From assembly GCF_003095655.1 (NCBI RefSeq), contig NZ_CP029151.1, positions 3,099,001 through 3,163,000 on the forward strand: a stretch of 64,000 bases of DNA. The letters are read 5' to 3'. The position numbers were made by a program, and so were the translations under genes. A model generated the notes under the pieces. The model was not told the DNA's origin. It made no database searches and saw only the letters and a program-made list of their open reading frames with translations. Position 1 is the first letter of the stretch. Each line of letters begins with the position of its first letter. Shown here piece by piece: positions 1 through 64,000 of the stretch. This DNA comes from Dokdonia sp. Dokd-P16 (GTDB lineage Bacteria; Bacteroidota; Bacteroidia; Flavobacteriales; Flavobacteriaceae).

Positions 1-1737
1 GATCTCGATATTAACGAGATTAAAATGGAAGCTATAGATGGTTTTTCTCTTGGAGAGCTTAAAGATGGTTCAGGAAGTCTAGAAGGTAATTTCAAATTAA
101 ATGGAGCACTATCAAGTTTAGAATATCAAGGGTTTTTAAGATTTAAGAATGCAGGGTTTGTAGTGTCAAAGCTCAATGCTCCTTTTTCTTTAAAGAACGA
201 AACAATCTCCTTAGATAACGACGGAATCTCGATGTCTGATTTTACAGTACTAGATGAGAAACAAAACACACTTGTAGTTTCTGGGCTCATTGGTACGGAG
301 AGTTTTATTAATCCAACATTTGATTTAACAATCAACGCAAAAGATTTTCAGGCATTGAATGCTAAGCCAGAAGATAATGACTTTATTTACGGCACGGCTG
401 TTTTTGATGCAAAAGCTAGTATTAAAGGAGATTTACAAATTCCAATAGTCACACTTGATGCAACCGTGGGTGGTGCTACAGATGTTACTTATGTGATGCC
501 TACAGCTGCGGCTAATATAGAATCTAGTGACGGAATTGTTGTTTTTGTAAATCGTGAAAACCCAGATGCTATACTTACAAGAACAGAAGAGGAAACTGGA
601 ACAATTACAGGTTTTGATTTTAAAGGACTTTTTAAGGTAAATAAAGAAGCGCAAGTAACCGTACTCATTGATAAAGAAACGGGCGATAACCTTAGAATAC
701 AAGGAGAGGGCGATTTTAACTTCACATTGCAACCTAATGGTAGAATGACACTTACGGGTGTGTACGATGTAACTGGCGGTCAGTATGAAATGAATCTATA
801 CAATTTAGTCAACCGCACATTTAAATTAGATCCCGGTAGTAGAGTAAGCTGGTCTGGTGATCCATTTGATGCAAAACTGGATGTACGTGCGGTATATGAA
901 GTGCAGGCTTCTGCATCACCTTTAATGGCAAGCGCAAATGCGGGAGCAGATCCCGCTCAGGCTAGCAAGTACAGACAGCAGCTACCATTCTTAGTGTATT
1001 TAAATATAGATGGCGAATTGCTGAGTCCAAAAATTAATTTTGCTCTTGATTTACCAGAAGATGAACAAGGTGCCATAGGTGGTCAAGTGTATAGTCGTGT
1101 GCAGCAAGTAAACCAACAAGAAGGAGAGCTTAATCGTCAAGTATTCTCATTACTGGTGTTAAATAGATTTTATCCAGATTCTAATTCTGATGGAAGTCGC
1201 GGTGGCTTCGCAAGTATTGCTAGAGATAACTTGAATGATGCTCTATCTGATCAGCTCAACATTTTTTCAGATAAGCTTTTGGGTAAAACAGGATTCCAAC
1301 TTGACTTCGGATTAGATAGTTTTACAGATTATCAAGGAACCACACCACAAGAGCGTACCCAGCTAGATATTGCAGCACAGCGTAAGTTTTTTAAAGATAA
1401 ACTTACAGTGCGCGTAGGTAGTAGTGTAGACGTAGCGGGACAGAGTGCTTCTGGCGAGAGTAATCCGCTTATAGGTAATGTGAGTCTTGAATATGAGCTT
1501 ACCGAGGATGGTCAATACCGTCTTAAAGGTTTTCGTCGTAGTGAGTTTGAAAATGTAATTGATGGACAAACAATCGTAAGTGGTATTTCTCTTATATTCC
1601 AACAAGAGTTCAATAAATTTAGTCAGCTGTGGGATGCTATTTTAAGAAAGAAACAACAGCAGCTTGTAGAAGAGGAAAAAGCTAAGAAAGAAGCGACTCC
1701 ACCTAAGGAAACTATTGAAAACAATAAAAATAACTAG
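1..1737 (+). CDS. tamB: TamB-like translocation/assembly protein, C-terminal part
   Basis: The reading frame is open from the first base, so this is the C-terminal 578 residues of a much longer protein whose start lies outside the window. The sequence is rich in beta-strand-like alternation and ends in the region characteristic of TamB/DUF490 (GTITGFDFKGLF, then GGQYEMNLYNLVNRTFKLDPGS and the W-S-G-D-P-F-D-A motif), followed by a charged Lys/Glu-rich tail. TamB proteins span the periplasm from the inner membrane and work with a TamA-type Omp85 protein in outer-membrane biogenesis and lipid transport. The next gene starts 4 bases after this stop and is the Omp85 partner, which supports the call. 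Confidence 0.9.
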   Translation, partial: DLDINEIKMEAIDGFSLGELKDGSGSLEGNFKLNGALSSLEYQGFLRFKNAGFVVSKLNAPFSLKNETISLDNDGISMSDFTVLDEKQNTLVVSGLIGTESFINPTFDLTINAKDFQALNAKPEDNDFIYGTAVFDAKASIKGDLQIPIVTLDATVGGATDVTYVMPTAAANIESSDGIVVFVNRENPDAILTRTEEETGTITGFDFKGLFKVNKEAQVTVLIDKETGDNLRIQGEGDFNFTLQPNGRMTLTGVYDVTGGQYEMNLYNLVNRTFKLDPGSRVSWSGDPFDAKLDVRAVYEVQASASPLMASANAGADPAQASKYRQQLPFLVYLNIDGELLSPKINFALDLPEDEQGAIGGQVYSRVQQVNQQEGELNRQVFSLLVLNRFYPDSNSDGSRGGFASIARDNLNDALSDQLNIFSDKLLGKTGFQLDFGLDSFTDYQGTTPQERTQLDIAAQRKFFKDKLTVRVGSSVDVAGQSASGESNPLIGNVSLEYELTEDGQYRLKGFRRSEFENVIDGQTIVSGISLIFQQEFNKFSQLWDAILRKKQQQLVEEEKAKKEATPPKETIENNKNN

Positions 1738-1740
1738 CAC

Positions 1741-4011
1741 GTGCAATACCGATTATCTACATATTTTTCAGCTCTAGTTTTGATCGCTTTGTGTGCATCT
1801 TGTAGTGTTGAAAAGTACATTCCAGAGGGAGAACGCTTATATACTGGCGCCGAAATTATCATAACCCCAGATAGCACCATCACAAATCAAAGTTCGCTAC
1901 AGACGGAGCTTGAGGGCGTCTTGCGACCTACACCTAATTCTAAAATTTTAGGAGGTTATCCGAATCTAAGTGTTTATTACAAAGCACAACGCGAAAAACC
2001 AGGGGTAATGAATAAATGGCTCAATAAAAAGATAGGAGAGGAGCCTGTATATCAATCTGATGTAGAAGAATTTGAAGTAGAATCCTTACTACGTAACAGA
2101 CTAGAAAACCGAGGATTCTTTTATAGTAGGGTGAGTTCACGCTTTCGCGAAAGCGAGACAAAAAAAAGAGCATCTATTACTTACAACCTCAAAGTACCTA
2201 CGCCATATCGCATGGAGACGTATCAATTAGATACCTTGTCACCGCCTATTTATAGAGAGATGATAAGTACAGTTGCTTCTTCACCGCTTGAAAAAGGCAT
2301 GAGATATGACTTGTCTAATCTCAAACTTGAGCGCGATCGTATTGATTATCTTCTTAAAAGAAAAGGATATTACAACTTCAATCCTTCGTTTTTAATATTT
2401 GAGATTGATACCAATCAATACAGCAATAAGCGTTTTGATATGTTCTTAAAGATTAAGAAGGATGTGCCTAATAAGGTCATTGTTCCCTATAAAATAAGCA
2501 AGATTAATGTGTATCCTAATTATGCGCTTAAGGACTCACTGCATACAGATGTTGTTCGTTATGATAGTTTAAATTTTATCCAAGAAGAGCTTTATTTTAA
2601 ACCTAAATACCTTGCGCCATTTGTACAACTTGAAGAAGGGCAATTGTATCATCCAGACGTATCCCGCAACACGGCGAGGCGTCTTTCTACGATAGGAGCT
2701 TACAAGTTTGTAAATATTCAATATAACGAGATTGATAGCTTGCGCACAGATAGTTTAGGTGTTCTTGAGGCTAATATTTACTTAACACCTTTAAATAAAC
2801 GAGCCATAAGAGCAGAAGTGCAAGCAGTAACTAAGTCTAATAATTTTGCTGGACCTGGACTAGCACTAACCTATAGTAACAGAAATCTCTTTAATGGTGG
2901 GGAGATTCTTAATATTACAGGATCTGCAGGCTATGAAGTTCAACTAGGTGGAGGAGAGTCATTGAGTAGTATAGAACTTGGTCTGGCTAGCGAACTTGTA
3001 TTTCCAAGAGTGATTTTTCCTTTTGACATCCCAGCAGATTTTTTTGAGTACAACATCCCTAAAACAGTGGCAGCACTAGGTGTAGATTATTTGAGCCGTT
3101 CTAGATTATACACATTATTGTCTGGTAATGCTGGATTTGGTTATGTGTGGGATGCAAATAAATATGTCACACACCGTATTAATCCTATTTCTGTGAGCTA
3201 TACGAGACTCTCTAATACTACGACAGAGTTTGAAGATATACTCACTGCAAATCCCTTGTTAAGACAGAGTTTTGATCAACAATTTATTGCAGGGCTCAAT
3301 TACAGTTTTACCTATAATGGGATGGTAGACACCCAAAAAACACATCAAATATTTTTCAATTCTAACTTTGAACTTGCAGGTAACGCCATTAGTTTGCTAG
3401 GAAAAGACAATCCAGATACACAGAACAAAACATTTATAGGACTAGAATATGCACAGTTTGCTAAGTTAGATGTAGATTTTAGGTATCATTTTAATATGGC
3501 AAATGAGCAAAAAATCGCAACGAGACTTTTTGCGGGATATGGGTACGCGTATGGCAACTCAGAGATATTACCGTTTGTAAAGCAATACTACTCTGGTGGT
3601 CCATATAGTGTGCGTGCCTTTAGAATACGCTCTTTGGGTCCTGGCACTTCTTCTGGAAATCAATCTAGCGGAAATTTCTTTGATCAAATAGGAAATATAA
3701 GGCTTGAAGCAAATGCTGAGTACCGTTTCCCGATTTTTAGTTATCTCAAAGGAGCCTTTTTTGTGGATGCTGGAAATATTTGGAATAGTACAGAAAATGA
3801 AGAACTTGAGGGTAAAGATAAGTTTACATCAGATTTTATCAATGAATTAGGAATAGGCGGTGGCTTTGGCCTTAGAGTAGACGTGCAGGGCTTTGTGATT
3901 CGTTTTGATCTCGCTGCTCCTTTTCATGACCCATCATTGCCTGAGGGCGAGCGATGGGATTTTAAATTTGATGAACCTATTTTTAACTTTGCTATTGGAT
4001 ATCCATTTTAA
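1741..4011 (+). CDS. tamL: TamL: Omp85/BamA-family outer-membrane lipoprotein
   Basis: 756 residues starting with GTG. The N-terminus is a lipoprotein signal with lipobox around Ala-Ser-Cys-Ser (residue ~21), then POTRA-like periplasmic repeats and a C-terminal 16-strand Omp85 barrel with the diagnostic GGPYSVRAFRIRSLGPG segment (the VRGF/Y-type lid-lock motif) and a terminal aromatic residue. In Bacteroidetes the TamA role is taken by a lipidated version called TamL, and coupling to tamB with a 4-base gap fits. The gene contains a perfect copy of the dispersed palindrome at 2140-2155, read in frame as Arg-Phe-Arg-Glu-Ser between the POTRA-like segments. Confidence 0.88.
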   Translation: MQYRLSTYFSALVLIALCASCSVEKYIPEGERLYTGAEIIITPDSTITNQSSLQTELEGVLRPTPNSKILGGYPNLSVYYKAQREKPGVMNKWLNKKIGEEPVYQSDVEEFEVESLLRNRLENRGFFYSRVSSRFRESETKKRASITYNLKVPTPYRMETYQLDTLSPPIYREMISTVASSPLEKGMRYDLSNLKLERDRIDYLLKRKGYYNFNPSFLIFEIDTNQYSNKRFDMFLKIKKDVPNKVIVPYKISKINVYPNYALKDSLHTDVVRYDSLNFIQEELYFKPKYLAPFVQLEEGQLYHPDVSRNTARRLSTIGAYKFVNIQYNEIDSLRTDSLGVLEANIYLTPLNKRAIRAEVQAVTKSNNFAGPGLALTYSNRNLFNGGEILNITGSAGYEVQLGGGESLSSIELGLASELVFPRVIFPFDIPADFFEYNIPKTVAALGVDYLSRSRLYTLLSGNAGFGYVWDANKYVTHRINPISVSYTRLSNTTTEFEDILTANPLLRQSFDQQFIAGLNYSFTYNGMVDTQKTHQIFFNSNFELAGNAISLLGKDNPDTQNKTFIGLEYAQFAKLDVDFRYHFNMANEQKIATRLFAGYGYAYGNSEILPFVKQYYSGGPYSVRAFRIRSLGPGTSSGNQSSGNFFDQIGNIRLEANAEYRFPIFSYLKGAFFVDAGNIWNSTENEELEGKDKFTSDFINELGIGGGFGLRVDVQGFVIRFDLAAPFHDPSLPEGERWDFKFDEPIFNFAIGYPF
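2140..2155. repeat. TTTCGCGAAA palindrome copy 1, inside tamL
   Basis: A perfect 16-bp palindrome, CGCTTTCGCGAAAGCG. It is in frame in tamL and encodes RFRES. Confidence 0.95.
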
Positions 4012-4148
4012 CGTAAGTTCGCTTTCGCGAAAATGTGAAACAATTTCTTATTAGAATAAAATTACATCACAGCTAGCATATTTTTTATTGTCTAAGAATT
4101 ATCAAGCCAACAGGCCAAACAATACATACTTACCCTTATTTTTGAGTT

Positions 4149-5402
4149 ATGAATCAAACCAACCAGAAGATTTACATCATAGGCGCTGGAATAAGCGGCC
4201 TTGTTGCAGCTATTAACTTAGAAAAGAAAGGCTACGCACCTATAATTCTTGAAGCTACAGATCGCATAGGGGGACGTGTAAAAACAGATATTGTAAAAGG
4301 ATACCAACTAGATCACGGTTTTCAGGTGTTACTTGAAAGCTACCCAAAAGCCAAAGAGTATCTCGATTACAAAAAGCTAGAGTTACAATCTTTTTTACCT
4401 GGAGCTACTATTTACAAAAATAGAAACTCGCAAACTATAGGAGACCCTACACGTAGTCTCAAAATGCTTGTCCCTACTATGAGTTCATCTATAGGTACAC
4501 TGGGGGATAAGGTCAAAATTTTGAAACTTAATAAAAGTCTTAAGAAGAAATCGCTCGAGGATATTTTTAAAGAGGAAGAAAAGACTACCTTGAAGTATTT
4601 GCAAGACAAAGGCTTTAGTAAATCGATGATTACAGATTTCTTTAAGCCGTTCTTTAGTGGGATATTTTTAGAATCTTCACTAGAAACATCTAGCAGGATG
4701 TTTGAGTTCGTTTATAAAATGTTTGGTACTGGGATGGCAACATTGCCAAAAGCAGGTATTGGAGCGATACCAAAACAATTGCAAGAGCAGCTAGCTACTA
4801 CTCAGATTAAACTAGACACCGCTGTAAAAGAAATCTCAGGCCAGACAATAACATTAGAAAATGGCGAGGTTTTAGAGAGTGATTATATCATCATTGCAAC
4901 AGAGGCGAGTCACATAGTTCCTAACCTCAGAGGTCAGGAAACTCCATGGAAATCATGTGTAAACTTATACTTTGAAGCAGATGCCCCTAAAGACCGTAAG
5001 CCGCTCATAGGTCTTGTGGCAGATGAGAATACTAGAATAAACAACATATTCTATCACGACACGCTAGAAACTGTTACAACAGGTGCAAAAAGTTTATTAT
5101 CTGTTACCGTGGTAGATGATAGCGATTTGAGCATAGAAGCGCTGAGCGCTATGGTATCATCTGAGCTTAGTACATATTGTGGTATTAAAGGAGCTACTTT
5201 TCTCAAATCTTATGAAATAAGAAAAGCATTACCTGAGCTTAACAATCTCCGTAACAATTGCGCGCCATCAGAAACGCAGCTTACCAATAACATTTTTCTT
5301 GCTGGAGATCATTTATTAAATGGATCATTAAATGCAGCAATGGTTTCTGGAGAAAGAGCAGTAGAAGGTGTAATTGAGAAAATAGAAGGACTTCTAAAGT
5401 AA
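4149..5402 (+). CDS. FAD-dependent amine-oxidase/phytoene-desaturase-like oxidoreductase
   Basis: 417 residues. The N-terminus holds a Rossmann dinucleotide-binding motif (IIGAGISGLVAAINLEKKG, residues ~10-28) followed by EATDRIGGR, the FAD-binding signature of the amine oxidase/protoporphyrinogen oxidase/phytoene desaturase superfamily. The C-terminal FAD motif is visible as FLAGDHLLNGSLNAAMVSGERA. Its substrate cannot be told from sequence; relatives in flavobacteria are annotated as NAD(P)/FAD-dependent oxidoreductases. It stands alone between tamL and a strong terminator, so it is probably monocistronic. Confidence 0.85.
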   Translation: MNQTNQKIYIIGAGISGLVAAINLEKKGYAPIILEATDRIGGRVKTDIVKGYQLDHGFQVLLESYPKAKEYLDYKKLELQSFLPGATIYKNRNSQTIGDPTRSLKMLVPTMSSSIGTLGDKVKILKLNKSLKKKSLEDIFKEEEKTTLKYLQDKGFSKSMITDFFKPFFSGIFLESSLETSSRMFEFVYKMFGTGMATLPKAGIGAIPKQLQEQLATTQIKLDTAVKEISGQTITLENGEVLESDYIIIATEASHIVPNLRGQETPWKSCVNLYFEADAPKDRKPLIGLVADENTRINNIFYHDTLETVTTGAKSLLSVTVVDDSDLSIEALSAMVSSELSTYCGIKGATFLKSYEIRKALPELNNLRNNCAPSETQLTNNIFLAGDHLLNGSLNAAMVSGERAVEGVIEKIEGLLK

Positions 5403-5430
5403 CTTCAGATACATAAATTAATACTTGAAA

Positions 5431-5464
5431 GAGGCGATGATTTTATAATCATCGCCTCTTTTTT
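5431..5464 (+). terminator. Intrinsic terminator after the FAD oxidoreductase
   Basis: A perfect 12-bp stem, GAGGCGATGATT with its complement, around a TTAT loop, followed by a run of six T. Confidence 0.93.
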
Positions 5465-5895
5465 GTGCCATACATTGTGGATATAGAGCTAGTAAGTTTC
5501 GGAAAATCATAAAGCAAAATGGAGAGCAAAGTGTACTTAATTTTTGAATCCTTCTACTCAATAAATAATACCTGTTTAAGACTTTTGTTTAGCAAATGAG
5601 TGCTAAACGAATCTTCAGTAATCATCCACTATAGACGTTATCTATATTACCTTATATATTAAAATAATATATTTTAAATCAATTAGTTGTGAGGTTTATA
5701 TAAAGTAATAAATTAAGCATAGTTAATAATTATTTAAGATTGGTTTTTGGGATTTTAAGTTAATTTGTGATGATATGTGCATAGTGAAAAGAGTAATCAC
5801 TTTGAGGATTTTGATTGCTGTATTGGCTTAATTTTTAGACAAGACTAAAAGTATAGGTTCATAATATATGTGAGATTTTTGTGTCGCCTTTTTAA

Positions 5896-5909
5896 GCTTT
5901 CGCGAAAGC
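5896..5909. repeat. TTTCGCGAAA palindrome copy 2, upstream of mqo
   Basis: The 14-bp core GCTTTCGCGAAAGC is perfect and intergenic, about 100 bases before mqo. Confidence 0.95.
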
Positions 5910-6010
5910 GTATTTGTTATCATTTACAATCTTTACCGACTCATTCTTTTTCTTATGTTTTGCTCAAACTCAACGAGCTTATTAATATCTTTAGAGTGTA
6001 AAAATTTACT

Positions 6011-7498
6011 ATGACTAGAGTTATCCCAAAACAACATTACGACCTCATTTGTGTAGGAGGAGGAATTATGAGTGCAAATCTGGCATTGCTAGCCAAGATG
6101 CTAAAACCAGAATTGAGCATCTTAATTTTAGAACGATTAGGAGATGTAGCTCAAGAAAGTTCGGCGGCATGGAATAATGCTGGAACGGGTCATTCTGCTC
6201 TTTGCGAACTCAACTATTGTCCAGAAGAAAGTGATGGGACTGTATCAATTGATAAAGCAATCAAAATTTGCGAACAGTTTGAAATCACAAAACAATTCTG
6301 GGCGCATCTTGTAGAAGAAGGTCTTATAGAGGATCCTCAGGCATTTTTAAAGCCTATCCCACATCACAGTTGGGTAACCGGAGAAAAGAACGCAGATTAT
6401 CTAGAGAAGCGTTATGAGGCGTTTAAAGATCACTTTATGTTTGATACTATTGAGTTTACTCGTAATGTATCAAAAATGAAGGAGTGGTTCCCGCTTATCA
6501 TGAGGGGGCGCACAGAGGATGAGGTGATGGCAGGGTCGCGTATAGACCGAGGGACAGAAGTAAACTTTGGCGTACTTACAAAGCGATTATATGAGATTCT
6601 CGAAACAGAATTTGATACTCCTGTGCATTTCCATAAAGAAGTTAAAGATCTCGATCCGCTTGAAAATGGGAATTGGACAGCAATTACAAATGATTTAAAA
6701 ACAGGAACTAAGCAATCTATAGAAGCAGATCATATCTTTATAGGTGCTGGTGGTGGTGCTTTACTGCTGCTAGAAACTGTTGAGATAGAAGAGAAAGATG
6801 GTTTTGGTGGTTTTCCTGTTAGTGGAGAATGGCTTGTTTGTAAAAACAAAGATATTATAGATCAGCATTATGCAAAGGTGTACAGCAAGGCAGGCGAGGG
6901 CGCACCACCTATGAGCATGCCGCATCTAGATACTAGATATGTAGATGGAGAGCGACAATTAATGTTTGGTCCCTTTGCTGGTTTTAGTCCTAAGTTTTTA
7001 AAGGAAGGATCTAATTTTGACCTGCTTGATAGTGTTACTTTTAAAAATATACCTTCTATGCTCGGTGCTTTCTGGCACAATCTAGATTTGACTAAGTATT
7101 TGATAGGTCAGATCACCATGAATTTTGACGACCGCATGAAAGACTTACGCACTTTTATAAAGGATGCAAAGAATGAAGACTGGCGCATAGAAGTAGCTGG
7201 ACAGCGAGTACAGACTATAAAACGTGATGAGTTTAAAGGCGGAAAACTTGAATTTGGTACTCAAATTGTAAGCGGTTCTGATGGGAAAATTACTTGTTTA
7301 CTTGGTGCATCGCCAGGAGCATCTACAGCGCCTCGAATTATGCTAGACGTACTCGAGAAGGCATTTCCGGAGATTATGGAAACTGCTGAGGGCAAACAAC
7401 GTTTGAGTGAGATTGTACCTAGCTATAAGCAGGAAATAACAAAAGAGCATTTTAACCGTGAGTTAAAACGAACGTCTGCTTTATTGAACCTAGACTAA
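6011..7498 (+). CDS. mqo: Malate:quinone oxidoreductase
   Basis: 495 residues, the usual Mqo length. The N-terminal FAD-binding motif is VGGGIMSANLALLAKMLKP, followed by the family-specific SSAAWNNAGTGHSALCELNYCP block. Further Mqo blocks are PIPHHSWVTGE, GASPGASTAPRIMLDVLEKAFP and the terminal PSYKQ segment. Mqo is a peripheral membrane flavoprotein oxidising malate to oxaloacetate with electrons passed to quinone, bypassing NAD-dependent malate dehydrogenase. The following msrA begins directly at the next base, so the two are probably co-transcribed. Confidence 0.96.
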   Translation: MTRVIPKQHYDLICVGGGIMSANLALLAKMLKPELSILILERLGDVAQESSAAWNNAGTGHSALCELNYCPEESDGTVSIDKAIKICEQFEITKQFWAHLVEEGLIEDPQAFLKPIPHHSWVTGEKNADYLEKRYEAFKDHFMFDTIEFTRNVSKMKEWFPLIMRGRTEDEVMAGSRIDRGTEVNFGVLTKRLYEILETEFDTPVHFHKEVKDLDPLENGNWTAITNDLKTGTKQSIEADHIFIGAGGGALLLLETVEIEEKDGFGGFPVSGEWLVCKNKDIIDQHYAKVYSKAGEGAPPMSMPHLDTRYVDGERQLMFGPFAGFSPKFLKEGSNFDLLDSVTFKNIPSMLGAFWHNLDLTKYLIGQITMNFDDRMKDLRTFIKDAKNEDWRIEVAGQRVQTIKRDEFKGGKLEFGTQIVSGSDGKITCLLGASPGASTAPRIMLDVLEKAFPEIMETAEGKQRLSEIVPSYKQEITKEHFNRELKRTSALLNLD

Positions 7499-7999
7499 TT
7501 GCAAGATAAGGAAATACATAAAATAGGGCTTGGAGGTGGCTGTCACTGGTGCACAGAGGCGGTTTTCCAATCATTGCGTGGTGTTCTGACTGTAGAACAA
7601 GGATATATTGCTTCAGAGGGTATAAACGCTTCCTTTTCTGAGGCTGTTATTGTGCATTATGATAGGAACGTTATACCGTTGGAGGTCTTAATTGAAATTC
7701 ACCTTCTTACACATAAGAGTACAAAGATGCACAGCATGCGAGATACATATCGATCTGCAGTGTATGTTTATAATGATGAGGATACCGCTTTCGCGAAAGC
7801 GGTATTAAATACCTTACAAAAAAGCAGCGAAGAGAGGATAATTACTGCCGTAATGCCTTTTAAAGACTTTGATCCTTCAAGAGAAGAGATTACAAATTAT
7901 TATAAGAAAAACCCAAATAAACCCTTCTGTGAGCGTTACATATCACCTAAGCTGGGGGAACTTAAGAATACGTTTGCTCACAGAATGGTCGATTTTTAA
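7499..7999 (+). CDS. msrA: Peptide-methionine (S)-S-oxide reductase MsrA
   Basis: 166 residues from a TTG start abutting the mqo stop. The catalytic motif is GGGCHWCTE with Cys15 as the nucleophile; most MsrA proteins have GCFWC, so His replaces Phe here. The HD-T-YRSAVYVYNDED block and the NKPFCERYI end also fit the family. It repairs oxidised methionine using thioredoxin-type reductants. A 24-bp perfect palindrome at 7782-7805 lies in frame and encodes Thr-Ala-Phe-Ala-Lys-Ala-Val. The stop overlaps the convergent desaturase gene by 4 bases. Confidence 0.92.
   Translation: MQDKEIHKIGLGGGCHWCTEAVFQSLRGVLTVEQGYIASEGINASFSEAVIVHYDRNVIPLEVLIEIHLLTHKSTKMHSMRDTYRSAVYVYNDEDTAFAKAVLNTLQKSSEERIITAVMPFKDFDPSREEITNYYKKNPNKPFCERYISPKLGELKNTFAHRMVDF
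7782..7805. repeat. TTTCGCGAAA palindrome copy 3, inside msrA (24 bp)
   Basis: The GCTTTCGCGAAAGC core is extended by matching arms ATACC/GGTAT into a 24-bp perfect palindrome. It is read in frame as TAFAKAV. Confidence 0.95.
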
Positions 8000-8751
8000 T
8001 GGTGTGAGTGCACATCTATCGTGATGGGTTTCATTTTTATCACTCCTGTACGGTGCAATACTTTCATAATTACATAAGTAACATCAATCTCATACCAGTG
8101 TATCCCTCCAAAGTTAGGCCTAGCCGCAAACTTATGGTGGTTGTTATGATATGCTTCTCCCATCATTAAGAAGTCAAAGCGGAATAAATTCTTAGAAGTG
8201 TCTTTAGTTTTGAAATTTGTATACCCTAGAATGTGACCAAACCAGTTGATAATCACTCCGTGTATAGGAGCCATTGCAAAGGCAACAGGTAATAATAACC
8301 ACTGCCACCACGCTGTTGCAAATACGGCAAAGAAAGCGATATATAAACCTACCCAAAGTAAGCGCGATAAGCGCGAGCTAGCAAAATTGTCAAAACTCTT
8401 CCACTGTGGTACGTTTTTCTTAAACTTAGGGTCTACCTCAATACGATCGTTATTTATATCTTGATAAATAGTCTTAGTCTTCCACATCATTGCAAATAGA
8501 TTTGCATCATAAGAAGGGGAGTGGGGATCTTTTTCTGTATCTGTATAAGCATGATGCATACGATGCATAATCCCATAACCATAAGCACTTAAGTAACTTG
8601 GTCCTTGAAAAAGCCAGGTTAATATAAATGTGATTTTTTCTGTGGTTTTAGACATTGTAAATGTCTGGTGAGCTGCATATCTATGTAGAAAGAATGACTG
8701 AAAAAATAACCCGCTATACCAGAGGATTACTATAAAGAATATTATAAGCAT
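7996..8751 (-). CDS. Acyl-CoA / fatty-acid desaturase (delta-9 type)
   Basis: 251 residues with the three histidine boxes of integral-membrane di-iron desaturases: HRYAAH (residues ~23-28), HRMHH (~63-67) and HNNHH near residue 203. Several hydrophobic segments fit a four-helix membrane protein. The role is to introduce a double bond into acyl chains, which helps adjust membrane fluidity. A TACCTTTG -7 box lies only about 10 bases before the ATG, so the mRNA leader should be very short or absent. The gene is convergent with msrA, overlapping it by 4 bases. Confidence 0.9.
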   Translation of the reverse strand: MLIIFFIVILWYSGLFFQSFFLHRYAAHQTFTMSKTTEKITFILTWLFQGPSYLSAYGYGIMHRMHHAYTDTEKDPHSPSYDANLFAMMWKTKTIYQDINNDRIEVDPKFKKNVPQWKSFDNFASSRLSRLLWVGLYIAFFAVFATAWWQWLLLPVAFAMAPIHGVIINWFGHILGYTNFKTKDTSKNLFRFDFLMMGEAYHNNHHKFAARPNFGGIHWYEIDVTYVIMKVLHRTGVIKMKPITIDVHSHH

Positions 8752-8760
8752 TTTTTTTTA

Positions 8761-8768
8761 CAAAGGTA
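8761..8768 (-). promoter_or_regulatory. Bacteroidetes -7 box (TACCTTTG) of the desaturase
   Basis: On the minus strand TACCTTTG fits the TAnnTTTG consensus of Bacteroidetes sigma-A promoters. It is ten bases from the ATG, predicting a nearly leaderless transcript. The -33 element is not obvious. Confidence 0.6.
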
Positions 8769-8801
8769 CTTTCACAAATAATGCCACACAATGAACCTGT
8801 A

Positions 8802-9374
8802 TTAACTAATACGTTTGCGTATGCGGCTCAAAGCCTGTGGTGTGACGCCTATGTAAGAGCTTATATATTTAAGAGGAATTTCTTTAAGTAACTGAGGGCG
8901 TTCTTTAAAGATGCTCAAATAACGTTCTTCGGCAGTTTGATCTAGGAGTGATTGCAGTCTTTTTGATTTTGTGATAAAAAGATTTTCGGCAGCAAGTCTG
9001 CCTATAAGATTACCTATAGCTGTTTTCTCGTAAATTTCTTGTAAATCTTTATGAGAAACACTCAAAATCACGGTATCAACAAGCGCCTGGACAGAGTGAT
9101 CAGATGGTTCTTGAACTAAAAACGAATCATATGCACTCACAAATTGGTTTTCAAAACAAAAACCAAAGGTGATTTCTTTATCTGATGATTCTTTAGGTAT
9201 AAACAAACGTACAGAACCCTCTTTGATAAAGGAAATATAGTTTTCTGTTACACCAGCTTTAAGAATGGTTTCTTTCTTTTTGAACGTGCGTTCTACAAGC
9301 TTTGATGTAAAAAGTTCCCAATCTATATCAGATACGGGAGCAAACTGGTTTATATAGGTGCGTATTTCGTCCAA
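8802..9374 (-). CDS. Crp/Fnr-family transcriptional regulator
   Basis: 190 residues. The N-terminal part is a cyclic-nucleotide-binding-like beta-roll (TILKAGVTENYISFIKEGSVRLF) and the C-terminus a helix-turn-helix (ISSYIGVTPQALSRIRKRIS) that ends the protein, as in the short Bacteroidetes Crp-like regulators. It lacks Fnr-type cysteines. The adjacent divergent gene is an EamA permease, 162 bases away, and the desaturase downstream is in the same orientation; either could be a target, but no operator was identified. Confidence 0.85.
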   Translation of the reverse strand: MDEIRTYINQFAPVSDIDWELFTSKLVERTFKKKETILKAGVTENYISFIKEGSVRLFIPKESSDKEITFGFCFENQFVSAYDSFLVQEPSDHSVQALVDTVILSVSHKDLQEIYEKTAIGNLIGRLAAENLFITKSKRLQSLLDQTAEERYLSIFKERPQLLKEIPLKYISSYIGVTPQALSRIRKRIS

Positions 9375-9536
9375 GATAGTTTGTAAATAAAAGTAAAGAT
9401 ACTACTCAATAACGCAGTTTACTTGAATTAATCACAAATTCTATTGGTGTTGTTATTTTAAAATAAAGACATACTCCGTGTTCTTAAAATAGTTAAGTTC
9501 GTAGCCTATATTTTTTAACCTTTTCAAGATATTACT

Positions 9537-10469
9537 ATGAAGAAGGAAACCTACCTAGCCATTCTTGCTTTTTTCTCAATTTACGTGTTTTGGGGATCTA
9601 CTTATTTATGGAATAAAATTGTCGTAAGCGAAGTTCCAGCTTTTATGCTTGCGGGTTTGCGCTTTACTACAGCGGGACTGATCATATTCCTTATAGCGGG
9701 ACTAAGTGGTAAATCACTTAAAATATCAAAAAAGCAGTTGCGCAACTCTGTGCTAGCCGGATTCTTTTTTCTAGTGTATGGGAATGGAGTATTTGTATGG
9801 TCACTCAAGTATGTAGACAGCGGATTTGCAGCGCTACTTGCGGCCTTACAGCCATTATCAATTCTTTTATTAATGCGTATAGTTCAGAAAAAAGGCTTAA
9901 AGCTCAAATCAATCATAGGGGTCGCCTTAGGGTTAATAGGAATGTACTTACTGGTTTCTCAAAGAGAGATAGCGATGCAAGAAGGAGCAACCCTAGGAAT
10001 TATAATGATATTTACTTGTATTTTGAGTTGGAGTATAGGAAGCTTGTTTGTAGCCCAAGCAGATTTACCTAAAAATTTCTTTATTACAACCGGTTATCAA
10101 ATGGTAAGCGCTGGTATTTTATTATGGACGTGGAGTCTTATTATAGGGGAAACATGGAGTTCTCCGGTAGATTGGAGTTCGCGTGCACAGATATCCATGG
10201 TGTGCCTTATTATTTTTGGAGGTATCGCAGCATTTACTTCGTTCAATTACTTACTTAAAAATGTCTCAACAGAAAAAGTGGCAACCTCTGCATATATAAA
10301 TCCCGTTGTTGCTTTATTCTTGGGCTGGTATTTTCTAGATGAAAATATCACTACTCAGTCTATTATTGCAGCATGTGTATTGCTGAGCGGTGTGTATTTT
10401 ATAAATAGTGTACGCAAAAATGATAAGACGCAAACAAAGAAGATGCGTTTTAGAAGAGGTAGGGTATAA
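9537..10469 (+). CDS. EamA-family (DMT superfamily) permease
   Basis: 310 residues with about ten hydrophobic helices arranged as two EamA repeats. FWGSTYLWNKIVVSEVPAF at the N-terminus and the repeated VGLIGMYLLV / LSGVYFINS ends are typical. The last ~16 residues are very basic (KTQTKKMRFRRGRV), consistent with a cytoplasmic tail. Members export amino acids or other small metabolites; the substrate cannot be predicted. It is divergent from the Crp regulator and followed by a strong terminator. Confidence 0.87.
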   Translation: MKKETYLAILAFFSIYVFWGSTYLWNKIVVSEVPAFMLAGLRFTTAGLIIFLIAGLSGKSLKISKKQLRNSVLAGFFFLVYGNGVFVWSLKYVDSGFAALLAALQPLSILLLMRIVQKKGLKLKSIIGVALGLIGMYLLVSQREIAMQEGATLGIIMIFTCILSWSIGSLFVAQADLPKNFFITTGYQMVSAGILLWTWSLIIGETWSSPVDWSSRAQISMVCLIIFGGIAAFTSFNYLLKNVSTEKVATSAYINPVVALFLGWYFLDENITTQSIIAACVLLSGVYFINSVRKNDKTQTKKMRFRRGRV

Positions 10470-10485
10470 CCGAACTTTTAGAAAC

Positions 10486-10518
10486 AAAAAAGTCCCATCG
10501 TGTAGATGGGACTTTTTT
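10486..10518. terminator. Bidirectional terminator between EamA and the YtxH-like gene
   Basis: The stem AAAAAGTCCCATC / GATGGGACTTTTT has a 5-base loop and T-runs on both strands, so it can serve both convergent genes. Confidence 0.92.
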
Positions 10519-10533
10519 ATAACTGAAATCGTT

Positions 10534-10845
10534 TTACGACTTTACCGTCTTTTCAATATTCTCTGCAGTAATGTCAATTACATCTTCTGCGTGATCTATA
10601 TTTCTATTTACAGAGTTCTTAGCTTTTGCTGTCTCGCGCTCTAAAGCATTTTTTAAGCTCGTAAGTTTTTCAGACACTTGGTCTTCAACTTCATTGTAGC
10701 TTTCCTTAAGAGTGTCTCCAGCTTTTCTTGCTTTGTCCTTTAAAGCAGCTTTCTCTTCAGGAGACATTTTCTTATATTTATATAATCCTAAAGCTCCTGC
10801 TGCTACAGCGATTAGTCCTAATATACCTTTTGTGTTATTATTCAT
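10534..10845 (-). CDS. YtxH-like small membrane/stress protein
   Basis: 103 residues starting at MNNNTKGILG. The reading frame extends upstream to 11001, but that part has no family character, so I chose the internal ATG. A short glycine/alanine-rich hydrophobic segment (residues ~8-22) is followed by YKYKKMSPEE and a long Lys/Glu-rich helix with heptad character (residues ~28-100). This layout is that of YtxH/CsbD-neighbour proteins, often general-stress genes. Its function is not established. It ends against the shared terminator at 10486-10518. Confidence 0.7.
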   Translation of the reverse strand: MNNNTKGILGLIAVAAGALGLYKYKKMSPEEKAALKDKARKAGDTLKESYNEVEDQVSEKLTSLKNALERETAKAKNSVNRNIDHAEDVIDITAENIEKTVKS

Positions 10846-11005
10846 AATTAAGTGGGTTTGATTGTTGTGATATAAAGATAATGACAAATCTGATGAAGCA
10901 ATAATACTATAATTAGATTGTGTTTTAATTAATACATTTTTGGCAATAAACCCCTGTTTTTTAAGAATTAACAAGTGATCATTGCGTTGATGTATTTTCA
11001 TGTTA

Positions 11006-11021
11006 CGCTTTCGCGAAAGCG
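11006..11021. repeat. TTTCGCGAAA palindrome copy 4, intergenic
   Basis: A perfect 16-bp palindrome between the YtxH-like gene and the next minus-strand gene. Confidence 0.95.
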
Positions 11022-11049
11022 CAAAAAAAAGCGACTCATATGAACCGCT
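11022..11049 (-). terminator. Terminator of the small gene at 11.1-11.4 kb
   Basis: On the minus strand AGCGGTTCATATGAGTCGCT forms a stem with two G-T wobbles and is followed by eight T. It sits right after the stop of the 11061-11387 gene and next to palindrome copy 4. Confidence 0.75.
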
Positions 11050-11060
11050 TGGAATTATTA

Positions 11061-11387
11061 TTAAGCTACTGCTGCATTGCTTGCGTAGTAGTGTAGTATA
11101 TTTTTGTAAAATGCTACGTTACTTGGATTATTACGAACACATGACTTCAAGAATTTTTCTAGGTTATCATATTCAATAGTCACCTCGGCACCTTTGTTTA
11201 GTACATCTAGACCTAAACAAACTTTATTAGTATCGATATCTAGAACAACAGATGAGGCATTAAAAAAATGTTTTATCAGTGCAACATGCAGTTGCTGAAA
11301 GCTAGTACTACGTTGAAATCTAAAATCTGTTGAATATTCAATTAAATCATTGAGACTTTTTAAGATGTTGTTATTAGTGTGTTGCAT
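11061..11387 (-). CDS. Uncharacterised small protein
   Basis: 108 residues from the ATG at 11387 (MQHTNNNILK); the frame opens 13 codons earlier at 11426, but those residues look like untranslated leader. I do not recognise the family. The protein is soluble, without signal or membrane segment, with a single cysteine-poor fold rich in Leu, Asn and aromatic residues (for example LIEYSTDFRFQ, LHVALIKHFFNASSVVLDID). Its own terminator and isolated position suggest a monocistronic gene. Confidence 0.6.
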   Translation of the reverse strand: MQHTNNNILKSLNDLIEYSTDFRFQRSTSFQQLHVALIKHFFNASSVVLDIDTNKVCLGLDVLNKGAEVTIEYDNLEKFLKSCVRNNPSNVAFYKNILHYYASNAAVA

Positions 11388-11809
11388 AGCTTTTGATGTT
11401 TTTGTTTTCGTAAATTTAAAAACCAAAATGTTAACAAAAATCTAAGGCTGAACGTTTTATAAATAGTTTAACGATACATGCAGTAATCGTCTGTTGTCCA
11501 GAACTGTTGGAAATCTTTAAAAATCTATAGAATTTAATTTTGTTGAAACGCGTTTTAATTAGTGGTAATTATCTTATTTTAAGATATCTATGTAGGCGTT
11601 CATTACGAGTCGTAAATTATCTTATTGCTATCGTGTTTCTTAAAGACTATATTTTTATTTCAAAAAAATATCTTAAAAGAATTGTGTCCTATTATAGTAC
11701 AGTAAATGGCATTTGATGCATTTTGAGTTATAGGATATAAATAGATGGTTGTAGATTGTGGCACTGTGTTTGCTTAGCACTAATTATTAATAAATTAAAT
11801 TATAATACA
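11388..11809. other. Gap before the first cold-shock gene
   Basis: 422 A/T-rich bases between two divergent genes. I see no gene, tandem repeat or palindrome of note. The region directly before the csp ATG is likely to be a long leader, as is common for cold-shock genes, but I found no clear promoter box. Confidence 0.5.
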
Positions 11810-12001
11810 ATGAGTAAAGGAACAGTAAAATTTTTCAACGACACTAAAGGTTTTGGATTCATAACAGAAGAAGGAGTTGAAAAAGACCATTTTGTACACA
11901 TTTCTGGATTAATCGATGAGATTAGAGAAGGTGACGAAGTGGAGTTTGACCTTAAAGAAGGTAACAAAGGATTAAATGCAGTTAACGTAAAAGTTATCTA
12001 A
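11810..12001 (+). CDS. Cold-shock protein (CspA family)
   Basis: 63 residues, a single cold-shock domain: KGTVKFFNDTKGFGFI carries the RNP-1 motif (KGFGFI) and DHFVHIS the RNP-2 motif. Such proteins bind single-stranded RNA/DNA and melt secondary structure. A longer frame from 11756 adds 18 residues with no homology to the family, so the ATG preceding SKGTVKF is the start. The second copy at 27.9 kb differs at only about five positions. Confidence 0.95.
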   Translation: MSKGTVKFFNDTKGFGFITEEGVEKDHFVHISGLIDEIREGDEVEFDLKEGNKGLNAVNVKVI

Positions 12002-12025
12002 GTTATATATACTTTCAATTAATAG

Positions 12026-12057
12026 AAAAGCCTGTCATCACTGACAGGCTTTTTTTT
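12026..12057 (+). terminator. Terminator after csp copy 1
   Basis: The stem AAAAGCCTGTCA / TGACAGGCTTTT with a four-base loop is followed by further T. Confidence 0.93.
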
Positions 12058-12156
12058 GTTTACTCTTTATTTATAGTGTCCTCGCTATTAACTTTTTATA
12101 ATTTATTAAATTACATTAAAAAGAAGTACTTTCGCGCTCTGATAAAAGCCCTGATT

Positions 12157-12606
12157 ATGAAGAGAATAAATGAGTACAAGAAACTCTTTGGAGTTGAAAA
12201 AGAAATTGACCTAAAAATGCTTAAAAAGAGCTATCGTAACCTTGTAAAGGAATGGCACCCAGATAAGTTTCAAGATGGTGATGCAAAACAAGAGGAAGCA
12301 GAGATACAAAGCCGTCGCATTATTGATGGTTACCACTTTCTAGTAAGCATGGCACCAGAGACCAAAGCTGCAAACCTAGAAGCATATACAGAGACGATAA
12401 CTAATGCCGCTATCGCAGATTACCAGCACAAAGGATTACTACTAGAAATCACATTTACAGATGGGACTACTTATGAGTACTTTGGAGTTACGAAGCCTAT
12501 ATATATTAAGATGGTAAATGCTGGAAACCTTAATCGTTTTGCAAAACGCAACATTTACCCTAAGCATAACTACCGTAAGTCTAAAAGACACTTACAAGAA
12601 GCATAA
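12157..12606 (+). CDS. J-domain protein with C-terminal KTSC domain
   Basis: 149 residues from the ATG at 12157 (MKRINEYKKLFGV); an upstream in-frame start at 12076 would add a leader with no domain. Residues ~5-60 form a J-domain with the essential His-Pro-Asp in WHPDKF, which stimulates DnaK ATPase activity. Residues ~95-140 match a KTSC domain (TTYEYFGVTKPIYIKMVNAGNLNRFAKRNIYPKHNYRK), often found on RNA- or nucleic-acid-associated proteins. It lies between a cold-shock gene and a DEAD-box helicase, so a role in cold or RNA stress is a reasonable inference. Confidence 0.85.
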   Translation: MKRINEYKKLFGVEKEIDLKMLKKSYRNLVKEWHPDKFQDGDAKQEEAEIQSRRIIDGYHFLVSMAPETKAANLEAYTETITNAAIADYQHKGLLLEITFTDGTTYEYFGVTKPIYIKMVNAGNLNRFAKRNIYPKHNYRKSKRHLQEA

Positions 12607-12685
12607 GATTATTACATCCTCTTACTGAAATAGCTATTGAGTTTCATTGTTAAGAGGAGATTATTATTTAATAAATATTGAGACT

Positions 12686-14026
12686 ATGACAAGTACTTTC
12701 ACAGCATTAGGTGTAATGGATGCTATCCAAGAAGCCTTAAAAACACTAGAGATTACTTCTCCTACAGATATACAGCAGCAGGCTATACCTGCAATGCTCA
12801 CATCCAAAAAGGATGTCATAGCGCTCGCACAAACTGGGACTGGAAAAACGGTTGCCTTTGGGGTACCGTTATTACAGCTTATAGATCGCACAAACCCAAC
12901 TACACAAGCAGTTATTCTTGTGCCTACAAGAGAATTAGGGCAACAGATACAATCTAATATTGCGGCACTTGCTGCACATCTTCCTGAGGTGAGCACTGCT
13001 GTTTTTTATGGAGGTGTAACTGTAAAAGATCAAATAGAGCGACTTAAGGAACCTGCTCAAATTATTGTAGCAACACCTGGACGTCTTATAGATCTTATGG
13101 AACGCCAAGCTATCAATATCACGCAAGCCAATTATCTTGTGCTTGATGAGGCAGATGAGATGGTGAGCTCTCTTAAAGATAGTCTTGATACTATTGTTAC
13201 TGCAATGCCTAATAATAGAAGGACTTTTCTGTTATCTGCTACTATGCCAGGAGCAATCAAACAAATAGTTCAAAACTACCTTTCTAAAAACCCAATAGAA
13301 GTGAGTGCCGAAATGGCAACCCTAGGTAGTCAGAAAATTACACATGAATATGTAGTTGTTGAGCCTATTGAAAAACTAGACGTATTAATGCATTTCTTGA
13401 ACTCAAGAATAGGGCAGAGAGGTATTATCTTTTGTAAAACAAAAGCAGCAGTAAACAAACTAGCCAAAAATCTAGCAATTAATAAATTTTCTTCGGGAGC
13501 CATCCATGGAAGTTTAAGTCAGCCCATACGTGATCGTATGATGGGACAGTTTAGAGAAGGGCATATTGACATTCTGGTAGCAACAGATCTTGCTGCTAGA
13601 GGTATTGATGTAAAGGAGATTGAGTACGTAGTAAATTACCACCTTCCAGAATTTTACGACATGTACGTACACAGAAGTGGTCGTACGGCTCGTGCTGGTG
13701 CAACTGGATATGCGCTTACGATATTACAAGAAGAGGAATTAAAAGAAATCCCTGAGTTTGAACATGAGTTAGGTATTTCTTTTTCCGCTTTCGCGAAAGC
13801 GTCACCACAACAAATAGAGGATAATAATACGGTGCTTTGGGCTAAGAAAATCTTCAAAACGAAGCCTAACAGAGAAATTGCTACGGAGCTAAAAGAGAGT
13901 GTACACGCAGTTTTTCATCACTTGACTAAGGAAGAACTTATTGATAAACTTATGGCAGAGCGCATTGCATCTGTTCTTAAAAGTATCGAGCCTAAAGCAC
14001 TTCCAAAGAAGAAGAAAAGGAAATAG
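12686..14026 (+). CDS. DEAD-box RNA helicase
   Basis: 446 residues from the ATG at 12686. All core motifs are present in order: Q-motif region (TDIQQQAIPAML), Walker A AQTGTGKT, PTRELGQQ, TPGR, DEAD in VLDEADEM, SAT, ATDLAARGIDV and HRSGRTARAG. The C-terminal extension is short and ends in a Lys/Arg cluster (KALPKKKKRK). The enzyme probably remodels structured RNA in ribosome assembly or decay, at low temperature in particular. The palindrome at 13786-13801 is in frame and gives Ser-Ala-Phe-Ala-Lys-Ala-Ser just after helicase domain 2. Confidence 0.94.
   Translation: MTSTFTALGVMDAIQEALKTLEITSPTDIQQQAIPAMLTSKKDVIALAQTGTGKTVAFGVPLLQLIDRTNPTTQAVILVPTRELGQQIQSNIAALAAHLPEVSTAVFYGGVTVKDQIERLKEPAQIIVATPGRLIDLMERQAINITQANYLVLDEADEMVSSLKDSLDTIVTAMPNNRRTFLLSATMPGAIKQIVQNYLSKNPIEVSAEMATLGSQKITHEYVVVEPIEKLDVLMHFLNSRIGQRGIIFCKTKAAVNKLAKNLAINKFSSGAIHGSLSQPIRDRMMGQFREGHIDILVATDLAARGIDVKEIEYVVNYHLPEFYDMYVHRSGRTARAGATGYALTILQEEELKEIPEFEHELGISFSAFAKASPQQIEDNNTVLWAKKIFKTKPNREIATELKESVHAVFHHLTKEELIDKLMAERIASVLKSIEPKALPKKKKRK
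13786..13801. repeat. TTTCGCGAAA palindrome copy 5, inside the DEAD-box gene
   Basis: A perfect 16-bp palindrome, read in frame as AFAKA beyond the last helicase motif. Confidence 0.95.
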
Positions 14027-14124
14027 GATCTAAGGACAGAGAGTTGTTTTTTTCTTTCACTGATTCAGTTTAAGTATTAAATTACAATAGCTTAGCTTTT
14101 ACATTAGTAATTTCATATCTTAAA

Positions 14125-14961
14125 ATGATGAAAAAACAACTTCTCATAATTGTTCTACTCTTATCTTACGGCCTTTCATTTGGACAAGAAATCACACGTG
14201 AAAAATTTAATGATTCTTTACAAGGTTTACCTTCATTTTCTAGTTACCAAGATAATTACTTTGTAACCGGCTTACCAACTAATAGAGATATAGATCGCAA
14301 TAGCGCAGACGCTAAGTATCAAGTAAGTTTCAAGCAAATTATCTCAAGAGATTTACTTCCATTTGAGTCCTATTTGTACTTGACGTATACACAAAAGGCA
14401 TTCTGGAATATTTATAAAGAGTCATTACCTTTTAGAGATGTAAATTTTAATCCCTCTATCGCGATAGGTAAAGCTATTTTCAATAAGGATAATCAATTAA
14501 GAGGTATAGCATCACTTGAATTTGAGCATGAATCTAACGGCAGAGACAGTATATCTTCTCGCAGTTGGAATCGTATTACCGCTGGATACACAACACCTCT
14601 TTTTAAAAATACTACGGCACGATTTGAGCTCTGGTTACCTTTTGGTTACCAAGAAAGTAATGCAGACTTATTAGACTATGTAGGAGTAGGGGAAGTGCAT
14701 ATTAATCATGAGATTAAGCATGATAAGCTCACGTTAAATCTTATGCTACGTAAAGGACTAGGTTTTGATGGCAGAGGTGTAGTGCGCTCTAGATTATATT
14801 ACAACCCTTTTAAAACAAGTAAACTTAACCAATACATCATGCTTGAGTGGTATTTAGGTCAAGCAGAGTCATTACTTGATTTTCAAAAATCTAGTAGTAT
14901 TATCAGACTAGGCTATGTGATTAAGAGTACAGAGTTTAACTGGTTTAGAAATAGGAAATAG
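14125..14961 (+). CDS. pldA: Outer-membrane phospholipase A (OMPLA)
   Basis: 278 residues with a cleavable signal peptide (cleavage near Phe-Gly-Gln, residues ~19-21). Family blocks are YTQKAFWNIY, PFRDVNFNP and EHESNGRDS...RSWNR. The catalytic triad of E. coli OMPLA (His142, Ser144, Asn156) is matched by His135, Ser137 and Asn149 with identical spacing. The enzyme is a 12-stranded outer-membrane barrel that hydrolyses phospholipids misplaced in the outer leaflet. A second Met immediately follows the first, so the start could be 14128. Confidence 0.93.
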   Translation: MMKKQLLIIVLLLSYGLSFGQEITREKFNDSLQGLPSFSSYQDNYFVTGLPTNRDIDRNSADAKYQVSFKQIISRDLLPFESYLYLTYTQKAFWNIYKESLPFRDVNFNPSIAIGKAIFNKDNQLRGIASLEFEHESNGRDSISSRSWNRITAGYTTPLFKNTTARFELWLPFGYQESNADLLDYVGVGEVHINHEIKHDKLTLNLMLRKGLGFDGRGVVRSRLYYNPFKTSKLNQYIMLEWYLGQAESLLDFQKSSSIIRLGYVIKSTEFNWFRNRK

Positions 14962-15057
14962 TAGGCTTACTGTTAGAGCACAACTATCATTTGAGTCAAA
15001 GTAATGTGGTTGTTCATGTAAACAGTTTTCAAAAAGACTAAGGAAAATAGTAATAAT

Positions 15058-16698
15058 TTATAGCTTGATCCTCAAAGCTCCACCTGCTGTTCTATACATA
15101 TCACCTTGAGTAAGTCCGCCAGTTGCAGCAGCAGCGTCACCTGCAAAAACAGGCAACCCAGAAAAGTTTACATCTACCGCTTTAATTTTACCATTAACTT
15201 CTAGTTTTTCAGTTAAGACAGCATTGTTTGTACCTATCCCTACATTTCCATTATCATCAAGACGCATTCTCAATTTATTGTCAATAGTGCCGTCTGTTGA
15301 TGTATGAAAGTCTATACGACCTGGCATGTCTGAAGCTCCAGTACGATTATTTGCCATAGAACCCATTCTAATAGCAGATGCATTACGATATGCAGTACCA
15401 TCATAACCCTGAGCTTCCATGTTGTAGAAGTTTGCATTCGCCTTACCTGATACAGCAGTGGGATTGTTTTGTGTACCAAAAGCGCTACGTATGTGAAATG
15501 AAGTAATGTTTGTTCCGTAACTGTGAGCATCAAAATCTGCATCCCCACTAAAGTTATCATCTCCATGTATTTCCAGGGCTTCTCCTGGAGTATCTGTGCC
15601 TATACCTACGTGACCATTTTTTAAGATGGTGAGTGCATTATTGAATGTGGTAACGCCACCAGTCCTAAAACCATTTCCTACACTAAAAATACGATCTTCA
15701 CCTACAGTTATAGATGTCGACGCTGGTGTGTAATCTGTGTTATATAAACCAACGGCAACTTCACTATAAGAACGCGCAAGCAAGTTGTTACCTAAGGCAA
15801 CACTACGATCACCAGTAGCTCTAGATTCACTACCTATTGCTATAGCACCATCTGTATTAGCAATATTTGTAAATCCAAATGCAATACTATTAAGTCCTGA
15901 AGCTTGATTGAGACGTCCTAGAGCAAATGAGTTCTCGGCTGTTGCTTTACTTGTGTTTCCTAAAGCAATTGAATGTAGACCTGTTGCGGTACTAGCAACT
16001 ACACCGGCTATTGAGAAATCGCCTGTAGCGGTCGTATTTCGACCCATCGTTGTACTATATGCCCCAGATGATTCATTAGAATATCCAAAACTTGTAGCAC
16101 CTTGTCCTGAAGCAATATTATCACGTCCTAAGGAAACAGCATAATCACCTGAAGTATCACCTCCACGACCAATATTTGTGGAAAATTGACCGCTAGCAAT
16201 AGTATTATAGCCTAGCGCTACGCTATAATTTCCTCGTTTTGAATCATCCCATGAATCGTCGTCATTATATCCAGCTCTAAAGGCTCCTCTACTTTTATCA
16301 AAAAATAGACGTCTATCATCATCACCTCCAGTGATATTTTCAAGAGTAGTGCTTCCTACTACAAAGTCGTCAACCTTTCTATTTGTGGTATTTCTTATAA
16401 CACCACCTATACTTATAAACTCACCCTTATTATCAATAGGCACCCATATAGTACCATCAAAATACCAAAAACCCTCATTTCCATCATCTTGAAAAACCAA
16501 CAGCCCTTTTACTGGAGAGTCAATATCTTCTTTCTCAGTTTCTGTCATTCTTGGAATGAGAATACCTGCTTCTGTAGAAGTGATATCGAGCATGCTTGAT
16601 GGGTCTGGAGAGGTAGTACCTATTCCAACTTGCCCAGTTAACGATAAATTACCGAGTATGGTGCAAGCTACTGCTAAGAGGTGATTTTTGTAGTTCAT
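15058..16698 (-). CDS. Surface protein with YadA-like head repeats
   Basis: 546 residues. A signal peptide (to about Thr-Gly-Gln, residue 23) precedes a flavobacterial N-terminal block (VGIGTTSPDPSSMLDI...GILIPRMT). Residues ~158-325 are about twelve 14-residue repeats of the form S-x-A-L/I-G-x(4)-A-x-G, the left-handed beta-roll of trimeric autotransporter heads. There is no YadA coiled-coil stalk or barrel anchor. The end GGLTQGDMYRTAGGALRIKL is a tail I recognise from other flavobacterial proteins of this kind. It is probably a secreted or cell-surface protein; its role and export route are unknown. Confidence 0.8.
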   Translation of the reverse strand: MNYKNHLLAVACTILGNLSLTGQVGIGTTSPDPSSMLDITSTEAGILIPRMTETEKEDIDSPVKGLLVFQDDGNEGFWYFDGTIWVPIDNKGEFISIGGVIRNTTNRKVDDFVVGSTTLENITGGDDDRRLFFDKSRGAFRAGYNDDDSWDDSKRGNYSVALGYNTIASGQFSTNIGRGGDTSGDYAVSLGRDNIASGQGATSFGYSNESSGAYSTTMGRNTTATGDFSIAGVVASTATGLHSIALGNTSKATAENSFALGRLNQASGLNSIAFGFTNIANTDGAIAIGSESRATGDRSVALGNNLLARSYSEVAVGLYNTDYTPASTSITVGEDRIFSVGNGFRTGGVTTFNNALTILKNGHVGIGTDTPGEALEIHGDDNFSGDADFDAHSYGTNITSFHIRSAFGTQNNPTAVSGKANANFYNMEAQGYDGTAYRNASAIRMGSMANNRTGASDMPGRIDFHTSTDGTIDNKLRMRLDDNGNVGIGTNNAVLTEKLEVNGKIKAVDVNFSGLPVFAGDAAAATGGLTQGDMYRTAGGALRIKL

Positions 16699-16968
16699 AG
16701 TGTAATCTTAAATGTCAATGCGTTGATTTGGGATTCTAACATTGCCCGCAAGATAAGTATATTGCATATTTTTAATTTGTAAGATTATACATAGCTCATG
16801 GTTGCTTAATTCTTTTTAAATACGATTAAATGCGTAAAATTATAGATGTAGTACTCAAATACGAAAAAAGATGTAATTATTGTGTTATAAAGTGTTGATA
16901 TAAAACTTTTTACAGTAGCTCTTAAATATTAAATAGCTGCACATTACTTAATTTAATTACATTTGAGA

Positions 16969-17538
16969 ATGATAAAAAAGCTTCTTTTTCTCCTCGTAAT
17001 CAGTTTAATTTCAGTTTCTGCCACTTCACAAACAGAGCTGCCTTCTCTACAATTTTGGAATAAGCTCAAGGCTCATTGCGGTAAAGCATACCAAGGAGTA
17101 CTTGAAGAACCTAAAGAAGATGAGGCTTTCGGTGGTAAACAACTCACCATGCATGTTCGTTCTTGTAATGAAAACGAGATTAGAATCCCATTTTTTGTAG
17201 GTGATGACAAATCTCGTACGTGGATACTGACAATGAATGACGGTATTATCTCGTTAAAACATGATCATCGACACGAAGATGGTAGCGAGGATGAAGTAAA
17301 CTTTTATGGAGGTACTGCTAGTAATGCTGGAAAAGCTAATATTCAATTTTTTCCTGCAGATGTCCACACACAGCAAATGATCCCTGGCGCAGTGACTAAT
17401 GTATGGTGGATAACTATAGATGAATCTTCATTTACATATAATTTAAGAAGACTAGGCACAGATCGATTATTTACGGTTGTGATGGACCTCACAAAGCCTA
17501 TAGAAACTCCTGGGGCTCCATGGGGATCAGAAGATTAA
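16969..17538 (+). CDS. Secreted protein of unknown function
   Basis: 189 residues from the ATG at 16969; a TTG two codons earlier is less likely. A clear Sec signal (MIKKLLFLLVISLISVSATSQ) is followed by a soluble domain with FWNKLKAHCGKAYQGV, a His/Asp-rich stretch (LKHDHRHEDGSEDEVNFYGG) and the end GAPWGSED. I do not know a functional assignment; similar secreted proteins occur widely in Bacteroidetes. It is 45 bases before the M13 peptidase gene and may share its transcript. Confidence 0.7.
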   Translation: MIKKLLFLLVISLISVSATSQTELPSLQFWNKLKAHCGKAYQGVLEEPKEDEAFGGKQLTMHVRSCNENEIRIPFFVGDDKSRTWILTMNDGIISLKHDHRHEDGSEDEVNFYGGTASNAGKANIQFFPADVHTQQMIPGAVTNVWWITIDESSFTYNLRRLGTDRLFTVVMDLTKPIETPGAPWGSED

Positions 17539-17583
17539 TCTTAATTCTTACATTGATAGTATCTAGATTAAAAGTATAATATT

Positions 17584-19611
17584 ATGAAAAATCTCATTTA
17601 TTCGGCAGTGATTGCTGTTTTGGTAATTTCTTGCAACACTAAGAATGACGGTCAAGACGAAGCTCATAAAAAGCAACAAGCTATTACCTTTGACGGAATA
17701 GATACTTCCATTGCACCGGGAGATAATTTTTACAATCACGTCAATAAAACATGGTATGACAATGCCGTTATAGCAGATGACCAAGTAGGAGTAGGAGCCT
17801 ATAGATTTTTAAATATTCCGCAGCAAGAGTTATTAAAGAATATCTTAGAAGAGATTTCAACGCAAACTCACCCTAAAGGTTCTGTAGAGCAACTTGTAGG
17901 TGATTTTTATGCTTCAGGTATGGATACTTTGAGTATTGATAAACGAGGGATTGAACCTATGGAGCCTATCCTCAATCGTATTGAAGCAATAAATAATATT
18001 CCTGAAATCATGAATTTTGTGAGCACGCAAATCATGAGCGGAGATTATTCGGTAATAGCTCCTTATATTGCTCCAGACCAAAAAAATAGTAAGGTTAATA
18101 TTTTACATGTTGGCCAGACTGGTTTGGGACTACCTGACCGTGATTATTATTTTAATGAAGATAGCTCATCAAAAGCCATACAAGAGGCTTATAAAAAGTA
18201 CCTAGCTACCCTGTTTGAACTTGTGGGTGAAGATAACGCTTTCGCGAAAGCGGAAACAGTATACAGCATTGAACAACAACTTGCGAGTGCTCATAAAACA
18301 CGTATCGAGCGCAGAGTGATAAAGGATAATTACAATAAGTTTTCTGTGGAAGATCTAGCGGCTAAACAAGCTGCTATAGGTTGGCCAAAAATGCTAGAGA
18401 ATTTAGGAGCAAGCGTAGATTCCCTAGATGTTAGACAGCCCGCATACTATGATGTATTAAATAGTATGTTGTCAAGGGTGCCACTAGCGCAATGGAAATT
18501 ATATCTCAAGGCTCATTCTATAAGTAGTCATGATAATATCTTGAGCACTCCTTTTCAAGATGCTGCATTTGCATATACTAAGGTGATTTCTGGACAGTCT
18601 GAGCAACAATCTCGATCTAAACGCATGGTGCGTAATGTAGACAGGCAAATAGGGTTTGCATTAGGACAATTATACGTTAAGCGCTACTTTAATGAGGATG
18701 CTAAAAAGAGAGCGCTAGAGCTTGTAAATAATTTTCAAAGCGCACTTGAAGTTCGCATTGAGAACCTAGCATGGATGAGTGATAGTACTAAAGTAAAAGC
18801 TAAAGAAAAGCTGTATGCTATCAATAAAAAAATAGGATATCCAGATGTATGGCGTGAGTATAATGTTTCAATCGATAGAGGACAGTTTTTTGAAAACGTA
18901 GTAGCCTTACGTAAAGATAGTTACAACTATGAACTTAAACAATTGAACAAGGCACCGAATCGTGATGAATGGGGAACAACTCCGTCCACAGTAACAGCAT
19001 ATTACAACCCATCACTTAACGAAATTGTGTTTCCTGCAGGAATATTACAGCCGCCGTATTTTGACCTTTATGCAGACGATGCTGTAAATTATGGAGGTAT
19101 TGGTATGGTAATAGGTCATGAGTTTACTCATGCTTTTGATGATCAAGGAGCGCAGTATGATAAGGAAGGAAATGTAACTAACTGGTGGACGGATGACGAC
19201 TACAAAAAATTTAAAGCAAAGACGCAACAAATTATCGAACAGTATGATTCTTTTACTGTGTTAGATAGTGTGCACCTTAAAGGAGCACTCACAGTAGGTG
19301 AGAATACTGCAGATAATGGCGGAATTGCAATTGCGTACGATGCTTTTAAAATGACGGAGCAAGGAAAAGACACTGTGTCAATAGGAGGTTACACTCCTAA
19401 TCAGCGATTTTTCATGTCTGTAGCTCGCATATGGAGAGTAAAGACAAGAGATGAGTATTTACGTAACTATGTTGCTACAGACCCACACTCACCACCTATG
19501 TGGCGTGTAAATGGTCCTCTTATGAACTTTACGCCTTTTTACGAAGCTTTTGACGTTACTGAAGGACAAGAGAACTTTAAAACCAAGGAGGAGCGTATAG
19601 AAATTTGGTAA
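17584..19611 (+). CDS. M13-family (neprilysin/PepO-like) zinc metallopeptidase, lipoprotein
   Basis: 675 residues with a lipoprotein signal (VISC, Cys17). The zinc site is HEFTH near residue 512, with the third ligand in ENTADNGG near residue 573; the upstream NAYYNPS-type block appears as TAYYNPSLNEIVFPAGILQPP. The family ends in W, here EIW. Such enzymes are membrane-anchored periplasmic or surface oligopeptidases. The gene carries palindrome copy 6 in frame (NAFAKAE) in the N-terminal helical domain, and ends just before the 30-bp palindrome copy 7. Confidence 0.94.
   Translation: MKNLIYSAVIAVLVISCNTKNDGQDEAHKKQQAITFDGIDTSIAPGDNFYNHVNKTWYDNAVIADDQVGVGAYRFLNIPQQELLKNILEEISTQTHPKGSVEQLVGDFYASGMDTLSIDKRGIEPMEPILNRIEAINNIPEIMNFVSTQIMSGDYSVIAPYIAPDQKNSKVNILHVGQTGLGLPDRDYYFNEDSSSKAIQEAYKKYLATLFELVGEDNAFAKAETVYSIEQQLASAHKTRIERRVIKDNYNKFSVEDLAAKQAAIGWPKMLENLGASVDSLDVRQPAYYDVLNSMLSRVPLAQWKLYLKAHSISSHDNILSTPFQDAAFAYTKVISGQSEQQSRSKRMVRNVDRQIGFALGQLYVKRYFNEDAKKRALELVNNFQSALEVRIENLAWMSDSTKVKAKEKLYAINKKIGYPDVWREYNVSIDRGQFFENVVALRKDSYNYELKQLNKAPNRDEWGTTPSTVTAYYNPSLNEIVFPAGILQPPYFDLYADDAVNYGGIGMVIGHEFTHAFDDQGAQYDKEGNVTNWWTDDDYKKFKAKTQQIIEQYDSFTVLDSVHLKGALTVGENTADNGGIAIAYDAFKMTEQGKDTVSIGGYTPNQRFFMSVARIWRVKTRDEYLRNYVATDPHSPPMWRVNGPLMNFTPFYEAFDVTEGQENFKTKEERIEIW
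18237..18252. repeat. TTTCGCGAAA palindrome copy 6, inside the M13 peptidase gene
   Basis: A perfect 16-bp palindrome, read in frame as AFAKA. Confidence 0.95.
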
Positions 19612-19616
19612 AAAAA

Positions 19617-19646
19617 TAGGGTATGCTTTCGCGAAAGCATACCCTA
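19617..19646. repeat. TTTCGCGAAA palindrome copy 7, 30-bp form, likely terminator
   Basis: The core is extended by arms TAGGGTAT/ATACCCTA to a perfect 30-bp palindrome, located between convergent genes. On the minus strand it is followed by a run of T (six A on the plus strand before it), so it should end the SDR transcript. It begins five bases after the M13 stop. Confidence 0.9.
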
Positions 19647-19678
19647 CATTATTCTTATTATAATTCTTATATATGAGC

Positions 19679-20419
19679 TTATTTCTGCTCGCTAGGAACG
19701 ATATACACATCATTAATATTTACACGTGCTGGCTGACTCAATGAGTAGTAAATAGCGTTTGCAATATCTTCAGACTCTAAGGTTGTCATTTCTTGCATTC
19801 CTTCCATCATTTCCTTAACATCCTCATCTGTGATTGTTTCAGTTAGGCTAGTACTTACGGCACCTGGCTCGATAGAGGTAACGTTAATTCCATATTCTGG
19901 AGCTAGCTCTTGACGTAATCCTTCAGAAAACATTTTTACAGCGCTTTTTGTAGCGCAATACACAGCTCCACCAGGGAAATAACGATGTGCTGCCATTGAA
20001 GATATATTTATAATATGTCCTCCTTTATTCTTTTTAAGTTCTGGTAAAACGGCTGCAACTCCATTTAATACTCCTTTAATATTTACATCTACCATTTGCA
20101 TCCACTCATCTGTTTTGAGTTTTTCTACAAACGATAGAGGCATTAAGCCCGCATTATTGATGAGGCCATCTACTTTTCCAAATTCTTTTACTGCAGTCGC
20201 AACACCTTTATCAAAGTCATCCTTGCTTGTTACATCTCCTGCTGCTACAATTGCCTTTCCACCATTATCGGTAATTGATTTTTGTAACTCTTTTAGTTTA
20301 TCTTCACTACGAGCCATTAATACCACATTTGCACCGTGTGATGCTAGTTTGTGCGCGGTTGCTTCTCCTATACCACTTGATGCTCCAGTTATGATTATTG
20401 TCTTATTTGTAAGTTCCAT
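19679..20419 (-). CDS. Short-chain dehydrogenase/reductase
   Basis: 246 residues, classical SDR. The cofactor motif is TGASSGIGEAT (residues ~11-21), then NNAG, the catalytic Ser in ISSMA and Tyr-x-x-x-Lys in YCATK. Arg in MARSEDKL after the second strand suggests NADP(H). It resembles YdfG-type 3-hydroxy acid/serine dehydrogenases, but the substrate is not determined. It has its own upstream region (20420-20697), which also holds palindrome copy 8. Confidence 0.92.
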   Translation of the reverse strand: MELTNKTIIITGASSGIGEATAHKLASHGANVVLMARSEDKLKELQKSITDNGGKAIVAAGDVTSKDDFDKGVATAVKEFGKVDGLINNAGLMPLSFVEKLKTDEWMQMVDVNIKGVLNGVAAVLPELKKNKGGHIINISSMAAHRYFPGGAVYCATKSAVKMFSEGLRQELAPEYGINVTSIEPGAVSTSLTETITDEDVKEMMEGMQEMTTLESEDIANAIYYSLSQPARVNINDVYIVPSEQK

Positions 20420-20582
20420 AATTTTGTTTTTTTATAAAGTTAAGTGGACTTTACAGCTTTACCATAGGTCTTAATGGTATTTTAAGAAGGTGATAAGAGT
20501 GTTTTAACGCAGTGAAGGCAACCTACCGGGTAGATGTTAATTTCACTAACATTCATAATTTTAATGTCATTTATAAGTTTTT

Positions 20583-20600
20583 ACGCTTTCGCGAAAGCGT
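20583..20600. repeat. TTTCGCGAAA palindrome copy 8, intergenic
   Basis: A perfect 18-bp palindrome ACGC...GCGT between the SDR gene and the terminator of the TetR operon. Confidence 0.95.
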
Positions 20601-20647
20601 GACTTATCAAAATAGATTAGACTAAAGAAAACCATATTTGATTCCAT

Positions 20648-20678
20648 AAAAAAAGGTTGCCAGATGGCAACCTTTTTT
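20648..20678 (-). terminator. Terminator of the TetR-controlled operon
   Basis: The stem AAAAGGTTGCCA / TGGCAACCTTTT has a GA loop and T-runs on both strands. It follows the last gene of the operon. Confidence 0.93.
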
Positions 20679-20697
20679 ACTTTTAGAAGGGAATCAA

Positions 20698-21498
20698 TTA
20701 TTTGATGCTCTCTAATAATTTATCTGCTACTAGTTCTGATGAAGCTGGGTTTTGACCTGTAATAAGGTTTCCATCTTGGATTGCATATGCAGCCCAATCT
20801 TCTTTTTTAGAATAGATACCACCATTTTTAGTTAGCATGTCTTCTACTAAGAAAGGTACTACCTCAGTAAGTTGTACAGCCTCTTCTTCAGTATTAGTAA
20901 ATCCTGTTACTTTTTTCCCTTGTACTAATGGGTTGCCATCAGTTCCTTTTACATCTTTCAATGCAGCTGGAGCGTGACATACGAAAGCAACTGGCTTATC
21001 TTGACTATTAAATTTTTCAATAAGTGCGATTGACTTTGCGTCATTTGCAAGATCCCATAATGGTCCGTGACCTCCTGGGTAAAATACCGCGTCAAAATCG
21101 TCTGCATTCATATCTGCAAGCACTTTTGTGTTTGCGATAAGATTCTTTGCAGTTTCGTCTTTATCAAAGCGCTCTGTAGCTTCTGTTGCAGCGTCTGGTG
21201 AGTCACTACTTGGATCTATAGGTGCAGCTCCTCCTTTTGGAGTTGCGATTGTAATATTTACACCTTTATCGAGTAATGAATAATATGGGGCAGCAAATTC
21301 TTCTACCCAAAATCCAGTTTTCTTTCCAGTGTCTCCTAATTGGTCGTGTGATGTTAATACAAATAAAACGTTCATTTCTTTTTCTTTTTTGGTTTCTGTT
21401 GTTACTTCCGAAACTTTTTCAGAAGTTGTTTTTGATTCTTTACAGCTCGTTGCCGTAATAATAGTAAGCACAAGTGCTAGTGATTGGATAATCTTCAT
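20698..21498 (-). CDS. DJ-1/PfpI-family lipoprotein (Hsp31-like)
   Basis: 266 residues with lipoprotein signal and lipobox Thr-Ser-Cys (Cys19), a Ser/Thr/Glu/Lys-rich linker, then a type-1 glutamine-amidotransferase-like DJ-1/PfpI domain. The nucleophile elbow is AFVCHAPAAL, with the conserved Cys, and GGHGPLWDL forms the other half of the site. The Hsp31 subgroup includes glyoxalase III and protein/nucleotide repair enzymes acting on glyoxals. As last gene of an operon with YqhD-like and quinone/alkenal reductases, a carbonyl-defence role is likely. Lipidation would place it in the periplasm, which is unusual for this family. Confidence 0.85.
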   Translation of the reverse strand: MKIIQSLALVLTIITATSCKESKTTSEKVSEVTTETKKEKEMNVLFVLTSHDQLGDTGKKTGFWVEEFAAPYYSLLDKGVNITIATPKGGAAPIDPSSDSPDAATEATERFDKDETAKNLIANTKVLADMNADDFDAVFYPGGHGPLWDLANDAKSIALIEKFNSQDKPVAFVCHAPAALKDVKGTDGNPLVQGKKVTGFTNTEEEAVQLTEVVPFLVEDMLTKNGGIYSKKEDWAAYAIQDGNLITGQNPASSELVADKLLESIK

Positions 21499-21506
21499 AA
21501 TTGTTA

Positions 21507-22667
21507 TTAGTAAGCCATTTTTACTATTTTCTCCACATTATCGGGAGTTAATGATTGGTGTTCTCCTAATCCTTCCCAACCACGATCTGTAAAACGTTTA
21601 GAGATTTTCTCTGCGGTTCCTTCGTAATCTTCTGTATAATCAGAAAGTTTAGTGTCTATACCTAATTGTTGGAAGAATGCCTCCGTTTTCTCAATAGCAG
21701 CATAGGCTTTATCATCTACACTACCTTCAGTAATGTTCCAAACACGTTCTCCGTATTGTGCTAGCTTCTCTTTCTTTGCCTCAAAGTTGAATTTATAGTG
21801 ACTAGGAGCAATAACTGCTAGTGTACGAGCGTGGTCTATCCCAAACATTGCTGTAAGTTCGTGCCCCATCATATGCACAGCCCAGTCTCCAGGAACTCCT
21901 TTTTGGATTAATCCATTAAGAGCCATTGTACAACTCCACATAAAATCTGCTGCGGCTTTGTAATCTGTTGGGTCCTTAATAACAGTAGGAGCTACCTCAA
22001 TGAGGGTTTGTAAGATACTTTCTGCAAAGCGATCTTGTAAACGAGCACCAATTGGGTATGTCATATACTGCTCAAGAACATGCGTGAATGCATCTGTAAG
22101 ACCATTTGCTAGTTGGCGCTCTGGAATAGAAGTAATTACCTGCGGATCTAAGATAGAAAATACTGGAAATAGTCCAGGACCTCCCATAGCAAGTTTCTCT
22201 TGAGTTTCTTCTCTAGTAATTACTGATCCTGAGTTCATCTCAGATCCTGTAGCTGGTAGTGTTAATACAGTTCCAAAAGGCATTCCTTTCTCAGTCTTGA
22301 TATTCTGTGTAAGAATATCCCAAGGCGTATCTCCTTCATAAAGAGCTGCAGCCGATAAGAACTTTGTCCCATCAATTACAGATCCACCACCCACAGCAAG
22401 TAAATAAGTAATTTCTTTGTCCTTGATTACCTCAAGTGCTTCCATAAGTACTGCATACTCAGGATTTGCTGGTATTCCACCAAACTCAGTGACATCTACA
22501 TCTGATAGCGCTGTTTTTACTTGCTCATAGATTCCATTTTTCTTGATACTTCCACCACCATATAATAATAGCACCTTAGCATCTCCAGGAATTTCTTCAC
22601 TTAGCTTTGCAATCGTATCCTTTCCAAAAATAATTTTAGTCGGATTTTTAAATTCAAAATTGTTCAT
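21507..22667 (-). CDS. Iron-containing alcohol/aldehyde dehydrogenase (YqhD-like)
   Basis: 386 residues, group III alcohol dehydrogenase of the YqhD type. The NADP-binding GGGSVIDGTKF motif is at residues ~94-104; the metal ligands are in DAFTHVLEQYM and in HMMGHELTAMFGIDHARTLA. YqhD reduces a broad range of short aldehydes, including methylglyoxal and lipid-peroxidation products, with NADPH. It sits between the MDR reductase (35-base gap) and the DJ-1 gene (8-base gap). Confidence 0.92.
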   Translation of the reverse strand: MNNFEFKNPTKIIFGKDTIAKLSEEIPGDAKVLLLYGGGSIKKNGIYEQVKTALSDVDVTEFGGIPANPEYAVLMEALEVIKDKEITYLLAVGGGSVIDGTKFLSAAALYEGDTPWDILTQNIKTEKGMPFGTVLTLPATGSEMNSGSVITREETQEKLAMGGPGLFPVFSILDPQVITSIPERQLANGLTDAFTHVLEQYMTYPIGARLQDRFAESILQTLIEVAPTVIKDPTDYKAAADFMWSCTMALNGLIQKGVPGDWAVHMMGHELTAMFGIDHARTLAVIAPSHYKFNFEAKKEKLAQYGERVWNITEGSVDDKAYAAIEKTEAFFQQLGIDTKLSDYTEDYEGTAEKISKRFTDRGWEGLGEHQSLTPDNVEKIVKMAY

Positions 22668-22702
22668 CGTATTTTTCTTTTTCTTTTCTCTTTCAATATT
22701 TC

Positions 22703-23701
22703 TTAGATCTTTACGACCATCTTCCCTTTGTTTTTACCTTCAAATAAATCAATAAAAGCCGTTGGGATATTTTCAAAACCTTCTACTACAGTTTCTGTGT
22801 ATGTAAGTTTACCCTGAGATAACCAGGTAGCCAGTTGTTTCATTGCTTCAGGAAATTTCTCTGCATAGTTTGAGACAATGAAGCCTTGCATTAGTGCGCT
22901 ATTCTTAACTAAAAACGGTTGTACACTCATACTCATAGGTATTTCTGTATTGTTGTATACAGAGATAGCTCCACAAATAATCATTCTTGCAAAGCGATTA
23001 ATGTTTACGAGTACTGCGTCAGAAATTGGTCCGCCCACATTATCAAAATAAACATCAACACCACTAGGAGCTGCTGCTTTTATTGCTGCTGCCATATCAT
23101 CTGTAGTGTTGTAGTTGATAGCTGCATCAAAACCAAATTTTTCCTTGAGCATTGTTACCTTCTCATCAGTTCCCGCAATACCTACTACGCGTAGTCCTAA
23201 AATCTTTCCAATTTGTCCTACAACGCTACCTACTGCACCAGCTGCACCAGAAACTACCAGCGTTTCTCCAGCCACAGGTTTTCCTATCTCGTGTAAACCT
23301 AAAAAGGCTGTAAGTCCAGTCATTCCTAAAATACCTAGGTATGCACTCAGCGATGCTTTTGACGGATCTACTTTAAGAAGACCTTCACCAGTATGCACTT
23401 GAGCAGTAGACCAGTCTAGCATTCCAGATACATAATCACCTTCATTAAAAGCGTCATTATTAGATGCTGTTACTTTTGCAACTACACCAGAATGAATAGG
23501 CTTTCCTATTTCAAAAGGAGCTATATATGACTTTGCATCACTCATTCTACCTCTTAAATAAGGATCTACAGAAACATATGCTGCCTCTACCAAGATTTCA
23601 CCCTTACCAGCAGTAAGCGCTGACTCATCTGTAACAAATTCAAAATTTGATAAAGATGGCGTTCCTTCTGGTCTACTTTTTAATAATATACTTTTAGTCA
23701 T
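22703..23701 (-). CDS. NADP-dependent MDR oxidoreductase (CurA/prostaglandin-reductase-like)
   Basis: 332 residues from the ATG at 23701; an ATG seven codons upstream exists but would overlap the previous gene's end. The protein has SVDPYLRGRM, the cofactor motif SGAAGAVGSVVGQIGKILG, and YFDNVGG, all marks of the leukotriene B4 dehydrogenase/CurA class of zinc-free MDR enzymes. These reduce alpha,beta-unsaturated ketones and alkenals. The gap to the nitroreductase gene is 13 bases. Confidence 0.92.
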   Translation of the reverse strand: MTKSILLKSRPEGTPSLSNFEFVTDESALTAGKGEILVEAAYVSVDPYLRGRMSDAKSYIAPFEIGKPIHSGVVAKVTASNNDAFNEGDYVSGMLDWSTAQVHTGEGLLKVDPSKASLSAYLGILGMTGLTAFLGLHEIGKPVAGETLVVSGAAGAVGSVVGQIGKILGLRVVGIAGTDEKVTMLKEKFGFDAAINYNTTDDMAAAIKAAAPSGVDVYFDNVGGPISDAVLVNINRFARMIICGAISVYNNTEIPMSMSVQPFLVKNSALMQGFIVSNYAEKFPEAMKQLATWLSQGKLTYTETVVEGFENIPTAFIDLFEGKNKGKMVVKI

Positions 23702-23714
23702 CGCTATCTTTTTT

Positions 23715-24347
23715 TTAGTCAATTACAGTTACCATATCTTCCATAGGCTTTCTCACCTTCACAAGATTTACTAGCCAGTCTTCATCTTCTTTTCTGTAGC
23801 CCAAAGGAAGTAGTACCGCACTACGTAATCCTTTTTCGCGTAAGCCTAAAATTTTATCTACCTCTGTAGCATCAAATCCTTCTAGCGGGGTTGCATCTAC
23901 TTTCTCATAAGCAGCAGCTATAATTGCGTGCGAAAATGCGATATACGCTTGTCTTGCAGCGTGCTCAAAGTTTTCTTGCTCATCCTTTTGTGGATAAGAG
24001 TCTAATAACATCTGGCGGTAGTTTTCCCAACCTTCATTTTTAAATCCTCTTATATCATTAGTAAGATCAAACATATAGTTAATTCTTTCTGGTGTATAAG
24101 TGTCCCAAGCTGCAAAGACTAATAAGTGTGAGCAATCGGTAATCACAGACTGATTCCAAGCTACAGGTCTTATTTGTTCTTTGATATCTTGGTTTTTAAT
24201 CACCATAACCTCAAAAGGTTGAAGTCCGCTTGAAGTAGGAGCAAGTCTTGTAGCTTCTAAAATTCTTTCAATTTTATCTTCGGCTACTTTTTCTCCATTC
24301 ATTGCCTTTGCGGCATATCTCCAGTTTAATTTATCTAGTAATTCCAT
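23715..24347 (-). CDS. Nitroreductase-family NAD(P)H oxidoreductase
   Basis: 210 residues of the FMN-dependent nitroreductase fold: RYAAKAMNGEKV at the N-terminus, RLAPTSSGLQPFEVMVI as the FMN-binding loop, and LGYRKEDEDW near the end. It resembles NfsB/YfkO-type enzymes, which reduce nitroaromatics and quinones. It lies 28 bases after tetR and 13 bases before the MDR gene. Confidence 0.9.
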   Translation of the reverse strand: MELLDKLNWRYAAKAMNGEKVAEDKIERILEATRLAPTSSGLQPFEVMVIKNQDIKEQIRPVAWNQSVITDCSHLLVFAAWDTYTPERINYMFDLTNDIRGFKNEGWENYRQMLLDSYPQKDEQENFEHAARQAYIAFSHAIIAAAYEKVDATPLEGFDATEVDKILGLREKGLRSAVLLPLGYRKEDEDWLVNLVKVRKPMEDMVTVID

Positions 24348-24375
24348 GTTCTTAATATTTGGTTTCTTGTTGTTT

Positions 24376-24960
24376 TTATTGACATACTTTAATGCTACTC
24401 CAGGCAGATTGATAAGCTTCTTCCAAGTGAGTTTTGTCTAGTTGAAATGCTCCTCGCTTTTGGGTCATCATTAAAAATGAAAGCGGATTAATAGCATATG
24501 CGTATAATATAAAATCTGATAATGGTTTAATAATTCCTTCCTTTTTTCCACGTTCCCATAAGTCGAGTAGGGGCTGCAAGTGTTTTATTCCTTCTTGTCT
24601 ACTTTCCTCATCAATCATAGGAGTATTATCACACTGTGCAAGAAACATTGCTTTCTCACATTCTTTTAATTTAAAATCTGCAATACGCTTCCAGATGTAT
24701 TCAAAACCTGACTCTACTGGGAGCGAAGCATCATAAGATGCAAATGCATACTCTGTATAAGAAGCCTTAACTTCTATATAAGTTTTATTAACAAGGTCTT
24801 GTTTATTTTCAAAATAAAGATAGATAGTGGCAGGAGAAACGCTTGCCATTTTGGCAATTTTACTCATAGGTGTAGCGTGAAAACCATTATTGTTTACAAG
24901 CTCTATGGTCGCCTTTACAAGCGCATTACGTTTATCTATACTTTTTTGAAGTTTTGCCAT
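24376..24960 (-). CDS. TetR/AcrR-family repressor
   Basis: 194 residues from the ATG at 24960. A longer frame opens at 25020 but would run through the promoter and operator. The N-terminal HTH is clear (ATIELVNNNGFHATPMSKIAKMASVSPATIYLYFENKQDLVNK, residues ~13-55); the C-terminal ligand domain is divergent as usual. It heads the operon of aldehyde and electrophile reductases and is presumably autoregulated through the palindrome at 24995-25008. Confidence 0.92.
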   Translation of the reverse strand: MAKLQKSIDKRNALVKATIELVNNNGFHATPMSKIAKMASVSPATIYLYFENKQDLVNKTYIEVKASYTEYAFASYDASLPVESGFEYIWKRIADFKLKECEKAMFLAQCDNTPMIDEESRQEGIKHLQPLLDLWERGKKEGIIKPLSDFILYAYAINPLSFLMMTQKRGAFQLDKTHLEEAYQSAWSSIKVCQ

Positions 24961-24978
24961 GTTATCTAATTGCTGGTG

Positions 24979-24986
24979 CAAAGATA
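24979..24986 (-). promoter_or_regulatory. -7 box (TATCTTTG) of the TetR operon
   Basis: TATCTTTG on the minus strand fits TAnnTTTG and lies about 20 bases before the tetR ATG. The operator palindrome begins nine bases upstream of it, inside the -33/-7 spacer. Confidence 0.7.
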
Positions 24987-24994
24987 ACATCAAA

Positions 24995-25008
24995 AATGAA
25001 CGTTCATT
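24995..25008. promoter_or_regulatory. Predicted TetR operator, AATGAACGTTCATT
   Basis: A perfect 14-bp palindrome immediately upstream of the -7 box. TGAACGTTCA-type sites are common operators for TetR repressors. Binding here would block RNA polymerase directly. Confidence 0.75.
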
Positions 25009-25108
25009 CTTTTTTAACAAACATTTAATTTGACGGCAAGTATATAAGAAGGTTAAGGCTTCAGAATAAGAATGACTTTCTAGTGAAAAAAATCAAGTAG
25101 GTAGGGTA

Positions 25109-25130
25109 TTACGCTTTCGCGAAAGCGTAA
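25109..25130. repeat. TTTCGCGAAA palindrome copy 9, intergenic (22 bp)
   Basis: A perfect 22-bp palindrome, TTACGC...GCGTAA, on the tetR side of the EamA-like gene. Confidence 0.95.
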
Positions 25131-25204
25131 AAAGAATACAAATTATTTATGATGAAAAATTATCTATGGAATATTATAAGTTAGTCATGCCAAACGGCAG
25201 CGTA

Positions 25205-26104
25205 CTATGAATATAAAATGAGGAAGACGCCAATTAATATACCTGCAAGCGGGACCAATTTCTTTCGCTTATTCTTTTCCTTAAATACTAGACCACCTAT
25301 GACTACTGCTATTATAAGTTGGCTACGTTTTATTGCCGAGAGTAACATGATAAGTGCATCTGGATCTTGAAGTGCTTTGAAGTAAAAATAGTCGGCGGTT
25401 TGTAGTAGGATACCCACTGCAATAATCGTCCATCTAAAGGTAAAGGCTTGTCTTTTTTCGGCTTGAGGAAACCAAGTAATCGCTAGAATGGCTAGTAACA
25501 TTAAAATAGTATACCAACAAAACCAAAACTGTAACGTTTGCGGATTGAGCACCAAATTCTGAATTAAGAACTTGTCGTACAATCCGCTGGAGGCTCCTAG
25601 AAAAGTAGCACCTACAATTGCAAAAATCCATTTGTTTTTTCTAAAGTGAATCCCTTCTTTCTTACCAATATTTGCATACAGAATTACTGATAGAATAATC
25701 ACAAAGAAACCCACCCATTGTAGTGCTTTAGGTTGTTCTCTATAAATAAATATTGCTCCTATAAATGTGAAAAACGGTCCAGCAGATCGTATAGGTGTGA
25801 CTATGGTGATAGGTAAGTGCTTTAAAGCTTGGTATGCTAGAATCCATGAAGCGGTCATAATCATGGATTTTATAATGATAAAACCATGCGTTTTCCATGG
25901 AATAGGGGTGATGTAAAACCCTATTTCTTGAGTGTATTCTGGAAAAAACCTTGAACCTATAAAAAATGGCAATATTAATACAAAACCAGCACATAGTGTG
26001 CCTAGCAATACTGGTAACACCTCATTACCTTGTACTGCATGTTTCTTCGCTAAGTTGTGTAATCCCAGAAAAAGTGCGGCCAGTAAGCCTAAATACATCC
26101 ACAT
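25205..26104 (-). CDS. EamA-like (DMT superfamily) membrane transporter
   Basis: 299 residues, ten predicted hydrophobic helices in two halves. The first half includes SWILAYQALKHLPITIVTPIRSAGPFFTFIGAI, the typical EamA helix 3-4 pattern, and the second half AIKRSQLIIAVVIGGLVFKEKNKRKK. It is closer to the DMT subgroup with unknown substrates than to the 9.5-kb permease. It is probably monocistronic and is bracketed by palindrome copies 9 and 10. Confidence 0.82.
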   Translation of the reverse strand: MWMYLGLLAALFLGLHNLAKKHAVQGNEVLPVLLGTLCAGFVLILPFFIGSRFFPEYTQEIGFYITPIPWKTHGFIIIKSMIMTASWILAYQALKHLPITIVTPIRSAGPFFTFIGAIFIYREQPKALQWVGFFVIILSVILYANIGKKEGIHFRKNKWIFAIVGATFLGASSGLYDKFLIQNLVLNPQTLQFWFCWYTILMLLAILAITWFPQAEKRQAFTFRWTIIAVGILLQTADYFYFKALQDPDALIMLLSAIKRSQLIIAVVIGGLVFKEKNKRKKLVPLAGILIGVFLILYS

Positions 26105-26161
26105 GGCGCGAATATACTTTTTTGTGAGATTTTAAAGTGCGTAGTATTGAGGATTCTCAAA

Positions 26162-26175
26162 GCTTTCGCGAAAGC
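26162..26175. repeat. TTTCGCGAAA palindrome copy 10, intergenic
   Basis: A perfect 14-bp core between the divergent EamA-like and zinc-ribbon SDR genes. Confidence 0.95.
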
Positions 26176-26233
26176 GTAACTCAAATACATAATATAACAC
26201 CCACTTTTAAAGAAAAGGTCAAAAGAGTATAAT

Positions 26234-26241
26234 TACCTTTG
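26234..26241 (+). promoter_or_regulatory. -7 box (TACCTTTG) of the zinc-ribbon SDR gene
   Basis: It fits TAnnTTTG and lies 25 bases before the ATG at 26266. Confidence 0.65.
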
Positions 26242-26265
26242 CAAAAAATATGATTGCAGTTCATT

Positions 26266-27828
26266 ATGCCCGAAGATCAAAGTAAAAACGCCCAAGATAA
26301 AAGTCTCTCTCAACAAGAAATTGATGCATGTATTAATACATTGCAGCAACTAGTAGCCGATACAAATCAGCTTTTTGAGCTTCCAGAAGAACAGCGCACA
26401 GAGCTTCTTAAGGCCTCGGGAATGTTATCTCGTCCTAATAGAGATGAGTTTCAACGCAGGAGGAAGGACGCCAAGAAGGCTGCAAAGCGTAAGATGATTG
26501 CCAGAGATAAGCACGCTCGTAAAACTACAGGAATACGCTCTGCTAGAGAAGCTGCACTTTTTGTAGCACCTAAGTTACTTGGCGCAGCTGCAATTCCAGA
26601 AGATACTCCAGAACTTGAGTCTCCAAGAAACTGCTATGTATGTAAAACAGTATACACAAAGCTACACCACTTTTATGACACGATGTGTACTTCATGCGGT
26701 GATCTTAATTATGCAAAACGTTTTCAAACAGCCGATCTTAATGGTCAAGTAGCTGTAATAACTGGATCGCGATTAAAAATAGGATACCATATAACCCTCA
26801 TGTTATTACGCTCTGGTGCGACGGTGGTAGCAACCACACGTTTTCCAGCAGATAGCGCTATACGATATGCAAAGGAAGAAGATTATGGTGACTGGAGCGA
26901 CCGCTTACACATTCATGGACTGGATTTACGTCATATACCAAGTGTAGAGATATTTTGTAATTATATAGAACAGAAATACGATAGACTAGATATTTTAATA
27001 AATAATGCAGCACAAACGGTGCGTAGGCCATCTGGTTTTTATTTCCACTTAATGGAAAATGAAAAACTACCAGTAGATCAACTTCCTAAGCTCGCACAAC
27101 CACTCTTACAAGATCACATTACCTGCTTGAAGGAGTTATCAGATTTAAGCGTGAGTACTGCAAAAACTAGTAAGAATAATGTCTTGCCGGTTACCTGGCA
27201 TGGGCCTGAACCTGGAATAGGACTACGCAACTCGGCAGAGCTTTCTCAGATTCCTTATAGTTTTGATAATTCGTTACAAACCAGTGAGGTATTTCCAGAA
27301 GGAAAACTAGATGCAGATTTACAACAAGTAGATTTACGTAAGACTAATAGCTGGCGTTTAAAACTAGGTGAGATAGAAACTACTGAGATGGTAGAGGTAC
27401 AGCTAGTTAATGCTGTAGCTCCTTTTGTATTGTGTAACCGTCTGTCTAATCTTATGATGAAGGAAAATACTGGACAAAAGCATATCATAAATGTATCTGC
27501 TATGGAAGGTAAATTTCACCGTTTTAAAAAGGAAGATAGACATCCTCACACAAATATGGCAAAGGCTGCATTAAACATGCTTACACATACTTCTTCTGCC
27601 ACTTTTGCAAAGTCTGGGATCTATATGAATGCCGTAGATACGGGGTGGGTGACGGATGAGGACCCTGCAGAGCTATCAAAAAAGAAAGTAGAAGTACATG
27701 ATTTTCAACCTCCATTAGACATCGTAGATGGCGCTGCCAGAGTGATGGATCCGCTTATTGATGGTATTAATACAGGAAAACATTGGTCAGGAAAATTTTT
27801 AAAAGACTATTTTCCTATAGATTGGTAA
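26266..27828 (+). CDS. SDR oxidoreductase with N-terminal zinc-ribbon-like domain
   Basis: 520 residues from the ATG at 26266; a TTG at 26254 is less likely given the -7 box position. Residues ~1-115 are highly charged and helical. A four-cysteine site follows ([27 protein letters not shown], Cys-x2-Cys...Cys-x2-Cys, residues ~125-150). An SDR domain follows, with the cofactor-binding region [22 protein letters not shown], a catalytic Ser in NVSAMEGKF, and a Lys but no ordinary YxxxK ([12 protein letters not shown] has the Lys). It is far longer than a classical SDR. The substrate is unknown. Confidence 0.8.
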
Positions 27829-27838
27829 TCTTTAGTTG

Positions 27839-27846
27839 TACTTTTG
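27839..27846 (+). promoter_or_regulatory. -7 box (TACTTTTG) of csp copy 2
   Basis: It fits TAnnTTTG and starts 11 bases after the SDR stop. It predicts a leader of about 35-40 bases for the cold-shock gene. Confidence 0.65.
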
Positions 27847-27889
27847 CTCCGTGATAAAAAATAATCACAATTATTAAATACATTATATT

Positions 27890-28081
27890 ATGAATAACGG
27901 AACAGTAAAATTTTTCAACGATACCAAAGGATTTGGTTTTATTACAGAAGAAGGTGTTGAAAAAGACCACTTTGTACACATTTCTGGGTTAATCGATGAG
28001 ATTCGCGAAGGTGATCAAGTTGAATTTGAACTTAAAGAAGGTAACAAAGGATTAAACGCAGTAAACGTAAGAGTTATCTAA
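27890..28081 (+). CDS. Cold-shock protein, second copy
   Basis: 63 residues, one cold-shock domain with KGFGFI and DHFVHIS. It differs from the 11.8-kb copy at about five positions (for example Asn-Asn for Ser-Lys at 2-3, Gln for Glu, Glu for Asp, Arg for Lys near the end). The two genes have unrelated upstream regions, so they are probably regulated differently. Confidence 0.95.
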   Translation: MNNGTVKFFNDTKGFGFITEEGVEKDHFVHISGLIDEIREGDQVEFELKEGNKGLNAVNVRVI

Positions 28082-28103
28082 TACATATACTTCAAGTTTT
28101 AAT

Positions 28104-28136
28104 AAAAGCCCATCTATTAAATTAGATGGGCTTTTT
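28104..28136 (+). terminator. Terminator after csp copy 2
   Basis: The stem AAAAGCCCATCTA / TAGATGGGCTTTT is followed by T. A-rich sequence on the other side makes it possibly bidirectional. Confidence 0.93.
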
Positions 28137-28152
28137 GTTTGTGATCTTTTTC

Positions 28153-28170
28153 ACGCTTTCGCGAAAGCGT
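28153..28170. repeat. TTTCGCGAAA palindrome copy 11, intergenic
   Basis: A perfect 18-bp palindrome between the csp terminator and the convergent ThiE gene. Confidence 0.95.
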
Positions 28171-28208
28171 AACCAAAACCAATCAACATTTATATAAGCA
28201 ACGCTTTT

Positions 28209-28859
28209 TTATTCAAAACTATGACGCTGTTCATGTGTAGATGATGCGCCCAGCAGCTCATTAAACGAGCGAATGCTATTAAAATCTGTTGTAATGGCCT
28301 TTGAAACTGCAATACCATCGATACCCGCTTCCAAAATATTTTTGACATCATCAAGTGTGATACCACCCACTGCAAGAATAGGAGTAGTAGTAGCTAGCTC
28401 GTCAATGATTGCTTTATAACCAGAGGTTCCTAGTGTTTTCGCTGTGGTTTCTTTTGTGGTAGTAGTGCTGTAAGGCCCTAGACTAATATAATCTACTTGC
28501 TTCTCAATTAGTGCCTCACAATCTTGTAAAGTATGTGCAGTACCGCCTATAATTTGCCAAGTGTATAAGTGTTTTCTAGCAGTTATAGGGCAGGCATCTC
28601 CGCTTCCTAGATGCACTCCATCTGCTTTTACCTCTTTTGCAATTTTATAATCATCATTAATAATCAACCGTGTCTGGAAATGAGCTGTAATTTCTCTAGC
28701 TTCTTGTGCAATGGCTAGCAGCTTCTTTTGAGAACAGTTTTTTACACGTAGCTGCACAAGCTCAGCACCAGCATTACATGCTTTTTGTATATGTTCTATA
28801 TGTTCTATATGCTCTTTAAGAGCGTTTCCTTGAGATATATAATGAAGTTTTGGAATCAT
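28209..28859 (-). CDS. thiE: Thiamine-phosphate synthase ThiE, stand-alone paralogue
   Basis: 216 residues from the ATG at 28859, chosen because the operon copy starts with the same [12 protein letters not shown]. It is a TIM-barrel Thi[69 protein letters not shown]. ThiE couples HMP-pyrophosphate with the thiazole phosphate. It lies outside the thi operon, with its own -7 box and no riboswitch seen. Near the N-terminus a 9-base unit is repeated, giving Glu-His-Ile-Glu-His-Ile-Glu-His-Ile. Confidence 0.9.
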   Translation of the reverse strand: MIPKLHYISQGNALKEHIEHIEHIQKACNAGAELVQLRVKNCSQKKLLAIAQEAREITAHFQTRLIINDDYKIAKEVKADGVHLGSGDACPITARKHLYTWQIIGGTAHTLQDCEALIEKQVDYISLGPYSTTTTKETTAKTLGTSGYKAIIDELATTTPILAVGGITLDDVKNILEAGIDGIAVSKAITTDFNSIRSFNELLGASSTHEQRHSFE

Positions 28860-28906
28860 AATCTTCTTATTTAACAACTACATAAGACAGCTATACAGTA
28901 ATGTAG

Positions 28907-28914
28907 CAAAGATA
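28907..28914 (-). promoter_or_regulatory. -7 box (TATCTTTG) of the stand-alone thiE
   Basis: It fits TAnnTTTG on the minus strand, about 48 bases before the start. Confidence 0.6.
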
Positions 28915-29031
28915 CTCATCCCGCATGGGTCTTACTGTAGTTATGATGGGCATGTGTAATAAAAATAAATAGGCTGCCTATAAGTATATAAACAGCCTCT
29001 TTATAGTAAATCTTATGTAAGATCGTCTGGT

Positions 29032-29592
29032 TTATTCTTCTTCGGTAACAAGTGAGTCTGCCATGGCTTGCTCTTTATTCTCGCTATAATCTACAGGAAC
29101 AGAATCTTTAATTCTAGTAAACTCCTCTAGACGTTCTAGATCTTCTTCTTCACCAGAAAAGTATGGGAACACATCCATAATAGGCGACTCAGATACTGCC
29201 GGGATTGTATATTCACCCATTGTATCTTTCATAGTCATTACCGTATTTTCATAAGCTTCCTTTACATCATTTGCCTGTACTAGTAAATACTGGTTAGTCT
29301 TACGTTCTTTACCGCTTTCCTCATCATAAGCGATGAGTGATACACGAGATTTAAACCATCTATCAGAATTTTCAAATGGATGAATCTCTGCATAGTTAGC
29401 TACTTTTATGTTTGTTATTTTGATTTCTTCGCTATCACTTAAGTAAGCTGCCATTTCTTGCGTTATTCTACTCTCTGCTTCTGTATATGATATTGCATCA
29501 ACTAGAAAAGGCTCTGTTTTTACCTTTTGCGTTCCAGATGCCTCATCAAATTTTCTATATTTTACCTTACACTCATACCAAGTTGCACTCAT
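29032..29592 (-). CDS. DUF4494-family protein
   Basis: 186 residues, soluble. The W-Y-E-C-K-V-K-Y-R-K opening, two similar halves (FLVDAISYTEAESRI and YLLVQANDVKEAYENT) and the SPIMDVFPYF block are what I associate with DUF4494, a family widespread in Bacteroidetes with no assigned function. The two halves look like an internal duplication of a small alpha/beta unit. It has its own -7 box. Confidence 0.75.
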   Translation of the reverse strand: MSATWYECKVKYRKFDEASGTQKVKTEPFLVDAISYTEAESRITQEMAAYLSDSEEIKITNIKVANYAEIHPFENSDRWFKSRVSLIAYDEESGKERKTNQYLLVQANDVKEAYENTVMTMKDTMGEYTIPAVSESPIMDVFPYFSGEEEDLERLEEFTRIKDSVPVDYSENKEQAMADSLVTEEE

Positions 29593-29614
29593 ATCTCTTT
29601 TATTTTAAGGTTGC

Positions 29615-29622
29615 CAAAAATA
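29615..29622 (-). promoter_or_regulatory. -7 box (TATTTTTG) of the DUF4494 gene
   Basis: It fits TAnnTTTG on the minus strand, about 23 bases before the ATG. Confidence 0.5.
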
Positions 29623-29730
29623 GGGGTTAACTCTAGGCTAAAAAGTAAAAAACAACAATAGATATTCACAATCTCAAAATCCTTATGCTAGCTCTTTTAG
29701 TACGAGTGATTTACTTAAATAATTAAAACA

Positions 29731-29767
29731 AAAAAAGCGCCATCTGTAATGTACAGTGACGCTTTTC
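29731..29767 (-). terminator. Terminator after the fasciclin gene
   Basis: The stem GCGCCATCTGTA / TACAGTGACGC, with one mismatch and one bulge, is followed by a run of T on the minus strand. Confidence 0.75.
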
Positions 29768-29785
29768 AAGTTGGGTATTATAAAA

Positions 29786-30460
29786 TTATTTAGTTGGTAA
29801 AACCACAGTATCTACTACGTGTATCACACCATTAGACTGCATTACATCTGCAATCGTTACTGTAGAGCTGTTTCCATTTTGATCCATAAGAACTACTGAT
29901 GTTCCTTTTACAGAAGCCATTAATTTACCACCGTTTACAGTTGTAAAAGTAGCTGTACCATTATTCTTTTTTATCTCGCTCATAATAGCAGCTGCATCAT
30001 ATTTTCCTGTAACTACGTGGTATGTAAGTACACCTTGTAAAGCTGTTTTACTTTCTGGCTTAAGTAATGTAGCTACCGTTCCTTCTGGAAGTTTTTCAAA
30101 AGCAGCGTTTGTTGGAGCAAAAACTGTAAATGGACCTTCACCTTGTAATGTTTCTACAAGACCAGCAGCTGTTACAGCAGCAACTAGGGTAGTGTGATCT
30201 TTTGAGTTTACAGCATTCTCTACAATATTTTTAGAAGGATACATTGCTGCCCCACCTACCATTACCGTCATTTCATCCATCATGTCTTCACCCTCAGACA
30301 TTGTATCGTCCATCATGTCCTTTCCTTCAGACATTTTATCATCCATCATCTCTTTTTGGTCTGCTGCTTCTTCTTTACCCATATTTTTAGAACCTTCACA
30401 TGATGCAAGTGATAAAAGTCCTGCACAAAGTGCCATTGATAATACGTTTACTGTTTTCAT
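29786..30460 (-). CDS. Fasciclin-domain lipoprotein
   Basis: 224 residues. The lipobox is Leu-Ala-Ser-Cys (Cys22), followed by a Met/Asp/Glu/Lys-rich tether with two near-identical repeats (DDKMSEGKDMM, DDTMSEGEDMM; residues ~38-60). The rest is one FAS1 domain with the H1 block (DHTTLVAAVTAAGLVETLQGEGPFTVFAPTNAAFEKLP) and H2 block (NGVIHVVDTVVLP). FAS1 domains mediate adhesion; the protein should sit on a membrane surface. Confidence 0.92.
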   Translation of the reverse strand: MKTVNVLSMALCAGLLSLASCEGSKNMGKEEAADQKEMMDDKMSEGKDMMDDTMSEGEDMMDEMTVMVGGAAMYPSKNIVENAVNSKDHTTLVAAVTAAGLVETLQGEGPFTVFAPTNAAFEKLPEGTVATLLKPESKTALQGVLTYHVVTGKYDAAAIMSEIKKNNGTATFTTVNGGKLMASVKGTSVVLMDQNGNSSTVTIADVMQSNGVIHVVDTVVLPTK

Positions 30461-30713
30461 AATTGTTTAGTGTTTGTGTTATTTAGATTTACATATATAA
30501 CGCAGCAACTTCTCGTACGGTTCTCGGTAGAGTTTGATTTTGGGATAGGTTTAACAGTAAAGCGCTAAATTCTTATGAAATGCAAATTTAAATATGAAAA
30601 GAGGCAATTTGGTTAAAAGTGGATTTGTTTGGTATATCTCTTTTTCCGCTTTCAGAAAATTTTTATAGGTATACAACACGTTCGTAGTGCTCAAATTGTG
30701 CTTTGCGATGTAC

Positions 30714-32048
30714 TTATACAGCTTTCGCGAAAGCGTGTTTCTTTGTATCACTTCTAAAGATGATGTATAAGATAGTCACTACAAACAGCAATAGTAAATA
30801 CCAAGTATTACCTACAAGATCTAAGTAATTGATATTACCTTTTGAAAAACTTAGAATCATTAAAACCTGCGCTCCATAAGGAAGTAAGCCCTGAAAGATA
30901 CATGCAAAAATATCTAGAATGGAAGCTGTTTTCTTATTGTCTAAGGCATATTCATCATTTATCGTTTTTGCGATAGGACCAGCAACAATAATGGATACCG
31001 TGTTATTTGCAATTGCCATATTGATAGTGCTCACTAACGCGGCAATACCTAATTGTGCAGTTTTTTTACTTTTGATGAGTTTTTTAATATTTACTAAGAT
31101 AAACTCAATCCCGCCATTACTAGCTACAAGAGCTGCAAGACCACCAGTAAGTAGTGACAACAAGAAAATCTCGGTCATATTTGTAAAACCTGTGTAAGCA
31201 ATTTTAGTAGACTCTATAATCGTAAAATCACCGTAAATAATACCTAACAATGCTGCTGCAAGTACACCTACAAGAAGCGTTACAAAAACGTTGAGTCCTA
31301 TGACAGAGAGGATAATGACAAGAACATAAGGTGCAATTTTAATTACGTCATATTCATAAACAACAGTCTCTGTTACATCTGTTGTGAGATCTACTCCTTG
31401 AAAAATCAAAATAGCAATAGTAATTAGCGCTGCGGGAACAGCAATCTTTATATTTTGCTTGAATTTATCACTCATTTTTGTACCCAGAGATTGGGTCGCA
31501 GCAATCGTAGTATCTGAAATTACGGAGAGATTATCACCAAACATACTACCACCTAGCAAGGCACCACAAAGTATGGCAAGGTCTGCGCTACTTTTATCTG
31601 CAAAACCTACCACAATGGGCGCTAGCGCGACAATTGCACCCACAGATGTCCCTGTAGAAACCGATAAAAACCCAGCAATGACAAAAATACCTACATATAT
31701 ATATTGTATCGCAATATAATCTAAGCCTAGGTTTACAATCGCATCCACACTCCCTGTGGCATTAGTAATTGCGGCAAATGCGCCAGCTAGTAAGTAAATG
31801 AGGCACATGGTTAAAATTTTATCATCACCACAACCTTTAAGTAGGATGTCAATCTTAGCATTTATAGTCTGTTTAAACATTATAAAAGCCACGATGATTC
31901 CTGCGATAACGGCCATAGGAGCGGGCAGCGCATAAAAGTCATCTTGATAAATACCAACTCCTAAAAATGTAATTACAAATACAAATAGCGGAATTAGAGC
32001 TGAAAATTTTGGGGTAATTTGTGTAGTCTGTGTCATGTTCTTCTTCAT
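30714..32048 (-). CDS. NhaC-family transporter, probably methionine (MetT-like)
   Basis: 444 residues with about eleven hydrophobic helices. NhaC/MetT-type blocks include TGTSVGAIVALAPIVVGFA, GGSMFGDNLSVISDTTIAATQSLG and the C-terminal LPYGAQVLMI. NhaC proteins are Na+/H+ antiporters, but a subgroup (MetT) is proposed to import methionine and is often under S-box control. The leader here contains an S-box-like core, which favours methionine. The last residues, HAFAKAV, are encoded by palindrome copy 12. Start is ATG at 32048; a second Met at 32036 is possible. Confidence 0.8.
   Translation of the reverse strand: MKKNMTQTTQITPKFSALIPLFVFVITFLGVGIYQDDFYALPAPMAVIAGIIVAFIMFKQTINAKIDILLKGCGDDKILTMCLIYLLAGAFAAITNATGSVDAIVNLGLDYIAIQYIYVGIFVIAGFLSVSTGTSVGAIVALAPIVVGFADKSSADLAILCGALLGGSMFGDNLSVISDTTIAATQSLGTKMSDKFKQNIKIAVPAALITIAILIFQGVDLTTDVTETVVYEYDVIKIAPYVLVIILSVIGLNVFVTLLVGVLAAALLGIIYGDFTIIESTKIAYTGFTNMTEIFLLSLLTGGLAALVASNGGIEFILVNIKKLIKSKKTAQLGIAALVSTINMAIANNTVSIIVAGPIAKTINDEYALDNKKTASILDIFACIFQGLLPYGAQVLMILSFSKGNINYLDLVGNTWYLLLLFVVTILYIIFRSDTKKHAFAKAV
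30721..30734. repeat. TTTCGCGAAA palindrome copy 12, end of the NhaC-family gene
   Basis: The perfect 14-bp core overlaps the last codons and encodes AFAKA seven codons or fewer before the stop. Confidence 0.95.
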
Positions 32049-32050
32049 TC

Positions 32051-32072
32051 TTGCAAGGAGATAATAGCAATT
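32051..32072 (-). promoter_or_regulatory. Predicted anti-aptamer strand before the transporter start
   Basis: On the minus strand TTGCTATTATCTCC is complementary, except for a two-base bulge, to the aptamer segment GGAGATAGCAA. It ends about 10 bases before the ATG. Pairing with the aptamer would be exclusive with the S-box core, suggesting control of translation. Confidence 0.45.
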
Positions 32073-32110
32073 TAGATAGAAGTATGAGTTAACATTGGTT
32101 CCAACTAATT

Positions 32111-32177
32111 GGCTTATCTATTTAGCACCTTGCTCGTTATTGCAGGTTGCTATCTCCTAATTGAGATTCTTGATAAA
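32111..32177 (-). promoter_or_regulatory. Compact S-box-like (SAM-I type) riboswitch candidate
   Basis: Read on the minus strand the leader contains, in order, TATCAAGA, a small hairpin (ATCTC-AATTAG-GAGAT), AGCAACC, a hairpin (CCTGC...GCAAGG), AAGGTGCTAAAT and GATAAG. These are the P1, J1/2, P3 and J3/4 signatures of SAM-I riboswitches, as in B. subtilis S-box leaders. The usual long P2 with kink-turn and pseudoknot, and the P4 helix, are missing. It begins about 15 bases after a -7 box and precedes a MetT-like transporter. Confidence 0.6.
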
Positions 32178-32190
32178 TAATTTAAGGGTG

Positions 32191-32198
32191 CAAAACTA
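32191..32198 (-). promoter_or_regulatory. -7 box (TAGTTTTG) of the MetT-like gene
   Basis: It fits TAnnTTTG on the minus strand. The transcript would begin just before the S-box-like element, giving a leader of about 135 bases. Confidence 0.6.
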
Positions 32199-32455
32199 GT
32201 GTTCAAATAATATTCTAAACCTTAAAAAAGGTTAATTTTTCAATATTTATGTAATTAAATAGCTGAAAGTATAATTTGTACTTGCATACAGTCATTTATA
32301 AGATTGATATTATTTTAAACGATTTGTACTCTGACGATATCATCCCACTTACATTACACGAGAACTCATTTATTTTTATAATAGACTCATCAATCAATTA
32401 TTTATGATATGGTTGACCTGTATAATTAGTTTTTAATATGCGTTTTAAGTTTTTT

Positions 32456-32477
32456 TTACGCTTTCGCGAAAGCGTAA
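32456..32477. repeat. TTTCGCGAAA palindrome copy 13, intergenic (22 bp)
   Basis: Perfect palindrome TTACGC...GCGTAA between two divergent genes. After it no perfect copy occurs for about 23 kb. Confidence 0.95.
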
Positions 32478-32560
32478 CATTCATCTAGAAGTACATTTTT
32501 TTTACCTTTTTACTACATCGTTATGGGGGTTATACAATACTAATTTTTTAAAGAAATATT

Positions 32561-32568
32561 TATCTTTG
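32561..32568 (+). promoter_or_regulatory. -7 box (TATCTTTG) of the gene at 32.6 kb
   Basis: It fits TAnnTTTG and is nine bases before the ATG at 32578, predicting a very short leader. It also rules out the upstream TTG start, which lies inside the box. Confidence 0.65.
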
Positions 32569-32577
32569 CACCCCATT

Positions 32578-33006
32578 ATGAAAAACGAAACATTACAACT
32601 AATAGAATTTGTCACAAGCGAACTCTCGAAAGCTGGTTTTACTATTGCGCCAGATACTAATAGAGTTGCAGGCCTTGACTTTCTCATCACAGCACCTACG
32701 GGTAAAACAAGCGAGCTGCAACTACGTTCTATCCAAGTAGAAGATGAGGAAAGTATTAAAATACAAAAGCTTGATTATGGACAGGTTGCAGGACACCGTT
32801 TTTTGGGTCTAGTGACAGTAATAGAGGATGCTCCAAGAGCATTTTATATCATTCCATCTGCTACGTTTACAACTGCAGATAATGTGATATTCTTCGAGCA
32901 CACTATGGAAATGATGCCGCATTTGAGTCACTGGGAGTTAAAAGTATTTACAGGAGCCATTCCTAAGTTGGCTCAATATGAAATAAGCAACTTTTACAAA
33001 ATTTAA
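32578..33006 (+). CDS. Uncharacterised small soluble protein
   Basis: 142 residues from the ATG at 32578. No signal or membrane helix. The pattern FVTSELSKAGFTIAPDTNRVAGLDFLITAPTGKTSELQLRSIQVEDEESIKI, followed by strand-rich GHRFLGLVTVIEDAPRAFYIIPS, suggests a small alpha/beta domain that loosely recalls restriction-endonuclease-like folds (D-x-L...E-L-Q-L-R). I cannot assign a family. A hairpin terminator follows at 33149-33185. Confidence 0.65.
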   Translation: MKNETLQLIEFVTSELSKAGFTIAPDTNRVAGLDFLITAPTGKTSELQLRSIQVEDEESIKIQKLDYGQVAGHRFLGLVTVIEDAPRAFYIIPSATFTTADNVIFFEHTMEMMPHLSHWELKVFTGAIPKLAQYEISNFYKI

Positions 33007-33118
33007 TAATCTATTTCCTACTAGTAAAAGATTACCAATAGCACTAGCTTCTTATCGAATAGCGTTCACGGTTCACTGTGATTAAGAGTAGTTTTGTGCA
33101 CAATTCAAATGAATCAAA

Positions 33119-33139
33119 ATCGTGAGAGGGGCTCACGAT
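33119..33139. other. Small hairpin ATCGTGAG/CTCACGAT
   Basis: A perfect 8-bp inverted repeat with a five-base loop in the 327-base gap between two plus-strand genes. It has no T-run and no known role; it may belong with the next hairpin. Confidence 0.5.
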
Positions 33140-33148
33140 CTTTGACTT

Positions 33149-33185
33149 TATAAAGGTCTGGCAGAGGTGTCAGGCCTTTATTTTT
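33149..33185 (+). terminator. Likely terminator after the 32.6-kb gene
   Basis: The stem TAAAGGTCTG...CAGGCCTTTA, with a G-T pair, is followed by five T. Confidence 0.7.
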
Positions 33186-33294
33186 GAGATAAAATTGGAT
33201 ATTATGAATCATCGTAAAAGTACATATCACAGTACAAGCTTTTACAGTATCCAGATTCATTGGTGGATTCCTTCGTAAGCCGATTTTCTTCTTG

Positions 33295-33302
33295 TAGTTT
33301 TG
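33295..33302 (+). promoter_or_regulatory. -7 box (TAGTTTTG) of the FKBP gene
   Basis: It fits TAnnTTTG, 31 bases before the ATG at 33334. Confidence 0.6.
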
Positions 33303-33333
33303 CAAATTATAATTCGATTAAAAACAAGTAATT

Positions 33334-33762
33334 ATGAGTAAAGTAAAAGGAAATGATGTAGTAAAAGTACACTACACAGGAAAATTAGAAGATGGACAGG
33401 TGTTTGATAGCTCTTTACAAAGAGAACCTTTACAGGTAGAACTTGGAAAAGGCCAACTTATCCCAGGATTTGAGAATGCTTTAATAGATATGGCGGTTAA
33501 CGAGAAGAAAACGGTTACTATAACTAAAGAAGAAGCATACGGAGACGTACAACAAGAGTTATTTCAAACGGTACCCAAAACACAATTACCTGAAGAAATC
33601 AAACCTGAAGTAGGAGTTATATTAGTAGCTTCTAGACCTGATGGTTCTGAGCAGCAGTTACGTGTATCTGAAGTAAATGAAGATCACATCATTGTAGATG
33701 CAAACCACCCACTAGCAGGACAAACTCTCGAGTTTGAACTTGAATTACTAGAAATCGCATAG
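33334..33762 (+). CDS. SlyD-like FKBP-type peptidyl-prolyl isomerase
   Basis: 142 residues: KVHYTGKLEDGQVFDSS, LGKGQLIPGFENALIDMAVNEKKTVTI and AYGDVQQELFQTVPKTQLP, then an insert-in-flap domain and DANHPLAGQTLEFELELLEI. This is the SlyD/FKBP order. The metal-binding His-rich tail of E. coli SlyD is absent. It is cytosolic, catalyses proline isomerisation and acts as a chaperone. Confidence 0.93.
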   Translation: MSKVKGNDVVKVHYTGKLEDGQVFDSSLQREPLQVELGKGQLIPGFENALIDMAVNEKKTVTITKEEAYGDVQQELFQTVPKTQLPEEIKPEVGVILVASRPDGSEQQLRVSEVNEDHIIVDANHPLAGQTLEFELELLEIA

Positions 33763-33783
33763 TACACGATTTTTATAAGATAT

Positions 33784-33813
33784 AAAACGCCTTAGCTATG
33801 CTAAGGCGTTTTT
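33784..33813 (+). terminator. Terminator after the FKBP gene
   Basis: The stem AAACGCCTTAGC / GCTAAGGCGTTT has a TAT loop and a T-run. A-rich flank on the other side may let it serve the convergent thi operon as well. Confidence 0.92.
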
Positions 33814-33863
33814 CTTTTACAGAATGAAAATTTATTTTAAAAATTATGTAATGGACCAACAGT

Positions 33864-34919
33864 CTATAAAACAGTCCCTGTTAAATATAAAAGACTGCAC
33901 TTAACATTTTCTTTTTGCAATAGCTCGATTGCCTTTTTACTGCGTACACCAGCTTTACAATACACAACCAGATCTTTATTTTGCAAGACTTCTTGTATTC
34001 TACTCTGTAGCTCGCCTAAAGGAATATGTTGGCCTCCTATATGATGTACTGCTCTCTCATGATGTTCTCTCACGTCTAGGAGATTGTATTTTTCTGAATG
34101 TTTATTAATCTCATCTATTATAATACCCATATTGTCTACAGAAAACTCACATTGTAACTCGTACTCATCTTCAAGACGATTAACTATGATACTTGTATCT
34201 TTTTCAAATCCTAAAATCATTTGATTCATAGTTATCATATTGTAGGTGAGCAATTTGCCAGAAAGCACTTCACCTATTCCACAGATAATTTTTAAGACCT
34301 CATTGGCTTGTAAAGATCCTATAATTCCTGCTAGTGCGCCTAAAACTCCTGCCTCAGAGCAGTTGGGCATTTCATTCTGTTTAGGTGGTGTTGGGTATAA
34401 ACATCTGTAAGTAGGACCATTTTTATAATTATATACGGCCAGCTGACCTTCAAATTTATAAATAGAACCCAGCACAACAGGTTTACCTTTTAATATAGCA
34501 GCGTCATTTACTAGATATCTAGTAGCAAAATTATCAGAACCATCCACAATAATATCATAGTTTGCAAAGAGTTCTAGCGCATTATCTCTAGTAAGCCGCA
34601 TTGGGTATGTATCAAATTTGATATAAGGATTAAGCCTTTCTAAACGCCTTGTAACTGATATCGCTTTGTTACTCCCAATATCATCATGAGTGTATAAAAT
34701 TTGACGTTGCAAATTGGATTGCTCAACGACGTCTTTGTCTATAATACCAATTCGACCAATACCAGCAGCAGTAAGGTATTGTAAGACTGGGCACCCCAAG
34801 CCACCTGCACCTATGACTAAAACGCTTGTATCTTTAATTTTTAATTGACCAGCTAGTCCTATTTCATCTAGAATAAGGTGTCTGCTATATTGTTGTTTTT
34901 CGGCGGTTGTTAGTTCCAT
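33864..34919 (-). CDS. thiF: ThiF/MoeB-type adenylyltransferase with C-terminal rhodanese domain
   Basis: 351 residues from the ATG at 34919, one base after the thiH stop; the frame extends to 34985 but overlaps thiH. The E1-like domain has VIGAGGLGCPVLQYLTAAGIG and a CLYPTPP...NCSEAG zinc-type cysteine pair. Residues ~275-350 form a rhodanese domain with active-site CKAGVRSK. ThiF adenylates the C-terminal Gly of ThiS; the rhodanese domain could supply sulfur. The end (LLYLTGTVL) lacks the usual final helix LxGGxxAW, so the rhodanese tail may be shortened. Confidence 0.9.
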   Translation of the reverse strand: MELTTAEKQQYSRHLILDEIGLAGQLKIKDTSVLVIGAGGLGCPVLQYLTAAGIGRIGIIDKDVVEQSNLQRQILYTHDDIGSNKAISVTRRLERLNPYIKFDTYPMRLTRDNALELFANYDIIVDGSDNFATRYLVNDAAILKGKPVVLGSIYKFEGQLAVYNYKNGPTYRCLYPTPPKQNEMPNCSEAGVLGALAGIIGSLQANEVLKIICGIGEVLSGKLLTYNMITMNQMILGFEKDTSIIVNRLEDEYELQCEFSVDNMGIIIDEINKHSEKYNLLDVREHHERAVHHIGGQHIPLGELQSRIQEVLQNKDLVVYCKAGVRSKKAIELLQKENVKCSLLYLTGTVL

Positions 34920-34920
34920 G

Positions 34921-36039
34921 CTAAGCAATTTCAAAATAACTTTTATCCCAATCTTTCCAAACGGCTTGATAGCCTTTAGATTCAATCATTTGTTTAATTT
35001 CTTCGGTATCTCTTTCGTCTGAAATTTCAAATTGCTCTAACGATTGTGGGTCCACGACGTAGCCTCCAGGGTTTGTTTTAGATTGCGCACTTATAGATGT
35101 AATCCCTAGACTTATGATGTTATTTCGGAAGCGTTCACTTTCTCTAGTAGACATAGATAACTCCACATCTTCATCTAGTAATCGATATGCACAAATGAGC
35201 TGTACCAGATCTGCATCTGTCATTTCAACCTTAGGTTGTACTTCTCCTTGGTGAGGTCTTAATCTAGGGAAGGAGATGGAATACTTAGTTTTCCAGTAGG
35301 TTTTTTGTAAATATTTTAAATGTAAGGCTGTATAAAAACTATCTACACGCCAGTCTTCAAGACCAAACAATGCACCAATACCTATTTTATGTACTCCTGC
35401 TTTGCCAAGCCTATCTGGTGTATCGAGACGATAGTCAAAGTTTGATTTCCTCCCCTTAGGATGATGTGTTTTGTATGTTGCTTTGTGATAGGTTTCTTGA
35501 TATACTAACACAGCATACAATCCAGCATGAATGAGCTGTTCATATTCCTCTTGATCTAGTGGCTGGACTTCTATGCTAATGTTTGAAAAATGATTTCTAA
35601 TGAGTTCAATAGCGTTCTTTAAATAAGAAACACCAACAGTTTTATTTGCCTCTCCAGTAACTAACAAAATATGATCATATCCTTTAGATTTTAAAAATGC
35701 AACCTCCCTTAAAATCTCGGCATCACTAAGTGTTTTACGAGGGATTTTATTAGTCATACTAAACCCACAATACGTACATATGTTTTGACACTCATTAGAT
35801 AGATACATCGGTATATACATCTGGATGGTGTTACCAAAACGCTTCTTAGTAAGCGCATGACTACGCTGTGCCATTTCCTCAAGAAAGTCTTTGGCGGCAG
35901 GAGATATCAGCGCTTTGAAATCGTCCAAATCAATTTTTTCCTTATTAAGAACATTACGTACGTCTTGTGTTGTATAACTATAGATTTCTTTCTCTACGGT
36001 ATCCCAATTATAAGTTTCAAAAGTATTTCTAAAAGACAT
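34921..36039 (-). CDS. thiH: 2-iminoacetate synthase ThiH
   Basis: 372 residues, radical-SAM enzyme. The cluster motif is CQNICTYCGFS (Cys-x3-Cys-x2-Cys) with YQETYH, and later LRPHQGEVQPK and MSTRESERFRNN as in ThiH. It splits tyrosine into p-cresol and dehydroglycine, which feeds thiazole synthesis; a ThiH route fits an organism without ThiO. It is 11 bases after thiG. Confidence 0.95.
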   Translation of the reverse strand: MSFRNTFETYNWDTVEKEIYSYTTQDVRNVLNKEKIDLDDFKALISPAAKDFLEEMAQRSHALTKKRFGNTIQMYIPMYLSNECQNICTYCGFSMTNKIPRKTLSDAEILREVAFLKSKGYDHILLVTGEANKTVGVSYLKNAIELIRNHFSNISIEVQPLDQEEYEQLIHAGLYAVLVYQETYHKATYKTHHPKGRKSNFDYRLDTPDRLGKAGVHKIGIGALFGLEDWRVDSFYTALHLKYLQKTYWKTKYSISFPRLRPHQGEVQPKVEMTDADLVQLICAYRLLDEDVELSMSTRESERFRNNIISLGITSISAQSKTNPGGYVVDPQSLEQFEISDERDTEEIKQMIESKGYQAVWKDWDKSYFEIA

Positions 36040-36050
36040 AACGAGTTGTT

Positions 36051-36821
36051 TTAATTAAGAAAAGAAGTGAGCGGACTACTAGCTTGTGCATATGTTTTTA
36101 TAGGTGCTAGTGTTGCATTGTGAGCCATTCTTCCAGCCTGTACTGCCATTTTAAATGCCATTGCCATAGCTACTGGATTTTTAGACACTGCGATGGCCGT
36201 GTTCACTAAGACAGCATCAGCTCCTAACTCCATAGCATAAGCCGCATGCGACGGACTACCAATACCTGCATCTACAATTACTGGTACATTACTTTGCTCA
36301 ATGATAATTTCTAGAAAGTCTACCGTTTTTATTCCTTTATTAGTGCCTATTGGTGCTCCTAAAGGCATCACACATGGTACACCCACATCTTCCAGTCTTT
36401 TACACAACACAGGATCTGCGTGTATGTATGGCATCACCACAAAACCTAATTTTACTAGTTCTTCGGCGGCTTTTAGGGTTTCTATTGGGTCTGGTAAAAG
36501 GTATTTGGGATCAGGATGAATTTCTAGTTTTATCCAATTAGTTTCTAGTGCTTCACGCGCTAATTGTGCTGCAAATACTGCTTCTGTTGCAGTTCTTACT
36601 CCAGAAGTGTTGGGAAGTATATTCACATGAGGACGCATAATGCTTTGCAGCATAGTGTCCTCCTCATTGGCAACATCTACACGCTTTAGAGCAACGGTTA
36701 TTAGTTCGCTCTCAGATGCTATCAAAGCCTCTGTCATTAAATGATCTGCGCTAAATTTACCCGTTCCAGTAAATAATCGTGAGCTGAATTCCTTATCTGC
36801 TATTTTTAAAATATCGTTCAT
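36051..36821 (-). CDS. thiG: Thiazole synthase ThiG
   Basis: 256 residues: [10 protein letters not shown], the catalytic Lys region in [34 protein letters not shown], and [29 protein letters not shown] as phosphate-binding end. The start overlaps the thiE stop by 4 bases, indicating translational coupling. It forms the thiazole phosphate from DXP, dehydroglycine and ThiS-thiocarboxylate. Confidence 0.96.
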
Positions 36822-37465
36822 CTATTTTCTATTGTATGATGTTGTTCTTTATTTAATGAAGCTGCTAGTGATTGCTGGAAGGCATCTATCTTTGTAAAAT
36901 CATTGGTAATTTCTCCAGATACAGCGATTCCATGAATACCAGTTTCAAGAAGATCTGCAACGTCTTTTATAGTTATTCCTCCGATTGCGATAATGGGAGT
37001 TTTAGTTTTTAATGTCTCTGTAATTATGTGATAGCCATTATAACCTAAAACCGGACTTAAATTCTTTTTGGTAGTTGTAAATCGTAAGGGACCAAGACCT
37101 ATATAATCCACACCTTTGTCTATTAATGATAGACAGTCTTCTAGCGTATTTGCAGTACCACCTATAATTTGCCAAGAATACAAATACGTTCTAGCGAGAG
37201 TAGGGCAGGAGTCGGTTTTTCCTAAATGCACACCATCTGCTTTTACCTCTTTTGCTACTTCATAATGATCATTGATGATGAGTTTTGTACCATATTGAAA
37301 AGTAATTGCTCGCGCTTCTTTGGCTATATTGAGCACCTGATCTAGAGGAACATTTTTTAAGCGCAGCTGTACCAGTGTTGCGCCATGAATACAAGCATTC
37401 TGTATGTTATCAAGATGCGCTTCTGGCGTATTACCTTGAGAGATATAATGTAGTTTTGGTATCAT
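36818..37465 (-). CDS. thiE: Thiamine-phosphate synthase ThiE (operon copy)
   Basis: 215 residues, closely related to the stand-alone copy at 28.2-28.9 kb and sharing [12 protein letters not shown] at the start. Blocks: [67 protein letters not shown]. It couples HMP-PP and thiazole phosphate. The start shares a base with the thiD stop (TAATG). Confidence 0.93.
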
Positions 37466-38238
37466 TACGACTTAATTTTCATTATTGGGTAACTGTGTTG
37501 TCCCAGTAAGTTATCCGTTGAATTTAAAAAGGTCTCGGTATAATATTTTGCGTTCATTGAAGCCTCTTCAATGTTTTGCCCTAACATCATATTACTCGCC
37601 AGCGCAGCCGACAGCACACAACCGCTTCCATGTTTTTGTAACACTTTTTTTGCCTTTGGAGCAATACGTTTTACAACCGTTTTACTGTGGTAAATCACGT
37701 CCCAGCCTGTTTTATCCTTTCTATGTCCACCTTTTAAGTGAATATTTGTCAAGCTGCTTATGTGTTCTATCGTTTCTTCAATATTGAGGTCTGGATACAG
37801 CAGTTGTATCTCATCATAATTAGGCGTAATTATATAGCATTGTGACCATATTTTATCCAAAATATCTTGATGCTCGAGGCTATGAAAATCAAAACCAGCA
37901 CTCGCTTTTATGATGGGATCTACAATGATTTTTATCTCAGGATTAAGCATTTGTAACTTATCTAAAACAAGCGACAGTACTTCCCATGATTCTATAATCC
38001 CAATCTTTACTACGGTGATTTCAAACCGTTCAAAAAGCGTTTCTATTTGTGAAATAATTACAGCTTTGTTTATCCACACACATTCTTTAAAGTTGATATC
38101 ATTTTGAACCGTAACTGCTGTACAAACTGATAAACCGTATAGTTGGTGCGCTTCAAATGTTTTAATATCTGAAGTTATCCCTGCGCCACTTGATGGGTCT
38201 AGGCCTGCAATGGTTAATATGTAGTTATTCGTTTTCAA
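37465..38238 (-). CDS. thiD: Hydroxymethylpyrimidine (phosphate) kinase ThiD
   Basis: 257 residues, ribokinase fold: TIAGLDPSSGAGITSDIKTFEAHQLYG, VKIGIIES, IIVDPIIKASAG and the anion-hole/catalytic KHGSGCVLSAALAS. It phosphorylates HMP and HMP-P. It starts a tightly packed block thiD-thiE-thiG-thiH-thiF, but a 479-base gap with repeats separates it from the upstream TenI-like gene. Confidence 0.94.
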   Translation of the reverse strand: MKTNNYILTIAGLDPSSGAGITSDIKTFEAHQLYGLSVCTAVTVQNDINFKECVWINKAVIISQIETLFERFEITVVKIGIIESWEVLSLVLDKLQMLNPEIKIIVDPIIKASAGFDFHSLEHQDILDKIWSQCYIITPNYDEIQLLYPDLNIEETIEHISSLTNIHLKGGHRKDKTGWDVIYHSKTVVKRIAPKAKKVLQKHGSGCVLSAALASNMMLGQNIEEASMNAKYYTETFLNSTDNLLGQHSYPIMKIKS

Positions 38239-38291
38239 TGATATTTTACTGGTTTTATTTGGGCGTTCCTTGTTTTCTTCTGCTATTTATG

Positions 38292-38401
38292 TGGGCGTTC
38301 CCTTTCAGGTCAGGCTTTCGCTACTCGCTTTTTATGAATGAAATATTCATAAAAGAGCTCAGACATGCCACTCAATCCTTAACGCGAACTGTTTTATTGT
38401 T
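38292..38401 (+). repeat. thi-locus structured repeat, copy 1
   Basis: 110 bases starting GGGCGTTCCC, with a central hairpin TTTTATGAAT/ATTCATAAAA, then CAATCCTTAACGCG. It matches copy 2 at all but two positions. Confidence 0.9.
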
Positions 38402-38479
38402 TGTACCTGTTCTCTAAATGTGACGTTCTTGCTTCTAAACTATCAACTGGACTCTGCTATTCTTTTTTAAAACTTTATT

Positions 38480-38589
38480 TGGGCGTTCCCTTTCAGGTCA
38501 GGCTTTCGCTACTCGCTTTTTATGAATGAAATATTCATAAAAGAGCTCAGACATGCCGTTCAATCCTTAACGCGAACTGTTTTATTGTT
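38480..38589 (+). repeat. thi-locus structured repeat, copy 2
   Basis: Direct repeat of copy 1, shifted by 188 bases, with GTT in place of ACT before CAATCCTTAACGCG. Confidence 0.9.
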
Positions 38590-38673
38590 ATCTTTTTAGT
38601 CCTGTAAATATCACTTTCATGCGTTTAAAATATCCTCTAATCTTAGTATAGCCTTCGGTGAGCGCAGTCGAAC

Positions 38674-38704
38674 CGCTCAATCCTTAACGCGAATTGCTTT
38701 ATTG
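38674..38704 (+). repeat. thi-locus structured repeat, tail-only fragment
   Basis: GCTCAATCCTTAACGCGAAT and the following TTTATTG match the 3' ends of copies 1 and 2. It directly precedes the stop of the TenI-like gene. Confidence 0.75.
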
Positions 38705-38717
38705 CGAGTTGTAGCTG

Positions 38718-39305
38718 CTATCCAAATGCTGCTTTAATATTTTTAAAACTCTGCAGCGGATTTTCTGCTTTCCAAATACTTCCCAACAAAGCGATTCCAT
38801 TATATCCAAGTTTTTTGGCCTGTTCTAGATTTTCCTGATGAATACCTCCTAGGGCTACGATTGTTTTATTGCTATCAGTTACATCAAAGCCACGTCCATT
38901 ATAACCTTCCTTAGATATGGAATTAAACACAGGACTCAAAAAGTGGTAATCAAATTCAAAATAGCAGTCTTCTAGAGTTTTCAAATCATGAAAGGAGGAG
39001 CTTATCGTTTTTCCAAACATGTTTAATCCTCTAAAATACTTGCCAGGATTGTCTATGTGATCTATACGATGTTGCTCATTAAAATGAATTCCTTTTAAAC
39101 TAAATTCATTAATGACCTTATGGTGATCGTGCACTACAATCCTATCATGAAACGCAGGATCAATCTGCTGTATATAGGTGCTATAGTCCTCATAACTTTT
39201 ATGAGGCTTTCTTACATGATAACAAGCTAGTCCGTCTTCAAATAACTGGTGTAGTATTTTTACTTCATTAGGAATATCATTTTCTGGCGATAGTACGATA
39301 ATCAT
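38718..39305 (-). CDS. ThiE/TenI-like protein
   Basis: 195 residues, a short TIM-barrel ThiE/TenI homologue: LFEDGLACYHVRKPHKSYEDYSTYI, RIVVHDHHKVINEFSLKGIHFNEQHR, YHFLSPVFNSISKEGYNGRG, IVALGGIHQENLEQAKKLGYNGIALLGSIW. It lacks several ThiE substrate-binding positions that the other two copies retain. It may be a TenI-type thiazole tautomerase or have another role in the pathway; I cannot decide from sequence. It is the second downstream gene after thiC. Confidence 0.78.
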   Translation of the reverse strand: MIIVLSPENDIPNEVKILHQLFEDGLACYHVRKPHKSYEDYSTYIQQIDPAFHDRIVVHDHHKVINEFSLKGIHFNEQHRIDHIDNPGKYFRGLNMFGKTISSSFHDLKTLEDCYFEFDYHFLSPVFNSISKEGYNGRGFDVTDSNKTIVALGGIHQENLEQAKKLGYNGIALLGSIWKAENPLQSFKNIKAAFG

Positions 39306-39311
39306 GTTTTT

Positions 39312-39406
39312 GAGTTAAGGATTGTAATGAAAATCCTTTTGCCTTTTTCTGGCAAAAGATTGCAGTGGAAAGCCTGCCCACGCTTTTGCAGCGTGGGAAC
39401 TCCCAC
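39312..39406 (-). repeat. thi-locus structured repeat, copy 3 (opposite orientation)
   Basis: On the minus strand it reads GGGAGTTCCCACGC, a hairpin CCCACGC/GCGTGGG, AGGCTTTCC, a hairpin CTTTTGCC/GGCAAAAG and CAATCCTTAACTC. It has the boxes of copies 1 and 2 but different stem sequences that remain self-complementary. It lies between thiC and the TenI-like gene. Confidence 0.75.
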
Positions 39407-39412
39407 ATTTTT

Positions 39413-41281
<1,869 letters not shown>

Positions 41282-41327
41282 TTAATTAATGATGTTTTCT
41301 TACTCTTGAAGTACCTAGAAGTCGCTA

Positions 41328-41531
41328 TTATCCACCTTGTGTGGCTTTGATAATAAGTACAGCATCGCCATCATTAGGGATGGTAGAGACCCACTGTGAT
41401 CTGGTAATAATGTGCTCATTAATAGCCACAGCAATCCCACTAACAGAAATGTCGAGTTGGGTAAGAATCTGGTCTAGTGTAACCTGTGCTGGAAATTGAT
41501 ACGAGGTGTGATTAACCTTTATGTTTATCAT
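41328..41531 (-). CDS. thiS: Sulfur carrier protein ThiS
   Basis: 67 residues with a ubiquitin-like fold: QVTLDQILTQL, GIAVAINEHIITRSQW, DGDAVLIIKATQGG. It ends in the Gly-Gly that is adenylated by ThiF and thiocarboxylated. It is the first gene of the operon, behind the TPP riboswitch. Confidence 0.95.
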   Translation of the reverse strand: MINIKVNHTSYQFPAQVTLDQILTQLDISVSGIAVAINEHIITRSQWVSTIPNDGDAVLIIKATQGG

Positions 41532-41605
41532 GTTTAATACAATTATGAAGCATCATGCTTCGGTTATATAAACGATAAAGGAATGAGAAGGATAGAATTA
41601 AAAAT

Positions 41606-41636
41606 AGAGGTAGCGCATAGTCATACAAAGACCTCT
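41606..41636 (-). terminator. Possible terminator of the TPP expression platform
   Basis: On the minus strand AGAGGT...ACCTCT can pair across about 19 bases and is followed by ATTTTTAATT. The stem is short, so the call is tentative. Confidence 0.45.
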
Positions 41637-41718
41637 AACTTTTCCCTACGTTGGTATTAACCAAATCAGGTTCTAAGGATTTTTCTCAAACTAATTTAAT
41701 AGCTACTCCTAAAGTTTA
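41636..41718 (-). promoter_or_regulatory. TPP riboswitch (THI element) of the thi operon
   Basis: Minus-strand features in order: P1 AACTTT, GGAGT, GTTTGAGAAAA, ATCCTT, AGAACCTGATTTGG, TTAATACCAACGTAGGGAA, and the P1 complement AAAGTT. This matches the THI-box consensus closely. It precedes thiS by about 105 bases and should switch the operon off when TPP is high. Confidence 0.95.
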
Positions 41719-41886
41719 GACTCTAAAAGTAGTAATTATTCTGAACTAGACGAGAGAAAATATAAGAAATTTATAATGTTATGTTTTGGTAGGTAGGTTT
41801 TTATAGGGTTTTGGAACGCAATCTGTTTATTAAGAAATTACATAACATAGTCTTTTATAGACCGTGTAAACCAGCTTTTCCTCGCT

Positions 41887-43344
41887 CTAAAAATGCATTA
41901 CAAAATGAGTGCCTTCATTTGGTGTACTTGTACAGAAGAGTTCGCCTCCATTCATTTCTACGAAATCTTTTGTGATGAGTAGTCCAAAGCCAGTTCCTTG
42001 CTCTCCTTTAGTGCCTAAAGTGGTCTTAGGAATACAATCTTTAACGAGGTTTTTGTGCCAGCTAGTTGTCATTCCCACACCGAAATCTTGTACGCCTATT
42101 TCAATACCCTGAGGACCTTTCTTGCTTGATAATATTACATTTTGATTCTTTGTGCTGAATTTGATAGCGTTTGAGATGAGATTACGTAAGATTACTTTGA
42201 ACATGTTTTCATCAATAAATAGGGTAGGTGTTTCAATTTCAAATAATAGCATTACATCTTTCTCTTTTGCTGAGCGTTCATATTGCTTAGCTATAGATTT
42301 AAAAATTTCTTTTATATCACAATCCTTTTTATTTAGCTTAATTCCTTCTAGCTGGTTATATGACCAGTCTAATAAAGCGCTCACCATAGCAATTCTATCA
42401 TCTAATTCATTTTTGAGACTTTGTGATATCTCTTTTAATTCATTATCCTCAATTTGGTTTTCGAGTAGTTTAACCAGCAAGGAGATATTATGCAAAGGTC
42501 CTCTAACGTCATGTGTTAGTAAAGAGAACAGCTTGTTTTTAAGAGAATTGACAGATTCAAGTTCGTGGTTTTTACTTTCTAAATCTTCCTTTGCAATTTG
42601 TAGATATTTCGTTTGCTTATCTACTTCCAAGGCTAGAAATTTATTGGTTTCTACCTGTGTTCTCATGTTTGACTTCTCTATATATTTAAACTTATAGCTA
42701 ACTAATATTGAGAAAAGAATGAGTTGTAGTGTGATTAACATAGAAGAAATCAATACAATTAAGTATCTATCTACATTGTACTTGTCTTTTACAAACCATG
42801 CACTTATATAGATAACTGAGGAGAGTAACATTGGTGCATAAGCATATAAGTAATACTTATTAAACTTTTCTTCATTAAATAATCGAATCGCAGAGAATAT
42901 GTTCAATAATACAGCAAGCATTGCAATAACCGCAGCAGACATTACTAGCGAACTATGTAACCATCCAATGTTGAATGTCAAAAGGTTCAAAACATATATC
43001 ACTGGGATCAATACCGAGCTATATTTTAAAAAGGTATAGCTACGTGAAATTTTAGGATGATTACCGCTATGAATGTTCAAATAATTCATGGTAAACAGCA
43101 AAAAGCCAAAGGTGGTGACCATTGCGGTGATAAGCGATCCCTTCTCTTGAACTATTTCAGGAAGATAACCATCTGGAAATAATGACCAACTCCAATGCAA
43201 TGTAAGTCCAAAAATAATGATGCAATAGTGACATAAAATCCTATGTCTCAAAATTAAAAATGATACCAAGTGGTAAATTCCAAAAACACCAAAGATTGCT
43301 GTAAATATGGAAACCATTAAATAATTAATATCAAAACTATTCAT
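41887..43344 (-). CDS. Membrane histidine kinase
   Basis: 485 residues. Residues ~1-225 have seven or so hydrophobic helices forming a membrane sensor domain with short loops. After a coiled-coil linker comes HisKA with H-box LLTHDVRGPLHNISLL and the HATPase domain: NLISNAIKFS (N-box), VQDFGVGM (G1), GTGFGLLI (G2). No response regulator is next to it in the same direction. It is divergent from the hybrid kinase, with a 450-base gap between them. The signal is unknown. Confidence 0.88.
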   Translation of the reverse strand: MNSFDINYLMVSIFTAIFGVFGIYHLVSFLILRHRILCHYCIIIFGLTLHWSWSLFPDGYLPEIVQEKGSLITAMVTTFGFLLFTMNYLNIHSGNHPKISRSYTFLKYSSVLIPVIYVLNLLTFNIGWLHSSLVMSAAVIAMLAVLLNIFSAIRLFNEEKFNKYYLYAYAPMLLSSVIYISAWFVKDKYNVDRYLIVLISSMLITLQLILFSILVSYKFKYIEKSNMRTQVETNKFLALEVDKQTKYLQIAKEDLESKNHELESVNSLKNKLFSLLTHDVRGPLHNISLLVKLLENQIEDNELKEISQSLKNELDDRIAMVSALLDWSYNQLEGIKLNKKDCDIKEIFKSIAKQYERSAKEKDVMLLFEIETPTLFIDENMFKVILRNLISNAIKFSTKNQNVILSSKKGPQGIEIGVQDFGVGMTTSWHKNLVKDCIPKTTLGTKGEQGTGFGLLITKDFVEMNGGELFCTSTPNEGTHFVMHF

Positions 43345-43794
43345 ATGGGGCTATTGTTAGTTAAGAATGTAATACGAGTACCATAACTAAGAATCTGTGA
43401 TTTTTCATCTAGATCCTTAATTACGTTTTAAAAGCTTAAAACATATATAAAAGGCAATTACAATTAGGGGTTATAATAGTTTAAATATGAAGTAGTTGTC
43501 TTTGTAATATAGTAAAAAAATCAATTCATATATAAATTATTTATTTAAAAGTCATTAAAAATAATTCTGGATAATCTAAAATTACATTGATAAACATTTA
43601 AAGATGCTATGGTATGTATGGCTTATTAATTCTATTAAGACGGCTTACTTATTATTTTATAATATGAGGCGCAAGCATCTTAAATTAATGAAGTGAGAAT
43701 TATATATTAGTACGTCTATTTTATCGTAATAATTTATTTTCCAGTGACTTTTAAATTATTCTTTGCTATCTTTTAATGCCCCAAACATCATATA
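43345..43794. other. Divergent promoter region between two kinase genes
   Basis: 450 bases, very A/T-rich, with no gene or palindrome recognised. A weak box (TATCTTTT) lies about 30 bases before the hybrid kinase start. Confidence 0.5.
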
Positions 43795-45942
43795 TTGAAA
43801 AATAAACTTCTTTTAATCTTACTTGCATATTGTTATTACGTCCCTGTTATATCACAAAACAGGGCTGATGGCGATATAGATAGCGTCAGTATTTTAATTT
43901 CCTTATCTAAGGATGAAAATATAAGCGGGAATTATAAAGATGGGTTAACATTTGCAACCTCTGCAGTACAATATGCAAATCAAGGTAAGAATAAAACCTT
44001 ACAGGCAAAGGCTTATGTGAGCTTAGCAAATACGTATCAAGCTATAAAAGATTACGCTTCCGCGAAAAAGTTCTATAACCTGGCACTCGGTAAAAAAACA
44101 GATGACTATTTTGTAAACGTAGCCTCGCTTAATGGATTGGGCAACATATACTCAGCTGATATAAGCACAGCAGATAAGGCCGCAGCTTATTTTGAAAAAT
44201 CTATTGTATATACCTTAGATGCAGGTAAAACTGTGCACTCATTTTATACCTACTATAACATCGCTGGCATGTACCTTAATTTTAAAGATCCAGATAAGGC
44301 ATATCCCTACATTCTAGAAGCCGAAAAGTTGTTACCCAATATTGATAAAGAAGACCCAATATACAGCCTCTTACAACAGTTAAATTTTGCTATTTATCAC
44401 AATCAAAAAGAAAATCATAGACTAGCGCTCACCTTTATTAACAAAGCACTTGAGATAGGAGGGGAGCATAGCCTCACCAGAGAACTCATAGATATCTATG
44501 ATTTTAAAAGTGAGATACATCAAGAGCTAGGAGAATATGATGAGGCTCTAGAAAGCCTAAGAAAGCATTTCTACTATAAAGATTTAGATTTTAATGAAGT
44601 GAAAAATCTTCAGATAGAACAAGTTGAAGCAGACTTTAAAGTAAAGGAGTTCCAACAAAAAGCCGAAGCATCTCAATTAAAATCCAACGTTATTTTTATA
44701 GGAGGTATTGGTGCGCTGCTATTTTTAAGTACTGCCTTTTTAATCTTTTATAATCGCAAGAGGCGATTATCATTCTTAGCACTTGAAAAAAATAATAAGG
44801 CGCTATTACAAGCAAAAAATGAAGCCGAACACGCCCACAAATTAAAATCTGAGCTATTAGTTAATATAAGTCACGACTTAAGAACACCTCTGTACGGAGT
44901 AGTGGGTATCACAGAGATGCTTATAGAAAATCCTTCTATTATCAAGACTAATAAAGATCTTTTGAATGCTTTAAAATTCTCTGGAGATCATTTAAAATCT
45001 GTTGTAAATAATATATTAAGGATTAATGAGGTAAAGTCTAACACCATTTCGGTTAAGAGGACCAAGGTTCACTTACGTAACCTCTTAGAGAACATTACCA
45101 CCTCATTAAGTTATCTCTCAAACCAGCAAGAAACTGATCTAGTTTTAAATATTAGTGATGAGATTTCCACCTACTATATATTAGATGAAACTAATCTTAC
45201 AGAGGTTCTTTTAAAACTCATTGATAATGCGCTTAAAAACACAAAAAATGGCACTGTAACCCTTAGTGTACATCTATCAGAAAGAAAAGAAGATATAGAT
45301 CACATAGTTTTTAAAGTCTCAGACACTGGGTCAGGCATTTCTAAAGAAAATCTAGCAGTCATTTTTGATAGTTTTAAACAAGGTAACACAGAAGAAAATA
45401 CCTCCTACGGAATAGGTCTTGGATTGCCTATCGTTAAGTCCTTAATGAAAGTTATGGGTAGTACATTATCCGTAAAAAGTAATGTAGGTCTAGGTTCGCA
45501 ATTCTCATTTATATTGGCATGCGAAGTTACCCATGAGATTGATGAGCAATCGGTGGTTCCTGAATTGAAGTGTCTAAAAATACTAGTCGTTGAGGACAAT
45601 AAAATCAACCAACTCGTAACTCAAAAACTAATAAGCACGCTAGGTCACAAGTGTACCATTGCTATAAACGGAAAGGAGGCAGTAAAAGAATACCACAAGA
45701 CCCATTTTGATCTCATCTTAATGGATCTCAATATGCCTGTGATGAATGGCTTTGAAGCCTCAGAAATTATTTCTTCAGAAAATAAGCATATTCCAATCAT
45801 AGCATTAACTGCACTAGAAATAAGCGAGGTAAAAGAGCGATGTCATAATGTGGGCATACGTGATATTATTAATAAGCCTATAAATAAAGAAGCGCTTGAG
45901 GATATCATAGAGGAGAATGTACATTGTATAGATAACATCTAG
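43795..45942 (+). CDS. TPR-sensor hybrid histidine kinase with receiver domain
   Basis: 715 residues from a TTG start. Signal peptide; TPR repeats at residues ~25-280; one membrane helix (VIFIGGIGALLFLSTAFLIFY, ~302-322); HisKA with His360 in ISHDLRTPLYG; HATPase (NALKNTKNGT, VSDTGSGI, GIGLGLPI); C-terminal receiver with phospho-acceptor Asp644 in ILMDLNMPVMNG. This is the Bacteroidetes kinase type with periplasmic TPR sensor; there is no DNA-binding domain, so it should pass phosphate on. A degenerate palindrome (CGCTTCCGCGAAAAAG near 44055) lies in the TPR part. Confidence 0.92.
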   Translation: MKNKLLLILLAYCYYVPVISQNRADGDIDSVSILISLSKDENISGNYKDGLTFATSAVQYANQGKNKTLQAKAYVSLANTYQAIKDYASAKKFYNLALGKKTDDYFVNVASLNGLGNIYSADISTADKAAAYFEKSIVYTLDAGKTVHSFYTYYNIAGMYLNFKDPDKAYPYILEAEKLLPNIDKEDPIYSLLQQLNFAIYHNQKENHRLALTFINKALEIGGEHSLTRELIDIYDFKSEIHQELGEYDEALESLRKHFYYKDLDFNEVKNLQIEQVEADFKVKEFQQKAEASQLKSNVIFIGGIGALLFLSTAFLIFYNRKRRLSFLALEKNNKALLQAKNEAEHAHKLKSELLVNISHDLRTPLYGVVGITEMLIENPSIIKTNKDLLNALKFSGDHLKSVVNNILRINEVKSNTISVKRTKVHLRNLLENITTSLSYLSNQQETDLVLNISDEISTYYILDETNLTEVLLKLIDNALKNTKNGTVTLSVHLSERKEDIDHIVFKVSDTGSGISKENLAVIFDSFKQGNTEENTSYGIGLGLPIVKSLMKVMGSTLSVKSNVGLGSQFSFILACEVTHEIDEQSVVPELKCLKILVVEDNKINQLVTQKLISTLGHKCTIAINGKEAVKEYHKTHFDLILMDLNMPVMNGFEASEIISSENKHIPIIALTALEISEVKERCHNVGIRDIINKPINKEALEDIIEENVHCIDNI

Positions 45943-46617
45943 ATATTTAAAGTATTCATCTTCCCCCTTAGAGTTCATAATTCCTCGCTGTTAAACAATC
46001 AACATCTAATTTAAGGTAAATAAAAACTGTAAGTGAGCAGTAATATGCCTTAGACTTTTATAATGGATAGTTAATCGCTTTTGTGGTGGGGACATTACAG
46101 AAAGGAATTGGACGGTGAATTTAGTAACGAAAATATTTTACGTACATGAATAAAGACTCTGTGATCTCGTCATATCTGTAACTATGTCAAATAGCGCTGA
46201 AAAGCGCGCTATCCACTCTTTTTCTAGATATATCAATTTGTACTATAATGTTCTGCGTTATGTAACTTTGCTTAGGAACAAAGCACACGATACTGTGTAT
46301 CTTCTTTTAAAAAGTTTCCTTACCTAAACTTTATCTAAAATGTGAGTGGAACACTCTTTAAAGCGTTGGCTGGAGTAGGGTGGAGGGAAAGTGTGTGGAG
46401 TGGACTGTTTATTTATATTCCTTGTTTAAAAAGATATATTTCTTAAATGTAACTTGCTTTTAATCATTATGTTAATTTCTTGTTTATAACTCTCCTTTGT
46501 TTTTCCATATTAACTAAGAAGTAGTTTTATTTTTACTTTTCCTTTATAATAATTCTCTTAAACAACTTTATTATAATTCTTACCCTAAATTTAATGGGTG
46601 ACTAAATATTTGTAAAA
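45943..46617. other. 675-base non-coding stretch with direct repeat A
   Basis: No gene seen. It contains repeat A at 46167-46249. A TAACTTTG box at 46263-46270 with TTTG 22 bases upstream looks like a Bacteroidetes promoter, but there is no gene immediately downstream. Confidence 0.6.
46167..46249 (+). repeat. 83-base direct repeat, copy A
   Basis: It matches copy B at 50782-50864 with about six differences; 54 consecutive bases (46172-46225) are identical. It contains an inverted repeat AGCGC...GCGCGCT. Confidence 0.92.
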
Positions 46618-47763
46618 ATGAATAAAATTGATTGTGCTAATTGTGGAAATAAACAAAGTTTAGATTCAAACTTTTGTAGTAATTGTGGGAATAAATTTAA
46701 GTGCGATTCTTGTGACAAACCACTTTTGAAGGATGCAAATTTTTGTTCAGGTTGTGGTAAAACCATTTTGACAGAGAAGAACAACAAGGAAGCTCTTAAT
46801 ACCATAAAATTTAAGGAAACAAAAGATGAAAGGTCTTATGAATTAGCTTTTACTGATGAAGTTGGTAAAGATGTATCTGAACTAGTTACTGGAATGATTA
46901 AAGGCACACCAATTATGCTTGGAGCAAATAATAAAGATGCTAGGAGAAATTTTAATAATGAGTTAGATGACGAGCGAGATAATCCAGATATTATTGATGT
47001 ACCAGAAATAAAAAATGCTAGTAGGAATGATGATTCTGATTCAATGTCTAATCTTGATTATCCTCATTTAGATGATTTATCAATAAAGATGGATTTTAGT
47101 GAAAAAGAATGGTTGATAATCTATGCATTTTATGTCTCAAATTTTGGAGCAAGTACTTTTTCGAAAGAATCTGTTTATTCTAAATATAAAGAAGAAAGAA
47201 TAACAGATTCAAGATTTAAAAATTTAGGTACAAATTGGAAAAATGCCTTTAGAAGTTCTTTTAAGACCAAAAAAGTTGGAGAGTTAATGTTTACAGATGA
47301 TGGAATTAAGAATGTAAAATCTTTAATGTCTGGCAATAAAAAAAGCACTGTAAAAAAAATATCATCAAAAAAAGAGACTACTAAAAAAGTAAATAAAACT
47401 GAAGGCAAAGGAAGTAAAAGTTCATCCAAAGTTGTTGCAAAATCTATTACGATAGAAAAGTTTGATATTTACCATAAGGATATTACTCTAGAAAAATTTC
47501 TAGAGAATCTAGATAATCCAACTTCTACAAATGAAAGAATCTTGATAATAGGATATTATATAACTCACATATGCAAAGAAGAATCTTTTAGTGATGGAAA
47601 TATTGATTATGCATATAAAATTTTAAAACTCGATAATAGACCAAGCTTATTAAGACAAACAATTGCAAATGTCAAGAATCGTGATTTTTGGTTAGATAAA
47701 GATGGTAAGAAATGGAAAGTTTCAAGAGAAGGGGAAATATTTGTAGAAATGAAAAATAAGTAA
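46618..47763 (+). CDS. Zinc-ribbon protein with two winged-helix-like domains
   Basis: 381 residues. Two zinc ribbons are at the N-terminus: Cys6-x2-Cys9...Cys20-x2-Cys23 and Cys29-x2-Cys32...Cys43-x2-Cys46. Two regions (~160-240 and ~285-380) look alike: helix E-K/R-x-L-I-I-x-x-Y, a helix ending in K/Y, a strand, and a basic W-K/F-x-x-S-x-x-G end. They resemble winged helices. They are joined by a Lys/Ser-rich linker (~245-275). I do not know the family. It is followed at 4 bases by a gene with a similar N-terminal domain. Confidence 0.65.
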   Translation: MNKIDCANCGNKQSLDSNFCSNCGNKFKCDSCDKPLLKDANFCSGCGKTILTEKNNKEALNTIKFKETKDERSYELAFTDEVGKDVSELVTGMIKGTPIMLGANNKDARRNFNNELDDERDNPDIIDVPEIKNASRNDDSDSMSNLDYPHLDDLSIKMDFSEKEWLIIYAFYVSNFGASTFSKESVYSKYKEERITDSRFKNLGTNWKNAFRSSFKTKKVGELMFTDDGIKNVKSLMSGNKKSTVKKISSKKETTKKVNKTEGKGSKSSSKVVAKSITIEKFDIYHKDITLEKFLENLDNPTSTNERILIIGYYITHICKEESFSDGNIDYAYKILKLDNRPSLLRQTIANVKNRDFWLDKDGKKWKVSREGEIFVEMKNK

Positions 47764-47766
47764 TTA

Positions 47767-48492
47767 ATGAACATATCAAATTATATTGATTCAGTAGAAG
47801 GCTTTTCCTCAAAGACTAATACAGATAAGGTCATATATATGGCCTATTTTTTTATGGCTGTTAATGATGCCAAAACCTTTTCCATTCAAGATATTGTAGG
47901 ATGTTTTCAAGATGAGCATATAAAATTGCCCAATCATATACAACAGTTATTACATTCAAAATCAACTGGAAAAACACCTGTTCTAATTAAAAAAAGCAAA
48001 GGTGTTTATTCTTTGTCGAGAGATACAAATAAGAAATTCGATAGTATATTTGGTATTGAAAACATTAGTATAATACCATCCACAAATCTTTTCCCTATTG
48101 AGCTTTTTAATAATACAAGAGGTTATTTAGAAAGTGTGGCTAAACAAGCGATTGTATGTTACGATTACGGACTATATGATGCCTCTTTAGTAATGATTAG
48201 GAAACTTTTAGAGACTCTAATAATTGAAGCGTTTGAGAAATTTAATAAATCATCTGAAATACAAAATCACGAGGGACATTTTTATATGTTAAGTGATTTG
48301 ATAGGAAAATTTTTAAATCATAGTGATTGGAACATTGGTAGAAACACAAAAATAGGTCTCCCAAAAATCAAGAAACTTGCAGATGTTAGTGCACATAACA
48401 GAAGATTTGTAGCCAAAAAACCTGACATTGATAATGTAAAAAGTGAATTACGTTTTACGATAGAAGAATTAATCCATTTAATTGATTATTGA
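47767..48492 (+). CDS. Winged-helix plus HEPN/DUF4145-like protein
   Basis: 241 residues. Residues ~12-98 resemble the repeated domain of the preceding gene (TDKVIYMAYFFMAVNDAKTFSIQDIVGCF... KSKGVYSLSR). Residues ~110-241 are all helical with RKLLETLIIEAFEKF and KIKKLADVSAHNRRFVAKKPDIDNVKSELRFTIEELIHLI, which resembles DUF4145/HEPN-type domains; the motif SAHNRRF is typical of these. HEPN domains are often RNases in defence or toxin systems, but I see no strict R-x4-6-H. Function unknown. Confidence 0.6.
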   Translation: MNISNYIDSVEGFSSKTNTDKVIYMAYFFMAVNDAKTFSIQDIVGCFQDEHIKLPNHIQQLLHSKSTGKTPVLIKKSKGVYSLSRDTNKKFDSIFGIENISIIPSTNLFPIELFNNTRGYLESVAKQAIVCYDYGLYDASLVMIRKLLETLIIEAFEKFNKSSEIQNHEGHFYMLSDLIGKFLNHSDWNIGRNTKIGLPKIKKLADVSAHNRRFVAKKPDIDNVKSELRFTIEELIHLIDY

Positions 48493-48493
48493 G

Positions 48494-48754
48494 ATGAATA
48501 AAAGACGAAATTTTTGTGAAATTGAATCTTCGGAAGGGTCTTTATTTGTTCAAGAAATTGCGGATCCTAACAAAGTCTATCTAGTAGAGGAAAAGGATTT
48601 TGATGATTCAAGTAAATCTGGTTTGATTGGGATTACCTGTATAGTTCTTGAATACAAAGAAACTATTGACGAATTAATTTATTCAATAAAATCTCCTGAA
48701 ACTATTATTATAATGAAAAGAGGACATTTAGCCAGTGTACTATTTACCGATTAA
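48494..48754 (+). CDS. Small protein in the repeat-flanked segment
   Basis: 86 residues from the ATG at 48494, one base after the preceding stop. Soluble, strand-rich, no motif recognised: RRNFCEIESSEGSLFVQEI, then GLIGITCIVLEYKETIDELIYSI. Co-transcription with its neighbours is likely. Confidence 0.6.
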   Translation: MNKRRNFCEIESSEGSLFVQEIADPNKVYLVEEKDFDDSSKSGLIGITCIVLEYKETIDELIYSIKSPETIIIMKRGHLASVLFTD

Positions 48755-48766
48755 GCATTTTTTTTA

Positions 48767-48958
48767 ATGAATAAAGACTACAAAATAGAAGCTTTTACAA
48801 ATGATGATAAGCGTGCTAGAAAATATGCATTCATTATAAATGGTAAAGATGAAAAAGAAGCGTTACTTAATGCTCAAAACCATATAACAAATAGTTATAA
48901 GGATAGTGATTTTTATGAAATAGAAATGACATTAATTGGAAATAGCTTGACTCAATAG
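48767..48958 (+). CDS. Small protein, last gene of the four-gene unit
   Basis: 63 residues, starting 12 bases after the preceding stop. It reads MNKDYKIEAFTNDDKRARKYAF with ALLNAQNHI, an alpha/beta pattern similar to small unassigned proteins. No family recognised. Confidence 0.5.
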   Translation: MNKDYKIEAFTNDDKRARKYAFIINGKDEKEALLNAQNHITNSYKDSDFYEIEMTLIGNSLTQ

Positions 48959-49388
48959 TTGTTTGGTTTTTTAATTAGTCTCGGCCTCAGAAAACTTTAG
49001 TTAAAACAATAGGGGAGTTGAGTTTGAAGCTCTTTAAAGAGTTAGACTTTATGATTAATAATTTTTAATTCAAGAACATAATAACTTTACATTCGTAAGA
49101 TTAACAAAGACTTTCTAATGTCTAGCGATTAAAACGTAGATTATTTTTTGCTGTAAATTTAACGTCACAATATTATTTTCTTTTTAATTAATTAAAATAA
49201 AACGCGATATTCAATTTTCTTTACGACAGAATATTACATTCAAAATAAGAAATTATAGTGGCGAATTTTAAATAACTTTAATAGCTTAAGATTAGTTTAT
49301 CTTGAAACCAGAGAAATAATTGATATAAAAAATTCCTAAGTTAGAAAAAGCCAATGCATAAATCATTGGCTTTTTTAATCATTATAAC
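48959..49388. other. 430-base gap with a terminator hairpin
   Basis: A/T-rich; no gene seen. The only structure is the hairpin at 49345-49376. Confidence 0.6.
49345..49376. terminator. Bidirectional terminator between convergent genes
   Basis: AAAAGCCAATG / CATTGGCTTTT with a seven-base loop and T-runs on both strands. Confidence 0.9.
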
Positions 49389-50246
49389 TTATTTTTTATT
49401 GAAGTTATTAAGATCCGAAAGTGTGCTTACAAAAATTAGATCTAATTTATTCGGTATTTGTCTCTTTATAGATTTGTTAACTTCCTTCTTAAATTCCGTA
49501 GATATGGCTTTAGAATATGTGTTCAAGGAAGCAACAGCATCTAAAGAGCCCCCCAAACCAGTTACGATTGTGTCATTTACACTTCCTCTATACTCGATAA
49601 ACCCTAAACCTCCTATTGTTTCAAACGTTTTAATTTTACTCGGATTTGATATAGTATTGGGTCTATTCATTAGGGAGATGGCGATTGGATCATTTGCACT
49701 GTACTTATTAAAGAATTTTTCATTGAGTTTGATACTGTGGTATACAAGGTTTAATGTAACTTCTTTTTCAATACTTTGATTGTAATATGGTTCCAATACA
49801 TCTTGGGCTTCATCTTTATAGCTTGTAGGAAAAATACCTTTAGCAATCATTCCATCAAGAATATCGGAAAGTGATATTTCAACTTTAATCGTTTTCTTTA
49901 TTTTCTCTACTGCATCCCTGCTGACCGAACCATAATCATATTCTATCCAACTAGTATCTATCTTAGTATTAGCTTCGGCGACGGCCTTTGTATTGATATA
50001 GAGTCCTCCTATAAGTCGGCTTCCCAGTTCTTTGAAGCCTTCCTCCGTAAAGGATACAGGCTTAAATTTAAGACGTTGGTAATTTAGAATCTTAGGTGAT
50101 CCAAACGGTAGGGGGTTACATGTTTTAGAACTTCCAAGCTCAATACAAAGATCACTTTGCTTGATTTTTGTACCTAAAACCCGAACGGAACTACAAGACA
50201 TTAAAAGCAATGTTAGGGACAACGCCCCAAGTAAAAAATTTTTCAT
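49389..50246 (-). CDS. Lipoprotein of unknown function
   Basis: 285 residues from the ATG at 50246; an in-frame extension to 50339 precedes the signal and is probably leader. The lipobox is Leu-Met-Ser-Cys in LLLMSCSSVRVLG. The mature part is helical with FTEEGFKELGSRLIGGLYINTKAVAEANTKIDTSW and ends Asn-Phe-Asn-Lys-Lys. I do not recognise the family. The ORF on the other strand from 49354 is its antisense shadow. Confidence 0.68.
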   Translation of the reverse strand: MKNFLLGALSLTLLLMSCSSVRVLGTKIKQSDLCIELGSSKTCNPLPFGSPKILNYQRLKFKPVSFTEEGFKELGSRLIGGLYINTKAVAEANTKIDTSWIEYDYGSVSRDAVEKIKKTIKVEISLSDILDGMIAKGIFPTSYKDEAQDVLEPYYNQSIEKEVTLNLVYHSIKLNEKFFNKYSANDPIAISLMNRPNTISNPSKIKTFETIGGLGFIEYRGSVNDTIVTGLGGSLDAVASLNTYSKAISTEFKKEVNKSIKRQIPNKLDLIFVSTLSDLNNFNKK

Positions 50247-50968
50247 AATAATTAGAATATGGTTAATGCTGTAAAGTACTAAATAACAATATTTTAAAAA
50301 AATCTTATTATAAATAAAACAGTCTAAGTATCTCGACAATTGAAAATTAATATTACTAACATCTTAGTTAATTGGGAAATCAAGATTTTCACATTAGAAA
50401 TTCCTAAACATGCCAAGTTGGAAGCAAATAATTTCTATTCAACATAATATTGAAGCAATCAGCAAGAATTAGTAAACCAAATAACTACTTGAATAAGTGT
50501 AAAGAAATTTACATTGGCTGTAGAGTTGGATATTTTTTTACTCTTGCGTAAAGATCCATAAGAATCGCTCAAACAAAAACATCCCGCACATTTTCACATA
50601 TAAGCGAATTGTAACCAAAAGAAAAAACAAACCATTTTACGGCTGTAAGTATTGATCAATTAGTAAAAGAGTTTTTAGATTAACACTAACAGGATTTGGT
50701 GAATCTCTTGAAGTCAACTATAGCAGCAAGTCCGAAAAAGAGTTTTGACATAATCACTAACGATATAAAACACCTTTGGTGTCGTTATATCTGTAACTAT
50801 GTCAAATAGCGCTGAAAAGCGCGCTATCCACTCTTTTTCTCAGCATATCAATTTGTATTATAATTTATATTATGTCAAATAGAATATTTGATAACCTTAT
50901 ACCTCTTTATTAATTGTTGTTCTAATAATATGTACTGCACAGCGTTATACATTCCTAATAATTAACTA
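50247..50968. other. 722-base gap with direct repeat B and possible gene relics
   Basis: Copy B of the direct repeat lies at 50782-50864. The stretch 50,600-50,750 contains short open segments with protein-like composition (TAVSIDQLVKEFLD, stop; LTLTGFGESLEVNYSSKSEKEF, stop), possibly remains of a decayed gene. No intact gene. Confidence 0.55.
50782..50864 (+). repeat. 83-base direct repeat, copy B
   Basis: It matches copy A at 46167-46249, with 54 consecutive identical bases at 50787-50840. It lies 104 bases before the first hydrolase gene of the Pel-like cluster. Confidence 0.92.
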
Positions 50969-51829
50969 ATGGCTATGCGTTTCTTTTCTTTTATAGTTGG
51001 TGTGTGCTTTATTATTTCATGTTCTGATACCGATACTACGATTACTACAGATGATGATGTGGTAATTCTTCCAGAAGATCCAGATGTGATTATGCTACCA
51101 GATACTATTGTGTTGCCGGCTGTTGGTGCTAGTTTTGACTGGCAGCTTGATGATGTAACTTCGTCAAATGAATTTGATGCCACAGTAATTGATGTAGATG
51201 CTTTTTCTACATCATCAGCGACGGTGCAACATTTTAAAAATCAAGGTAAAATAGTGATCGCTTATCTTTCTGTGGGTTCTGTAGAGAATTTCCGCCCAGA
51301 TGCAAATCAGTTTCCCGCAGCAGTCATTGGTAATGTATATAATGGTTTTGAAGATGAAAATTGGCTAGACATTCGCAATATTGACGCGCTGGCGCCCATT
51401 TTGCGTGCTCGATTTGATATGATACAGGCTAAAGGTTTTGATGGTATTGAACCAGATAATATGAACGGTTATCAGAATAATACTGGTTTCTCGCTCACTC
51501 AGACAGATGCCATTGTATTCTCTAGATGGCTTATTAATGAAGCACACGCTAGAAATTTACATATAGGACAGAAAAACGCAGAAGAACTGGTGCCTAATCT
51601 GGTAGATGAATTTGACTGGATTCTTACAGAAGATGCCTATGCAGATAATTTTCAAGTCGAGGCACTACCCTACATTATTGCTGGTAAAGCGGTCTTTGTC
51701 ACAGAGTATAAAGATGCCATGTCCCAATCCCAATTCTTAAACACCGTATGCCCAGATGCTGCGGCAAATCAATATAGCGCTATTTATAAAAATCGTGATC
51801 TTACAGACCCTGTGATTAGTTGTAACTAG
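50969..51829 (+). CDS. GH114 endo-alpha-1,4-polygalactosaminidase-like lipoprotein
   Basis: 286 residues. Lipobox in FIISCSDTD (Cys17), then an Asp/Thr/Pro-rich linker. Residues ~45-280 match GH114/TM1410-type hydrolases: DWQLDD, VIDVDAFSTSSATVQHFKNQGKIVIAYLSVGSVENFRP, LDIRN, and the acidic site KGFDGIEPDNMNGY. This is the fold of the PelA hydrolase domain, which cuts partially deacetylated N-acetylgalactosamine polymers. It is separated by 253 bases from pelF, so it may have its own control. Two start Met are possible (50969 and 50975). Confidence 0.88.
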   Translation: MAMRFFSFIVGVCFIISCSDTDTTITTDDDVVILPEDPDVIMLPDTIVLPAVGASFDWQLDDVTSSNEFDATVIDVDAFSTSSATVQHFKNQGKIVIAYLSVGSVENFRPDANQFPAAVIGNVYNGFEDENWLDIRNIDALAPILRARFDMIQAKGFDGIEPDNMNGYQNNTGFSLTQTDAIVFSRWLINEAHARNLHIGQKNAEELVPNLVDEFDWILTEDAYADNFQVEALPYIIAGKAVFVTEYKDAMSQSQFLNTVCPDAAANQYSAIYKNRDLTDPVISCN

Positions 51830-52082
51830 GGGTCATTATCTGCGTTATAATAAAGCCTGTATAGTACTGCAATAGCCTTGGTTTGTAGGTTCAATTTTTC
51901 GCGAAAGCGTTCTATATTAAGAAAAACACCACTTTAAAACAGTTTTTAGGGAGATTATACTGTAAATGAGTCGCTTGTGATGCATGATATGTTTGTAAAT
52001 TAAAGCACTTTTATCGCATTACTAGTATTTACATTGATATTAATGACCTATTATTGCGTTCTCACATGTGTATGAGTTATTT

Positions 52083-53612
52083 ATGAATACTACCAGTGTA
52101 ATGCTTGTTCTTGAAGGAACCTATCCCTATAATGGTGGAGGTGTTTCTACCTGGGCGCATATTTTATGTAATCGTGTGCATGGGGTGGATTTTACCTTGT
52201 ATGCCATTAATGCCAACTTTGAAAAGGAACTCAAATATGAGCTAAGTCCTAATGTGGTGCGCACCATCCAGGTGCCATTATGGACGCCAGATGAGCCGCA
52301 TGACTACATGAGTTATGGGGAGGAATATTACAAGATTATAGCCAAAAAAGAAGGAACTTCAAATAAGCAAATTCGCACCCTATTTATTCCCCTATTTACA
52401 GATTTACTTAATTTTATATATACAGATAATGCTCCTATAGCATCACTAGATACTATATTTTATGGGCTATGGCGCTATTTTGAAGATTATGATTATAAGG
52501 AAACTATGCGCAGCATGGCAGTATGGGATGCATATTGTGAAGCCATAGATACTTACAGTAGCACGAGCCGCAACCCTACTGCTTCCCTCCTAGATCTTAC
52601 GGTGGGCATGCGATGGATCTATCGTTTTTTGATTCCGCTTTCTATTGTAGACGTGCCTAAGGTGGAGGTTGCTCATCTCACCCTCAGTGGCTTTGCGATT
52701 ATTCCAGCTCTCATCGCACATTATAAATATGGAACGGCAATCATGCTTACAGAGCATGGCGTTTTTATAAGAGAGCGACTACTTGCCATAAACGCCTCCG
52801 AATATCCATTTTTTCTTAAAAATTTACTCATTCGCTTTTCTGAGAGTATCGCCCGCTTGTCTTATTATAAGTCAGAAAAAATAATCTCTGTAAATCTATT
52901 TAATAAAAGGTGGGAAGTGCTTTATGGAGCAGATCCTGCAAAGATTGAGGTTATTTATAACGGGATTGATGAGGAGTTATTTACACCACGTCCTAAACCA
53001 GCACACCTTGTAAATGTGCCTACAGTAGTTGCACTTGCTCGTATTTTTGACCTCAAGGACGTGCTTACCATGATACGCACCTGTGCACTGGTACAACAAG
53101 AAATCCCAGAGGTGCAATTTCTCGTATATGGTGATGATACTGCGGTGCCGTCATATACTAGTGAATGTCTGGCACTCATAGACCAACTCCATATGGGTGA
53201 TCATTTTAAATTAATGGGGCCAAAAAGTAACCCTCACCTACTCTTTGCCGAAGGTGATATCTCTATTCTCACGTCTATTTCTGAGGGATTTCCCTATACG
53301 GTGATAGAATCTATGGGATGTGGTGTCCCTGTGGTAGCAACAGATGTGGGCGGTGTGAGCGAAGCGCTAGATGAGCATACCGGTTTTGTATGTAAGCCTA
53401 AAGATGCGCAAGCCCTTGCAGAGAAGGTGATCTTACTGCTACAAGATAAAACGCTGCGCACTGCTATGGGAGAGCGCTGCCGCCAGCGTGTGCTTGATCA
53501 TTTTACACTTGACACTTTTATAGGTTTATATGAGGACGCTTACGCGAAAACTGCCCAGCGGTTTACTAATAGCCCTACATTTATACCTCGTAACACGATC
53601 TCAAAAGTTTAA
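52083..53612 (+). CDS. pelF: PelF-like GT4 glycosyltransferase
   Basis: 509 residues from the ATG at 52083, close to the ~507 of P. aeruginosa PelF; a GTG at 52068 is less likely. N-terminal block LVLEGTYPYNGGGVSTWAHILCNRV is PelF-specific, as is HLTLSGFAIIPALIAHYKYGTAIMLTEHGVFIRERLL. The GT4 C-terminal E-x7-E motif is in EGFPYTVIESMGCGVPVVATDVGG. PelF uses UDP-sugar (UDP-GlcNAc in P. aeruginosa) to polymerise Pel in the cytoplasm. It begins a gene block with overlaps or gaps of 2 bases or less. Confidence 0.93.
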   Translation: MNTTSVMLVLEGTYPYNGGGVSTWAHILCNRVHGVDFTLYAINANFEKELKYELSPNVVRTIQVPLWTPDEPHDYMSYGEEYYKIIAKKEGTSNKQIRTLFIPLFTDLLNFIYTDNAPIASLDTIFYGLWRYFEDYDYKETMRSMAVWDAYCEAIDTYSSTSRNPTASLLDLTVGMRWIYRFLIPLSIVDVPKVEVAHLTLSGFAIIPALIAHYKYGTAIMLTEHGVFIRERLLAINASEYPFFLKNLLIRFSESIARLSYYKSEKIISVNLFNKRWEVLYGADPAKIEVIYNGIDEELFTPRPKPAHLVNVPTVVALARIFDLKDVLTMIRTCALVQQEIPEVQFLVYGDDTAVPSYTSECLALIDQLHMGDHFKLMGPKSNPHLLFAEGDISILTSISEGFPYTVIESMGCGVPVVATDVGGVSEALDEHTGFVCKPKDAQALAEKVILLLQDKTLRTAMGERCRQRVLDHFTLDTFIGLYEDAYAKTAQRFTNSPTFIPRNTISKV

Positions 53613-55220
53613 ATGCAGCATCACAACGCAATACAAGAACTTACGGCTGCTATTATAGCTCGCAACGGTAAACCCGTAAACGAGCTTGTAGTACGAGCAA
53701 CCATTGAGTCGCTAGGGATACGCGATATAGATGTGCTTCCCTCCTATGGTCTTGAAAATATCGCACAGCTTGCCGCTCATATTTTTAAGGAACTAGATGC
53801 ACCTATGTATTTGCGATCCAAAAATAAAAGCGAACTCCAAGCAGAGAGTAAGCATGAAAAGCGTGTGCTTTATTCTAGCTATGCCTCTGTGCAGCTTTCT
53901 CATTTTGTAAAAGATTATGCTACGGGCATGTTCCACCTGCTACCTGTGTTTTTACAAGTGGCAGCCATTATACTTTGTGGCTTCTCATTATGGGCTTTTG
54001 TAGGCTTTAATGAGTTACAAGCCACCGCAGTCGTGCTAGGTGTTATTATCGGACTTGTTGCAACAGGTGGTTTTGTACAAGCCATAGGGAAACAGGTTTC
54101 CTTTTACTGGTATCATGATGATTTTATCATGACTAGACAGGCTATTGTAAACTTGCTTAGTACGGCTATAAAAACACTTTTTGGCACGTTTGTGTTTATA
54201 GGTGTTACTAATTTTTTCTTGCACTTATATCCTTATCAATTTGTGCTCATCACCTTTGTGTATGCCTTTTTAATAGGAGTCCTTTTACTAGTTCTCGCGC
54301 CTTTATATACCATCAAGCAGCGCTGGATGATCTCTATTGCCATAGGCGTAGGAACGTTACTAGCACTAGGTTTACATTATTATACAAGCATACACGTATA
54401 TCTCGTACACTGGATTGGGATCAGTGTTGCTATTATAATAAGTGCCATTCACTTACACTTTTTCTTAAAGCGCATTATTGCTACAAAGCAAAAGGTTACA
54501 AATGCTCCGCCAGTAATGATGCTCTCTGCCTATCGCAACTTTAGCTACTTTTTTTATGGGACATTTATTTACATGTTCATATTTACAGATCGTATTATAG
54601 CCTGGTCCTCTAGTGTAGGTCGCAATCTACCGTATATCATCTATTATGAGAAGGATTATGAGATAGGTATGGATCTTGCCATAGTAGTCTTCTTTTTACT
54701 CGCAGGAGTGCTAGAATATAGTATTGCCTCTTTTAGTAGATGGTTAGATATAGGGCAGCGCAGTCTTACATATAAAGACCGCATAGCCTTTGGCTCACAC
54801 ATGATCACGCTTTATACAAGACATCTCGCAATACTGGGCGTTACAACTCTTTTAATAGCAGGATTACTCTATGCGATTGTTACACAGCCCTGGGGATATC
54901 AAGCGGCATTTAATGAGGCTATTACTGCACTAAGCATACGAGTGCTTATTATAGGTGGTTTTGGCTATCTGTTTCTTACTATTGGTATGCTTAATGTATT
55001 ATACCTGTATACCCTTAACAGACATAAAAAACCAGTAGTTTACATTACAATTGCCTTTTTTATTAACCTCATTGTAGGCCTTTTGGCCAGTAGATTATTA
55101 AGTTATGAGTATGCATCGCTGGGCATGCTTGCGGGAGCTATTGTATTTATGATCTATACCACTCGCGAGGTAGTACAGTTTTTTAAACAACTAGGATATC
55201 ACTATTATGCGGCTTATTAA
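53613..55220 (+). CDS. pelG: PelG-like polytopic membrane protein
   Basis: 535 residues starting at the base after pelF. About twelve hydrophobic helices, and the C-terminal IYTTREVVQFFKQLGYHYYAAY resembles the PelG end. P. aeruginosa PelG is 456 residues; the present protein has an extra ~80-residue soluble N-terminus (GKPVNELVVRATIESLGIRDIDVLPSYGLENIAQLAAHIFKEL). PelG is a MOP-type inner-membrane subunit paired with PelF for polymer export. It overlaps the next gene by 14 bases. Confidence 0.85.
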   Translation: MQHHNAIQELTAAIIARNGKPVNELVVRATIESLGIRDIDVLPSYGLENIAQLAAHIFKELDAPMYLRSKNKSELQAESKHEKRVLYSSYASVQLSHFVKDYATGMFHLLPVFLQVAAIILCGFSLWAFVGFNELQATAVVLGVIIGLVATGGFVQAIGKQVSFYWYHDDFIMTRQAIVNLLSTAIKTLFGTFVFIGVTNFFLHLYPYQFVLITFVYAFLIGVLLLVLAPLYTIKQRWMISIAIGVGTLLALGLHYYTSIHVYLVHWIGISVAIIISAIHLHFFLKRIIATKQKVTNAPPVMMLSAYRNFSYFFYGTFIYMFIFTDRIIAWSSSVGRNLPYIIYYEKDYEIGMDLAIVVFFLLAGVLEYSIASFSRWLDIGQRSLTYKDRIAFGSHMITLYTRHLAILGVTTLLIAGLLYAIVTQPWGYQAAFNEAITALSIRVLIIGGFGYLFLTIGMLNVLYLYTLNRHKKPVVYITIAFFINLIVGLLASRLLSYEYASLGMLAGAIVFMIYTTREVVQFFKQLGYHYYAAY

Positions 55221-56016
55221 TTCTATCATTGTTATTATCGTTCTGGCTATGACACAGCAAGCGCTCACGCAGCAATCTTATGAGAAAATTCTCTTTTGTT
55301 ATGGAGATTTATATCCAGAAAAAACAACTGGATATGACCTCGTGGTGCTAGAACCCATACATTTCTCTGCTCAAGATGTCACAGTATTTAAAAATAATAA
55401 CAAGAAAGTTCTCGCATATATTAGTCTAGGAGAGGTTAACGAAGCAGCTCGTCACTATGAAGCGCTTAAAGGATTTACCCTAGGAAAAAATGATATTTGG
55501 AACAGCCATGTACTTGATATTGCTAACCAAGAAACGCGTGCTGCACTTCATACACTCATCGCGGCACATATAGAAGGTAAGGGCTTTGACGGTATTTTTA
55601 TAGATAATATTGACAACTATACCCAGTGGGGACCTACACCAAAAAAATTGGCTGCTCTCGTGGAGTTTTTATCTGAGGTAAAGTTACGCTTTCGCGAAAG
55701 CGTGATACTACAAAATGCAGGATTACTCATTATGCAAGACACCGCGCCTTACATAGATGCAGTAGCTGTAGAATCTGTAGCAACCGATTATAATTTTAGC
55801 ACAAACCACTACCGATTGAGAGCTAAAAAAGATTTTAAATCAAGGCTTGACAATGTGCTAACCGTTAAAAAACAGTATCAAAAACCAATTCTTTTAATAG
55901 AATATGCAAATTCAAAAAAGTTAACAAAGGAAGTTACAAAACGACTCGCTGGTTGTAAACTTCCCTTTGTAGTGGCACAAATAGATTTACAAACCGTCCC
56001 AAAAAGTTATGAGTAA
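55207..56016 (+). CDS. PelA-hydrolase-like (GH114/TM1410-type) secreted protein
   Basis: 269 residues with a signal peptide (cleavage near Ala-Leu-Thr-Gln). Domain blocks: KILFCYGDLYPEKTTGYDLVVLEP, KKVLAYISLGEVNE, ... VLDIANQETRAALHTLIAAHIEGKGFDGIFIDNIDNYTQW, and AVAVESVATDYNF. The acidic DGIFIDNID site matches TM1410-like hydrolases. It is a second hydrolase of the same general fold as the one at 50,969, inside the pel block. It contains palindrome copy 14 in frame (LRFRESV). It overlaps pelG by 14 and the next gene by 8 bases. Confidence 0.87.
   Translation: MRLINSIIVIIVLAMTQQALTQQSYEKILFCYGDLYPEKTTGYDLVVLEPIHFSAQDVTVFKNNNKKVLAYISLGEVNEAARHYEALKGFTLGKNDIWNSHVLDIANQETRAALHTLIAAHIEGKGFDGIFIDNIDNYTQWGPTPKKLAALVEFLSEVKLRFRESVILQNAGLLIMQDTAPYIDAVAVESVATDYNFSTNHYRLRAKKDFKSRLDNVLTVKKQYQKPILLIEYANSKKLTKEVTKRLAGCKLPFVVAQIDLQTVPKSYE
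55686..55703. repeat. TTTCGCGAAA palindrome copy 14, inside the PelA-like hydrolase gene
   Basis: A perfect 18-bp palindrome, read in frame as RFRES. Confidence 0.95.
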
Positions 56017-58033
56017 CTTATTGATAATGCGTGATTTATTCTTTACACCATCTATGGTGTACGGACCGTTGCGTATTATTTTACTTGTAATTTTTATATT
56101 TCTAGTAAACAAACTAGTTTCTAAAAAAAGCTCAAACCAGTCTGGGCTCAATTATTTTATACCGCGTTACGTTGCTTTTGTAAGTGTTATTGTGCTTCTA
56201 AGCCTTGCTCTCACAACAATTAACGCTTATGATGCGTTCACAACACTCGCCATATTATTAGTTTGTGTTGTTATTATATTCTTAAATCTCAATGGCAAGA
56301 GTGCGATATCTAAACAGCTCATTAAAATAAGACGACGCACCATATTATACACGATACGTAACCTAGAGCAAGGTAAAGACCTCATAAGTACGATTAACTT
56401 TAAGAAAACCCAACAAGAAAATGACACCGATGATCTAGAGGTACGAAAAACAGATTACTTGTGGCAGATGGGTATTGTGGTAGTAATCGCGGTGCTTACG
56501 TATCTGTCTAGGTATTACTTCTTCAATTTTGACACATTTGCCCTCTCCGACTTATGGTATGAAGATTTTGCCAAAATCAAAAATCTTACTAACCAGCAGT
56601 GGTTCAACTCAGAAGGTGTACTCATGGGAGAATATGCTTTGATACAGCTATACGGCAGTTTTACAAGCATAAGTGATGTGATTGCTCTGCAAACGTTTGG
56701 ATTGCTAGAGAATGCAGTATTAGGCGTTGTCATTTATTGGACAATCTCACAGTGTACAAATACTAATTATGTACCAGGATTAGTAGCTGCTTTTGTGTTT
56801 ATGTTTTTTTATGGATTCTTACCGCTCAATATTAATTTAATGACGCAGCATAAGCCTACATTCTTAGCGCTTTCACTAGCGTTACCGGTGTTTGTTTATT
56901 TGTGTAAGCCTAAAACATTACGTAAAACACCGTCTTCCTACTTTTTATGGATGCTGTGCTTTTTTTGTGGTATTGCCTTTATAGACTTCTTTACCACAAT
57001 CTGGGTATTGCCTGTGTTCTTTATAGCTGCACTTATAACCGTTACAAGTGATAAAAGAAAATACTACCTACGTGCACTTGTAGCATATGTGCTCGCACTC
57101 TTACTATTTACCACAGTGTACTGGATATCATTTAATTTTGATCTAGATGCAATGGCGCTTTTCATAAAGGCAAATACGTACTCGCTTAAAGCATATACAT
57201 ATGTCCCACAATTAATAGTATCTCTTAGTGAACTACTGGGATATTATCAAGTGATAAGCGTATTACTGTTACTCATAGCTATTATAACAAATACATTTAT
57301 AAAGAGATCTTTAAAAAATATAATTGCCTTATTAGCAATGTTTTGTATCTTCTTTTGCTTACCATTACTTCAAATAGAAATTATAGATACAGATCTTCTA
57401 TATCAAGTGATAGCTGTTTGTATTCCACTGTTTATAGGAGTGAGTGTTTACCTTATAATCACGATTATTAATAGCATGCTACCACCTATTAAGACACCTA
57501 TTTATGGACGTATTATTGCTACTGTTATTCCGCTTATAATCGCTTATGCAGCGTTTCAGAAATCTACTTTACAAAATATTCCACCGCGCAATTTGACCAG
57601 TGAGTATATTATGGAGGCTTATGATGCGCTAGATGATGAGCTTCTTCCCTATTCATTTACCGTTGTAAATACAGGCATGGCTTTAGAGATGAGTAAAGAC
57701 CATCATTTCTTTATGACCTATGATGATTTTACCACTTCCTACGAGCAAGCAGATGCATTGTACGTAACAAATAGAAATAACAAGTCCTTCTTTAAAAAGT
57801 ATCCAGAAGCAACATTATCTAAAAGTATGTTTGTCTTTGTATATGAAGAAAAAGCACAGTTAAGCAAATCAGATAGGCTTAAAACAAACCAGCAACAGGA
57901 AGTAAGCGAAGTCATCACTAGACTCCAAGATAAAGGTAGAGTTGTGCGTGTTTTTGTAAAAAAACCATTACTCACAGTTTACGAGATTGTAAACGAACCA
58001 AAGGCTACCAAAATAAACGATTTGCTTTTTTAA
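56009..58033 (+). CDS. Polytopic membrane protein of the Pel-like cluster, family unknown
   Basis: 674 residues, about thirteen hydrophobic helices in two blocks. A basic loop with KKTQQENDTDDLEVRK follows the first helices. A possible extracytoplasmic loop is RYYFFNFDTFALSDLWYEDFAKIKNLTNQQWF. The C-terminal ~135 residues (SEYIMEAYDALDDELLPYSF... to the end) are soluble. The helices and the Asp-rich loop recall GT-C membrane glycosyltransferases, but no motif is certain. It occupies the place of PelD/PelE in other clusters; it has no GGDEF domain and no TPR region. Confidence 0.6.
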   Translation: MSNLLIMRDLFFTPSMVYGPLRIILLVIFIFLVNKLVSKKSSNQSGLNYFIPRYVAFVSVIVLLSLALTTINAYDAFTTLAILLVCVVIIFLNLNGKSAISKQLIKIRRRTILYTIRNLEQGKDLISTINFKKTQQENDTDDLEVRKTDYLWQMGIVVVIAVLTYLSRYYFFNFDTFALSDLWYEDFAKIKNLTNQQWFNSEGVLMGEYALIQLYGSFTSISDVIALQTFGLLENAVLGVVIYWTISQCTNTNYVPGLVAAFVFMFFYGFLPLNINLMTQHKPTFLALSLALPVFVYLCKPKTLRKTPSSYFLWMLCFFCGIAFIDFFTTIWVLPVFFIAALITVTSDKRKYYLRALVAYVLALLLFTTVYWISFNFDLDAMALFIKANTYSLKAYTYVPQLIVSLSELLGYYQVISVLLLLIAIITNTFIKRSLKNIIALLAMFCIFFCLPLLQIEIIDTDLLYQVIAVCIPLFIGVSVYLIITIINSMLPPIKTPIYGRIIATVIPLIIAYAAFQKSTLQNIPPRNLTSEYIMEAYDALDDELLPYSFTVVNTGMALEMSKDHHFFMTYDDFTTSYEQADALYVTNRNNKSFFKKYPEATLSKSMFVFVYEEKAQLSKSDRLKTNQQQEVSEVITRLQDKGRVVRVFVKKPLLTVYEIVNEPKATKINDLLF

Positions 58034-58035
58034 TT

Positions 58036-61000
58036 ATGCAACGCACACAACCACATATATCAGTCATAGCTATAGTATCTATCATACTTTTCGGTTTATT
58101 TTTGGGCTGTGAGAGAGATCTAGATGACATCAAAGAGCAGAATAGTCGTACCATTTATGACACGGAAAGCACGAGTCCTCTTGTAGCGTTTATAAGTGAT
58201 GCAAAAGACTATAAAAACCAGAGTTATCAATCTCATATACGTAAAGCAGCTACCTATGCAAAGCTTCCCTATGCACAGTTAGATAAAGAAGATTTTAATA
58301 ACGAGCTTCTCATTGATCCATCTACTCGGGTACTCGTAATCACAAACACAAAGGGATTTAACAATAAAGCTTTTGAACGTATTGTTTCTTTTGTCGCAAA
58401 TGGAGGTACTTTGTTTTTACCTACGATTACCACAAATAACGAATATGCCTTCCTGGCAGGACTTATTCCTACCACAAACTTTACAAGTGATCCTAAGGCA
58501 AGTGGATATTCCTTTCAAACAAACGTGCTACCTGGACTTCAAGGGACACGCTTTAATGATGATAACCAACACGGGGCATTACTACGAGAGAATTTTAGGG
58601 ATGACATCAAGATACTAGCTACTGCGGCTACTAATAGTGAGATTCCAATGGTTTTCCAAAGACCATTAGGTAAAGGAACTGTGATCGCGATAAATAGTAA
58701 TCAAGATGGTAAAAAAGAAGATAGAGGCTTATATTTTGCAGCTATACTTTCAGGTTTAGAGCATGTACCCTACCCTATTGCAAATGTGAGCACCATTTTT
58801 ATAGATGACTTTCCTGCGCCTACGTATGAGACCGTGCGATTACCTATTTCAACAGAATTTAATCTCTCTGAGACTGCATTTTATCATGATGTCTGGTGGC
58901 CAGACATGCAACGACTTGCTAAAGAAGAAAACCTTGTTTATACAGCGGTAGCTTGTTTTGACTACAGAAACTTAGATACGCCTCCCTTCTTATTTTCAGA
59001 GTGGGATAAATCTATGGTTAAGAAGGATGGAACACTGAAAGTTTCTGGTGATGTTGCCGTAAGTAATGTATTAAGAGCTGGAGACGAATTTGGACTTCAT
59101 GGTTATAATCATATCTCCCTGGTAGAAGATGAATGGGATAACCCAGATTTTATGGAAACAGCACTACTCGCTGTACAAAAAAAATGGAAAGCTAGTAACT
59201 TTGGAGCTTTGCCTAAAACCTATGTACCTCCATCTAACCGCATAGATAGTTTGGGTTTTGCAGCCTTACAAAGTGGTATGCCTTCTGTAATTTATAATAG
59301 TAGCTTGTACTTAGGCTCTTTTAAAGAAGGCGGTAATCGTGAGTTTGATACAGAGCCTTACAATGACCACTTTTTTAACTTTCCAAGAATTAGTAGTGGT
59401 TATGTGGTAGATGAGAATATACAGTTTGATTTACAATCGCACTACTTATATACAGGTATCTGGTCACACTTTATTCACCCAGATGATGTGTATCAAATCC
59501 CTAATCCAGTAAACATAAGCAGCCGCGGAAATTATGCGTATCGTAATTCTGAAGGATTAAGATGGAAAGCTACCTATAACGGTAAGCAAGGAATGTTTCC
59601 TGCTTTTAGTACTTTCTTAAAACGTATAAGAAAACAATACCCGATGATGCGTTCTTTAAAAGCGCAAGATGCCGCTAGTTACACTAAGGAGTGGCGTTAC
59701 ACAGAGTACACACATACTCAAGAGAATGCCGTGTATAAAGTTGGGTCTATAGAGGAAACAGATCAAGATGAGTTTTTCTGGTTTTCTTACAGTCGTGCAA
59801 ATAACAATGCAAGCTTTGAGGCCATATTAAAAAACGAGGGATACACGTTTACAAAAACACCTTTTCTAGAAGGAAATTTATATAACATCACTACCAGCAT
59901 GCCCTCCATACGTTCTGTATTGCCTCGTAAACAAGAGATGACTCCTTCTTTACAAATTATCTTAATAGAGAATTTGATGAAAGATTATGAAAAATATCTT
60001 AATAGAGTTCCCATTTTTAAAGACATAGATGAGGAGGTTGCTTATCTCATTTCTCAAGGTAATATTCAAGAAGCCATTACACTCTTGGAATCTAAAATTG
60101 CTAGTGCCTCTATAATTTCAAAGGAAGATTATATCACTTTATACCAATACTACGGATGGCAAGGTGCTCAAGAAGGTTTTTATGAGTTTTTAGAGCAGCA
60201 ATATGCAAAAGGACAACCTGGACAACTCATTGTTATTTCAAAAATAATAGGTGATGCAAATGATTATCCTAATGATGTGATAAAGAAAACCTGGATGCGC
60301 AGGCAGATTGTGGTGTATCCAAATGATAGCTTACTCAAAGCGAGATACGATAGTTACTTTTCTACACCGCAAGAAATTACAGAAAGTAATAATAGAGCTT
60401 TAGAAGAAGCCTTTCTAGCTGCATCAACTATCAAGGAAAAAACAGCGCTATTACCAGAGCTACTAGCTGCAGATTCTGCTATTGCTACGGTATTTATTAG
60501 TGATCTCGAGCCTTGTGTAGATATAGAAGTACAAAACATTGCCCATCTTATCGCACAAGCACTTGCAGATCAAGGCAACTATGCTAAAGCAATTGCATGG
60601 TCTGCATGTACAGATAAAATAGCTGCTAAGACGCAACAACAATGGCTTCTTAATACAGGAAATTATGAACGCTTAAAGAAGGAAGACTTTAAAGCTTATA
60701 TTTCTTACTTAATCGTAGAGCAACCTGCACTTATTCCTGTAGAACTCATAGATAGTAAACCATGCTCACTAGACTTAACTCCAGAAGAAATTGCGGTAGT
60801 AGCCTACGCCTTTGCAAATCAGAGCTCGTATAGAACTGCTTATAACTGGTCCACTTGTGATGATAATTTTAAAGTGAGTGAGCAATTGCAATGGCTTGCT
60901 GCGATGAAAGCTATAGAAGAGATGGAACTAGTTTTTACCTCCTACATTTCAAAAAATCCAGAAGATAATGCGCTTATTCTCAATATGGCAACTCGTTACA

Positions 61001-62082
61001 GTGAGTTAGGCGAGATCACAAAAGCATGGAAGCTAGCAAGCTCATTGCCAGACTATGAGATAGCAGCTGCGCTCAGAAAGCAGCTTAATGTTGATGTATT
61101 ATATATAACCCCAACACAACAACGAGACTTATTTGACAATTATAGTACGTTCTTTTATTCAGAAACGATAGATACATTAAATAAACAACTTAGAACCACC
61201 ACCAATGACTTTATAACTAGTAGCTCAAATGTGCTAGCAGACCGCCTAGAACCTACTTCTATTAGTAATCGCATAGGTTATGGTCATTATGATACCCGAG
61301 GAAATAAACATGTATTTGGTATTACTCAAAATAGACCTTTTGAACTACAACTCACGACACAACAACCCGCAAATACACCTATTAGTTTATTTGGCGCTTA
61401 TTACTCTTTAACTTCAAGGAGCAAGTATTTGAAGCCTACATATACAGGAGAGTTAGGTATAGAAGTAAGCGATACAGGAAGTCTTTTTTATCATGCAGAG
61501 GCGGGAATCTCTTACAGTAAAGATTCTTTATTTAGTAGTGTCCAACTGTCATTTCAACCAGCCATAACTGCTCCAGCTTATAATCTTGATATTTATAGAG
61601 CCCAGTTAAGTGTTTATGAAGAGTATAAAATTAATAAGAACTGGCAGCTCGTCGGGGCTTTGGAAGGCAACTATTATACCGACGGCGTAGTAGATGGGTT
61701 ACTTAACTCCTCGCTTAGATATCAATACTCATTTTCAAAAAAGAACATGCTCATCCCGTACATTGAAGGAGCAGGTATGCTAGGTACGGCAGATAATCGT
61801 TTGGGATTTCCGTACTGGACAATTAAGGAACGATTATACGGAGGTGCTGGCCTAGCATACAGCTATGGTTATACGCCACAAGGGCTTTCTGTGCGTATGG
61901 ATGCTGCACAGTTTTTTGACACTTTTTCAGATAGTTTCCAGCGATATAGAGCTAATGTTTCTGCTCCATTATACGGCTCGCTATTGATTAACTTTAATGC
62001 AGAATTCTACACTTTAGAGAATTTTTATAGCAATAATTTCACGCTAGGAATGACGTATTACTTTAAGAATAAGAAAAACTAA
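58036..62082 (+). CDS. Fused deacetylase (DUF2194)-TPR-outer-membrane barrel lipoprotein
   Basis: 1348 residues starting two bases after the previous stop. Lipobox LFLGC (Cys25). Residues ~45-530 look like DUF2194/PelA-type deacetylase: FIDDFP (Asp257, Asp258), HGYNH (His355, His359) and YVPPSNRID (~397-404), which line up with the metal-binding motifs of CE4/PelA enzymes. Residues ~670-1070 are helical repeats of TPR type, as in PelB. Residues ~1090-1348 are beta-strand-rich and end in GMTYYFKNKKN, consistent with an outer-membrane barrel. One protein could thus deacetylate the polymer, guide it and export it. Confidence 0.8.
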   Translation: MQRTQPHISVIAIVSIILFGLFLGCERDLDDIKEQNSRTIYDTESTSPLVAFISDAKDYKNQSYQSHIRKAATYAKLPYAQLDKEDFNNELLIDPSTRVLVITNTKGFNNKAFERIVSFVANGGTLFLPTITTNNEYAFLAGLIPTTNFTSDPKASGYSFQTNVLPGLQGTRFNDDNQHGALLRENFRDDIKILATAATNSEIPMVFQRPLGKGTVIAINSNQDGKKEDRGLYFAAILSGLEHVPYPIANVSTIFIDDFPAPTYETVRLPISTEFNLSETAFYHDVWWPDMQRLAKEENLVYTAVACFDYRNLDTPPFLFSEWDKSMVKKDGTLKVSGDVAVSNVLRAGDEFGLHGYNHISLVEDEWDNPDFMETALLAVQKKWKASNFGALPKTYVPPSNRIDSLGFAALQSGMPSVIYNSSLYLGSFKEGGNREFDTEPYNDHFFNFPRISSGYVVDENIQFDLQSHYLYTGIWSHFIHPDDVYQIPNPVNISSRGNYAYRNSEGLRWKATYNGKQGMFPAFSTFLKRIRKQYPMMRSLKAQDAASYTKEWRYTEYTHTQENAVYKVGSIEETDQDEFFWFSYSRANNNASFEAILKNEGYTFTKTPFLEGNLYNITTSMPSIRSVLPRKQEMTPSLQIILIENLMKDYEKYLNRVPIFKDIDEEVAYLISQGNIQEAITLLESKIASASIISKEDYITLYQYYGWQGAQEGFYEFLEQQYAKGQPGQLIVISKIIGDANDYPNDVIKKTWMRRQIVVYPNDSLLKARYDSYFSTPQEITESNNRALEEAFLAASTIKEKTALLPELLAADSAIATVFISDLEPCVDIEVQNIAHLIAQALADQGNYAKAIAWSACTDKIAAKTQQQWLLNTGNYERLKKEDFKAYISYLIVEQPALIPVELIDSKPCSLDLTPEEIAVVAYAFANQSSYRTAYNWSTCDDNFKVSEQLQWLAAMKAIEEMELVFTSYISKNPEDNALILNMATRYSELGEITKAWKLASSLPDYEIAAALRKQLNVDVLYITPTQQRDLFDNYSTFFYSETIDTLNKQLRTTTNDFITSSSNVLADRLEPTSISNRIGYGHYDTRGNKHVFGITQNRPFELQLTTQQPANTPISLFGAYYSLTSRSKYLKPTYTGELGIEVSDTGSLFYHAEAGISYSKDSLFSSVQLSFQPAITAPAYNLDIYRAQLSVYEEYKINKNWQLVGALEGNYYTDGVVDGLLNSSLRYQYSFSKKNMLIPYIEGAGMLGTADNRLGFPYWTIKERLYGGAGLAYSYGYTPQGLSVRMDAAQFFDTFSDSFQRYRANVSAPLYGSLLINFNAEFYTLENFYSNNFTLGMTYYFKNKKN

Positions 62083-62125
62083 GTAACTATAGAAAAGTGT
62101 AATCTCTTTGTAGACTTGAGATGTT

Positions 62126-62143
62126 ACGCTTTCGCGAAAGCGT
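62126..62143. repeat. TTTCGCGAAA palindrome copy 15, intergenic
   Basis: A perfect 18-bp palindrome between the Pel-like cluster and the convergent DUF4251 gene. Confidence 0.95.
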
Positions 62144-62153
62144 TATAAAAAAA

Positions 62154-62702
62154 TTATTCTGCATCTAAGTCCATAAATCCATCATAGCGAATGCTTGTGC
62201 GCTGCACACTATTTACAGAAATCTGTACTTTCTTGGTATTAAAAAATTCTATAAACACCTCATAGGTTTCAGCATCTTGAGATATAGAAAATGTCATCTC
62301 TGTGCGATCTGTTTTCTTGTCTTTAGTAATTTCAAAGAATTTAGGAATTCCAGCAAATTCTACACCATTTGATGAGTTGTAGCCACCGCCCATCCTGCGC
62401 TCGCCATAATACGGTAAATAAGCGCTCACGCTATCATTATGTATTTTGAGAAAGTTACCGTTACCCAGTAAATTGATGCGGCTACCGCTGTTACCAACCC
62501 CTAGCCCATTGTTTACTGCTAGTTGGTTGAGTACATTACTTGCCAGCGGGTATGCCCAGGTTGCTGTAATATCAATCTGGCGATTGTCTATTAATTCTTG
62601 TACACGGCTTGCTGTTGCGAGCTCCTGCTGCGTCATGGGTTGCTTAGTTTTACACGCGATTGCGAGTATAAGAAACGGTATGATGATGATGTATTTTTTC
62701 AT
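62154..62702 (-). CDS. DUF4251 lipoprotein
   Basis: 182 residues from the ATG at 62702; upstream codons to 62840 would overlap the divergent gene's promoter. Lipobox Ala-Ile-Ala-Cys in LILAIACKTKQP. The mature domain has FLKIHNDSVSAYLPYYGERRMGGGYNSSNGVEFAG and SVQRTSIRYDGFM, the pattern of DUF4251, a Bacteroidetes family of unknown function. It is convergent with the Pel-like cluster. Confidence 0.85.
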   Translation of the reverse strand: MKKYIIIIPFLILAIACKTKQPMTQQELATASRVQELIDNRQIDITATWAYPLASNVLNQLAVNNGLGVGNSGSRINLLGNGNFLKIHNDSVSAYLPYYGERRMGGGYNSSNGVEFAGIPKFFEITKDKKTDRTEMTFSISQDAETYEVFIEFFNTKKVQISVNSVQRTSIRYDGFMDLDAE

Positions 62703-62806
62703 AGGGTGCAATTTTATTAGATAGATAGCAAAAACTATTCCTTTGTGGGGTGTTAACAAGGTGTTAGATTTTACATAAAACGACCATCGCTCGTAAGGCA
62801 TTCTTG

Positions 62807-62814
62807 TACTTTTG
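62807..62814 (+). promoter_or_regulatory. -7 box (TACTTTTG) of the Bcr/CflA exporter
   Basis: It fits TAnnTTTG and lies five bases before the ATG at 62819, so the transcript should be leaderless or nearly so. Confidence 0.6.
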
Positions 62815-62818
62815 CCGA

Positions 62819-64000
62819 ATGCAAAAAACGAAAGGATCACAAATAGAATTTATCGCACTTATGGCGGCTTTAATGTCTGTCACCGCACTATCTATTGATG
62901 CCCTGCTTCCAGCACTTGATATTATAGGTGTTGCGATACAAACCAAAACTCCAGCCGATAATCAGCTACTTATAAGCATGATCTTTTTAGGTCTAGGCCT
63001 GGGACCACTTGTCTTTGGACCATTAGCCGATGCTAAAGGTAGAAAATCTTCTGTTTATTTTGGGTTTACCATCTTTATAATCGCTTCATTTATATGTATG
63101 TACACACGTAGCTTTGAAGTAATGATTTTAGGTAGGATATTACAGGGAATCGGACTTTCGGCACCGCGTACCATCTGTATTGCAATTATAAGAGACCTTT
63201 ATGAGGGCGATTATATGGCTCGTATTATGTCTTTTGTAACCGTTGTATTTTTACTAATCCCTATCATCGCTCCTGCTATGGGTAAGGTGATTCTAGACAC
63301 CTGGAACTGGCAGGCTATATTTCTCGTGCAAGTATTCATAAGTATCTTGGTGATGCTATGGTTCTGGAGACGTCAAGAGGAGACACTCAAAGCAGCAAAT
63401 AGAATTCCGTTTTCTATGAAGCGTATCTCAAAAGGCTTCCGCGAAACCATAAAATACAAGCGCACCATGGGCTTCACGATTATACAAGGCTTTATCGTAG
63501 GTTCATTTATTGTGTACATAAGTGCTAGTCAGCAAATTTTCCAAAATCAATACGGACTCGTAGATGAGTTTCCTTACATTTTTGCAGGTCTTGCCGCGGC
63601 TATAGGCGCTGCTATCTTACTTAATGCCAACTTTGTGGTTCGTTTTGGGATGGAAAAAATAATAACTGGTTCCCTCATAGGCTTCTTTATCGTGTCCTTA
63701 TTATATGTGATTTTATTTAATGATGTGCTGCATCCTTCGGTGTATGTGCTTATAGGGTTCTTTGCGATGCAGTTTTTCTGTATAGGTTTTATGTTTGGAA
63801 ATCTTAGAGCGCTAGCGATGGAGCCTGTAGGCCACATTGCCGGTATAGGAGCTGCTATTACGGGTCTTATTTCTACACTTATGGCTGTTCCCATCAGTGC
63901 TTTTATAGGTCGTTTTATTGAAGAGACCACGCTCCCACTCTTCATTGGTTTTTCTTCGTGTGCCGCAATATCACTCTGTATTCTATTCTGGATAAAGAAA
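62819..64000 (+). CDS. Bcr/CflA-family MFS multidrug exporter, 5' part
   Basis: 394 residues are visible and the frame is open at the window end. Twelve-helix MFS layout: helix 1 IEFIALMAALMSVTALSIDALLPAL (the Asp is typical of drug exporters), motif A in FGPLADAKGRKS, RILQGIGLSAPRTICIAIIRDLYEG, and the second half with FMFGNLRALAMEPVGHIAGIGAA, a Bcr/CflA signature. Substrates cannot be predicted. A degenerate palindrome (GGCTTCCGCGAAACC near 63437) is in frame as GFRET. Confidence 0.9.
   Translation, partial: MQKTKGSQIEFIALMAALMSVTALSIDALLPALDIIGVAIQTKTPADNQLLISMIFLGLGLGPLVFGPLADAKGRKSSVYFGFTIFIIASFICMYTRSFEVMILGRILQGIGLSAPRTICIAIIRDLYEGDYMARIMSFVTVVFLLIPIIAPAMGKVILDTWNWQAIFLVQVFISILVMLWFWRRQEETLKAANRIPFSMKRISKGFRETIKYKRTMGFTIIQGFIVGSFIVYISASQQIFQNQYGLVDEFPYIFAGLAAAIGAAILLNANFVVRFGMEKIITGSLIGFFIVSLLYVILFNDVLHPSVYVLIGFFAMQFFCIGFMFGNLRALAMEPVGHIAGIGAAITGLISTLMAVPISAFIGRFIEETTLPLFIGFSSCAAISLCILFWIKK

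Follow-up and report, generated by a model that had tools for sequence, protein, structure and literature searches.

In the proteobacterial pelABCDEFG operon, found for instance on an Azonexus plasmid, a deacetylase cooperates with a TPR-barrel exporter, and PelA and PelB of P. aeruginosa function as a complex, according to the consulted part of PMC12022489. The pelDEADAFG operon of B. cereus, as far as the consulted parts of PMC7112168 and PMC13254593 describe it, holds PelF, a PelG-type exporter, a PelADA-type deacetylase (CBM114-CE26) and a separate hydrolase gene. Fusion of a periplasmic polymer-modifying enzyme to an outer-membrane exporter is represented by BcsZ-BcsC of Zymomonas, a cellulose system with a hydrolase (PMC7112194, in the part consulted).

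We analysed a window of 64,000 nucleotides, meaning the whole stretch of DNA under study, from Dokdonia sp. Dokd-P16 (contig NZ_CP029151.1, positions 3,099,001 to 3,163,000). It contains an operon that quite likely represents a Bacteroidota-specific, Pel-like system for exopolysaccharide production that is independent of c-di-GMP. The operon probably makes and exports an amino-sugar polymer, of putative identity. It shares all four components named above with pelDEADAFG; unlike there, no PelD was found and no PelE recognised, the PelADA-type enzyme is fused to a solenoid and barrel, and a GT-C-fold membrane protein is added. With pelABCDEFG it has in common the PelF family, the PelA-type GH166 hydrolase and the cooperation of deacetylase and exporter. 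However, PelA is split here, its hydrolase standing alone and a PelADA-type deacetylase being fused to the exporter, neither PelD nor PelC lies in the locus, and the PelG-like protein is very divergent. As PelA and PelB form a complex in P. aeruginosa, the fusion fits known biology; it resembles that of Zymomonas, with a deacetylase in place of the hydrolase.

Organization of the operon

Six open frames were recovered from the window at the positions of the initial annotation, which had counted all six as one cluster. Five of them form a packed core (52068-62082): pelF, pelG-like, the hydrolase gene GHb, the membrane-protein gene and the gene of a giant fusion protein. The first hydrolase, GHa, does not belong to this operon and is a separate GH114 lipoprotein (Table 1). 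pelF directly abuts pelG-like, which overlaps GHb by 14 bp; GHb and the membrane-protein gene overlap by 8 bp, and 2 bp separate the latter from the giant gene. The packed array holds no additional frame in the ORF list. pelF has a likely alternative start codon at 52083, an in-frame ATG.

Table 1 Features of the locus (window coordinates).
Feature	Position	Strand	Evidence
GHa, GH114 lipoprotein, galactosaminidase-like, accessory; 238 bp upstream of operon	50969..51829	+	PF03537, PDB 6oj1
pelF, GT4/DUF3492 glycosyltransferase, putative polymerase	52068..53612	+	NF038011, PF11997, tree
pelG-like inner-membrane exporter, about 80 extra N-terminal residues	53613..55220	+	weak PF16933, profile match
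GHb, secreted PelA-type GH166 hydrolase domain as separate gene	55207..56016	+	PDB 9cgy, 5tcb, 5tsy
GT-C-fold integral membrane protein (predicted)	56009..58033	+	AF2 model, Foldseek, VIA
Giant fusion lipoprotein: PelADA-like deacetylase, helical solenoid, 16-strand outer-membrane barrel (predicted)	58036..62082	+	PF09960, 9zau, AF2
Giant, CBM114-CE26-like part, aa 56-555	58201..59700	+	alignment to 9zau
Giant, helical repeat (TPR-like) solenoid, aa about 637-1056	59944..61203	+	model secondary structure
Giant, 16-strand exporter barrel, aa about 1059-1342	61210..62061	+	strands counted in AF2 model

PelF and a divergent PelG-like protein

PelF and PelG had both been called recognisable. Against curated models PelF passes, with 179.2 bits for NF038011 (cut-off 100) and 186.6 bits for PF11997, while the PelG-like protein falls short of PF16933 (14.4 bits, cut-off 29; residues 111-532, with residue 111 aligned to profile position 34). 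Judging from sequence, the latter is likely a distant relative of PelG, since PF16933 is matched at E<=1 by 8 of 14 aligned family members, the best reaching 2e-9. The family profile is colinear over 398 columns with seven PelGs, annotated or placed as such, in a weak match (E 0.036, probability 1.4%); at E<=0.1 it did not recover the PelGs of Azonexus and Cetobacterium, and it found no match in the PDB. Single Azonexus sequences of PelA, PelB and PelG gave no useful hhalign result, one-sequence profiles being too thin.

Two different hydrolases

Of the two proteins described initially as PelA-hydrolase-like (GH114/TM1410), GHb deserves the name: at E<=0.01 its only PDB matches are PelA chains (9cgy, 5tcb, 5tsy), and its D133 and E189 align with D160 and E218 of PaPelA, the catalytic residues named in the consulted part of PMC12022489. 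Among distinct rows of at least 240 aa and above 90 bits, this D/E pair is kept without exception (101 of 101). For this and the other residue counts, fragments below the length limits were discarded, and each of three genomes shared by the named and unnamed sets entered a single time. GHa, by contrast, scores 222.5 bits against PF03537 and finds its best PDB match in the GH114 enzyme 6oj1/6ojb (6oj1, E 1.8e-39), which we take to be Ega3 of Aspergillus, with no PelA chain at E<=0.01. It carries a lipobox read from its sequence. It has few relatives: of 58 others examined, one has a match (E 5e-7).

A deacetylase fused to its exporter

A deacetylase of the PelA (CE21) or PelADA (CE26) type, a mark of Pel membership, is present in the 1,348-aa giant, which scores 236.3 bits against PF09960. 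This domain matches B. cereus PelADA with the catalytic residues kept (9zau, E 3.2e-38). The CE26 signature of D-D, HxxxH, late His and Arg is found as D257, D258, H355, H359, H481 and R451, aligned to PelADA residues named in the consulted part of PMC13254593. These six and D484 are all present in 103 of 103 distinct rows of at least 1,200 aa. Canonical PelA was considered as the homologue and set aside, phmmer having found only 9zau and no PelA.

The AF2 model of the C-terminal 778 aa has a pLDDT of 86.9 and a pTM of 0.54, at which the placement of solenoid relative to barrel is not firm. TPR chains match the giant's family profile. In VIA-align, which speaks only for the families on its list, the barrel and last helices match 4y25 (Z 23.4), BcsC (22.3) and PelB (21.8) well above any other barrel (first at 15.0); the three are indistinguishable at fold level (Z 23.4 to 21.7), and it is at this level only that a PelB-like TPR and 16-strand barrel are present. 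On these models a PelADA-type deacetylase is joined in the giant to an exporter resembling PelB, BcsC and PgaA, that is, PelA deacetylase and PelB in one chain. The exporter is therefore present, in fused form, and the giant fusion proposed initially is borne out as deacetylase, solenoid and 16-strand barrel.

A membrane protein with a predicted GT-C fold

The protein left unassigned as a 13-helix membrane protein is indeed integral to the membrane, with 12 hydrophobic segments by hydropathy, and can be assigned a fold. Its AF2 model (pLDDT 83.5, pTM 0.85) retrieves GT-C proteins at Foldseek ranks 1-11; in VIA-align, again within the families listed there, rows 1-45 are GT-C (Z 19.9-10.6) and the first other fold scores 5.2. 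According to the model it has a GT-C glycosyltransferase fold, with extra N-terminal helices and with the GT-C core and a C-terminal alpha/beta domain within aa 141-664; glycosyltransferase activity is putative. Its profile has no match in the PDB. A 716-aa Deinococcus protein, considered as a relative, proved unrelated and carries Agd3-type domains. We know of no other Pel locus with a GT-C-fold protein.

Residues R168, W183, D460, D462, H566 and D582 occur in 98 to 103 of 104 distinct rows (above 600 aa, two distant rows added by hand), a conservation suggestive of a retained active or binding site. In members of the GT-C superfamily, the first loop on the periplasmic side bears an acidic residue. 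D175, putatively placed in this loop from the model helices, is present in all 79 distinct flavobacterial-type rows and in 1 of 25 others.

Search for PelD, PelC and c-di-GMP domains

The missing PelD of the initial annotation holds beyond this locus: PF16963 matches in none of 31 cluster genomes, the Dokdonia genome included, and in 3 of 3 control records, a model that would miss a PelD without its GGDEF. PelD of streptococci lacks GGDEF, but the packed array has no room for such a gene, as it contains no additional frame. GGDEF domains occur in 3 of the 31 cluster genomes and in no genome of the window's own family within a 392-genome sample; since the whole family lacks them there, their absence from cluster genomes is not independent evidence. 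PilZ was found in 0 of 18 genomes. With neither GGDEF nor PilZ found in the Dokdonia genome, a separate c-di-GMP receptor, which had been suggested as something to look for, is unlikely there.

For PelC, also reported missing, we used the LpoB family (PF13036) as proxy, because a gene in the PelC position is annotated as LpoB; this family has no match in the Dokdonia genome. LpoB-family matches occur in 8 of 15 cluster genomes, none within the cluster; in those eight, PelC may conceivably be encoded elsewhere.

Proposed pathway and alternative readings

In the proposed pathway, cytoplasmic polymerisation of UDP-GalNAc by PelF would be coupled to passage of the chain across the inner membrane through the PelG-like protein. 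Beside them, the GT-C protein could use a polyprenyl-phosphate donor to add a sugar in the periplasm, or else act as a scaffold, as PelD/PelE do elsewhere. The giant would deacetylate the chain during its transit along the solenoid and export it through its own barrel; GHb would trim chains in the periplasm, and GHa may release them outside. A specific version, in which a c-di-GMP-free Pel system has its GalNAc chain decorated or capped in the periplasm by a polyprenyl-phosphate-fed GT-C protein before export by the giant, giving a polymer chemically distinct from Pel, we regard as doubtful.

The product might instead not be Pel at all, being a galactosaminogalactan-like or otherwise mixed polymer from a sister PelF lineage, which we consider rather unlikely. 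In the PelF tree, which contains no Bacillus PelF and carries a long-branch warning (Thermus 3.25) that counts against this reading, 22 Bacteroidota rows form their own clade (support 98/96) and join Deinococcus, Thermus and Streptomyces across a 100/100 branch from Proteobacteria and Fusobacteriota; the polymer may thus not be Pel. These nearest PelF relatives come from galactosaminogalactan-like loci (Deinococcus sp. QL22, Thermus brockianus, Streptomyces californicus), which also have GH114-type genes; the resemblance of GHa to 6oj1 speaks for this reading as well. The protein at their pelG position shares the N-terminal stretch of the PelG-like protein, clearly only in Streptomyces, where the product of the gene adjoining pelF matches at E 7e-7. 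The deacetylase domains of these loci are of the Agd3 type (above cut-off in Deinococcus and Thermus, weak in Streptomyces), which is counted in favour of this reading. Against it, the deacetylase domain of the giant matches PelADA and GHb matches PelA chains only. None of the three loci matches the giant or GT-C profiles, and two of the three have sugar-nucleotide genes.

That the GT-C-fold protein is a non-catalytic scaffold replacing PelD/PelE and holding PelF and the exporter together is less probable than not. It would agree with the missing PelD, with the poor conservation of D175 outside flavobacterial types and with GPI transamidase chains among the VIA matches (rows 31 and 34); to our knowledge, PIG-U has a GT-C fold without known activity. 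The six residues kept in nearly all rows, suggestive of an active or binding site, speak against it. As for a locus that degrades or scavenges amino-sugar polymers, the two GH114/GH166-type hydrolases could be so read, but a single operon that combines PelF with a PelG-like exporter and a barrel of the exopolysaccharide-exporter kind, and the absence of SusC or SusD types among the eight proteins scanned, make this highly improbable.

If the Pel-like reading is correct, marine and freshwater flavobacteria and other Bacteroidota, across several families, would have a recognisable matrix polysaccharide system. Deacetylation and export in one chain would make the PelA-PelB coupling model directly testable, and a Pel-type machine without a recognised PelD raises the question of what triggers synthesis. 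A synthase-dependent exopolysaccharide system would also gain a GT-C-fold protein as a component.

Distribution among Bacteroidota

PelF, the GT-C protein and the giant co-occur in the same 30 of 392 Bacteroidota genomes. DUF2194 exceeds its cut-off in 32; G430 and G251, left out of the 30, have weak matches (2e-8 and 1e-7; frame lengths 246 and 696 aa) at loci without the operon (L066, L067), and the same exclusion applies to another 19 genomes whose matches lie below the cut-off. DUF2194 was found in 0 of 17 genomes of the same genus, several of them incomplete, so that gain or loss within the genus is possible. Composition gives no signal of recent horizontal transfer: GC is 38% in the cluster and 36% in the window.

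No description of this cluster type was found in the literature searched, which excluded supplementary tables and subscription papers that might list Bacteroidota; the consulted part of PMC12022489 reports full-length PelA in 16 phyla, not all named. The survey of relatives covers the best 80 of 471, ranked by similarity to the window. Of 80 named loci, 71 show the same gene order, and the other nine are truncated by contig ends. This survey and the shared 30 genomes support the third type of Pel architecture proposed initially as adapted to Bacteroidetes and so far seen in Bacteroidota. One of the Fusobacteriota, whose PelF rows fall outside the Bacteroidota clade, has DUF2194 beside pelFG.

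Gene content and predicted folds

The cluster consists of six frames on the plus strand of 50969-62082. The last five are packed as in an operon, with junctions ranging from a 14-bp overlap to a 2-bp gap; the GH114 gene GHa lies 238 bp upstream of them.

Pel-type cluster and neighbouring features in the window
Positions	Strand	Feature	Assignment
46600-48800		Low-GC stretch (28%; whole window 36%)	Possibly foreign; its first gene looks to encode a zinc-ribbon protein
50969-51829	+	GHa	GH114-type hydrolase
52068-53612	+	pelF	PelF
53613-55220	+	PelG-like gene	Putative distant PelG-like exporter
53613-53900	+	Part of the PelG-like gene	Match to a Streptomyces pelF-adjacent protein
55207-56016	+	GHb	PelA-type hydrolase
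56009-58033	+	Membrane protein gene	Predicted GT-C fold
58036-62082	+	Giant fusion (1,348 aa)	Deacetylase, solenoid and predicted exporter barrel

The initial annotation recognised PelF and PelG in this array. The former is confirmed: it scores 179.2 bits with the curated NCBI model, whose cut-off is 100, and a Pfam scan finds DUF3492 in it. The latter call stands in part: the Pfam PelG model matches 8 of 14 aligned relatives at E<=1 (best 2e-9), and profile comparison with seven aligned canonical PelGs is colinear across 398 columns, but with poor significance, and the window protein itself reaches 14.4 bits against a Pfam cut-off of 29. We treat it, on sequence, as a distant PelG-like exporter. 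Its N-terminus exceeds the Pfam model by about 80 residues, some 60 of which match a Streptomyces protein encoded beside pelF (E 7e-7); a Pfam scan found no match in that protein.

Of the two proposed PelA-like hydrolases, only GHb is of that type. Its PDB matches are exclusively PelA chains (9cgy, E 1.9e-17; 5tcb; 5tsy), and in the register worked out from the PDB-search alignment D133 and E189, both kept in 101/101 distinct relatives, align with PaPelA D160 and E218, residues named in PMC12022489. GHa instead matches the GH114 galactosaminidase 6oj1 (1.8e-39) and has a relative in just one of the 58 other genomes in the set of relatives (E 5e-7). Other loci have a different gene, one that is lipoprotein-like and has a partial GH114 domain; of those scanned, seven are upstream of pelF, two of these belonging to one genome, and one is downstream of the giant gene. 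GH114-type genes are thus common neighbours of the operon, not fixed ones. At locus L036 of another genome (13352-15910), an iron-dependent-repressor-type regulator, a ZIP transporter and a partial-GH114 protein precede the operon; similar-sized genes occur in L043, L080 and other loci, the families having been tested in L036 only. A connection to metals would be in keeping with a zinc deacetylase, though this is a guess.

The membrane protein reaches no Pfam or NCBIfam cut-off. Built from 30 sequences, its AlphaFold2 model scores well (pLDDT 83.5, pTM 0.85), and Foldseek against the PDB places GT-C proteins at all ranks from 1 to 11 (STT3, PglB, DPY19, ALG12, ALG9, AftD, ArnT; best E 3.9e-5, TM-scores 0.28-0.40). 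VIA-align superposes it on yeast STT3 with Z 19.9 (rmsd 8.3, 430 aligned); 45 GT-C rows, those such as PIG-U counted among them, extend down to Z 10.6, and the first other row has 5.2. The predicted fold is thus shown to be GT-C by a confident model. R168, W183, D460, D462, H566 and D582 are kept in 98 to 103 of 104 distinct rows. GT-C enzymes have an acidic residue just after the first core helix; D175, at this place, is D in 79/79 flavobacterial-type rows and 1/25 others.

The giant fusion is borne out. Its sequence opens with what reads as a lipoprotein-like signal (LFLGC), and PelADA of B. cereus (9zau) matches its residues 56-555 at E 3.2e-38. According to PMC13254593, PelADA has D262 as base and D263, H350, H354 and H488 at the zinc, along with R458 and D491; in our alignment these seven correspond to D257, D258, H355, H359, H481, R451 and D484 of the giant, all kept in 103/103 distinct rows. 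AlphaFold2 models the C-terminal 778 residues as a helical solenoid followed by 16 strands, with local pLDDT 86.9; as pTM is 0.54, the relative placement of solenoid and barrel is unsure. The five top Foldseek matches are BcsC, PelB and 4y25, which we take to be PgaA, with VIA Z from 23.4 to 21.7 and the next barrel at 15.0. This match places the modelled barrel among exopolysaccharide exporters and does not single out PelB.

Distribution and lineage

When named genomes were scanned with an alignment of the giant, there were 505 pattern matches; in 471 of them a tblastn match, in itself no proof of fusion, shows that a relative is encoded. Among the best 80 of these 471 by similarity, nearly all are titled as Flavobacteriaceae or Flavobacteriales, groups that the ranking favours. 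The order PelF-PelG-GHb-GT-C-giant on one strand recurs in 71/80; the remaining nine loci begin inside the array, where the contig ends. In a sample of 392 Bacteroidota genomes, DUF3492, the GT-C protein and the giant (E<=6.2e-57) are each found in 30, and comparison of the listed genomes shows the same 30. Every sampled genome with PelF has this cluster type. The survey agrees with the proposal of a distinct architecture. DUF2194, the Pfam family used to trace the giant, was found in 0/17 genomes of the window's own genus.

No description of this Bacteroidota cluster turned up in the literature searched, supplementary lists apart, and the main text of PMC12022489 and of two PLoS studies of Pel diversity, PMC7112194 and PMC7112168, has no word in 'Bacteroid-'.

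The output of a 33-row PelF tree carries warnings about long branches and about uneven composition. In this tree, the 22 Bacteroidota rows fall into a single group (support 98/96) adjoining Deinococcus, Thermus and Streptomyces, and a 100/100 branch separates these from Proteobacteria plus Fusobacteriota. The synthase lineage therefore differs from the proteobacterial one, and the operon looks like a mosaic, with a non-proteobacterial synthase but Pel-type hydrolase and deacetylase. A second, shorter DUF3492 glycosyltransferase (e.g. L037:3708-4895) lies near pelF in loci of families f38, f27 and f45; in f38 and f27 its position is upstream.

Regulation

As in the initial annotation, PelD was not found: PelD_GGDEF matched in 0/31 cluster genomes, the same search being positive in 3/3 control plasmids. 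Among the proteobacterial loci of the tree, 4/6 have an annotated PelD; the Sulfitobacter and Cereibacter stretches are without one. A separate c-di-GMP receptor is unlikely in this genome, where neither GGDEF nor PilZ turned up; across the cluster genomes PilZ was found in 0/18 tested and a GGDEF domain in 3/31, against 189/392 in the phylum sample. In that sample GGDEF is missing from f1, the window's family, and f22, and occurs in one f38 genome (E 9.6e-4); f27 and f45 genomes do have it. Its absence is a whole-family trait and therefore counts as few events. Control of the P. aeruginosa kind by c-di-GMP is likewise improbable here. Loss of the c-di-GMP input has a precedent in streptococci, whose PelD lacks GGDEF (PMC7112168); in the parts of the Pel literature covered, we found no description of complete PelD loss.

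Loci of f38 and f27 encode an HD-domain protein, soluble by hydropathy, between pelG and the hydrolase gene. It is HD-GYP-like (L037:8115-9737 and f38/f27 equivalents; L035:10088-11638); the GYP motif is kept in L035 and reads GTP, GSP, GMP or GAP in six others. Accompanying the operon in genomes mostly without GGDEF, it is a candidate regulator.

Proposed pathway

Protein families, folds, catalytic residues, gene order, co-occurrence and the failure to find PelD are the observed basis of the following proposal. PelF would polymerise UDP-GalNAc and the chain would pass through the PelG-like protein, with the GT-C protein adding a sugar or serving as scaffold; the chain would then be deacetylated in transit and exported through the same giant polypeptide. 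In P. aeruginosa, PelA and PelB form a complex with an effect on deacetylation (PMC12022489), which gives a deacetylase-exporter fusion a clear rationale.

Variant and related loci

Several loci depart from the usual form: L051 has additional fragments of pelG and of the GT-C gene; in L059 pelG is shortened and the hydrolase frame split; in L141 the giant occupies two frames; and L057 is a second, variant cluster whose genome also has the usual one (L042). MAG contigs titled Bifidobacterium breve (L144) and Sphingobacterium thalpophilum (L112) carry flavobacterial-type clusters; the former, at least, is probably mis-binned. Plasmids of Deinococcus (L152), Thermus (L153) and Streptomyces (L156) combine pelF-like genes, GH114-type genes and Agd3-type deacetylase domains, the last above cut-off in Deinococcus and Thermus and weak in Streptomyces, a possible bacterial galactosaminogalactan-like locus.
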